DNA of 34,576 nt from a virus. Under the pieces are notes generated by a model. The model saw nothing but the letters and a program-made list of their open reading frames with translations. It ran no database searches and was not told the origin of the DNA. Made by a program: the position numbers and the translations under genes. The stretch covers positions 1 to 34,576 of the IMG/VR virus record IMGVR_UViG_3300009414_000037; one strand, given 5' to 3'. This document shows, piece by piece, positions 1 to 34,576 of the stretch; position 1 is the stretch's first letter, and every line of letters starts with the position of its first letter.

Positions 1-1
1 G

Positions 2-40
2 AGGATTAATTTCATTATGGGCGAAATGGCTCCTGCATAA
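2..40 (+). other. possible 3' end of a truncated upstream CDS
   Basis: A frame open from the left edge ends with TAA at 38-40, 17 bases before the next start. It could be the last 12 codons of a gene lying mostly outside the window, possibly the small terminase subunit given that the large one follows shortly. An alternative is a seven-codon mini-ORF starting at the ATG at 17, but its GAGGA at 1-5 is spaced rather far away. There is too little sequence to identify anything. Confidence 0.3.
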
Positions 41-57
41 GGGAAAGGATTTGTGTT

Positions 58-519
58 ATGGCAGAACAAAGGAATTATAAAACACGGGCGCCGAAAGCAA
101 GGTCCAAGGCAAAGGCACCGGTAAAGGCACCGGTAAAGCGGGCAGTAGCGAAAAAGGGTTTAGCCCGTATGGCAACAACCAGACCCTTTAGCAGGACTTC
201 CTTAGCTACCCGTGCTCGGGGAGAAAAACAGATACAGGCTGCCACAGGGGCAAAGCCGACAAGAAGGCCCGTTGCGACAAGGCAGCGTTCCACTATGGGA
301 GGAGCCGCACAGAGGCCTGATGAAATAAGAAAGCGCAAGCCAGTTGCCCAAAAGAAGACACCCAGCCTGGTTATAACAGACAGGATTGGAAAGGGCTACA
401 ATCCCAGCCCGTCCCGTGGAGCCGCCAGCGCAAGAATCAGGACGGAACGGCCCACCAGGGGTGTGACTTCCAAAGGTGGTCCTCGACGACGCCGTATAAC
501 ATTTGCCCGTAGGGGATAA
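58..519 (+). CDS. small highly basic protein upstream of terminase
   Basis: This 153-residue protein is very rich in Lys, Arg, Ala, Thr and Pro, with short repeats such as KAPVKAPVK near residues 19-27, and it ends in an Arg-rich tail. No fold or catalytic motif is recognised. The composition resembles nucleic-acid-binding or DNA-condensing proteins. A start at 58 is supported by AAAGGA at 44-49. The TAA overlaps the terminase ATG by one base (TAATG), so the two are probably translationally coupled. Its place directly before the large terminase is where a small terminase subunit often lies, but it lacks an evident helix-turn-helix, so that role is only a possibility. A packaged DNA-binding protein is an equally good guess. 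Confidence 0.75.
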   Translation: MAEQRNYKTRAPKARSKAKAPVKAPVKRAVAKKGLARMATTRPFSRTSLATRARGEKQIQAATGAKPTRRPVATRQRSTMGGAAQRPDEIRKRKPVAQKKTPSLVITDRIGKGYNPSPSRGAASARIRTERPTRGVTSKGGPRRRRITFARRG

Positions 520-2030
520 TGACTCTTACATCTGAGAAGATAATTGCAGCGGCAGATGCAGCGGAAATGGAGTTTGCCCGAAGGAATTTCATATCCGATG
601 ACCCGTCGTGCCCTGATTTCCTTGACTTTGCAAAAATACTGGAACGAAGCCAGCTCCACGCTGCCGTGGCAGGGGGTGCCACACCATTCAAAAAGTGGGA
701 CCATCTTGCGTCACTGGCAAAACAACTTGTTGACGAGAGGCTGGTGCTGGTCCTGAAGGCGAGGCAGTTGGGTTTTTCGTGGACGGTCGCAGCATATGCC
801 GCATGGCTGGTGCGATTCCACAGGGGAGCGAATGTGCTGATGATAAGCAGGGGGCAGACAGAGGCGTTCCAGCTTCTGGACAAGGTCCGTTTCATCCTCA
901 AGAACCTCCCAGTATCGTGGCACCTGCCGATAAACCCGGATTCCAGGTCAGAAATTGGGATACCCTCCCAGGACGCCAAGATTACTGCCCTGCCCTCCAC
1001 GGAGGACGCGGGACGGTCGGAGACGGCGTCGGTAGTAATACAGGACGAAGCTGACTTCCACGAATACCTTGAGTCGAACTACGCTGCCGTCAAGCCCACG
1101 GTCGATGCCGGTGGGCAGATGATTATGGGCTCTACCGCAAACAAGCGGAAGATGACCAGCCTTTTCAAGGAACTGTACCGCAGTGCCCCGTCCAACGGAT
1201 GGAACACGGTATTCATGCCCTGGCACGCAAGGCCCGGTAGAACGGAGAAATGGTTCGACGGCGTCAGGGACACGATACCGTCGGTAGAACTCTCGGGTAT
1301 GAGCCCCGAACAGTACATGGAGGCGGAATATCCCGGTGACGAGATGGAGGCACTGGCCCCGCCAAGGGCGCAAAGCATATTCGACCGGGAGATGATAGCC
1401 GCGATGGCGGAAGACTGCATAGAGCCTGTGAGGAAACTCGGCCCATCCTCGATATACCAGGAGTCCAGGGCCGCAAGGCGCTATACCGCAGGCACGGATG
1501 TTGCCTCTGGGGTCGGTATGGATTATTCTGTGACGGTGGTGGTGGATATAGCAAGCGGCTATGTCGTTGCCGATCTTGTTACAAACACCCTTCAGCCGGA
1601 GGACTTTGCCCAGGCGTCAGTGGAACTCCTTGAGGCGTACCGAATGCCGTACTGGGGAATAGAAAACAACTTCTCAGACACGGTTATAACGGTTGCGAGG
1701 GACCTGAACTACCCCAAACTGTATCGCAGGAGGGTCGGAAGGGGAAAGCGGGTAAGGCGCGACTACGGGTGGAGGACTGACAGGATGAGCCGCCAGAGGA
1801 TGTTTGATGAACTGAGGGCAGCCTTCAACGCGGGGCATTTGACTATCCCCAATCTGGAGGGTCTGGGACAGTTCTCGACGGTAATAGCGGCGCCGGGGGA
1901 GAAGCCGGAGGCTATGGGGGGAGCCCATGACGACTATGTGATGGCCCTTGGAATAGCCCTGATGGTGAAAGACGATATGGGCATGGCAGGAGGAACGGGG
2001 AAGATAATACAGATGCCTGCCCTCGCATGA
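519..2030 (+). CDS. terL: terminase large subunit
   Basis: This is the ATP-driven DNA packaging motor and headful/cohesive-end nuclease that docks on the portal. At 503 aa it has the usual length. The ATPase domain has a Walker A-like segment KARQLGFS at residues 80-87, a Walker B segment ending in D176-E177-A178 (VVIQDEAD), and a coupling-type GSTANK at 204-209. The C-terminal RNase H-like nuclease shows an acidic residue in each expected strand: D327 in GTDVASG, E382 in IENN, and D471-D472 in GAHDDYVMALGIAL. All key residues are present, so it should be active. It begins inside the TAATG overlap with the preceding basic-protein gene and is followed 47 bases later by the portal gene. Confidence 0.95.
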   Translation: MTLTSEKIIAAADAAEMEFARRNFISDDPSCPDFLDFAKILERSQLHAAVAGGATPFKKWDHLASLAKQLVDERLVLVLKARQLGFSWTVAAYAAWLVRFHRGANVLMISRGQTEAFQLLDKVRFILKNLPVSWHLPINPDSRSEIGIPSQDAKITALPSTEDAGRSETASVVIQDEADFHEYLESNYAAVKPTVDAGGQMIMGSTANKRKMTSLFKELYRSAPSNGWNTVFMPWHARPGRTEKWFDGVRDTIPSVELSGMSPEQYMEAEYPGDEMEALAPPRAQSIFDREMIAAMAEDCIEPVRKLGPSSIYQESRAARRYTAGTDVASGVGMDYSVTVVVDIASGYVVADLVTNTLQPEDFAQASVELLEAYRMPYWGIENNFSDTVITVARDLNYPKLYRRRVGRGKRVRRDYGWRTDRMSRQRMFDELRAAFNAGHLTIPNLEGLGQFSTVIAAPGEKPEAMGGAHDDYVMALGIALMVKDDMGMAGGTGKIIQMPALA

Positions 2031-2077
2031 GCACGGCACCCGATTAAGGGAATGGTACCCGATTATAGGAGTAAAAC

Positions 2078-3970
2078 ATGGCTGACCTCAGAGAACGCCC
2101 CGAGGCAGATGCGATAACACGGTTCCGCTCAAGTATGGGGGAACTGTGGTCCACCGCCCACGACGAATGGCGGGACAACGACGCATACTACAACCGCAAG
2201 TTCAAGGTATGGTCTCAGAACTACCAGGGAAGGCCCATATTTTACGATTCCACCCCTACCCACCTTGTCGATCACGCGGTATCCACGCTAATGAGCTTTA
2301 GCCCGAGGATACACAGGGAGCCGGTCGGTGACACGGAAGACCACAAGAGGGACGCAACAGCCCTTGAACACGGTTTGAAGGCTGTCCTTGACGACGCCGC
2401 GATGCAGGAGCCCGGAATACCCTGGAAGCTGGTGGCACAGTATCTTGTCGCACACGGATATGCCGTGGTCGAAGGCCCGGTTCTGGCAGGTATCGCAGAC
2501 AGGCCCCATGAACCGGACGAAAGTAAGTTCCAGTCCCGTGAAGATTACGAGGCGGCAAGGACATCGTACCGTGCCAACCGGAAATGCTGGAATCCTGTCA
2601 GGATCAGGGTGCCGCATCCGTCCACTGTGCTTATGAACCCCCTGGAAAAGGTGCCGACCATCGCTTTGAAGGCATCGAAGATGACTGTTCAGGAGCTGCA
2701 CGACCAGTCAGTGACTAAAAAGCGTAGCCAGAGAAGGCGTTACGCCGAGATATTCGATGGTGGCGGCAAAGATCCGTGGGACGAGGTCGAGGTATGGGAC
2801 TACTGGACCCCGTACTGGCATGTCAAGCTGGTCGCAGGCGCTACTACGCCGGTATACGGCAGCCCGGTATCAGCCGCCGCAACCCCTGTATGGATGGAAC
2901 GCAATACCTGGGGCTTTGTGCCGTTTGCTCATGCCTTCGCCGGATGGGGGATGCAGACCGCCGATGAACTCGGGGACCCCTCGACACTGGCCCAGGGCAT
3001 ACTCACGCCCAACAAGGAGACGATAAGGAAGAGGACACAGGAGGTATCAGCCTTTCACCAGATACTCCTCCGCTTCGCTTTCGCCCCGATGGGCACAAGC
3101 AGGGACCCCAACACCCTGGCACAGGCGATATCACAGGAAGGGATACTGGAAGGAGACCCACAGGACTTCTGGGTGATGGCCACTCCCGACATACCTGGGT
3201 GGGCACTTCAACTGAAAGCACAAACGGACAGTACCCTTGAGCTGGGTACATACTCCTCCGCCCTTGCGGGGGTAAGGCAGCCAGGGGTTACTACGGTCGG
3301 CCAACAGGCTATACTGAACACCTCGGCAATGCGGATATTCGCGGGCGTCGCGGCCCAGAGGGAACACCTCGCCTCCATAGTGGGCAGCAGGGTTCTGGAA
3401 CTGGTAGACCGGGTATCGGAACTGTCGGCAGGGATAGGCTCGGCAGGAAAGATGCTCAGGAAGTCACAGGTACACAATGTCTATGCTGTACAGGTGCAGT
3501 TCCCCCACGCGGAGCCCGTCATGGAATTGCAGAGGCGGCAGATGGCACTCTCAGAGTTCCAGGCTGGCCTCATAGACCCGACCACATACTACGAACAGGC
3601 AGGATACGAGGCAGGGACCGAGATAAGACAGAGACTCCTTGAAGAAGCGGTCAGAAACCTTCCTTCAGTCAAAGCAAAGATAGAGGCTTTGGTGGCAGAG
3701 CAGATGGGGCTGGCGGATGAAGGGACTGAAGCTGAGATAGGAGGCCAGGTAGCGGGGATGCCCCCAATGAACGGCCAGATGGGTCCGATGGGTCCTCCGA
3801 TGGGAGCGCCAATGGGACCTCCCGGTGGAATGGAAGGGGGAATGCCACCTCCAGGGATGCCCCAAATACCACAGGGTCCGGGGATACCACCCGGTGGAGG
3901 GGCCGCTGATCTGAACGCGATGCTGACGCCGGACACATTCCGGCCGGAAAGGATAGACCTTGCCCGCTAA
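2078..3970 (+). CDS. portal protein (head-tail connector)
   Basis: A 630-residue protein directly after the large terminase, with the size and order expected of a podovirus-type portal that forms the dodecameric ring through which DNA passes. The central part, around residues 403-430, has the Thr/Gln/Ala-rich stretch VTTVGQQAILNTSAMRIFAG followed by a long helical segment, as in phage portals. The last ~75 residues are unusual. Around residues 555-610 the protein is almost entirely Met, Pro and Gly, which should be disordered, and it ends in a short charged tail. Start support is TAGGAG at 2066-2071. The 3' end overlaps the next gene by 11 bases. The assignment rests on context plus general resemblance. 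Confidence 0.85.
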   Translation: MADLRERPEADAITRFRSSMGELWSTAHDEWRDNDAYYNRKFKVWSQNYQGRPIFYDSTPTHLVDHAVSTLMSFSPRIHREPVGDTEDHKRDATALEHGLKAVLDDAAMQEPGIPWKLVAQYLVAHGYAVVEGPVLAGIADRPHEPDESKFQSREDYEAARTSYRANRKCWNPVRIRVPHPSTVLMNPLEKVPTIALKASKMTVQELHDQSVTKKRSQRRRYAEIFDGGGKDPWDEVEVWDYWTPYWHVKLVAGATTPVYGSPVSAAATPVWMERNTWGFVPFAHAFAGWGMQTADELGDPSTLAQGILTPNKETIRKRTQEVSAFHQILLRFAFAPMGTSRDPNTLAQAISQEGILEGDPQDFWVMATPDIPGWALQLKAQTDSTLELGTYSSALAGVRQPGVTTVGQQAILNTSAMRIFAGVAAQREHLASIVGSRVLELVDRVSELSAGIGSAGKMLRKSQVHNVYAVQVQFPHAEPVMELQRRQMALSEFQAGLIDPTTYYEQAGYEAGTEIRQRLLEEAVRNLPSVKAKIEALVAEQMGLADEGTEAEIGGQVAGMPPMNGQMGPMGPPMGAPMGPPGGMEGGMPPPGMPQIPQGPGIPPGGGAADLNAMLTPDTFRPERIDLAR

Positions 3971-4157
3971 AAATGATTTTACAGAAGCCATACTTTCAGT
4001 GATGGGCGAGTACAGACGCCTCAAGAAAGATTCGAGGACTCCTGCTAACAGGACTCCGCCAGTAATGGTCGAAAGGCAAAGGGGTATTAAAGATCCGATA
4101 CAGGACTGGATTGAGCAACACGGTGTGAAGAAACGCCATGTGGAAGGACTATTCTGA
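3960..4157 (+). CDS. small conserved-position protein after portal
   Basis: A 65-residue basic, hydrophilic protein with a TTG start. The start is chosen because AAAGGA at 3948-3953 lies at good distance and because TTG at 3960 is the only one that keeps the overlap with the portal end short. The stop overlaps the next ATG (TGATG at 4155-4159). The sequence is mainly helical, with a motif-like DPIQDWIEQHG near residues 45-55, and resembles no family I can name. Coupling on both sides suggests it is made with the portal and the giant protein, perhaps as a small connector or chaperone. Confidence 0.65.
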   Translation: MPAKNDFTEAILSVMGEYRRLKKDSRTPANRTPPVMVERQRGIKDPIQDWIEQHGVKKRHVEGLF

Positions 4158-7100
4158 TGTCGGAGGAGTCGCAACCAAAATCCCTTCTGGAGATGTGGGA
4201 CGCTCGTGAGATCGATGACAACCAGTCTCAGGAATACGAGGATCAGCTAGACAAAGATTTGGCACGGCTGGCTGAACTCTGGAATAAAATTGATACACAG
4301 ACGGAAGCAAGAAACGTTGACCCAGATCTGGTTAATGAAGCTATGGAACGTGCGGCAGCCGATGCAACCGGCGCAGTGGTGGCTCCTCCAACATTAACTG
4401 TACCTATATCGGTTACTCTTCGGACGCCGTATGACGCAAAAGTCGATGTAAAACCCCTGGTAAGACAGATTACAAACAATATATACCTAAGTATCAGTAA
4501 CCAGTGGAGATCAAGCATTCCGAAGTTTCCTGCACGACAGGGTATGATTAGCTCGTTAGATCCCGATTTCTCAACCACTGATATATACACCTGGGCGGGT
4601 TATGATGGTCCTAGAGTTCTTGATGAAATTTTCCACTTTGTCATTGACAACCTTTTTACGGACCTCGAACAGAACGAAAAGGGCAAATATGAGTGGAATG
4701 AAACTAAATTTCTCAAACAGGACGAAACAGAGAAGAAAAGTCGATTTATTATATCTAAGGATATGAAGTATGCACATCTGATAACGACGGGGAGTATTCC
4801 TATATTACGACAAAGAAGCGAGGAGATGATACGTACGCCTGATTTTGTGGATGACCGCAGGAAGATGTCCATAATTGTCCAGGAGGCGGAAAAAGCCGGA
4901 CACATAGATTCTAGTATGGCATTGCACTATCGAGCAGTTGCAGCAGGCGACATAGAAGATGAGAACTTAAGAAACTATATTCAAAACAATCCAGTCTTAG
5001 TAAACGACTTTGTGTCATGGCTGGATACTGTTGAGACGCGTCAATACGATTACTATGACCCTACAACCGACACAGTACAACCCGGATTTATTACACAACT
5101 TCAAAAAGATAATAAAAAGTTCAGCGCGAATGAAGTCAGGTCACAGATGGAGTCTGAGGCAGACGATCCCCAATTTGACAACGTGACCCTGTTCCCAATC
5201 CCTGAAACCCTTTCAGAGAGTGCCATTGAACGTGAACGATACCAAAGGTATATAACTAGTGGATGGGATCCTGATGATAATTTGTCAGATAACATTGAAA
5301 AAGTCCTGGCAGACCTTTATAACCTGGACCCTAAGACCTCCGATCCGACAGTGAACTCGAAAAACAAAAACGCCAGAACCGAATTGCACAAAGCTGTGAT
5401 ACTAGGTATGAGGGACTGGGCTGTAAAACAAAACCTGGACCTAAATATTCCAGAAGCACAAGAGGCAATATTCGGTGTGGTGGATCATTGGCTATCAGAA
5501 TTAGACCCGGATGCGGCAATTGAGCTACTAGTTGAACAGGAGGAGATGGTAGAGGGATGGAAATTTGCGGAGCTCACTCTAAACACTAAAAAAAGCAGAA
5601 TAGCCGACAAGATAGAAGAGGCTGGAATACGAGATAATTACGGCACTCTTATAATGAAAAAGGATCTTCCTGAGCTCTGGCTGACCGCTATAACCCAGGA
5701 CTATCTAGAGCAGGTACAATCGGCTAAAGATAGAATAAAGGCACCAACTATTGATGAGTTTCTTTCGAAGGTTAAGTACGGACCTGACTTAGTAAGGATA
5801 GGAGGAACAGGGGTTAGGTACGGAAAGGAAGTAGTTCAAGATAGTATCCTGAGCATGGTTCCAGCCGTAGTAAACCAAAATAGGCTGGATAAGGTAACAA
5901 CGAAAAATATAGAAGACTTAGCGAAGGACTTCCTTGGTTCACGGGGTATAAGCTGGGGACAACTTCCACCCGAACATAGAGATTACATAATATATAATAT
6001 GATTGGTCCGTCCTACTTTGAGTATAGGGACCTTCTGAGCAAGGTTGGTCCTTCTACCCAGCTTCCTATAACTACAGAGCAGTATGAGGCTATGGCCGGT
6101 TATGAACCGGAGCCTCCGCAATACGAACGTGACCCCTCGGGTGAAATGGAACACTATACCAGCAATAAAGCCCAGCTTCCTCTTACCAATCTGCTGGAGT
6201 TTGCAAACGATGGGATAATCACCCTGGACGAACGGTATCAACAGCGGATGAAGACCCTCCAGGGTCGCCAGACACTGGCTAAGGAGTTAATCAATAGGTT
6301 CACACCGCCAATGGGCACTCCGGCAACCTATGAACAGTTTACCGAGGCCGGGGGTCTGGACTGGCTGGAAAAATTCAGCTCTCTTGCAGAGGCCCTTGAA
6401 GATAAAGAGTATAACGACTGGTATCAAAAGAATGTCCAGAAAGGTGCCGAAGCAGATAGAAAAGGGGTTGAGAAGGCACAGATCAATACACAGGCTAACC
6501 TAAAGTCTCTTGTAATTGATGAGTTTCGCAAAAGAAATCTGTTACAGCCGGGTGTATCCAATGAGTTCCTGGACAATTTTGACAAGAAGACCCTGCCTTC
6601 AGTTATTAACAATATACTTCTGGCAGGCGGACTGAACCCGGACGAAGACCCTGAACGCCAGGTGGCGGATATAGTGTCCAAATGGACGGCCGATGCGCCT
6701 GCGTATGACTGGCGTGAAGAGGACTACCAGAGACAGTTCCGTTCGGCAGCTCCACCAGCACCGCCGGTACCTGGTTTCCCAGGTTTCCGCGTAGAGCGTC
6801 CGACTCCTTTTAGAATAACAGAGCTTCAGCCCCAGTTAGAACAGTTGGCATATGATCGACCCGAGTTCGCCCAGTATGTACAGAGGCAACTTACATCACC
6901 GTCATTCATGGCATCTTTCCGACAGGCACGCAAGCCTGTGCTTCCTTCATCCATAGGCGGTATTATGGAACAAATACTTGAACCTGGAAGTTTCATCGGA
7001 GAACAGCTAAGAACAGAGCGTTCACCTACTACACAAATATCTCAAAAAGAAGCCGAGCCTGGAGATTTTTCGGCTAGAATGCCTCAGATACCTATTGATC

Positions 7101-7390
7101 CGACGTTTCGGTCACGGGCTATTTCCACTGTCAAGGCAGGACTTGTGAGGCGGCCGGATGTTACCCTTGCTGGTTTCTACCAGACCAGCCTTCCCGGATT
7201 TGAGGAGTCTTTCCGCAGAAGTCCTCTATTTGCCCAGCAGGAGACACGACTGGAGACGGAAAGGGCTCAGGAAGAGGCAAGGCTCAAGGCACTCGATGCA
7301 GCAGAGGAAAGGGAACGTAGGCAGGGGTTGAGAAGAGGTGCTGCTGGAGGGTATAGAGGTTATACAAGATTTGCAAGGCGGGAGAATTAG
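4157..7390 (+). CDS. large probable virion protein (1077 aa)
   Basis: I do not recognise this family. The protein is long, hydrophilic and acidic for most of its length, without signal peptide or clear membrane segment. A Pro-rich linker (APPAPPVPGFPGF) lies near residues 864-880. The final ~50 residues form a charged coiled-coil-like helix (about 1025-1060) that runs into a basic Arg/Gly-rich tail. It starts by a one-base overlap with the preceding gene and abuts the next giant gene with no gap (TAG then ATG at 7391). Position between portal and scaffold and sheer size suggest an internal head or ejection protein, comparable in role to the inner-core proteins of T7-like phages. That is an inference without detected homology. 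Its DNA is visibly more AT-rich than the terminase and portal genes. Confidence 0.8.
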   Translation: MSEESQPKSLLEMWDAREIDDNQSQEYEDQLDKDLARLAELWNKIDTQTEARNVDPDLVNEAMERAAADATGAVVAPPTLTVPISVTLRTPYDAKVDVKPLVRQITNNIYLSISNQWRSSIPKFPARQGMISSLDPDFSTTDIYTWAGYDGPRVLDEIFHFVIDNLFTDLEQNEKGKYEWNETKFLKQDETEKKSRFIISKDMKYAHLITTGSIPILRQRSEEMIRTPDFVDDRRKMSIIVQEAEKAGHIDSSMALHYRAVAAGDIEDENLRNYIQNNPVLVNDFVSWLDTVETRQYDYYDPTTDTVQPGFITQLQKDNKKFSANEVRSQMESEADDPQFDNVTLFPIPETLSESAIERERYQRYITSGWDPDDNLSDNIEKVLADLYNLDPKTSDPTVNSKNKNARTELHKAVILGMRDWAVKQNLDLNIPEAQEAIFGVVDHWLSELDPDAAIELLVEQEEMVEGWKFAELTLNTKKSRIADKIEEAGIRDNYGTLIMKKDLPELWLTAITQDYLEQVQSAKDRIKAPTIDEFLSKVKYGPDLVRIGGTGVRYGKEVVQDSILSMVPAVVNQNRLDKVTTKNIEDLAKDFLGSRGISWGQLPPEHRDYIIYNMIGPSYFEYRDLLSKVGPSTQLPITTEQYEAMAGYEPEPPQYERDPSGEMEHYTSNKAQLPLTNLLEFANDGIITLDERYQQRMKTLQGRQTLAKELINRFTPPMGTPATYEQFTEAGGLDWLEKFSSLAEALEDKEYNDWYQKNVQKGAEADRKGVEKAQINTQANLKSLVIDEFRKRNLLQPGVSNEFLDNFDKKTLPSVINNILLAGGLNPDEDPERQVADIVSKWTADAPAYDWREEDYQRQFRSAAPPAPPVPGFPGFRVERPTPFRITELQPQLEQLAYDRPEFAQYVQRQLTSPSFMASFRQARKPVLPSSIGGIMEQILEPGSFIGEQLRTERSPTTQISQKEAEPGDFSARMPQIPIDPTFRSRAISTVKAGLVRRPDVTLAGFYQTSLPGFEESFRRSPLFAQQETRLETERAQEEARLKALDAAEERERRQGLRRGAAGGYRGYTRFARREN

Positions 7391-10300
7391 ATGGCATTCC
7401 ACCGAGGTCATGAAGAAAAGTCTCCAAAACAACAGAGGGGTGGGCTTCCCGGTCTGGAACGACTTCCTGCCGAATTTGGTGCAGGTGCCCGTTTTGCCAC
7501 AGATAACGGCTTTGCGCCCAGTGCCGAGCAGGCAGCACGAAGTGCGGGGATACGTGCCCGTGGAATGACAGGTTCGTATTACACCGGTGAAGGCAGGCCG
7601 TGGCAACCGGCGAAACCTGATCCGTTATCGCCTATGGACGCACCTGCATTTCAATTTCCTGCACATACTATGCAGGCAGGATGGCCTAGCCGTGTAGATA
7701 GTGTAGTTGAAGAGGAACGTAGATTTCAGTTTCCAATGCCGCTGTTTCCTGGATTTACAGTGCCTGTACCCCGTATGGATATCCACAGGATGGAGTCGCC
7801 CATCCAGGAGAAAGATGTTAAAGACCCAACCTACTTTACAGCGGATAACTGGCGTGAGATATGGAAGTTATCCCAAAAAGGACTCAGAGGTCTAGGTACT
7901 ATTCAGTCCACAATATATGATCCTACTATTTTGCCGGTTCTATTCGGACTAGTGCCTGATAAACCGCCTGCCTCTGATTCTGAAGCGGTATCATCCTGGA
8001 ACTACCAGGCTCTTGGTTTTTACAATTTTATGGAAGAGAAAGAGCGGGCAGCAGAACAGGAAATCAGTAATGTAGATGCAAGGGTGCTTAGCTTACTACC
8101 GGCTTTTCAACGTAAGTGGATGACTCTTAAGTTAGCTGGTGAATATTACGGACAACAGGCAAAAGAGAGCCTGAATCTTTTTGAGGCAACCGGCAGGGCA
8201 TCCGCTCCTCTTATAGGATATCTTTTGTGCCAGCCAGGATGGCAGGAACCGGGGGTATGTGACCGTTATGACATTCTCCAAAATAAGGGTGGAGGCAGAG
8301 GAGGTTGGTTAGGACAATGGGAGAACTACGCTGCGGCTGCTGAACAGTCCAGAGCGGCGGGGGAAATACAGGGATGGAAATGGCTGCTTGCAGAAGCTAT
8401 AGCTGATATAACTAATTATATTCCCATCGGCAAGGGGGTGGCCGTCGTTCGTGGAGGTAAATCAGTACTTGTTAACCCTGTCAAACCGTCAAAGGAGTTT
8501 ATTAAAGAGGGTCTGACTGCAATAGATGTGGAGAAGACCAAAGAATTATGGCAAGCGGCTATAGAGGCACCGAATACAGGAATCGTACATAGCAATCCTG
8601 ATCTGGTTGTTAGAGCAAGACATCGTATGGTTAAAGCAACGGAATATATTGATGATCCTGACACTCTTAGGTCTCCATTCGTACCGCGGAAGCACACTGT
8701 TAAGGAACTGCTTGAGGCTGGTGATTATGACGAAGCATCAATATTTGCTCCATGGGAAAAGAAAGCTGGCTATATAAGAGCAAGGACTATTAAGGAACTT
8801 ACTGATCAACTCAGCATAACTAATCGGGATAGCAGTATATTAAGGAGGATAGAGGGAAAGGCTACCTATCAAATAGAAGATGAGTTCGGTGTCAAGTATT
8901 GGGATGAATTTACACCCAGCGAGGAAAACTTTATAGAAGAGGCACTTGATATTGATCTTACCAGGTTTATCTACGATGATGCTGGATTGGCTAGGATACG
9001 AAAAGCTGTGGGTTCTGAACTTAGGAGGAATGAAACCAGGATTCAAACATTCCGTGCAAGGATAGCTGAAAAGACTGAACTGGATCTTGCGGCCAGAGAA
9101 GCTGCGATGCAGCTTGGTATTGAACGTATTGGTAAGGTAACGGGAACGGTAGATCCTCCAGCGGCACCTCTTCACTGGCACGCCACACAGGACTGGCATG
9201 GCTATCAGGCTTACTACAAACCTGGGGTAGTGACAGACCTTGAGAATACTATCGAAGACATAAGAGGTGTTATGGATCCTACTCCGTCTATAGGTAAGAG
9301 TGCGGAGGATGTACGTGCCATGATACAGAGCACTCCGGGAGTGACACGTCCTGGTTTGTCTCAGCCCAAGCGATTAATGTTCGATAATAAGCAATATGAG
9401 ATTCTCAAGGGTTTCATACAGGGAGAAGGGATTCCCTTTGATAGAGACCCGGAGATGCTGGGGCGCTTTGAGATATCCCCTGTTTACGGTGACCGCCAGT
9501 TCATAGTTGGTGCATACAATGATCCTACAAAGAAACTAGCTAGCGGAATGCCGGAAAAGCTGTATATTACCTACAATCCCTCAGAGAATACCTGGGGACT
9601 ACAGGCTTACATGGGGGAAAAGCCTGTGTTCATTGACCGTCCTACAGGAGAAAATCTTAGTAATAAATTTGCGAGTACTATAAAACAGATTGATGACCAG
9701 ATAGACGCTATTGATTCACGTTTGGCAGGGGAGCCGCGTTCGAGGAGGATGAGGAGGCGTGGATGGGTTACAGAAGCGCATAGAAATCTGTCCGATCAGC
9801 GGGCGGCTTTGGAAAATAGAAAACGACTTCTCCAGGAAGAGGTATCGAAAGGCGATCTGGAATTTAGCCCGCGTGTCCAAGGAACGGCACCTTCCGTAGA
9901 TGAGATTGAGGCTTTCACCAAAGTTTGGGACGATATTTACGGTGCACAGATTGCGGAGGCAGTCCGTCCGTCCAGGGGCGTGGGAGTGGGACCCTCGGAT
10001 AGTGGCCCATTTTTCGCGTTCAACGGAGAATCAGGAGTAAGAAGCGGAGGGGCAGCTACACCAATTACTGAGGAAGCGGCGGCAGTGTACGAGGGAATCA
10101 TGGAAGCCATTAAAGTTACGGATAATGCGTACGATGCCGCAGAAAAAGGGATTAGGGATGGGGCAACAAAACTGGGCCTACGAGCGGAAGATGTTCCAAG
10201 GCCCCCAGGGGTTGCGTCGTACAAGGGTGCAACGCCCGGTGACTCTGCTGGTTATTTGGATCAGTTGCTACATGCCTTGCCCAACAAGAAAGTTCAGACG

Positions 10301-13246
10301 GCACTGGTCCGGTTATGGTCTGGTACCAGGCAGACAGACGCTATTGAGCGTGGGATTATGTATAAAGAGGGAAATAATATCCTGGCAAGAGCTGGTATAG
10401 GCACATGGTACCAGAACCGGCTGGTGGTAAGTAAAGATGATCCCGGAATAATAGAGCTTTTTGAGGTATTGCATGACAGTGCAAAGCCCGTACCACCGAA
10501 GTTGCAGGAGCTTTATGACTTCATTCGCCCAAGACTTGCCAAAGAGGAGGCTGCCCAGCTTGCATATGATCCCAATATGGGTAAGTTTCTACCTATAAAG
10601 GACCCTGAATATTTCCCACGTTTCTGGCGTAGGCGTCGGGAAGACGGTATACCAGGCTATACAACCGGTCCCGTGGGCAGACTGCCTGCTCATATGAAAG
10701 CAAGAACTCTTACAGGTGATTTTGGCACCCTTGTCAATGAAGGCTGGGAACCCCTGTCCTGGAATCCTATGGATATGGTGGTCCTAAGACTTAATGAAGG
10801 GGCAACATACAGGGAAACAATGTTGCTGGCTGATTCACTTAAAAATTTACAGTCTGCAAAGGGCAATGTACTTTGGGAGGTGGGAGACGGAGTTACCAGG
10901 GAAACCATGTCTTCTCATGGCTACAGGGTTCCTGATATAGGACCGGTGTTCACAGGCAGACCGTATCGTGTCCTTGTATCCGATGAACAGGGGAAGGTCA
11001 CAAGTAAGTCCATGAAAGGCGAACCCCTGGCTGTACCTAATAAGATGGCTGATATATTTGAGAGCGTTTATGGACCTCCTCCTACTTTAAGCGTACAGGG
11101 GTTCGATATTCTGCCATATATAAGTAAGCCCATAGATTTTTCAAAGCGTATGCTGTTGGCCGGATCAGGATTTCAGCATTGGGATATGGCAATACTTCGG
11201 GCTCTTCCTGCTGCACTTAGCCCTATAGGTCTGGCTGGTGGAGCATATCCTTTAGCAGGGCCGATACGCTACGCCTCTCTTTTGACCAGGTATGTACGGG
11301 GTATTGGGAGTACAAAGGCAAGGGATGCATTAAAGCAGCGTATGTTGAGCGACACACCTCTCTACAAGGATTCTGATATCTCCTTTCGCATGATAGGTAA
11401 TCACGGCTGGGAAAGAGGCGGGGACCCCACAATTCTGAGAAGAAATGTAATAGATCATCTAGAAGAGGTGGCACAGATAGGTCCTCCGGGAAAACGTAAG
11501 CTGGCAGCGGACAGGGTCGCCGGTGCTGTGCGGTGGTGGGAAGGCGGCCTGTTTGATGTGATGTATGCTGAAACCCAGATGTTTATGCTGGAAAATGTCA
11601 TTGTCCCAGGATTACGTAGGCAACATCCCTCATGGACCTCACAGGAACTCGCGCTGGCTTCGGCGGATTTGGTTAATGTGTTCACCTCAGCACTTAATAC
11701 CAGCCAGACATTTTTGACATCTTCCGCATCGAAAGAATTGGCCCGTCTTATGGTATTCAGCCCTGCCGAGACGGAATCATGGTTTCTTATGGCTATCCGC
11801 CCCTTCGTAGGGGAAAACAAACTCATGTACGCAAACCAGTGGATCGGCATATTTACTATGCTTAGCGCTGTTGGTAATGCCATGAATATGGTTTCCACCG
11901 GCCGCCCGTTGCCATTAACTGCGTATAATCCGATCTCTATTGGGGAGCACGATACGTTTTGGCCGGGAGGCATTAAGTACAACAATCGCTTTTTTGCGCC
12001 GCAACTTCCCTGGAAAGGTGCTAACGGACAACCTTTGTATTTGGATTTGATAGGGCAGGCAGATAATGTGCTTCGCCTTGTGCTCGATCCACCTGACGCT
12101 GGATTATCCCGAATGACTGTAATCCCACGGGAGATCTACAATCAGCTCAAGGGCGAAAGTTTTCATAAGGAACCCCTTGGAGGTCCTGCGACCAGGGCTG
12201 TCCATGCTGCTACCTCTGCTGCTCCGATGGGAGTGGGAAATGTTCTACAGTCGTTACAGTCCCGCAATGAGTCATTCAGCCGTATTATTTTGCAGGGAGA
12301 GCAGGGTTTGGACCCTATCAGTTATGGCCTACAGGCTATTACTGGTCTCAATGTGGGTTCTGCTAACGCTACTGAGATCCGTGCAATACTGGCAGAGGAG
12401 TCGAACTTTGCTTCATGGAGGGAGATGGGAAAGAATGACAGGACGAAGGCCCTGGCTGAGCATCCTGGGCTGGCACGGGAATTAGAGCAGCGTACAGAAA
12501 CCGCAGCGAGGAGAGGCACTCCGGCGGGCGTTATGTCTCAGGCGATTGTAGATAACAGGAAGATCAGGCGTAAAGTGGAGGATAGTTTACACGACCAGTT
12601 GTTCAATGGAACTATGACCTTTCGAGAAGCCTATAATACCTGGAATGCGGAAAAGAAGAAGGAAATCATAAAGAACCGTGTCAGATTCCAAGTGTATGAG
12701 AAGACAGTCTCGCCTCGAAAAGCAAAAGGGCCTAATGAAAAGGCACGAGAACAGTTTTATGGACTCTTCGACGATCCTGAAATATATGAAAGAAACGATT
12801 TAGAGACAGGTATTGTGGACTGGGATATTCTGGACAAAAAAATCAGGGAATTAAAGGCAGGCTGGACACCGGAACAGATTCTTCATATTGAAGAGAACAC
12901 GGGAGGGTCCTCGACTAATCCATATTTCAGACGCGTTGAGGAGCTCAAGAAAAAGTATGGCTATTACTTTGATCTGGAAAGGGTGGCATTTGAGAGCGCC
13001 GGTCTGGGGGAGGAATATAAGAAGTGGAAAAATACCCTCTTCTCAAAAACTTATAAGCGCAACACCGTTGGTGTGGCAGAAGCTGCAGCGATAGCGAGCG
13101 AATTCAAAAGGAATGAGAGAGAGTCTAAACCTGAACTGCTTCTTATGCTTGTATATATGGGAAGGGTAGACCCGGAGACCTATATTGAGTTGCAGAAACA
13201 AGTAGGATATACAGGAAAGCGAGGCGTGCCACTGTCTGCACCATGA
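7391..13246 (+). CDS. giant probable virion or polyvalent protein (1951 aa)
   Basis: This 1951-residue protein is the largest in the window. The first ~130 residues are Gly/Pro-rich and low complexity. A long charged helical region follows. Around residues 1253-1300 and 1455-1503 there are moderately hydrophobic helices (for example ARLMVFSPAETESWFLMAIR and IGIFTMLSAVGNAMNMV), which resemble the hydrophobic module near the end of large polyvalent phage proteins that are ejected or made as internal head proteins. The C-terminal ~200 residues are highly charged. I see no transglycosylase, protease or polymerase motif. GGGAG just upstream of the ATG at 7391 supports the start. It may substitute for a tape measure or T7-like ejection core. 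Function remains unproven. Confidence 0.8.
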   Translation: MAFHRGHEEKSPKQQRGGLPGLERLPAEFGAGARFATDNGFAPSAEQAARSAGIRARGMTGSYYTGEGRPWQPAKPDPLSPMDAPAFQFPAHTMQAGWPSRVDSVVEEERRFQFPMPLFPGFTVPVPRMDIHRMESPIQEKDVKDPTYFTADNWREIWKLSQKGLRGLGTIQSTIYDPTILPVLFGLVPDKPPASDSEAVSSWNYQALGFYNFMEEKERAAEQEISNVDARVLSLLPAFQRKWMTLKLAGEYYGQQAKESLNLFEATGRASAPLIGYLLCQPGWQEPGVCDRYDILQNKGGGRGGWLGQWENYAAAAEQSRAAGEIQGWKWLLAEAIADITNYIPIGKGVAVVRGGKSVLVNPVKPSKEFIKEGLTAIDVEKTKELWQAAIEAPNTGIVHSNPDLVVRARHRMVKATEYIDDPDTLRSPFVPRKHTVKELLEAGDYDEASIFAPWEKKAGYIRARTIKELTDQLSITNRDSSILRRIEGKATYQIEDEFGVKYWDEFTPSEENFIEEALDIDLTRFIYDDAGLARIRKAVGSELRRNETRIQTFRARIAEKTELDLAAREAAMQLGIERIGKVTGTVDPPAAPLHWHATQDWHGYQAYYKPGVVTDLENTIEDIRGVMDPTPSIGKSAEDVRAMIQSTPGVTRPGLSQPKRLMFDNKQYEILKGFIQGEGIPFDRDPEMLGRFEISPVYGDRQFIVGAYNDPTKKLASGMPEKLYITYNPSENTWGLQAYMGEKPVFIDRPTGENLSNKFASTIKQIDDQIDAIDSRLAGEPRSRRMRRRGWVTEAHRNLSDQRAALENRKRLLQEEVSKGDLEFSPRVQGTAPSVDEIEAFTKVWDDIYGAQIAEAVRPSRGVGVGPSDSGPFFAFNGESGVRSGGAATPITEEAAAVYEGIMEAIKVTDNAYDAAEKGIRDGATKLGLRAEDVPRPPGVASYKGATPGDSAGYLDQLLHALPNKKVQTALVRLWSGTRQTDAIERGIMYKEGNNILARAGIGTWYQNRLVVSKDDPGIIELFEVLHDSAKPVPPKLQELYDFIRPRLAKEEAAQLAYDPNMGKFLPIKDPEYFPRFWRRRREDGIPGYTTGPVGRLPAHMKARTLTGDFGTLVNEGWEPLSWNPMDMVVLRLNEGATYRETMLLADSLKNLQSAKGNVLWEVGDGVTRETMSSHGYRVPDIGPVFTGRPYRVLVSDEQGKVTSKSMKGEPLAVPNKMADIFESVYGPPPTLSVQGFDILPYISKPIDFSKRMLLAGSGFQHWDMAILRALPAALSPIGLAGGAYPLAGPIRYASLLTRYVRGIGSTKARDALKQRMLSDTPLYKDSDISFRMIGNHGWERGGDPTILRRNVIDHLEEVAQIGPPGKRKLAADRVAGAVRWWEGGLFDVMYAETQMFMLENVIVPGLRRQHPSWTSQELALASADLVNVFTSALNTSQTFLTSSASKELARLMVFSPAETESWFLMAIRPFVGENKLMYANQWIGIFTMLSAVGNAMNMVSTGRPLPLTAYNPISIGEHDTFWPGGIKYNNRFFAPQLPWKGANGQPLYLDLIGQADNVLRLVLDPPDAGLSRMTVIPREIYNQLKGESFHKEPLGGPATRAVHAATSAAPMGVGNVLQSLQSRNESFSRIILQGEQGLDPISYGLQAITGLNVGSANATEIRAILAEESNFASWREMGKNDRTKALAEHPGLARELEQRTETAARRGTPAGVMSQAIVDNRKIRRKVEDSLHDQLFNGTMTFREAYNTWNAEKKKEIIKNRVRFQVYEKTVSPRKAKGPNEKAREQFYGLFDDPEIYERNDLETGIVDWDILDKKIRELKAGWTPEQILHIEENTGGSSTNPYFRRVEELKKKYGYYFDLERVAFESAGLGEEYKKWKNTLFSKTYKRNTVGVAEAAAIASEFKRNERESKPELLLMLVYMGRVDPETYIELQKQVGYTGKRGVPLSAP

Positions 13247-13361
13247 TATAGGGATATCAAGATATTGACATATTCTAGGTATATTTGGTAGCCTTGCCTT
13301 GATGGTGCGATCTTTTTACGGGTGACTCCGACAGGTAGCCCCAGAAAGTAGAGGAAATCGC

Positions 13362-14192
13362 ATGACAACAGAGAACGGCCTTCCAGGGATGAATAACCCT
13401 GGTTCCGTTGAAGCAGCAGTCTCCTCCTCGGAGGGACGGGTTAACGGTGTTGATGCGGCACCTGCAACGCAGACACCCGCACCACAGGCCGAACCCGAAC
13501 CCCTGTCCGACCTCGAGGCGCTCCAGAAACAGGTAGCCGAACTCCAGGCGACTAACGCTAAGCAAGAGCAGCAGATCAAGACGATGGACGGGAGGTACAG
13601 GCGACTCCAGACGGATACTACCAAGATGGATGATGTTGCAGACGGTATAGGCATGTTGACCGATCTGGTCAAGGTGCAAATCCGCCACCAAGATCATCCT
13701 GACGAGAGTGCCTTTACGGAGGATCTGCAAAGACTCGAAACCGAGACACAGCAACGCCGCTCGACTGACTCCTTTGCCAGGGCTATAGGCAGTATGACCG
13801 ATGAGATCATGGCTGGAGTACAGGAGGCCGGGCTCAACCTGGAAACCTCGGAGGAGCTTGGGGAATTTCGCGATAAGTGGTCACAGGCTTACCAGAACAA
13901 GGATATGGCAGGAATATACGAGGCGTATGCCCTGTATAGTCAGGTCCTTCGACAATATGAGCGTACAATGCGAAGACAGGTGGAGGAGCAGGCTGAAAGC
14001 CAGGCAGTGGAAAGGGTCAGAAAGGCCCTCGAAGACGCCGGTATAAACGACCTGGATTCCGGGTCGGGGGCTCCCTCTTCTATGACTAACAGTACTCTCA
14101 TGGGCAGGCTTGGAAACCCTAACGTTAGCGTGACGAGAGAAGAAATACTTAAAGGCGCTGAAATGATGCGAAATCAGGGACGGCGCTTCTAG
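13362..14192 (+). CDS. capsid scaffolding protein
   Basis: A 276-residue acidic protein directly before the major capsid gene, the standard place for a scaffold that templates procapsid assembly and then leaves. The N-terminal ~45 residues are Pro/Ala/Glu-rich and disordered. A heptad-like coiled coil (LEALQKQVAELQATNAKQEQ) covers about residues 50-90, and a second helical region lies near 190-225. The C-terminus carries a short basic end (MRNQGRRF), as scaffolds often use to bind coat protein. AGAGGAA at 13350-13356 supports the start. A gap of 115 bases separates it from the giant gene upstream, the longest in this part of the late operon. Confidence 0.8.
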   Translation: MTTENGLPGMNNPGSVEAAVSSSEGRVNGVDAAPATQTPAPQAEPEPLSDLEALQKQVAELQATNAKQEQQIKTMDGRYRRLQTDTTKMDDVADGIGMLTDLVKVQIRHQDHPDESAFTEDLQRLETETQQRRSTDSFARAIGSMTDEIMAGVQEAGLNLETSEELGEFRDKWSQAYQNKDMAGIYEAYALYSQVLRQYERTMRRQVEEQAESQAVERVRKALEDAGINDLDSGSGAPSSMTNSTLMGRLGNPNVSVTREEILKGAEMMRNQGRRF

Positions 14193-14210
14193 TCTTAGGA
14201 GGAGAGAGAA

Positions 14211-15131
14211 ATGGCAGCAGGAAATACTATTACTGATTCTCTTGCCGACAGTATACCGACTATGATAGCTGCGGCAAGGATAGTTAGAGAGTTCGCGGGT
14301 GTCATGCCCAACCTGGTAGACCGCCAGCGACTCGATGAGAACACGGGCACTGTCTGGAACGAGGTTTCGATGGCAAAGCTGACAGCTCAGGCTGTCACCG
14401 AGTCCACGGAGCTGGACAACCCACAACAGATGAGCGACACGCTCCTCTCGATCACCCCGACCGTGATAGGTGTTCATACCGTGATCCTGGACAGGGTGGC
14501 AATCAGGATCAGCGCAAATGCCTTTGCCCAGACGGGCTCACTGGCACAGAATGCGATAGAGCGGAAGAAAGACCAGGACGGTCTCACGGCTATTGACGGT
14601 GCGTCAGTCGAGCTCGGTGGGGATGGTCAAGGTCTTGACACGAGTGATATCAGTTCAGCCGCTTACCAAATTACATCCAACACGACTGAGCCTGCACCGT
14701 CGACAGCGCCGCTATTCGGTGTGTTCCACGGCTTCCAGCTTGCTGACATCGACTTCCAGTTGACCAACCCTGGTATCTCCGTTGTTTCCAGCGATACTAT
14801 TGTAGAAACACAGGGGGGTGCCCCTCTCACGGTTGGCATTTCGGCAGACGCTTTCCAGAACCGTTATCGGGGAACGATTGCCGGAGCAAGGCTTTTTGAG
14901 GATGGCAACCTGTCGATTGACAGCGGGAATGATGCCAAGGGTGGTGTCTTTAGCCAGATGGGTTTGATCTTAGTGGAGGGCAGAAGCCCCTATGTCGAGA
15001 CCAAGCGTATGCCTGAACTCGGCGGCGGTGCAACCGCGCTCTACCATTATGACGAGTACGCCTACGGAGAAAGGTCTTCGGGGAACTGGGTTATTGAGGT
15101 TCAATCAGACGCTACGGCTCCCGCTGGATAA
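14211..15131 (+). CDS. major capsid protein
   Basis: A 306-residue protein after the scaffold gene with a strong AGGAGGAGAG ribosome binding site. The N-terminal helix, the middle VIGVHTVILDRVAIRISANA region and the C-terminal block at about residues 243-293 (GGVFSQMGLILVEGRSPYV, then the Gly-rich GGGATALYHYDEYAYGERS) match the general pattern of HK97-fold coat proteins found in many environmental podoviruses. The strong ribosome site fits the need for hundreds of copies per virion. No maturation protease is apparent nearby and the N-terminus shows no long propeptide, so the scaffold is probably the separate protein upstream. Confidence 0.88.
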   Translation: MAAGNTITDSLADSIPTMIAAARIVREFAGVMPNLVDRQRLDENTGTVWNEVSMAKLTAQAVTESTELDNPQQMSDTLLSITPTVIGVHTVILDRVAIRISANAFAQTGSLAQNAIERKKDQDGLTAIDGASVELGGDGQGLDTSDISSAAYQITSNTTEPAPSTAPLFGVFHGFQLADIDFQLTNPGISVVSSDTIVETQGGAPLTVGISADAFQNRYRGTIAGARLFEDGNLSIDSGNDAKGGVFSQMGLILVEGRSPYVETKRMPELGGGATALYHYDEYAYGERSSGNWVIEVQSDATAPAG

Positions 15132-15177
15132 TTAACTTATTAACAAATGTAATCTTTTTATTTGAGGAGGATTAAAA

Positions 15178-15936
15178 ATGCCAAGGGGAAATTTTGGAGA
15201 AATTAGAGCTTTCAACGACTTCACCGGTTCTTACGAGGATGTAACTTGGGCATCAACATCAGTTGATTTGGGTGGTGGCTGGGGAATGGTGTCTGAAAAC
15301 GAAGGCACCCTTAACCAGATAGTTGATGAACCCGGAGGGATACTAGAGTTCCTCACGGACACCGGCGACAACGACAACGTGGCGCTGTATGCGGGGCCTT
15401 TCAAGCCCTCTGACGGGGGTGTTGTCATGGAAGCAAGGTTCAAGGTAGCTGATGACCTCAATGTAGCTTTCTTTGCAGGCTTTACGGAGACCCTTGCTAT
15501 GGGCACACCCGTTATGCCTGCCGAATATGCAACTCTGACTATGGCTATCAACGGATCGGGCGGAGTCGCAGGATTGCAGTATGACCTGGACGGAAATGCC
15601 CCAGACGTATTCCGACCTGCATCAGGTGACGGAGGTGCTGTCACAGGCACAAACAAGAACGGCACGGCTATAACAGCTACCACGACAACCTCATCGGGTC
15701 AAACAGTCACTCTTGACAAGTTTGTGGTAGCCAGGGTAGAGATTAGCCCAAGTGGTCGAATTGAGTATTTACTGGCTGCTGACAAAGAGTTGACACTGGT
15801 TGAGTCCATCACTGGGGCAATCACTGCGTCAGACGTATTCTATGCAGTGCTGATGTGCGAAAACCGGGCAGCAGCAGCCCACAACTTCCAGGTTGACTAC
15901 GTGTACGCACGGGGCTTCCGGGACTGGACTGCTTAG
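15178..15936 (+). CDS. probable capsid decoration or surface protein
   Basis: A 252-residue protein rich in Gly, Thr, Ala and Val with few charged clusters, predicted to be mostly beta strands in a jelly-roll or concanavalin-like arrangement (alternating segments such as GGVVMEARFKVADDLNVAFF). It follows the capsid gene by 46 AT-rich bases and has its own strong GAGGAGG site, so it should be made in large amounts. These points favour a head decoration protein, or a surface fibre component that binds glycans. No enzyme motif is visible. Confidence 0.65.
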   Translation: MPRGNFGEIRAFNDFTGSYEDVTWASTSVDLGGGWGMVSENEGTLNQIVDEPGGILEFLTDTGDNDNVALYAGPFKPSDGGVVMEARFKVADDLNVAFFAGFTETLAMGTPVMPAEYATLTMAINGSGGVAGLQYDLDGNAPDVFRPASGDGGAVTGTNKNGTAITATTTTSSGQTVTLDKFVVARVEISPSGRIEYLLAADKELTLVESITGAITASDVFYAVLMCENRAAAAHNFQVDYVYARGFRDWTA

Positions 15937-15945
15937 GAGTAACAG

Positions 15946-16368
15946 GTGGCAGCAATTATTGAGCTGTCCACAACAGATATATGGAGTCATGAGCCGTGTT
16001 GGTATCTCGCAGAGTTTAACCGACCGGCTCCTGATTCTAAAGGTGTGCGCCGCTACCAGGTAATTACGGTGATACGGAATGATCGAAGGGTCAAGCTGAA
16101 CCGTGACATCGGCGACGCCCGTCTGTTTGGGGAGGAATTTCAGTTAATATGCGGAGTGCCAGACGGAAAGGGCGGAGGAGAAGCCCTGTACACGGTAGAG
16201 GAGGCACTCCAGTTGGCAAGGGACATGAACAACATGCCCCCGCCGAAAACGGAGGTGCGTCCGAAGAACTGGAACAAGATCTTCTGGGACAACATCGAGG
16301 AACGGAACTTATGGAAGAGGGGTTCGAGCACCTTCGGCCCCATGTTCAGGAAGCAGAGGAATACATAA
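15946..16368 (+). CDS. hypothetical protein in head-tail region
   Basis: A 140-residue soluble protein of unknown family. GTG at 15946 is the likely start, with TAGGAGT at 15934-15940 just before it. The C-terminal part is rich in Trp, Arg and Asn (KNWNKIFWDNIEERNLW near residues 107-123). Its TAA overlaps the next ATG by one base at 16368, so the pair should be co-translated. The place between capsid and fibre genes suggests a minor structural or completion protein. Confidence 0.7.
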   Translation: MAAIIELSTTDIWSHEPCWYLAEFNRPAPDSKGVRRYQVITVIRNDRRVKLNRDIGDARLFGEEFQLICGVPDGKGGGEALYTVEEALQLARDMNNMPPPKTEVRPKNWNKIFWDNIEERNLWKRGSSTFGPMFRKQRNT

Positions 16369-16916
16369 TGGCACAGGATAACGTAGCTGTAGAGGAAATG
16401 CTCAGGGATGCTGAAGATGCTGAGGAGCCAGGGGACATGAAAGCAGGTGCGGTTTTAAGCCGGACTGCGGAGATGACCATGACTACGGTAGAGCTTCAGA
16501 CTGCGGGATGGGTGTATGTTTACGATACCCAGACGGGTAACCGTTCTGTGATAAACCGGAACATGCTGCCACAGCAACTTGAGAAGAGACGTTCTAACGG
16601 CACTTATGTCTTCTCGACGCGAAAACCTGAAGGAGTTACGCCTGTGAAAGGCACCCTCAAATGTTTTCTTCATGAGGATGATCCCAACAGGGAGAACCAT
16701 GATCGTATGGGATTCGTTCGCTGCACCAAGTCGAACTTTATATCAGAACTCGATAGGTCGCGGCATATGCGAACCCGCCACCCAAGGGCTCATGCCACGC
16801 TTGAAAACGAGAGGGTTCGTGAGGAACGGGCAGAGGAGAGACTGGAGCGGAGGGCCCTTACGGAGAGCATTAAGGCAATGGCCGAAAGCAACAGTAGAGG
16901 TAAGAGCAATGCCTAG
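16368..16916 (+). CDS. C2H2 zinc-finger-like protein
   Basis: A 182-residue protein with a finger-like region: C99 and H102 in KCFLH, then C119, F123, L128, H133 and H138. The spacing from C119 onward (C-x3-F-x4-L-x4-H-x4-H) is close to a classical C2H2 finger. C99 and C119 are separated by a longer insertion than usual, so the metal ligands are not certain. The last ~35 residues form a charged Arg/Glu helix. The start at 16368 is preferred because it overlaps the previous stop as TAATG; the same frame is open further upstream, but that part is a shadow of the preceding gene. It may bind DNA or protein, in a region of structural genes where a finger is not expected. Confidence 0.75.
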   Translation: MAQDNVAVEEMLRDAEDAEEPGDMKAGAVLSRTAEMTMTTVELQTAGWVYVYDTQTGNRSVINRNMLPQQLEKRRSNGTYVFSTRKPEGVTPVKGTLKCFLHEDDPNRENHDRMGFVRCTKSNFISELDRSRHMRTRHPRAHATLENERVREERAEERLERRALTESIKAMAESNSRGKSNA

Positions 16917-17217
16917 TTATAACTTTTCACCGATAGCAGACAGTCTGTATGTGCAGGATGTGAGTGACACTGCCGCAGGGATCGGTTCTGGCAACATTCC
17001 AAGCAGTGCCCGTTATGCCGAGGGCCATGTGCGTCTGGCAAGTCTCTCTGAGACACGGGACGGAACGACTCCGACCGCAACGAAAGGCACTGAATGGGAT
17101 GTAGAGGACACGATTATACTGCGAAGTCGATACGAGATCGTTAATTTCAGTGCAGTAGAGAAGACATCCACCAACGCATCTATAGACTGGACATTCTACA
17201 ACCGAGCCCCCAATTAG
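16909..17217 (+). CDS. hypothetical structural protein (102 aa)
   Basis: Unknown family. The start ATG at 16909 overlaps the preceding gene by 8 bases and has AGAGG in range. The protein is polar and probably beta-rich, ending in a Trp/Tyr/Asn segment. The frame is open further upstream, but that is an alternative reading of the finger-protein gene. Context suggests a minor capsid or head-tail protein. Confidence 0.7.
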   Translation: MPSYNFSPIADSLYVQDVSDTAAGIGSGNIPSSARYAEGHVRLASLSETRDGTTPTATKGTEWDVEDTIILRSRYEIVNFSAVEKTSTNASIDWTFYNRAPN

Positions 17218-17235
17218 ACCGCCAGGAGCGTAAGT

Positions 17236-18825
17236 ATGGCAACAGGTACATTTTTACCACAGGGGATACGAAAGCCGCTTGGGATTGCCAGCGGCGGTAC
17301 TGACAACTATGTGATGACGGCTACGGGCAGTGAGACCATCCAGGGCGAGGCCAACCTAACCTTCGATGGCTCTACCCTGACTGTGACGGGGGCAATTGGG
17401 GTAGCCTCCACCAATAAAATAACATTTGGTGATGCTGCCTCGTTCATACATCAATCAGCAGATGGAACATTGACCATTGATGGCGAGGCAATAATTGACC
17501 TTAATGCCAGTACAAGGGTAGATGTGTCAGGAGACATAAAGGTTGGAGGAGAGGTCCAGACCGCAGCTATTGGCTTCACTGATGGTGACAATGCCATCAC
17601 TATAGCTGACGGTGGTGGTATTACCGCAGCAGCGGGCATTACGTCTACCGCAGCAGCTAATGCATTTGGCGCTACCACTTTTGCCAATGGCACTGGCGTG
17701 GTTATAGGACACACCGGGAAGGAAACGATTTCCACTGGTGACGGAGCCACGGATCTCGTGCCGGAGTTACAGGTTATAGGGACAGCGATGGCTGACTCCT
17801 CAGCTATGCTGGCTTGTTTCTCCACTACCGCGACAAGGGCTGCGGCCCCCACGTTGGCACTGGTAAAGGGTGGCCACGCAACGATTGGATCACACACCGT
17901 CGTGACAGATGATGAGGTATTGGGGAACATTATCGCCTATGGTGATGACGGTACAGACCTGGAGGCTCCCGCAGCGTCGATACAGTTTGTGGTGGACGGA
18001 ACTCCGGGAACTGGTGATATGCCCGGATCTATTGAGTTTCACACAACTACAGATGGGGGGGAAACGCTAGCAGAGCGTATGAGAGTTACGTCTGGTGGCA
18101 GTGTCTTAATTAATGAAACTTCCAACGCCGATGTGACGTTAGGTTTAACCATTAATCAGGGCGCAAATGATGATGAAATATTATCTTTTAAGTCTTCTGA
18201 TGTTAATCATTCAGTATCAAGTGAAGCAGAAATTGACACATACGCTACGTTTCGCAAACGTGATGCAGCATATGGCGGCCTGAGAATAACAGGTCTTTCA
18301 CAGAGCAATAGAGGATTTACTGTGTATAGCATAGTAGGCAGCGGCAATTCTACTAAGACTGCTGCTGGATTTGGTACTGTCAATTTTCATCATTACACTA
18401 GAAGCGGTAGTGGTGCTACCATCATGGGGTCAGATGAGAATCTATTGTCAATTCATAATGCTGGAAATGCTGTATGGCTTGTGGATGAGGATGGAGATGT
18501 TCACTATGACGGCACTACCAATGCAGAGCACTGGGATGACTATGATGACATAGCCCTCCTGGATACCGTTAGGGCTGTTACAACCAACAATTACGGGAAG
18601 ACGTTCTCCTCATGGACTGAAGAGAACAAGAAAGTGCTACATGATTCAGGTGTTATCACATTCAACGATGATGGACATCATTTCGTTTCTACAAAGGGTT
18701 TGAACGGATTGTTGGTAGACTCTATAAGGCAGCTTTATCAGCACACCACTCGGCATATGGATGAACTGAACTCAAGAAATGAAACATTAGAGGCAAGGCT
18801 CATGGCCTTGGAAGGAGCGAAATAA
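17236..18825 (+). CDS. tail fibre or spike-like protein
   Basis: A 529-residue protein rich in Gly, Ala, Thr and Asp, built of short beta-strand repeats (for example ADGTLTIDGEAIIDL and TDGDNAITIADGGG). Phage fibres commonly show this composition. Around residues 255-300 there is a GDMPGSIEFHTTTDGGETL-type segment that recurs in fibres of environmental phages. Residues ~290-430 form a separate module with more AT-rich DNA. The C-terminal ~35 residues are a coiled coil (RHMDELNSRNETLEARLMAL), as in trimeric fibres. No endosialidase or S74 chaperone catalytic motif is seen. AGGAG at 17224-17228 supports the start. Its role is most likely host recognition. Confidence 0.75.
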   Translation: MATGTFLPQGIRKPLGIASGGTDNYVMTATGSETIQGEANLTFDGSTLTVTGAIGVASTNKITFGDAASFIHQSADGTLTIDGEAIIDLNASTRVDVSGDIKVGGEVQTAAIGFTDGDNAITIADGGGITAAAGITSTAAANAFGATTFANGTGVVIGHTGKETISTGDGATDLVPELQVIGTAMADSSAMLACFSTTATRAAAPTLALVKGGHATIGSHTVVTDDEVLGNIIAYGDDGTDLEAPAASIQFVVDGTPGTGDMPGSIEFHTTTDGGETLAERMRVTSGGSVLINETSNADVTLGLTINQGANDDEILSFKSSDVNHSVSSEAEIDTYATFRKRDAAYGGLRITGLSQSNRGFTVYSIVGSGNSTKTAAGFGTVNFHHYTRSGSGATIMGSDENLLSIHNAGNAVWLVDEDGDVHYDGTTNAEHWDDYDDIALLDTVRAVTTNNYGKTFSSWTEENKKVLHDSGVITFNDDGHHFVSTKGLNGLLVDSIRQLYQHTTRHMDELNSRNETLEARLMALEGAK

Positions 18826-19073
18826 TGGCCACAGGCGATGTTACCGTATCAATAACCGTTGAAGGCGGGGTGACTAAGAGCGTGGTCCTTGATTCTGCGA
18901 CCAGAGTTCTAGCCCTCAAGCGGGCTACTGCATTAGATGCCACTATAGACACAGATGCCGAATGGCAGGTACTTCATGTGAATAAATATGCCAGTGTAAT
19001 AGTAAGTCAAGCTAATGCACAGTCCCAGATTGATGCAAGTTGGACTGCTAAGACTTACACCAAGGCAACATAG
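18825..19073 (+). CDS. small hypothetical protein after fibre
   Basis: 82 residues, beginning at ATG 18825, which overlaps the fibre TAA by one base. The sequence is beta-rich and neutral to acidic, with no recognised motif. It may be a fibre-associated or assembly protein. The coupling to the fibre gene is the only functional clue. Confidence 0.65.
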   Translation: MATGDVTVSITVEGGVTKSVVLDSATRVLALKRATALDATIDTDAEWQVLHVNKYASVIVSQANAQSQIDASWTAKTYTKAT

Positions 19074-19082
19074 GAGGCAATG

Positions 19083-19196
19083 ATGCCAGTAGTTAGAGGG
19101 AAAAAATACCCGTACACGAAGAAGGGCAAGGCAGCGGCAGCCCGTGCCAAAAAGACACGGCAGTCCAAGCCTAGAGCCCAGCGTAAATCATCATGA
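19083..19196 (+). CDS. small basic protein (37 aa)
   Basis: A short, very Lys/Arg/Ala-rich protein of 37 residues. AGGAGG at 19072-19077 fits the ATG at 19083 best; an ATG at 19080 would add one Met. The stop overlaps the next start as ATGA (19193-19196). Such short basic proteins of type VRGKKYPYTKKGK are common in phage structural operons, but their role is unknown to me. It could bind DNA or the virion surface. Confidence 0.6.
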   Translation: MPVVRGKKYPYTKKGKAAAARAKKTRQSKPRAQRKSS

Positions 19197-19366
19197 CGAC
19201 CAACGGCACCAGTGGAATAGAGATCACAGTGGAAGACCTGAATATGCTCATAAGGTCTGATGAATCCGTAGCTCTCAAGGCACAGAACATAGCTATGGCA
19301 CGGCGTGTCAGAGAACTTGAGGCAAAGGTTGAGGATCTGGAAGCTGCGGCGGATGAGGTTGCCTGA
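19193..19366 (+). CDS. small coiled-coil protein (57 aa)
   Basis: A 57-residue acidic protein with a C-terminal helix (MARRVRELEAKVEDLEAAAD) of clear heptad character. It overlaps the preceding small basic gene by 4 bases (ATGA) and the next gene's ATG by one base (TGATG at 19364-19368), so all three are tightly coupled. The coil suggests oligomerisation or a chaperone for the tail adaptor that follows. No family is recognised. Confidence 0.65.
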   Translation: MTTNGTSGIEITVEDLNMLIRSDESVALKAQNIAMARRVRELEAKVEDLEAAADEVA

Positions 19367-20697
19367 TGCCAACGACCACCTGGTCTACCATGAGGCAGGA
19401 CATTCTGCGTCCTCTGGGGCTTATCACAAGCTCTACGACCACCAGTGCTTTAGCTGGAGATAAGGTCGTTATTGACACAAAGCTCACTGATAGATTCCCG
19501 GTGGATGATTATTTCAACAATCAGTGGTTTGTACATATAACTTCAGGTAATGATGCAGGAAAGATCAGGCGTGTAACAGACTATGCCCAATCAACGGGTA
19601 CGCTTACGCATCTGGGAGCCAACTATGCAGGCGGAGATTCTCCGTCCTTTGAACTCACACCGCTTGATCCCACGGAGGTCCAGAACCTCTACAATGAGGC
19701 ACGGGAGATAGTGTACCCGGAGATTTCGATGGTGCGGGATCTTGAGACTGTCGTCACTGGCAACCGCCAGCACACATATACCCTTCCAAGCACGATACGC
19801 AAAGTAGACCGGGTCTATCTTGGCAACAGGCGCAATGCAAATTCCGGGGATAATCTCCTTCTCAATGGAGACTTCGAGGACTGGGACGCAGATCAGCTCA
19901 CTCCGGGATCACAAAACAACTGGACCCTTGCAGGATCTGGGTCTACTTTTAACAAGGAAGCACAGACAAACAACCCGGAAAATTATCTGGTTCTTCATGG
20001 AGACAATTCCGGTAGGCTTGCTGTAGCAGGTACTAACACAACACTGGTTCAGACATTTACCCCTGCATCATCGTCGTATACAACATTGCCAACTGAAGGT
20101 CAGGAAGTAAATCTGTCCGCATGGGTATACTGCAATACAGCAAGTAGGGTAAAACTCTATATCGAGACAGCAGTTGGCAGCTTTCATGGCGGGACGGGGT
20201 GGGAACTGATGAAGGCAAGTGCAACGCTTGCTCACAATGCCACAACAGCGGTGGTGGGAGTTCATGTAACAGCATCAAATGTTGCCGCCTATATCGACGA
20301 GATCTGGATGACTATCGGGCAGAGCGAGATGACGGATGTACCTTACAACGAACTTAGGAACTGGGAACATGTCCCTCCAGTGGCGGGTGCTTCAGACGGA
20401 GGTGTCCTGCGTTTCGATGCAATACTTCCCAGCAAGCACCGCATACGGGTAGTGGGACGTGACCTCCTCTCCCCGGTCTCTTCCGACAGTGATACGGTAG
20501 AGATAGACGGGGATTTACTTCATCCAGTCTACGACAAGGTACGCCAGCTCATAGCCCTCCGCATAGCTGCATCCAACCCCACCTCCAACTGGGCTGAGAT
20601 GGCAAGGCAGTACGAGTTAAGCTACATGAGGGCTATTGAAGGTGATCTCATAAGGGTCAAGGCACCCCCGGTGGCAGTCCCTCGAATGGTCTTCTAA
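19366..20697 (+). CDS. head-tail adaptor with carbohydrate-binding-like insertion
   Basis: A 443-residue protein whose N-terminal ~160 and C-terminal ~120 residues have the mixed helix/strand pattern of tail tubular or adaptor proteins that sit under the portal; the C-terminal helix YDKVRQLIALRIAASN is typical. Residues ~160-320 form a separate beta-rich domain (NLLLNGDFEDWD through EIWMTIGQ) that resembles CBM_4_9-like jelly-roll carbohydrate-binding modules. The insertion could display a sugar-binding domain near the tail base. It starts at ATG 19366 by overlap with the coiled-coil gene and its TAA overlaps the next ATG at 20697. The functional assignment rests on context and domain pattern. 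Confidence 0.65.
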   Translation: MPTTTWSTMRQDILRPLGLITSSTTTSALAGDKVVIDTKLTDRFPVDDYFNNQWFVHITSGNDAGKIRRVTDYAQSTGTLTHLGANYAGGDSPSFELTPLDPTEVQNLYNEAREIVYPEISMVRDLETVVTGNRQHTYTLPSTIRKVDRVYLGNRRNANSGDNLLLNGDFEDWDADQLTPGSQNNWTLAGSGSTFNKEAQTNNPENYLVLHGDNSGRLAVAGTNTTLVQTFTPASSSYTTLPTEGQEVNLSAWVYCNTASRVKLYIETAVGSFHGGTGWELMKASATLAHNATTAVVGVHVTASNVAAYIDEIWMTIGQSEMTDVPYNELRNWEHVPPVAGASDGGVLRFDAILPSKHRIRVVGRDLLSPVSSDSDTVEIDGDLLHPVYDKVRQLIALRIAASNPTSNWAEMARQYELSYMRAIEGDLIRVKAPPVAVPRMVF

Positions 20698-23342
20698 TGT
20701 CTCTTGACGTTGAGATCAATGCGAAGGCGTATTCCCTAGTAGAGGGCAGAGCTGGCACCAAGGTTTCTACCGCAACTGTGCGGCAGTTCGTGGAAGCATT
20801 CCGCCAGACAGGAAGGACGAGGCCGGAGGACCTGGCCCCCTACGAATCCTTTGTGATCCCCAATCTCACGGGAGGCTTTGGGCGGTACAGGATCAACTCG
20901 GACTCAGCCTTCAAGCCAGAGGAGTACAGGCGTTTCCAGGACTCCACATGTGACACCAGGTGGTTCGATTCGATCTATCTTCCCATCCTGGTCGAGGCTT
21001 CGTCGACTACAGCAGGTTCATCAACCCTTGATGTTATACGGGCATCTGCGGCATTCAAGGGGGATTTCTGGTCCCTGTGGGAGAAGCTGGCCTCGAACCT
21101 CCGGTCGATAGAAGCCCGCAAGTACACAACATCGGGAAGTGATCCTGTAGTAGGAGCATGGACCGGTGGTGGTGATGTTAGTGAATCCACCCACCTGGAT
21201 GCTACCAGTAGTGGTAGTCAGGGTGGTACTACCAGTCTGACGGTGGCTCATACATGTAGTGGTCCCCAGCGCCTGCTTGTTGTGGGAGTCCAGATCGAAG
21301 ATGGCACTGCGGCCGATCCCAGTGGGGTGACCTATAACGGGGATGCCATGACCAAGGCTGCGGGCAAAACGCAGGGTGATGTTAACTGTAGTACCTGGTA
21401 CAAGGTAGCCCCAGCAACAGGGGCAAACAACATAGTCGTGACTATTGGCTATAGTGCCAGAAATGTATCGCTTGGTGCCCAGAGCTTCGTTGGTGTATTA
21501 CAGTCCGACCCAGTGGGTACCACGGCTAATGCCAGTCACGCTGGTTCTACGGCTCCGTCAGTCGCGGCAACAACCGTCGCGGGCCAGTATGTGTTCGACA
21601 ACATGGTTGCCCTGGGAAGCGGCACCGCCACTGTACATGCCTCCCAGACCCAGATATCTAATTTAACTGTCACTTCTAATCATAGGGGTGCAACGAGCAG
21701 GGAGCTTGCCACTGGCACATCCACGACCATGTCATGGACCCTGGCTTCGAGCGTAGCATGGGCTATCCTTGCCACCCCAATCAAACTGGCTATTCCCATC
21801 GGACTGGATCTTATCCAGCAGAAGGACAGGCTGGTGGCGCTTACGGCATCGGAAGACGATCATATTACCTACGCCTCCACAGACGGCGCTGCATGGACAA
21901 ATGCTTCAACTGAGATCACGGCTGGCCTACTGGATTCTGCCGTGACAGCAAACGAATATAGGGACGCAGGGCTTCTCTCCGACATAGGGGGAGAGCTGGT
22001 TGCTGCTGTCTGGCATGAGGACGATTCGACTATCACGTTTTTCTCTGCTATCACAACCGGAACGACCGTGACATGGAGGGACGAGGCTGTAGATATATCC
22101 TCCGGCAGCGGGCCCAAGGGAATTGCTGTTTACCAGGACATAGATGGTGAACAGAAGCTCTATGTGGGCACCAGGGAAGGGCTCTGGAAGGTGGATACAG
22201 CTCCTTCGACATGGACGATGGATTTGGTGTTCCCCATGCCAGCCCATGATGACAACTGTCGAAGGATGACTGTGCATCAGGGGGCGCTCTGGTTTGCCCA
22301 GGGCGTAGACAACAGCAGCCCTGCCCCCATATACCGCATGACCGTTAGCGGTGACGCCAGGCTCTTCGAGGCAGGGTATGGCCTTGCCAGCGGCGATGGT
22401 GTCCCTTCCGACATGCTCGGCCCGGTCAAGTGGATGAAGAGTACAGGGGAGTTCCTGTTTATATCCGTGGGTGGTGGAGCTGCTTCGCGAAACGCCAGGA
22501 TACTCGCCTGGAACGGCAAGGGCTGGCACCACATGGCGAAAGACAGTACGGCTAACCAGGCGGCAGGATGGCTGGATTTCTCCGCAGAAGATGACGGCAC
22601 TCCAAGGCTGCATTTCTCACAGAAGGCCGATACTGATTCCACCCTGAGCAAGTACCTTGGTCAGCCTCTCGTAAACCCTCGATCCGGGGTGACTATCAAA
22701 AGGGCGGCCCGTGCTGACAAACAGGCAGGGCATATTGTTCTGCCCTACTATGACTTCGGCATCCCCCAGGAGTCGAAGAACTTCACATCGGTCCATGTGA
22801 TAGCCGACGACTTGAACAGTTCTGCGTCAAATGAGTATATAACTGTTAAATACGGGCATGATGGCGCTGATCGAGACGACACAACTATAGGCAACTTCAC
22901 CTCAGCTACGACCAAGAGAGACCTTGCGTCTACGGTCGGCCAGTCCGCAAAGAATATTGGGCTGCACATTGATCTGTATCGCCGTACTTCCGGTGACAAT
23001 CCTGAAAATTTCACGCCGAAACTTCGGGACATAGTGGTAGAGGGCTATATCTCACCGACACCGGCTTACGAGCACAGGATGACCATTGATCTGGAGCAGA
23101 CCGCTCGGGAGACAGGGCAGTCGGTGGAGACGGTTATCGCAAACCTGGAGACACTGATAGGGACTGTGACCCAGGTCACATTTAAGTTCGGACAGGTGTC
23201 CAAGCTGGTCGCAGTGGACAGGGACAGGTCGGTTTTCTCATACGGCATTGATTCATGGGAGGTCTCGGGTGCTCCGAGCTCTTTTGCCAACAGGACGGGC
23301 ACAGCGGATCTTGTTCTGATAGAAAAGATAGCAACCACGTAA
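20697..23342 (+). CDS. large tail protein with Ig-like and propeller-like regions
   Basis: An 881-residue protein starting by a one-base overlap with the adaptor. After ~140 helical/mixed residues, about 175-366 form a Ser/Thr/Gly-rich beta region of Ig-like type. Residues ~367-680 contain repeated strands (for example LYVGTREGLWKVD and GALWFAQGVDNSS), suggestive of a beta propeller. The C-terminal part has more mixed structure. The order after the adaptor fits a tail tube, stabilisation or nozzle protein of a short-tailed phage. No lysozyme or peptidase motif is evident. Several Asp/Gly/Thr segments could bind metal or glycans, but this is not demonstrated. Confidence 0.7.
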   Translation: MSLDVEINAKAYSLVEGRAGTKVSTATVRQFVEAFRQTGRTRPEDLAPYESFVIPNLTGGFGRYRINSDSAFKPEEYRRFQDSTCDTRWFDSIYLPILVEASSTTAGSSTLDVIRASAAFKGDFWSLWEKLASNLRSIEARKYTTSGSDPVVGAWTGGGDVSESTHLDATSSGSQGGTTSLTVAHTCSGPQRLLVVGVQIEDGTAADPSGVTYNGDAMTKAAGKTQGDVNCSTWYKVAPATGANNIVVTIGYSARNVSLGAQSFVGVLQSDPVGTTANASHAGSTAPSVAATTVAGQYVFDNMVALGSGTATVHASQTQISNLTVTSNHRGATSRELATGTSTTMSWTLASSVAWAILATPIKLAIPIGLDLIQQKDRLVALTASEDDHITYASTDGAAWTNASTEITAGLLDSAVTANEYRDAGLLSDIGGELVAAVWHEDDSTITFFSAITTGTTVTWRDEAVDISSGSGPKGIAVYQDIDGEQKLYVGTREGLWKVDTAPSTWTMDLVFPMPAHDDNCRRMTVHQGALWFAQGVDNSSPAPIYRMTVSGDARLFEAGYGLASGDGVPSDMLGPVKWMKSTGEFLFISVGGGAASRNARILAWNGKGWHHMAKDSTANQAAGWLDFSAEDDGTPRLHFSQKADTDSTLSKYLGQPLVNPRSGVTIKRAARADKQAGHIVLPYYDFGIPQESKNFTSVHVIADDLNSSASNEYITVKYGHDGADRDDTTIGNFTSATTKRDLASTVGQSAKNIGLHIDLYRRTSGDNPENFTPKLRDIVVEGYISPTPAYEHRMTIDLEQTARETGQSVETVIANLETLIGTVTQVTFKFGQVSKLVAVDRDRSVFSYGIDSWEVSGAPSSFANRTGTADLVLIEKIATT

Positions 23343-23352
23343 GGGGGATGTG

Positions 23353-23682
23353 ATGATGGTGCCTCCACATGGCAAGATTGAGCTGCATGACATGCTGCCT
23401 ATGGACAAACAGGATTCACTCACTCGCCTCGAGGGAATACTGGATGAGATGCTCAAGCGCCACGAGTATCCAGAGGATGTAATGGAGATCGTCCATGCGC
23501 GGATATGCCAGTGGGTAGAGAAGTGGCACAGCCAGGGCGTCCAGAAGGGAAAGACCTTTGCACAATTCCAGTATGACGGACTGCCAGGCTTTGTGAAGGA
23601 AGAGATGAACATCATTCAGCAGACCCTTGCAAGGAATAATGATGAAGGTGGTGCCATGATGCCTCCGGGAAGAAGTAATTAG
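23353..23682 (+). CDS. hypothetical helical protein at end of tail genes
   Basis: About 109 residues, largely helical with His, Gln and Glu, and a Met/Pro/Gly-rich end. The start is uncertain among GTG 23350, ATG 23353 and ATG 23356. The GGGGG at 23343-23347 gives the best spacing to the ATGs, and 23353 is used here. It could be a tail-associated or assembly protein. No family is recognised. Confidence 0.65.
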   Translation: MMVPPHGKIELHDMLPMDKQDSLTRLEGILDEMLKRHEYPEDVMEIVHARICQWVEKWHSQGVQKGKTFAQFQYDGLPGFVKEEMNIIQQTLARNNDEGGAMMPPGRSN

Positions 23683-23693
23683 CCTTGGTTTAA

Positions 23694-23721
23694 GGTGGGC
23701 ATTGTTGATGTCCTGTACAAA
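23694..23721. repeat. 28-bp repeat shared with early operon, copy 1
   Basis: This intergenic stretch matches 32731-32758 at 25 of 28 positions in the same plus-strand orientation. Here it lies between two late genes; the other copy lies inside the end of an early minus-strand gene. It begins GGTGGGCATTGTT and includes TGTCCTGT. Significance unknown; possibly a recombination remnant or shared site. Confidence 0.6.
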
Positions 23722-23732
23722 AAGGAGCAGAT

Positions 23733-23915
23733 ATGGCAGGCAAGTGGATTGGCAAGGCGATCAAGAGGCCAGGTGCTTTTAGTGCGAAAGCCAAGAGGGC
23801 CGACATGACCACAGCAGCCTATGCCCGCAAGGTTCTAAAGCCCGGAAGCCGTGCCACTGTAAGGACTAAGAGACAGGCTAGGCTGGCACAGACCCTGCGG
23901 AAGATGAACCGGTGA
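23733..23915 (+). CDS. small basic phage protein
   Basis: A 60-residue Lys/Arg-rich protein of the type GKWIGKAIKRPGAFSAKAK, frequently seen in phage late operons. AAAAAGGAG upstream supports the start at 23733. It resembles small DNA-binding or virion-associated proteins, but no biochemical role is known to me. It overlaps the next GTG start as GTGA. Confidence 0.7.
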   Translation: MAGKWIGKAIKRPGAFSAKAKRADMTTAAYARKVLKPGSRATVRTKRQARLAQTLRKMNR

Positions 23916-24070
23916 CCAGCGCCTATAAATTCAACGAAGCACCGACGCTCAGGCGCATGATGGAGAAGTTGAGCCGATTGGAGCTGATGATGTGGGTAGT
24001 GGTTGTGTTCCAGGTGATGGTGGCACTCGGACTGGTGGGTTTAATTATATGGATGTTGTTCAACGTGTAG
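23912..24070 (+). CDS. small single-span membrane protein (52 aa)
   Basis: The GTG at 23912 overlaps the previous TGA (GTGA). It gives a 52-residue protein with ~26 polar N-terminal residues and one long hydrophobic helix at ~27-50, ending in FNV. The overlap and membrane segment support a real gene. It starts a run of membrane proteins and could be a holin, antiholin or other lysis regulator. Confidence 0.6.
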   Translation: MTSAYKFNEAPTLRRMMEKLSRLELMMWVVVVFQVMVALGLVGLIIWMLFNV

Positions 24071-24080
24071 ATGAGAAATC

Positions 24081-24437
24081 ATGGCAGATAAAGAAATCAT
24101 AGAAGGGAGCGATGATTTACAGGTTCAGTTGCTGGATGCTCGGAAGCAAATTGTTGAACTGGAAGCACGAACCGCTACCACACTTCTACCCAGCCAACTA
24201 TTAGTTATTATCCTAATGGGGCCGTTATTTGCTTCGTTCACAATCATTGGCATTGTTATTTGTTGGAAAACCCTAAATTCTCCGGCAGAAATTGAGCCCC
24301 ATTTAAGGAGCATACTCTTAGTTTTTGCCCTCTTTGCAAACCCCGTCTCAGCCGCCTCTGGTGTTATTGTGGGCTTAATGAGTGATGAAATCAAGGCAAG
24401 ATTAGGTGGGAAAGGATTTAACAGTAATGAAAGATAG
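24081..24437 (+). CDS. two-span membrane protein
   Basis: A 118-residue protein with a short N-terminal helix of coiled-coil character (~10-32), hydrophobic helices at ~38-61 and ~77-100, and a short charged end. Both size and topology fit phage holins, which form lesions in the inner membrane. No family signature is certain. Its 3' end overlaps the start of the next gene by 11 bases. Confidence 0.65.
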   Translation: MADKEIIEGSDDLQVQLLDARKQIVELEARTATTLLPSQLLVIILMGPLFASFTIIGIVICWKTLNSPAEIEPHLRSILLVFALFANPVSAASGVIVGLMSDEIKARLGGKGFNSNER

Positions 24438-25308
24438 AAAAGTTAAGGTTCCGCCAGTGAAGTTCAAGATACCCCTTATGAGATTCAAGCTGCCGAAGTT
24501 TTGGGCTTTCAGGATTCCCCTGCCGGGTCATGTTTATCTGGGCGGTGGACGATTGATTATCGGTTCAATGACAACTATTGCTCTAGGTTTCATAGCGTCA
24601 TTATTTGTTTTGATAAACACAGGTGAACAGGAACTCACATGGCCCATGGCAGGAGCGGAGTACAATGCTCCGTCTATGGTGGGTGCCAGGGTAGTTGATC
24701 GGGAGTTCCCTGCTGAAGCCAGCCAGACTCTCAAGATTAACCTTCCGGCAGGTCTTCGAGTGGACAAGATCACGCTGAGTGACGTTGAACTCGGTAAGGG
24801 CGGGTTAACAGATGCATTCAAAATTAGTGGGACGAGCACGAACGATCGATTAAGCATTGGAACGCTCACGATTCGGGATAGCGAGTTTCCGACCTTCGAT
24901 ATCAGTAACGCCTCTATCCACACGATTAATGCCACCTCAAGTGTGCAGGTCGCAGGTCACACAGTTGAGCCCACGATGGGTACCAGCACTATGGTGACTA
25001 TCGGATCGTCCAGAGGAGCTGTTCGCTATGAGGCATCTGACATGGTGGTGGACAGGGTTTTAATCCTGATGTCAGCAACAACAACCCCGGCCACGGATGT
25101 TTATGTGGGAGAAATTGTGCTCGATAATATTTCAAGCGCGATTGGTGGATTTAATTTAGACTGGGTAGATATCGGCATCTTAAATTTAGAGAACCTTGTA
25201 GTTGGGGATGATGGCGACATAAATTCGGCAGATTTTTATATCTCATCCAGTGTCACAGTCAACACGATGAACGACGGCATAGTCGATAAGCCCGTGGATA
25301 TAAGGTAG
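24427..25308 (+). CDS. membrane-anchored protein with large beta-rich domain
   Basis: About 293 residues from the ATG at 24427, which has AAAGGA at 24411-24416. A longer form from GTG 24406 is possible but less convincing. The N-terminus is basic with many Lys/Pro, followed by one membrane helix at about residues 39-66. The remaining ~225 residues are polar and repetitive beta-rich (Thr, Ser, Asp, Val, Ile), as in beta-helix or parallel repeat folds. The charge before the helix suggests an N-in orientation with the domain outside the membrane. It may be a superinfection or surface protein, or part of a lysis apparatus; there is no recognised catalytic motif. Confidence 0.6.
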   Translation: MKDRKVKVPPVKFKIPLMRFKLPKFWAFRIPLPGHVYLGGGRLIIGSMTTIALGFIASLFVLINTGEQELTWPMAGAEYNAPSMVGARVVDREFPAEASQTLKINLPAGLRVDKITLSDVELGKGGLTDAFKISGTSTNDRLSIGTLTIRDSEFPTFDISNASIHTINATSSVQVAGHTVEPTMGTSTMVTIGSSRGAVRYEASDMVVDRVLILMSATTTPATDVYVGEIVLDNISSAIGGFNLDWVDIGILNLENLVVGDDGDINSADFYISSSVTVNTMNDGIVDKPVDIR

Positions 25309-25317
25309 GAGGCTGAT

Positions 25318-25500
25318 ATGAATGTATGGGAAGGACTCAGCAAGTTCCTCGGCAAGATCCGTCCGCAGATTTTTTTGGCTTTGATAATTCTCGGCGTGGT
25401 AGGTGTGATGGGAATCACAAGCGGCCTTACAGAGATCACCATTGGTGCCATTACGGGTGTGGTGGCCTTAGCAAAAGATGTCTTGCAGTCGGATCAGTAG
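25318..25500 (+). CDS. small membrane protein, holin-like
   Basis: A 60-residue protein with a strong TAGGAGG upstream, a charged N-terminus (KFLGKIRPQ), and two close hydrophobic segments at ~18-36 and ~38-55. Small size, amphipathic start and short charged end are typical of phage holins, but the family is not certain. It lies in the middle of the membrane-protein run. Confidence 0.6.
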   Translation: MNVWEGLSKFLGKIRPQIFLALIILGVVGVMGITSGLTEITIGAITGVVALAKDVLQSDQ

Positions 25501-25509
25501 GAGGACAGT

Positions 25510-25695
25510 ATGTTCAAGGCACTACGACTGGCACTCCGATACAGGGACAGCCTGCCGCTGATGGTAGATCTCATTGAGACGGCCACTTCTGCGGTTCGAG
25601 ATGATGGGACGATCTCACGGACGGAAAAATCCAGGATGATGAAAAGCTTCTGGGCTCTGGTCAAATGTGTGCAGGAGTCCCATAAAGATGCGTGA
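25510..25695 (+). CDS. small soluble helical protein
   Basis: A 61-residue protein with TAGGAGG before its ATG, largely helical and hydrophilic, containing a DDGTISRTEKSRMM segment. No membrane segment. It sits between two membrane proteins and overlaps the following gene by 8 bases, so it may be an accessory to them. Function unknown. Confidence 0.6.
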   Translation: MFKALRLALRYRDSLPLMVDLIETATSAVRDDGTISRTEKSRMMKSFWALVKCVQESHKDA

Positions 25696-25888
25696 TCGAA
25701 CGACCGACAACAAGATCGACGACATTCATCGAACCGTGACGCGGCTTCTCAACAACGACCTGCCCCATATCCATTACCGTCTCACTGCCCTGGAGACCCA
25801 CCACAAATGGCAGATGGCATTGCTCGTCGGACTTTTTGTCACTGTCGTGGCATTTGGACTGGCAGCACTGGCATCTCAGGCACGATAG
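25688..25888 (+). CDS. XhlA-like membrane protein
   Basis: A 66-residue protein from ATG 25688 with AGGAG at 25674-25678. The first ~40 residues form an amphipathic coiled coil (IDDIHRTVTRLLNND), followed by one membrane helix at ~43-63 (LLVGLFVTVVAFGLAALAS). This topology resembles the XhlA-type hemolysin/holin-associated proteins of Bacillus phages. An upstream GTG at 25667 is in frame but its ribosome site is poorer. It is the last late-operon gene I can support before the convergent junction. Confidence 0.65.
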   Translation: MRDRTTDNKIDDIHRTVTRLLNNDLPHIHYRLTALETHHKWQMALLVGLFVTVVAFGLAALASQAR

Positions 25889-25921
25889 ACCACCTCAGAC
25901 TACGCCTAAGCGCCCTCTGTA

Positions 25922-25975
25922 AGCCCCGTAGAGCGATTTATATGCTCTGCCTATATCCTAGTATGACTCGGGGCT
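25922..25975. terminator. structured convergent junction, terminator-like
   Basis: AGCCCCG at 25922-25928 can pair with CGGGGCT at 25969-25975. Inside it a second hairpin, AGAGC at 25930-25934 with GCTCT at 25944-25948, closes a nine-base loop. The position between the ends of the two convergent operons suits a transcription terminator or a transcript-end structure. Neither side has a convincing run of U, so an intrinsic terminator is not certain. The rest of 25889-26002 shows nothing else I can name. Confidence 0.4.
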
Positions 25976-26002
25976 GGAATCACAACACCTCAATCTCATC
26001 TA

Positions 26003-26359
26003 TCAATATTTCTTTACCCCTTCCATATTGTCGGTGTAAGAATCAATCGGCTGGAACTGGCGATGGCTGAGGTCACGCTCCCCTTGATCGTGCGCGTAGT
26101 CGTGTGGATTATATAGTCGTGCTAAAACCGCTCTTTCCCGCCAGGTGAATTGCTCGTTATACATCCAGGCAGGGGGTGGCCTGTAGTGCGGTGGCGGAAC
26201 AAAATCAGGACTGTAAATTGTCCGAACTTCATGCGGTGTCAGCCAGTGACGGTGTTCTTTCTTTTCCTTGCAACGGCTCTCCATGTATCCCAAACCCATT
26301 TCAGTAAATGAGTTGTAGCCATGCCCAATTGGTTTACATTCCATTGGTTTGTTAGTCAT
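26003..26359 (-). CDS. hypothetical protein, last early gene
   Basis: A 118-residue protein beginning with an ATGA overlap to the preceding RusA-like gene (26356-26359). It is rich in His, Pro, Tyr and Trp (YSPDFVPPPHYRPPPAWMY near residues 48-67). I recognise no family; HTPHEVRTIY-type motifs do not match a known fold here. It is the 3'-most gene of the early operon. Confidence 0.65.
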   Translation of the reverse strand: MTNKPMECKPIGHGYNSFTEMGLGYMESRCKEKKEHRHWLTPHEVRTIYSPDFVPPPHYRPPPAWMYNEQFTWRERAVLARLYNPHDYAHDQGERDLSHRQFQPIDSYTDNMEGVKKY

Positions 26360-26772
26360 CGCAAAGCCTCCTCGATTTGAAAAATAGTTTTCTCACGATC
26401 CCCGATCATATATTTGACAGTTAGCTCCAGGCGTCTGGCATTGTCATCGACCAATATTTCGCCCACCAGAGCATCTATCCATCCCTTACAGCAACCGATA
26501 AGGTTGTCGAGGTCACGGATGCGTTTGTCCGCTGCCCAGAATGTAATGCTCAATTGGGCTGCTTCCCAGAGAGGATCTTGACTGTAACCCTCCGATCTGA
26601 TTACTGCGATCATCTCGTCCCGCGAGTCCCTCAATTTTCGGTACCGCGTGGCATAGTGGAGCCTGGCATTCGGACCCAGTGCACTGTCAGGCAAGTGCGG
26701 AATTTCAATAGAAATAATGTTTAGCAGCGAAGGGTTGCTGGGCACCTCGTATACATCACCGTCCATTGTCAT
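26356..26772 (-). CDS. RusA-like Holliday junction resolvase
   Basis: A 138-residue protein with the family pattern of RusA, the small phage endonuclease that cuts four-way DNA junctions symmetrically. An LGPNARLHY motif at ~32-40 is followed by the acidic cluster RDLDNL (D87, D89), D100 and the LVDD at 107-110, all as in the metal-binding site of the family. Length is typical. It should resolve recombination intermediates before packaging. The gene starts close to a leader that resembles the tail of the zinc-ribbon gene further upstream, and its stop overlaps the next start as ATGA. Confidence 0.88.
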   Translation of the reverse strand: MTMDGDVYEVPSNPSLLNIISIEIPHLPDSALGPNARLHYATRYRKLRDSRDEMIAVIRSEGYSQDPLWEAAQLSITFWAADKRIRDLDNLIGCCKGWIDALVGEILVDDNARRLELTVKYMIGDREKTIFQIEEALR

Positions 26773-26777
26773 CTAAT

Positions 26778-26807
26778 TACCACCAAGTCAACTTCATAAC
26801 ATCTACC
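26778..26807 (-). repeat. 30-bp imperfect direct repeat, distal copy
   Basis: This copy matches 27588-27617 at 27 of 30 positions, exactly 810 bp away, and lies just downstream of the PAPS-reductase-like gene. On the minus strand it holds the last codons of a would-be zinc-ribbon C-terminus (VDVMKLTWW then stop) and the GGTGGT before the RusA start. It is thus a likely remnant of a duplication around the intervening gene. Confidence 0.75.
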
Positions 26808-26810
26808 TTG

Positions 26811-27584
26811 TCAGTATTCGCAGAAGCATCCAAAACTATCACCAGGGAACATCTCAATCTGGTCTGTGTCCTGTCTGTTCTCTAGCTCTCTGAGTGTCAG
26901 AGGGGTCACTTGACCCTTGACAGTTTTCTTGAGGATGGCTTTCCCCTCTCTAGTCTTACTCTTGGTCCGCTGGACTTGCTCCCATGCTGCCACTTCCTCG
27001 AACCGTTCTGGCATGGTACGCTTCAATCTGAGCCACTCACGTTGTCCCTGCCTCACACATCTACCTCCACAGTTATTGTGGGGAAATCCCAATTTATAGA
27101 GTCGGGGTGGTTCTATGCCCCACTCTTGAACGGTTTTGGTGTAGGCCATCAGAGGCAGTGGTTTCCATATCAATGGATAGTCAACAGCAACTCCCTCAAC
27201 CTTCTCATAGGCTGCCTTGGGTCTTGCCATCCGGTGTTCTTCATCCCAAGACAGACCAAGGTGTACAGTCAAAGGCTTTGGCTGGTTCCTGATGTATCTC
27301 ATAAAGTGCTTCTGCTTCAGTTCATAGCTGCAAGCCGCACGAAACGCATTGGGAATTATTTTCTTATGCTCTGCTACCTGTAGGGGATTTCGGCCATCAG
27401 TGAATCGCTCGATGGTCATGTCCCATCTAATTTCAAGGTCTATTAGGAAACGATATAGGTCTTCATCCTCCCACTTCGTATCAGCGAACCAAAGAGTTAC
27501 AGTATCCTTGCCGTAACGCTCGATTACCCGATTGGCTGCAACTGCTGATGCTGAACCACCTGATATGGATACAATATGATTCAT
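26811..27584 (-). CDS. PAPS reductase-like protein of phage type
   Basis: A 257-residue protein of the phage PAPS-reductase-like adenine nucleotide alpha hydrolase family. The PP-loop is SGGSAS at residues 8-13, followed by TLWFADTKWEDED, which fits the second strand and acidic residues of that fold. Later Cys residues include C85, C172 and C176 (NNCGGRCVRQG), and a final FGCFCEY (C253, C255), as in other phage members. The substrate is unknown; sulfonucleotide reduction, DNA sulfur modification, or a base-modification reaction are possible. ATG at 27584 is preferred, two bases after the preceding stop; GTG 27593 would overlap it. The gene is flanked by imperfect 30-bp direct repeats. Confidence 0.8.
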   Translation of the reverse strand: MNHIVSISGGSASAVAANRVIERYGKDTVTLWFADTKWEDEDLYRFLIDLEIRWDMTIERFTDGRNPLQVAEHKKIIPNAFRAACSYELKQKHFMRYIRNQPKPLTVHLGLSWDEEHRMARPKAAYEKVEGVAVDYPLIWKPLPLMAYTKTVQEWGIEPPRLYKLGFPHNNCGGRCVRQGQREWLRLKRTMPERFEEVAAWEQVQRTKSKTREGKAILKKTVKGQVTPLTLRELENRQDTDQIEMFPGDSFGCFCEY

Positions 27585-27586
27585 GG

Positions 27587-27997
27587 CTACCACCAGATCA
27601 ACTGCATAACATCTACCTGTAATACATGACCAACACTGTCCTGGAACGTCCAGGGTCTGCTGGGGCCTGTCTTTTGGCCTTGTTTAGGGGCAAACTTGGA
27701 ATACGACATCTCCTCCTGACAAAACGGACACCAAAGCCGGTAAAGGGCTCCGCCATCATGCCTAGACCTGGACGAGTCTAGCTTTGCCTGGACTACCATC
27801 TGTGCGGACTCTTCTTGGTCACCTGCATAGGTGAATACCAGCCTCGAGGGCCGGAATGGTTTGGGCAGCGTCTGTGCCAACTCCGACTGTTGTGCGTAAG
27901 AGTAATCCTCATACCCACACGAAATACAATATCTACGGCTCTGCCCGGTGGCGATATACAACATATGGTGACATCGTGGGCATTGGTCAGTTGTCAT
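27587..27997 (-). CDS. zinc-ribbon protein
   Basis: A 136-residue protein with a classical N-terminal zinc ribbon: C6 and C9 (CPRC), then C24 and C27 (CISC). A second CPFC near residue 85 lacks an evident partner pair. Residues between the elements are polar. The C-terminal nine codons (VDVMQLIWW) recur as a remnant after the next gene. It overlaps the upstream CxxC/HxxC protein by 11 bases. Such ribbons serve as nucleic-acid-binding or protein-contact modules, but the role here is unknown. Confidence 0.7.
   Translation of the reverse strand: MTTDQCPRCHHMLYIATGQSRRYCISCGYEDYSYAQQSELAQTLPKPFRPSRLVFTYAGDQEESAQMVVQAKLDSSRSRHDGGALYRLWCPFCQEEMSYSKFAPKQGQKTGPSRPWTFQDSVGHVLQVDVMQLIWW
27588..27617 (-). 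repeat. 30-bp imperfect direct repeat, proximal copy
   Basis: The partner of 26778-26807. It forms the last codons and stop of the zinc-ribbon gene and the GGTGGT ahead of the PAPS-reductase-like start. Three internal differences separate the copies. Together the pair brackets one gene, as expected if that gene arrived with, or was duplicated together with, the end of its neighbour. Confidence 0.75.
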
Positions 27998-28403
27998 TCA
28001 CAAACCCCAGTGTTCTGACAAAATCACCCCAGTTAGTCTTGTCCATCCAGGTTTTTTTGTTTAGGTGCAGCGTCCAGCCCAAAGCCTTTTCAGGCGTGTT
28101 TATCCTGGCTGCCGCGATCCAGTATGTGTCGGTGACATTTTCACGCTGGCAGTTTCTGTGGTTCCACTCCCACGACACCGGCTCTTGATATGGGACCTCG
28201 TTGAGATTCACTGTCATGTCGAAACGCTTTTCGTCAGCGTATGAAATCTTCTCAGGATGACCCTCAGCCAGTTGGGTGGTTTGTTCATACTCCCATGTTT
28301 TCCATTGATGGTACTGCTCCCTGGCCGCCATATGGTCAACCTCCGCCACCGCAGTGTCCAGGGTCGTGGGCATGTCGCAAATTGAGCAATTCCGCATTAT
28401 CAT
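27987..28403 (-). CDS. CxxC/HxxC putative zinc-binding protein
   Basis: A 138-residue protein with C6-x2-C9 (CSIC) at the N-terminus and H82-x2-C85 (NHRNC) in the middle, spacing that could hold one zinc ion as a C2HC site. The rest is hydrophilic. The HRNC motif also brings to mind HNH-type nucleases, but the expected His-Asn-His order is missing, so that is not claimed. ATG at 28403 has AAGGAGAAAAGA directly upstream from the second copy of a 20-bp tandem duplication. The stop overlaps the zinc-ribbon gene start. Confidence 0.65.
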   Translation of the reverse strand: MIMRNCSICDMPTTLDTAVAEVDHMAAREQYHQWKTWEYEQTTQLAEGHPEKISYADEKRFDMTVNLNEVPYQEPVSWEWNHRNCQRENVTDTYWIAAARINTPEKALGWTLHLNKKTWMDKTNWGDFVRTLGFVNDN

Positions 28404-28435
28404 TCTTTTCTCCTTATTATCATTCTTTTCTCCTT
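28396..28435 (-). repeat. perfect 20-bp tandem duplication of a ribosome-binding leader
   Basis: The unit at 28396-28415 is repeated exactly at 28416-28435. On the minus strand each copy contains AAGGAG, a short spacer and an ATG. One ATG starts the CxxC/HxxC protein; the other starts a seven-residue peptide. The stop codon of the preceding gene (28435-28437) abuts the duplication. Confidence 0.9.
28400..28423 (-). CDS. possible seven-residue leader peptide
   Basis: The upstream copy of the 20-bp duplication provides AAGGAG and an ATG at 28423 for MIIRRKE, ending in TGA at 28400-28402. That TGA overlaps the ATG of the next gene as ATGA. It would be translated immediately before that gene, so it could couple or limit its translation. 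The peptide itself is a by-product of the duplication and may have no function. Confidence 0.35.
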   Translation of the reverse strand: MIIRRKE

Positions 28436-29118
28436 TAGGATTTAAGAGACCACAGCTTTCGCCGACTGTCTTGAAAGCTATGGAGTGGTCTATTTTGGTG
28501 TAAATGTACGGGCATGAACTTCTGAAGCCCTAAATCTTCCCATGGTATCTCCAATGGTGTTACACCCATGTTTTTGATAGTCTCCGACTGCCTGTCGCTT
28601 TCGGGAATAGCAAGGACAATCTCCTCATAAAGTGTGGAGGGACGTATTCTTGACGGAATAGCCTCCACTATATCTGCATACCAGAACGCCTCCGCCATAA
28701 ATGCTATATGCCCATCAATCAGCCTGCGCGGATCGTTCCGTGTACCCGCGCTGAGACCGGACACACTGGCGATCTGGGCGAACCTTCTGGTCAATCCAAT
28801 ACATGGGACCGTCTGGTAAATGCTGATATAAAAGCCAAGGCAGTCCAGTACATAACGCGCTAGCTTCCACGGAATTTGGTCCTCAGTGGGACCCATATGA
28901 AGCGGGTAAACAAAGCCTTTCTTCTGCTCCATCAGGGCGAACTCCCCATGCAGAATTAGCGCCATATATTTCTTGATGGTCCTTACTGCCGGGTACTTAG
29001 TGTATTGAGGCTCATCCCGGAAGTAAGCATGAATTTTACTCGGGCTACCGGCCATTTGTGCGTATGCCATCAGTTCAGCTATTTTGTTTATGTAAAACGG
29101 ATCAATCGCTCTTCTCAT
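28435..29118 (-). CDS. hypothetical early protein (227 aa)
   Basis: A 227-residue protein of unknown family, largely helical with mixed charge. The N-terminal ~60 residues (FYINKIAELMAYAQMAGSPS and later RTIKKYMALI) have a helix-turn-helix-like rhythm, but this is not decisive. It has AAAGGAGAACG before ATG 29118, in a repeated leader. It follows the ATPase gene in transcription order and may support replication, which is an inference from position. Confidence 0.65.
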   Translation of the reverse strand: MRRAIDPFYINKIAELMAYAQMAGSPSKIHAYFRDEPQYTKYPAVRTIKKYMALILHGEFALMEQKKGFVYPLHMGPTEDQIPWKLARYVLDCLGFYISIYQTVPCIGLTRRFAQIASVSGLSAGTRNDPRRLIDGHIAFMAEAFWYADIVEAIPSRIRPSTLYEEIVLAIPESDRQSETIKNMGVTPLEIPWEDLGLQKFMPVHLHQNRPLHSFQDSRRKLWSLKS

Positions 29119-29143
29119 CGTTCTCCTTTCAGTGACGCAAAGT
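29118..29143 (-). repeat. 26-bp leader repeat, gene-proximal copy
   Basis: Matches 29190-29215 at 24 of 26 positions, 72 bases apart. It contains the AAAGGAG ribosome site and touches the ATG of the 227-residue gene. Confidence 0.8.
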
Positions 29144-29150
29144 CAAGATT

Positions 29151-29186
29151 CTAATCGGGCATATCCACGAGTGGAATAGGGCACAT
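29151..29186 (-). CDS. possible 11-residue upstream peptide
   Basis: ATG at 29186 follows the second leader copy (AAAGGAAAACG) and encodes MCPIPLVDMPD before TAG. It lies in the 110-base gap between the ATPase gene and the 227-residue gene. It may be an upstream ORF produced by leader duplication, or may not be translated. Confidence 0.3.
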   Translation of the reverse strand: MCPIPLVDMPD

Positions 29187-29189
29187 TAA

Positions 29190-29215
29190 TCGTTTTCCTT
29201 TCAGTGATGCAAAGT
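29190..29215 (-). repeat. 26-bp leader repeat, distal copy
   Basis: The partner of 29118-29143. It carries AAAGGAAAACG instead of AAAGGAGAACG, and lies before the small upstream peptide. It suggests a duplicated ribosome-binding leader. Confidence 0.8.
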
Positions 29216-29232
29216 AATGCAACGTGCATTAC
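29214..29232. promoter_or_regulatory. 19-bp inverted repeat over the ATPase stop
   Basis: GTAATGCA and TGCATTAC form perfect 8-base arms around a three-base ACG centre. The repeat covers the ATPase gene's TAA stop (29229-29231) and touches the leader repeat. It could be an operator for a dimeric repressor, or a hairpin in the early transcript. No bound protein can be identified from sequence. Confidence 0.45.
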
Positions 29233-30503
29233 CCCCATTTAGTTGGCTTTTTCACGAGTGAATACTGTCCCGAGCTATGCTTCCTGAACATTCCGTCACG
29301 CGCTCGTGTGATTGAGGACTGAACTGTGGGATATGGGATGTCCAGATCACGGGCCATCTGTGCAATGGTCGCAGAGTTGACCTCCCCGAGGTAGCTAACC
29401 ACCGCGTCCTCTGCTTTCTGCCCTTCTGTCCGCAGGTCCGGGAATTCGGAGAGCCGTGCGGATCGGATATGGTCAACGCCCTGGGCATTAAAGCTCATCG
29501 CCAGGATAGGGATTGTGCTTGGTTCAACGTCATTCGATTTAGTAATCCTGAGCCGTACACCCAACTCGTTCTCGTCGTTTCGAGCCGAGGTGATTGCGAC
29601 CATGACGTCTGCACCGCCCTCGAAATGAACACTACCGAATATATGTTTAGACTCCCAGCCTGTGTGTCCGATGGCCAGCCAGCCGCGACCGGGCTTCTCT
29701 ATCAGGGTATTTAAGGCATCTATGATGCGTGTCGCAGGGCGGTTCTCGTTCAGGTCGCCCATGCCTGCCCTGGAAATCGAGTCGAGGACGATCCAGCCTA
29801 TGTCGTGTTTATCCATGTCGGCCCGGACGGACGCGACCACATCGTTTAGCGAGTAGCCTCTCCGATTGAGGAACCTTAACGGGCGGTGAGGGTCGAGCCC
29901 CAGGGCCACGTTGACGCACCCTACCCGCCTTGTCAGGGATGCCTCGGACCGCTCCAGATTAACGTACAGGACGTTTCGCTGTGACACAGGCCAGAACGTG
30001 GAAAGCCCTGCATCTACACAGATCGCGGCTGTCAGGGTAGTGTAGCTTTTGGCGGAACCCGGCCTCGCGTAAATTATTGTGCCTCCATCGACCGGCGCCC
30101 ACGGCTCAATCACATGAGAGATAGGCATTTGGGGGTCCCCGGAGATCATCTGGGATTCATTCACACCCAGCCAGGTATGATAAGCCTTGAATGCAAATGT
30201 ATCGAGGTCATGCCGCAGCAACTCCTTCGAGTAGCCATCGCTGATGGGTGGGCGGAGGACCGAGTGGGCATGATTGGCCAGTCCCCTGCGAGGATCGTTG
30301 CGTTCCAAATTGAAATTATCATGCCCGAGGCGGAACCTGTTGAGGTAGATGACCACCTTTCCGTGTACACCGTCGTCTAAACCGTGGCAGAAGAACCGAA
30401 CGTACTGGTCATCACCCAGAATTCGCACGGCCTCGACCCCTTTTGGCTCCTCCGACGACCCATATTCACCCGGAACAGAGAGGCGAAGCTGCAATTCATT
30501 CAT
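29229..30503 (-). CDS. RecA-fold ATPase with C-terminal winged helix
   Basis: A 424-residue protein of the RecA/AAA_25 type used by phage RepA-like helicases or recombination ATPases. Walker A lies in IIYARPGSAKSY (ARPGSAKS about residues 146-153), but both usual glycines in this loop are altered (A for the first Gly and A for the one before Lys). Walker B is near D241 (GWIVLDSISRA), followed by IGHTG around residue 280 and a K322 in LRITKSN. The last ~70 residues look like a winged helix (IAQMARDLDIPYPTVQSSIT). The frame is open further upstream, but the 8-base overlap with the previous gene and the AGGTG support ATG 30503. Role likely replication initiation or DNA unwinding; the substrate is not proven. 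Confidence 0.75.
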   Translation of the reverse strand: MNELQLRLSVPGEYGSSEEPKGVEAVRILGDDQYVRFFCHGLDDGVHGKVVIYLNRFRLGHDNFNLERNDPRRGLANHAHSVLRPPISDGYSKELLRHDLDTFAFKAYHTWLGVNESQMISGDPQMPISHVIEPWAPVDGGTIIYARPGSAKSYTTLTAAICVDAGLSTFWPVSQRNVLYVNLERSEASLTRRVGCVNVALGLDPHRPLRFLNRRGYSLNDVVASVRADMDKHDIGWIVLDSISRAGMGDLNENRPATRIIDALNTLIEKPGRGWLAIGHTGWESKHIFGSVHFEGGADVMVAITSARNDENELGVRLRITKSNDVEPSTIPILAMSFNAQGVDHIRSARLSEFPDLRTEGQKAEDAVVSYLGEVNSATIAQMARDLDIPYPTVQSSITRARDGMFRKHSSGQYSLVKKPTKWG

Positions 30504-30843
30504 CGGTGGCACCTGGTTTTGCCTCATAAACCTGATAGATCGGGAGGGCTGTGACCTGTTCCTGCCTGGTTTGGCCCTTCCACTTCGACTGTTCGGGATC
30601 TTGCCGACAGTGACATAACTGACACCGAGTCCACGGCACGAAGGGGGCTGTTCGCCCATTCAGTGCAACCGCGACAGCCATATGCGTGGCTTCTGCCTGC
30701 TCCTCCGTGTACCCGTACTCATTTCGGATTCGCAGGGTATCCATCGCCTGTTTCATCAACTCAATTTGAGCATTGACCTGGTCGATTGCGTCGTATAGGT
30801 CGAGTGTGGACGACATCACTGCCGCTATTTCCTGTTTACTCAC
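30496..30843 (-). CDS. hypothetical helical protein with Cys cluster
   Basis: 115 residues from GTG 30843, which lies one base after the TAA of the preceding gene. The first ~50 residues form a long helix (MSSTLDLYDAIDQVNAQIEL), and a C-terminal TRCQLCHCRQDP cluster may bind zinc, although a complete four-ligand site is not visible. The frame continues upstream into the recombination-associated gene, but that part is not supported. Its stop overlaps the ATPase start. Confidence 0.6.
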   Translation of the reverse strand: MSKQEIAAVMSSTLDLYDAIDQVNAQIELMKQAMDTLRIRNEYGYTEEQAEATHMAVAVALNGRTAPFVPWTRCQLCHCRQDPEQSKWKGQTRQEQVTALPIYQVYEAKPGATDE

Positions 30844-30844
30844 A

Positions 30845-31579
30845 TTATCGGCCCTGGTCAGGCAGTAGTTGTTTGATTGCCTGACTGGCATCAGTCTTGG
30901 TCATGTTCGTCATGTCACCCTCGTAGCCGAGGGTTTTCAAATAGGTTTTTTGTGGGACGGTTGCCTTCTCAATTCCCATAGCAGATGCTCCGTAGCTAGG
31001 CGGGGAGTCCTTGGTAATGATATGGCTTGGCAGTGTATTGAGATCCCTATCTTCGTCCAACGACATCTCATCAAAAGGTGTGCCGGAGTATCCCGCAAGG
31101 ACGACAACCCACCGAAATACGGATGCGATAGCCTTGGAGACGGCCCTGGTCTGAGCCATTGAGCGGCAGGCGAAAGCTGGTCGGCCCCCGGTTGCCCATT
31201 GCCCGTCCCCCTCAGTGCCACATTCGGCCTCTGCGGCACCGATAACGACTGTTCCGGTTGGAGTCCATTGCAATACCTCCGCCCTCGCCTCAAAGGCGGA
31301 TGGAAAACCGGGTATGCGTTTGACACTGCCCTCGACAATTTTGGCGGTACAGCCGTAGCCACGGGCGAGAGTTATCCACGCCTCGACCTTTATATGTTGC
31401 GACCCCCGGATGTTAACCGCGAGATCGCTGGCTTTTATCATTTTTGTGAGGGACTTTGCTTTCAGGGATGCCTCGACGAGCGACTGATCGAATTCTTCCG
31501 CTGTTGGAGCCATCACGGCTGGGACAGGCTGGACAATCTCTGCGAGATCTGTCATGTCATTTGTAGGTTCGTCTACCAT
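30845..31579 (-). CDS. phage recombination-associated protein with DUF3072-like end
   Basis: A 244-residue protein with a highly characteristic block AFACRSMAQTRAVSKAI (around residues 135-155) followed by VVVLAGYSGTPFDEM. It resembles a family found in many phages near recombination genes, sometimes considered a Rad52-like or single-strand annealing protein, though I cannot prove this. The C-terminal ~35 residues (KTYLKTLGYEGDM and TKTDASQAI) match the pattern of DUF3072. AGAAAGGAAA before the ATG at 31579 supports the start. Its 5' leader contains two stable hairpins. It lies downstream of the HTH gene and upstream of the ATPase gene, consistent with a role in phage replication or recombination. 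Confidence 0.7.
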   Translation of the reverse strand: MVDEPTNDMTDLAEIVQPVPAVMAPTAEEFDQSLVEASLKAKSLTKMIKASDLAVNIRGSQHIKVEAWITLARGYGCTAKIVEGSVKRIPGFPSAFEARAEVLQWTPTGTVVIGAAEAECGTEGDGQWATGGRPAFACRSMAQTRAVSKAIASVFRWVVVLAGYSGTPFDEMSLDEDRDLNTLPSHIITKDSPPSYGASAMGIEKATVPQKTYLKTLGYEGDMTNMTKTDASQAIKQLLPDQGR

Positions 31580-31619
31580 ATTGATTTCCTTTCTGTACTG
31601 AATGTGGTACGATCAAAGA

Positions 31620-31677
31620 GCCGCTGAAAGTTGTTCACCTTCCACGGCATAGGGGCTGGATCTTGTATCCGGCCCCT
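31620..31677 (-). promoter_or_regulatory. two hairpins in the leader of the recombination gene
   Basis: A strong hairpin at 31651-31677 (AGGGGC with GCCCCT, then GGAT with ATCC, one mismatch, five-base loop) lies six bases after the HTH gene stop. A second hairpin at 31620-31648 pairs GCCGU with GCGGC and GGAAG with CUUUC. Without a U run they are not convincing intrinsic terminators; attenuation, processing or stabilisation are possible. Confidence 0.45.
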
Positions 31678-31682
31678 TACTT

Positions 31683-31910
31683 TTACAGGCCCAGTTTTTC
31701 AATCACGGGTTCGGGCAGCGCGGAGCAGTCGAAAAGTTCGCTGTAGGCTACGTTGAAAACCTGACTGGCATTTTTCGCAAAGTGCGCCGTAATTTGTTTG
31801 CGCCCATGTTTCAAATCGACCAGGTATTCCTCAGAGCGATTGAGCCTGCGGCCCAGGTACTCCAGTGAGTGATCCGCAAAAAGCGGGTGGAACTCGTCCA
31901 TAGTTGTCAC
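31683..31910 (-). CDS. Cro/CI-type HTH protein
   Basis: A 75-residue protein with an XRE-like helix-turn-helix: LEYLGRRLNRSEEYLVDLKHG at residues 16-36 with the usual turn Asn/Ser, followed by ITAHFAKNASQVFNVAYSELF as in Cro/CI repressors. Length suits a Cro-like dimer. GGAGGTGACAACT gives a strong ribosome site. A perfect 14-bp palindrome (31941-31954) is just upstream, a likely operator for this or another regulator. It may control the early operon, perhaps by autorepression. Confidence 0.75.
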   Translation of the reverse strand: MTTMDEFHPLFADHSLEYLGRRLNRSEEYLVDLKHGRKQITAHFAKNASQVFNVAYSELFDCSALPEPVIEKLGL

Positions 31911-31940
31911 CTCCTCTCTAATGTTATTCTATCAACTTTG

Positions 31941-31954
31941 TAGTAAATTTACTA
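31941..31954. promoter_or_regulatory. perfect 14-bp palindrome, candidate operator
   Basis: TAGTAAATTTACTA reads the same on both strands and lies 30 bases upstream of the HTH gene start, overlapping the preceding stop codon. HTH dimers typically bind such AT-rich palindromes. A single site cannot be called proof, and no clear -35/-10 pair was found around it. Confidence 0.5.
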
Positions 31955-32179
31955 GCAATCTCCAAGATATGCGGCCAGGCGTTCTGCTAAAGCGTCGGTA
32001 GCCTCAGCGAGGCTTCTTGCCTGGACCAGTAGCTCTGTGGCAATTGCCTCTCGTCCGTCCCTGGTGTCAGATATATCAGCCACAGATGCCAGTCGTGCAT
32101 GAGCCTGGGCGATATCATCCAGATCGCGTCGAACATGACGAACGGGAGTGCAGCTTCGGTTAAAATGATTGTCCTCCAT
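31952..32179 (-). CDS. small helical protein (75 aa)
   Basis: A 75-residue Ala/Arg/Asp-rich helical protein from ATG 32179, which has GGTGA in reach; upstream in-frame GTGs (32191, 32188) lack a good site. The ATG lies five bases after the previous stop. The sequence includes TELLVQARSLAEATDALAERL, a likely coiled coil. Function unknown. Confidence 0.6.
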   Translation of the reverse strand: MEDNHFNRSCTPVRHVRRDLDDIAQAHARLASVADISDTRDGREAIATELLVQARSLAEATDALAERLAAYLGDC

Positions 32180-32184
32180 ATCAG

Positions 32185-32430
32185 TCACCACGGTACATCG
32201 TGAAATGGTTCACATTGATCACAGCGTGTCTGGAGGGGCATCACGAAACGCCCACAGTGCCGGCACAGAGACAACTCATCGCGCCATTTGTCAGCCTCGT
32301 CAGGGGTTATCGAGTATATCTCGTCCCCTGTTTTCAAAAACGACTGCCCCTGTGAATTTCTGTACAGTTCCTCGTGGCGAACCGCAATCAGTTCACAATC
32401 ATCTAACCTGTCTATAAGCTCCTCAATCAT
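32185..32430 (-). CDS. small zinc-ribbon protein (81 aa)
   Basis: C56-x2-C59 (CRHC) and C70-x2-C73 (CDQC) form a complete four-Cys zinc ribbon in the second half, following an acidic N-terminal helix. The ATGA overlap with the preceding gene and GAGGTAACACA support the start. Possibly a transcription or recombination accessory, but no family is certain. Confidence 0.7.
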   Translation of the reverse strand: MIEELIDRLDDCELIAVRHEELYRNSQGQSFLKTGDEIYSITPDEADKWRDELSLCRHCGRFVMPLQTRCDQCEPFHDVPW

Positions 32431-32678
32431 TGTGTTACCTCCGCGACATCAATATCACTCCAAGGAAATGCAATCGAGACTGTTGCGCAATCCATAAGCT
32501 CCTCTAGGGCCTCGTTCATCTCCGGGTTTCGGCTGGTAAACTGAACCACAACCTTGAATTTGTTGTCCCGCAAAGTCCTCAACCAGTTTCTATGGTCGCG
32601 GGCGTTGCTGTGGTAACTTTTTATTTCACCGATCAGCAATACACTATCGGTGTACATGCCTTGTCCTGTTTTTGTCAT
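32427..32678 (-). CDS. hypothetical small alpha/beta protein
   Basis: 83 residues with AAAGGAGG before ATG 32678. The sequence is soluble and mixed, with a hydrophobic strand FKVVVQFTS around residues 40-49 and a final SIAFPWSDIDVAEV. It overlaps the zinc-ribbon gene as ATGA. No family is recognised. Confidence 0.65.
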   Translation of the reverse strand: MTKTGQGMYTDSVLLIGEIKSYHSNARDHRNWLRTLRDNKFKVVVQFTSRNPEMNEALEELMDCATVSIAFPWSDIDVAEVTQ

Positions 32679-32713
32679 ACATGACCTCCTTTAATTTGGG
32701 AAAAAACCTCAAG

Positions 32714-33016
32714 TTAAATTGACTTTTTGGGGTGGGCATTGTTAGTGTCCTGTTCAAATCCAAGCACTTCCATGTCGCGTATTGGACTGAGGCCGTTGTA
32801 GTGGTGGACAGGGAACGCCTCCGGCGCCGTGGAGCCCTTGTGCACTGCGAGGTATTGCGGTGCGTCACAGTCCTCTTCGAGGTAAACAGATCTCTCGTCA
32901 GCGTAGCTGTATGCACTGGCATGGAAGCCGGTCAACTCGTACTCGGCACGGTCGACTCGAAGCCAGCCGTGTCCGGCATCTGTTATCCACATGTACTCGT
33001 ATTTGGTAGTTGCCAT
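32714..33016 (-). CDS. hypothetical small early protein (100 aa)
   Basis: 100 residues, starting from ATG 33016 with GAGGAGG in the end of the preceding gene and a one-base overlap to its stop (TAATG). It contains YADERSVYLEEDCDAPQYL around residues 38-56, a pattern I have seen in phage unknowns. No enzyme motif. The last codons contain the second copy of a 28-bp repeat found in the late operon. Confidence 0.65.
   Translation of the reverse strand: MATTKYEYMWITDAGHGWLRVDRAEYELTGFHASAYSYADERSVYLEEDCDAPQYLAVHKGSTAPEAFPVHHYNGLSPIRDMEVLGFEQDTNNAHPKKSI
32731..32758. repeat. 28-bp repeat shared with late operon, copy 2
   Basis: Matches 23694-23721 at 25 of 28 positions. Here it is coding at the C-terminus of the 100-residue gene (minus strand reads FEQDTNNAHP). 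The first copy read on the same strand gives VQDINNAH, so a short coding fragment may have been copied. Confidence 0.6.
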
Positions 33017-33237
33017 TACACCACCTCCTCGATGCGATAGTTTGGATATTGTCCAGCCACTTGGCGCTCATCGTCGTAGTCGTATGGCTCGACAAATGCC
33101 AGGTGTATTGCATCGCGAAGTGATGCGCTCCGGGGCCCCTCATACACCCAGACATCAACGCCATCATCGACTGTGAAGAATTGTTTGCTCGAGCTATGGT
33201 CAACCTTTCCTACGTAGTAGCAGCCTAGGTCCATCAT
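33016..33237 (-). CDS. hypothetical small protein (73 aa)
   Basis: From ATG 33237, overlapping the preceding 33-codon gene as ATGA. The protein starts MMDLGCYYVGKVDHSSSKQ and is acidic, with a probable beta fold. The frame is open further to a GTG at 33342, but that upstream part is less plausible and conflicts with the small gene at 33234-33335, which has the better ribosome site. Unknown function. Confidence 0.6.
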   Translation of the reverse strand: MMDLGCYYVGKVDHSSSKQFFTVDDGVDVWVYEGPRSASLRDAIHLAFVEPYDYDDERQVAGQYPNYRIEEVV

Positions 33238-33335
33238 TGTTGCACCGCCATCTGGCGTAAGATCTTCGCCATTTCCACTTCCGACATGTAGCCGAAGTCC
33301 ATCAGTGCCTGACACTCTCGCTCTATCTGTTCCAT
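33234..33335 (-). CDS. 33-codon small protein directly after hammerhead 1
   Basis: ATG 33335 lies seven bases after AGGAGG and encodes a 33-residue helical, acidic protein (EQIERECQALMDFGYMSEVE). It stops with TGA overlapping the next ATG (ATGA). This is the first gene after the cleavage site of the ribozyme at 33364-33419: its leader after self-cutting would be 33 nt. It is short but the ribosome site and tight overlap make it credible. Confidence 0.55.
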   Translation of the reverse strand: MEQIERECQALMDFGYMSEVEMAKILRQMAVQQ

Positions 33336-33363
33336 TGTTCACCCTCCTGTTTTATTTTGGTTT

Positions 33364-33419
33364 CCATCGACCCTCGTTTGAGGGTTTCGGCTGGTAACGA
33401 ACCAGCCTCATCAGGATGG
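33364..33419 (-). ncRNA. hammerhead ribozyme, type I, copy 1
   Basis: On the minus strand the RNA has stem I (CCAUC 33419-33415 with GAUGG 33368-33364), the core CUGAUGA (33414-33408), stem II (GGCUGGU 33407-33401 with ACCAGCC 33395-33389, loop UCGUU), the conserved GAA (33388-33386), and stem III (ACCCUC 33385-33380 with GAGGGU 33375-33370, loop AAAC). Cleavage should follow C17 at 33369. All catalytic nucleotides of the hammerhead fold (C3 to A9, G12, A13, A14, and the A15.1-U16.1 pair) are present. Both ends open in stem I, so it is type I. It begins four bases after the TAA of the gene 33424-33663. The GGAAACC after stem I is also shared with copy 2. Confidence 0.93.
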
Positions 33420-33423
33420 TGTA

Positions 33424-33663
33424 TTAGTAGCCGTACACGACCTGTTCATCAGTTGGCTGTTCGTCAAAAGCCCAGTGAATGTATCCTTCGTTATAGAAAG
33501 CACCCTCAAAGTTCGCCCTGTCATTTTCCGCAGGAGTTCTCGATGCACAGTCCGGATGGTAGGTATTGCCCCTGCCTTCGTGAGTAATCCACTGGCCCTT
33601 TAAGATCCCCCCACATTTCGTTTCATTTTGATACCGACACTGACCGTTAAATTTTGCCTTCAT
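33424..33663 (-). CDS. small putative zinc-binding protein (79 aa)
   Basis: C9, C17, H36 and C39 (CRYQNETKC, then TYHPDC) suggest a zinc knuckle of a type seen in phage unknowns. The C-terminus is acidic with aromatic residues (YIHWAFDEQPTDEQ). AAAGGAG ten bases before the ATG supports the start. It lies exactly between the two ribozymes, so after both cuts its message would be a separate unit. Confidence 0.65.
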   Translation of the reverse strand: MKAKFNGQCRYQNETKCGGILKGQWITHEGRGNTYHPDCASRTPAENDRANFEGAFYNEGYIHWAFDEQPTDEQVVYGY

Positions 33664-33695
33664 CTGATTTCAACTCCTTTCCTTTTTTATGGTTT

Positions 33696-33751
33696 CCGTA
33701 GACCCTCGTTTGAGGGTTTCGGCTGGTAGCCAACCAGCCTCATCAGTACGG
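33696..33751 (-). ncRNA. hammerhead ribozyme, type I, copy 2
   Basis: The same architecture as copy 1, shifted by 332 bases: stem I (CCGUA 33751-33747 with UACGG 33700-33696), core CUGAUGA, stem II with loop UGGCU, GAA, stem III with AAAC loop, and cleavage after C17 at 33701. Relative to copy 1, the two pairs changed in stem I (A-U to G-C, and C-G to A-U) are compensatory, and only two loop II bases differ elsewhere in the 62-base match. It starts ten bases after the TAG of the gene 33762-34103, and its 3' product would begin 37 bases before the next ATG. Confidence 0.93.
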
Positions 33752-33761
33752 TTAGAATTTG

Positions 33762-34103
33762 CTACAATAGTTCGCTGATTATCTTGGTAATAATCACCTT
33801 GGTTGCCAGCCCCACTTCAGGTTGCCATCCGCCGTTATCAGGGTTGTGTCCCTCACCCAGCGCGGCGCATATGGTGAACGCTTCATCGGTGTTGAGTCTG
33901 CCTATTGTGGCGGCTCTTGTTTGGTGGTTTTGGAAGTCTGTATGCTCTTTAACTGTTAGAGCCATGTTTTGATCGAGCGCTGCGAGGCTGGCTCCGATGG
34001 GTTTACCCTGTAGGTCAACGCCACTCTCGACCAGTTTGTCTATCCGCCCTTGCTGGCGAATGATAGCAGCATCTACTCTATTTACGTCATTGTAGAATTT
34101 CAT
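33762..34103 (-). CDS. hypothetical early protein (113 aa)
   Basis: A 113-residue protein with a helical N-terminus (DAAIIRQQGRIDKLVESGVD) and a C-terminus ending KVIITKIISELL. No family recognised. AGGAGG lies eleven bases before ATG 34103, rather far, and CAGGAT is closer. Its stop is followed by ribozyme copy 2. Confidence 0.65.
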   Translation of the reverse strand: MKFYNDVNRVDAAIIRQQGRIDKLVESGVDLQGKPIGASLAALDQNMALTVKEHTDFQNHQTRAATIGRLNTDEAFTICAALGEGHNPDNGGWQPEVGLATKVIITKIISELL

Positions 34104-34126
34104 ATCCTGTTCACCCTCCTATGTTG

Positions 34127-34195
34127 TTATATTTCCCCACCGGCCTTGCCACCGGCGTTGGGGTTTACGTCCCGCCCGGAGGCGGGATGGCTCAC
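34127..34195 (-). CDS. possible 22-residue peptide in structured leader
   Basis: GTG 34195 lies seven bases after GGAGGA and opens a 22-codon frame ending TAA at 34127-34129. The peptide is Gly/Asn/Pro-rich (RDVNPNAGGKAGGEI). It coincides with two stable hairpins, so selection may act on RNA structure instead. Translation is plausible but unproven. Confidence 0.3.
   Translation of the reverse strand: MSHPASGRDVNPNAGGKAGGEI
34135..34186 (-). other. stable hairpins between early genes
   Basis: On the minus strand, CCCGCC and GGCGGG (34171-34186) close a UCCG tetraloop of the very stable UNCG type. Then CCCC (34163-34160) pairs with GGGG (34138-34135) around an inner GCCGG/CCGGU stem. The element lies in the same kind of gap as the ribozymes but has no CUGAUGA core. 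It may affect processing, stability or translation of the following gene. Confidence 0.5.
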
Positions 34196-34200
34196 CAATT

Positions 34201-34223
34201 TGTCCTCCGTTTGATCTATCTAC
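34201..34223 (-). repeat. 23-bp perfect repeat at gene end, copy 1
   Basis: Identical to 34438-34460. On the minus strand it carries the TAG stop region (TAGATAGATCAAACG) and then GGAGGACA, a ribosome binding site. It follows the 69-residue gene. Confidence 0.9.
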
Positions 34224-34425
34224 CGTCGAGCAGTTTCGCCCTCTCCAATTCTTCCTGTATCAGTTGAGATATTCGCGCCCCGGCACGAGCGAGATAATGT
34301 GCCAGCGCTCTTTCATTGTCATTAAGATCCATTGTGGCGGTTGTATCTTGCGCCCCGGCAACATGCGCTAGTGCTATTTGTTTTGCTGCGGCCAGAATTC
34401 GCGGATTATTCCATGGATTGTCCAT
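34216..34425 (-). CDS. hypothetical small helical protein (69 aa)
   Basis: A 69-residue Ala-rich helical protein with two probable helices (ILAAAKQIALAHVAGA and ARISQLIQEELERAKLL). GGAGGACAGGAG lies upstream of ATG 34425. The stop lies in a repeated 23-bp cassette. Function unknown. Confidence 0.6.
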   Translation of the reverse strand: MDNPWNNPRILAAAKQIALAHVAGAQDTTATMDLNDNERALAHYLARAGARISQLIQEELERAKLLDGR

Positions 34426-34437
34426 TGTTATTACTCC

Positions 34438-34460
34438 TGTCCTCCGTTTGATCTATCTAC
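34438..34460 (-). repeat. 23-bp perfect repeat at gene end, copy 2
   Basis: The partner of 34201-34223, placed over the stop of the truncated gene at the window edge and the ribosome site of the 69-residue gene. The two copies are 237 bases apart. Confidence 0.9.
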
Positions 34461-34576
34461 TATGCGCCTTCGATGATTGCGATATTCTTTGCCTTGCGCC
34501 CGGTACCGGCACAGAGACCACAACTTGCACATGTAACCTTGCGGGTACCGGATGCATTGCGCTGGTCGGATTTGGA
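34460..34576 (-). CDS. C-terminal end of a Cys-motif phage protein (partial)
   Basis: Only the last 38 codons are in the window; the rest lies to the right. The end has TCASCGLCAGTGRK, with three Cys in a C-x2-C-x2-C pattern, then RKAKNIAIIEGA. I recognise this as a tail common in phage unknowns with a probable zinc-binding site, but not the whole protein. Stop TAG is at 34460-34462. Confidence 0.65.
   Translation of the reverse strand, partial: SKSDQRNASGTRKVTCASCGLCAGTGRKAKNIAIIEGA

Follow-up and report, generated by a model that had tools for sequence, protein, structure and literature searches.

Two type I hammerhead ribozymes and a probable twister between small genes of an uncultured tailed phage

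In an uncultured tailed phage, two complete type I hammerhead ribozymes with GUC cleavage triplets are found between small genes of the minus strand, their class being confirmed at the sequence level from the core, the helices, covariation and a tertiary contact. The window, i.e., the whole stretch of DNA analysed here, corresponds to positions 1 to 34,576 (34,576 nt) of IMG/VR record IMGVR_UViG_3300009414_000037. One gene upstream of the second copy, it probably also carries a twister ribozyme of type P5. Together, the hammerheads and the probable twister are likely to divide a polycistronic transcript of the phage into mRNAs of one gene each. This reading is based on the structure and covariation of the elements, on a placement rule, on their shared strand and on the occurrence of two classes of ribozyme in slots of one kind, from which we infer activity, product ends and benefit.

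A preliminary description had placed one element at 33696-33751 and a copy with the same fold 332 bases away. These coordinates run exactly from stem I to stem I and omit the pseudoknot tail at 33690-33695; the strand, the pseudoknot, the third (twister) ribozyme and the placement rule were also absent from that description. Both copies do fold as hammerheads, on the minus strand (Table 1). Copy 2 reads CCGUA-CUGAUGA-GGCUGG-UUGGCUA-CCAGCC-GAA-ACCCUC-AAAC-GAGGGU-C-UACGG-AAACCA and copy 1 reads CCAUC-CUGAUGA-GGCUGG-UUCGUUA-CCAGCC-GAA-ACCCUC-AAAC-GAGGGU-C-GAUGG-AAACCA. The copies are spaced by 332 nt and are 89% identical over 70 nt. As had been described, they differ at six of 62 nt, four of these differences forming two compensatory pairs in stem I and the other two lying in loop II. 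The core motifs CTGATGA, GAAA and GTC are present in both, in the type I arrangement (CUGANGA ... GAAA ... NUH, A15.1-U16.1). There are three helices (5, 6-7 and 6 pairs), with loops closing stems II and III and stem I left open, and the minimum free energy fold agrees. Either copy folds as a three-way junction with a z-score of about -4.5, equalled by 0 of 200 shuffles. All 17 stem pairs are unbroken in each copy; when six substitutions were introduced at random, the core and all pairs were kept in 0.4% of trials, and all pairs were kept together with two or more double changes in 0.03%.

When a covariance model (R1) was built on 24 hammerheads from other phages, the window being excluded, and run over the whole window, it matched only the sites of copies 1 and 2. 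Over all loci, the structural hammerhead search found 183 hammerheads in forward sequences vs. 0 in reversed ones. At 32524-32539, 16 nt are identical to the stem II / GAAAC portion of the hammerhead; this match was rejected as a third copy because the rest of the core is missing and the position is inside an ORF.

Table 1. Positions of the ribozymes, their parts and the neighbouring genes (window coordinates unless a contig is named; SD, Shine-Dalgarno sequence).
Feature	Position	Strand	Basis
69-aa ORF upstream of the twister	34216-34425	-	Sequence
Probable type-P5 twister; predicted cut U34167/A34166 (by homology)	34140-34196	-	RF02684, 32.1 bits
113-aa gene, twister to hammerhead copy 2; SD AGGAGG 34115-34120	33762-34103	-	ORF
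Hammerhead copy 2, type I, including 3' pseudoknot tail	33690-33751	-	Model R1, 80.2 bits, E 6e-21; fold z -4.57; structural search
Copy 2 loop II pseudoknot part UGGC, 3 of 4 pairs with ACCA at 33690-33693	33729-33732	-	Covarying helix in relatives
Copy 2 predicted cut, GUC / U	33700-33701, between 33701 and 33700	-	C17 position in hammerhead core, from the family
79-aa gene, between hammerhead copies 2 and 1; SD AGGAG 33674-33678	33424-33663	-	Sequence, ORF
Hammerhead copy 1, type I, including 3' tail	33358-33419	-	Model R1, 75.1 bits, E 1.8e-19; fold z -4.46
Copy 1 loop II pseudoknot part UCGU, 3 of 4 pairs with ACCA at 33358-33361, C.C mismatch	33397-33400	-	Sequence vs. covariation table
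Copy 1 predicted cut, GUC / G	33368-33369, between 33369 and 33368	-	C17 position in hammerhead core, from the family
33-aa ORF downstream of copy 1; SD AGGAGG 33343-33348	33234-33335	-	Sequence, ORF
CCTA/GAA element copies	L003 3943-3991, 7644-7691, 7922-7969 (approximate)	+	Pattern

Two copies alone are thin evidence with little power; relatives were therefore gathered, by DNA pattern scans of viral contigs, and the comparative set makes the evidence strong. It consists of 24 hammerheads from other phages sharing the same 19-nt stem-loop II. In this set, 97.6% of cells are paired and 134 cells carry two-sided changes, vs. 37 in shuffles, while every slid version of the alignment is less than 44% paired. 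Two-sided changes occur at 14 of the 17 helix pairs. Stem I variants that do not pair and losses of the core had been named as possible objections, and both were sought. In stem I, 97.5% of cells pair and all five pairs show two-sided changes; the core is invariant except at the tolerated position of CUGANGA. Since the comparative set covaries and both copies lie between genes, the earlier proposal that selection acts on RNA structure and not on protein is supported.

An offset scan of the alignment revealed a fourth helix, a pseudoknot pairing loop II positions 2-5 with the tail 8-11 nt after the cut. It is paired in 92.7% of cells of the 24 sequences, with two-sided changes at three of its four pairs. 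In a second hammerhead set, all four pairs form in 56 of 61 cases vs. about 31 of 61 with shuffled tails, most of these hammerheads having been selected for UGG in the loop. A tertiary contact from stem/loop II to the stem I side thus covaries in relatives, and three of its four pairs are found in each window copy. Both loop II differences sit in this pseudoknot, so that one pair is swapped for another. The changes between the copies are therefore exactly compensatory, as first described, in stem I but not in the pseudoknot, where copies 1 and 2 are each short of a different pair. The pair that is mismatched (C.C) in copy 1 is formed in all 24 comparison sequences, and from this mismatch copy 1 may be predicted to cleave more slowly.

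Both hammerheads and twisters were recognised in bacteria and phages more than 10 years ago. The window copies have the same core and type I topology as Rfam family RF00163 (Hammerhead_1), but searching them with this model at E<=10 gave no match. Canonical hammerheads in five other records also fall under the 34-bit cut-off of RF00163. A gathering-level search with the Rfam hammerhead models gave no match at the window copies either, RF03152 reaching 25.7 of 56.3 bits. The RF00163 model covers this phage hammerhead group poorly, and because standard Rfam cut-offs miss the group, it is under-annotated.

The match of the third element to the twister-P5 model is full-length (positions 1-58 of 58), in an alignment without non-standard pairs, and the conserved positions UAA, CAA, CCGGU, CAAG and CCGG are all present. 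Its E-value is 3.8e-4 on 3 kb, or 1e-6 as a single-family search, and it is termed a probable twister because its score is under the Rfam gathering cut-off of 37.6 bits. The model found no twister in 14 control genomes. Among 30 whole records, in which R1 detects at most eight hammerheads per record, twister-P5 matches occur in four, including the window, always near hammerheads and on the same strand; one of the four matches, in record G026, exceeds the Rfam cut-off. In the other three records, at least two twisters are directly upstream of an SD sequence and an ATG. Close to the window twister, an exact 23-nt repeat, TGTCCTCCGTTTGATCTATCTAC, is found at 34201-34223 and 34438-34460. On the minus strand it ends with the SD-like GGAGGACA, one copy preceding a gene and the other the twister.

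Besides a terminase, the window encodes large genes arranged in a long block on the plus strand. Its minus-strand block contains an AAA ATPase together with numerous small unassigned genes, and it is here that the hammerheads and the probable twister are located. All three sit between the stop codon of the upstream gene and the SD sequence and ATG of the next. Copy 2 begins 10 nt past the stop of the 113-aa gene and its predicted cut precedes the ATG of the 79-aa gene by 37 nt. For copy 1, stem I begins 4 nt past the stop of the 79-aa gene and the predicted cut is 33 nt upstream of the ATG of the 33-aa ORF. In both cases the SD sequence lies between the hammerhead tail and the downstream ATG. 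Hence, in this same-strand cluster, the 113-aa gene has the twister on one side and a hammerhead on the other, and hammerheads flank the 79-aa gene on both sides. In the ribozyme region, intrinsic terminators and sigma-70 promoters were not in excess over shuffles. Pfam and PHROG searches gave no match for the 113-aa and 79-aa products. No match to the phage was returned by megablast against 50,697 phage records; no phage record was found to encode the 113-aa protein, and an AAA-ATPase peptide-pattern scan of viral contigs found none. Two other viral contigs encode relatives of the 113-aa protein (59-65% identical), and neither has a hammerhead at that place. In one contig (L004), a long stable hairpin with internal loops (about 8360-8422, plus strand; fold z -4.1, no Rfam match) lies between the 113-aa relative and the next gene.

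The placement seen in the window recurs in other phages. We surveyed 240 hammerheads in about 150 viral contigs, in two sets: the first holds 172 distinct hammerheads from 97 contigs, including the window, and the second was collected without reference to stem III. Matches in L010-L012 and L015 cover model positions 6-55 only and were excluded from the clear hammerheads. Wherever a contig carries several copies, all are on one strand (46 of 46 contigs in the first set and 11 of 11 in the second, 57 in total). Multi-copy contigs of the first set carry up to eight copies with a median spacing of 594 nt; in the 92.7-kb contig L069, eight hammerheads are found on one strand within 5.6 kb (1341-6905, plus strand). 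Among the 161 first-set hammerheads with enough flank, 71% have an SD sequence and an ATG at -5 to 60 nt from the cut (median 28 nt); random positions gave 13% and the opposite strand 1%. In the second set, 81% of 63 have them within 60 nt (median 30 nt), vs. 14% and 11% in the controls; as any intergenic element of a compact phage operon is near a start codon, this effect is partly expected, and it is the strand and the closeness that are informative. A stop codon is found near stem I, upstream, in 96% of the first set (median offset 0), a figure inflated by the UGA that the hammerhead core itself contains. The placement rule, with elements of mixed classes on the same strand, set between stop and SD and cut about 28-30 nt before the ATG, points to intercistronic mRNA processing.

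Such processing could proceed as follows in the window. The minus-strand polycistronic transcript would fold locally at gene boundaries and then cut itself. With cleavage at 34167/34166, 33701/33700 and 33369/33368, an mRNA of about 466 nt would be freed for the 113-aa gene and one of 332 nt for the 79-aa gene. The mRNAs would begin with a 5'-hydroxyl and a short SD-bearing leader (37 or 33 nt from hammerhead cut to ATG) and end with a folded ribozyme body carrying a 2',3'-cyclic phosphate. The benefit would likely be a separate stability and translation for each gene. A gain in stability may be expected because RNase E is stimulated by a 5' monophosphate, in place of which these mRNAs would have a hydroxyl, and because a structured 3' end resists exonucleases, arguments that come from E. 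coli-type bacteria and are extended here to this phage. Cleavage is not essential for the 113-aa gene family, as the relative in L004 has no ribozyme between it and the upstream gene, which it overlaps. According to Perreault et al. (2011; PMC3088659), clustered prophage hammerheads cleave polycistronic RNAs of about 2 kb in vitro; cleavage in vitro was likewise seen for tandem hammerheads from three bacteria and, for the A. tumefaciens triple, in E. coli as well.

Alternatively, cleavage might be regulatory and not constitutive: switched by translation of the upstream gene, by a ligand or by a protein, it would set the stability or translation of the downstream gene. The proximity of the cuts to the ATG would suit such a role, and because stop codons are often within stem I or the core, or adjacent to them, terminating ribosomes could keep the ribozyme unfolded. 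Yet the hammerheads have no aptamer-like extension, stems II and III being short hairpins. Moreover, the genes downstream share no common function; most have no assigned family, and the matches include an anti-restriction protein, a DNA invertase, an integrase, a primase and an exonuclease. We regard regulation as unlikely.

Somewhat less likely still is a circular or re-joined RNA, in which, in the manner of retrozymes, the ribozyme or the RtcB of the host would ligate the segment between two cuts to give a small circular mRNA. One small gene is indeed bounded by two type I hammerheads on the same strand, and in other phages four stem I pairs can form crosswise in 61% of adjacent pairs, vs. 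9% between contigs. Across 87 adjacent pairs in multi-hammerhead contigs, stem I and the tail are shared more (0.75 and 0.74) than stems II and III (0.57 and 0.58), although duplication or a shared leader may be enough to account for a common stem I. The window pair departs from this pattern, stem I being its most divergent part; differing (orthogonal) stems I were rejected as a general rule, since adjacent copies elsewhere usually have the same stem I. The stem I changes in the window weaken cross-pairing, to three of five pairs between the 5' strand of copy 1 and the 3' strand of copy 2 and to four of five in the other combination, and this incomplete pairing disfavours circles here. In addition, a search by Perreault et al. 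for products that were circular or spliced was negative (PMC3088659). Finally, inert or mobile duplicates, copied into gaps and now without function, are a highly improbable explanation: copies 1 and 2 are close duplicates, but their stem I changes are compensatory, the core is invariant across phages, strand and placement are strict, and an unrelated ribozyme class occupies the same kind of slot.

Cleavage into single-gene mRNAs thus remains the preferred reading, and it leads to a wider idea, which we put forward tentatively and hold to be rather doubtful: many uncultured phages would have a dedicated stop-to-SD slot for any self-cleaving class, hammerhead, twister and perhaps a further element seen in viral contig L003. 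If true, ribozyme-punctuated operons would be a general strategy of phage gene expression. The L003 element, AGCCG-CCTA-(variable 10-bp hairpin)-GAA-CGGCT, occurs in three copies with compensating hairpins (Table 1). Each copy is just upstream of an SD sequence and an ATG, one of them directly 5' of a relative of the 113-aa gene. It is possibly another ribozyme class in the same slot. An Rfam search of the element gave no match, and a pattern scan found it in L003 only; a CCTA/GAA match in L169/L212 was rejected as a further copy, being judged part of a hammerhead.

Clustered phage hammerheads as such are already known. Passages of Perreault et al. (2011; PMC3088659) describe clusters in bacteria and prophages in which, likewise, several hammerheads flank single phage genes and pseudoknots tie stems I and II, and processing into single-gene mRNAs was already proposed there. 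Their prophage examples mix hammerhead types and are near integrase and ardA genes, whereas the genes around the window copies are small and unassigned, and a probable twister is close by; a quantified stop-ribozyme-SD-ATG rule is not found in the passages on these clusters. The same source, where it deals with haloviruses HF1/HF2, places an HHphage hammerhead 13 nt upstream of a start codon, with a mapped 5' end of a transcript no more than 3 nt from the cut; these differ in being archaeal viruses with a variant hammerhead before an early helicase gene (PMC3088659). An enrichment of hammerheads and twisters around each other and around Mu-like phage genes, where the association is strongest, is also on record, its reason being called unknown in 2023 (PMC10085705). 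As in the window, the two classes are close together in phage DNA; beyond that report, both are here between genes and on the same strand, and a twister is found beside hammerheads in three other phages. The exact RNA ends predicted here make the purpose of this association testable with transcript data. Compared with the open-licence literature, the present analysis adds the quantified slot rule, the two classes in one kind of slot and the finding that Rfam misses this group.
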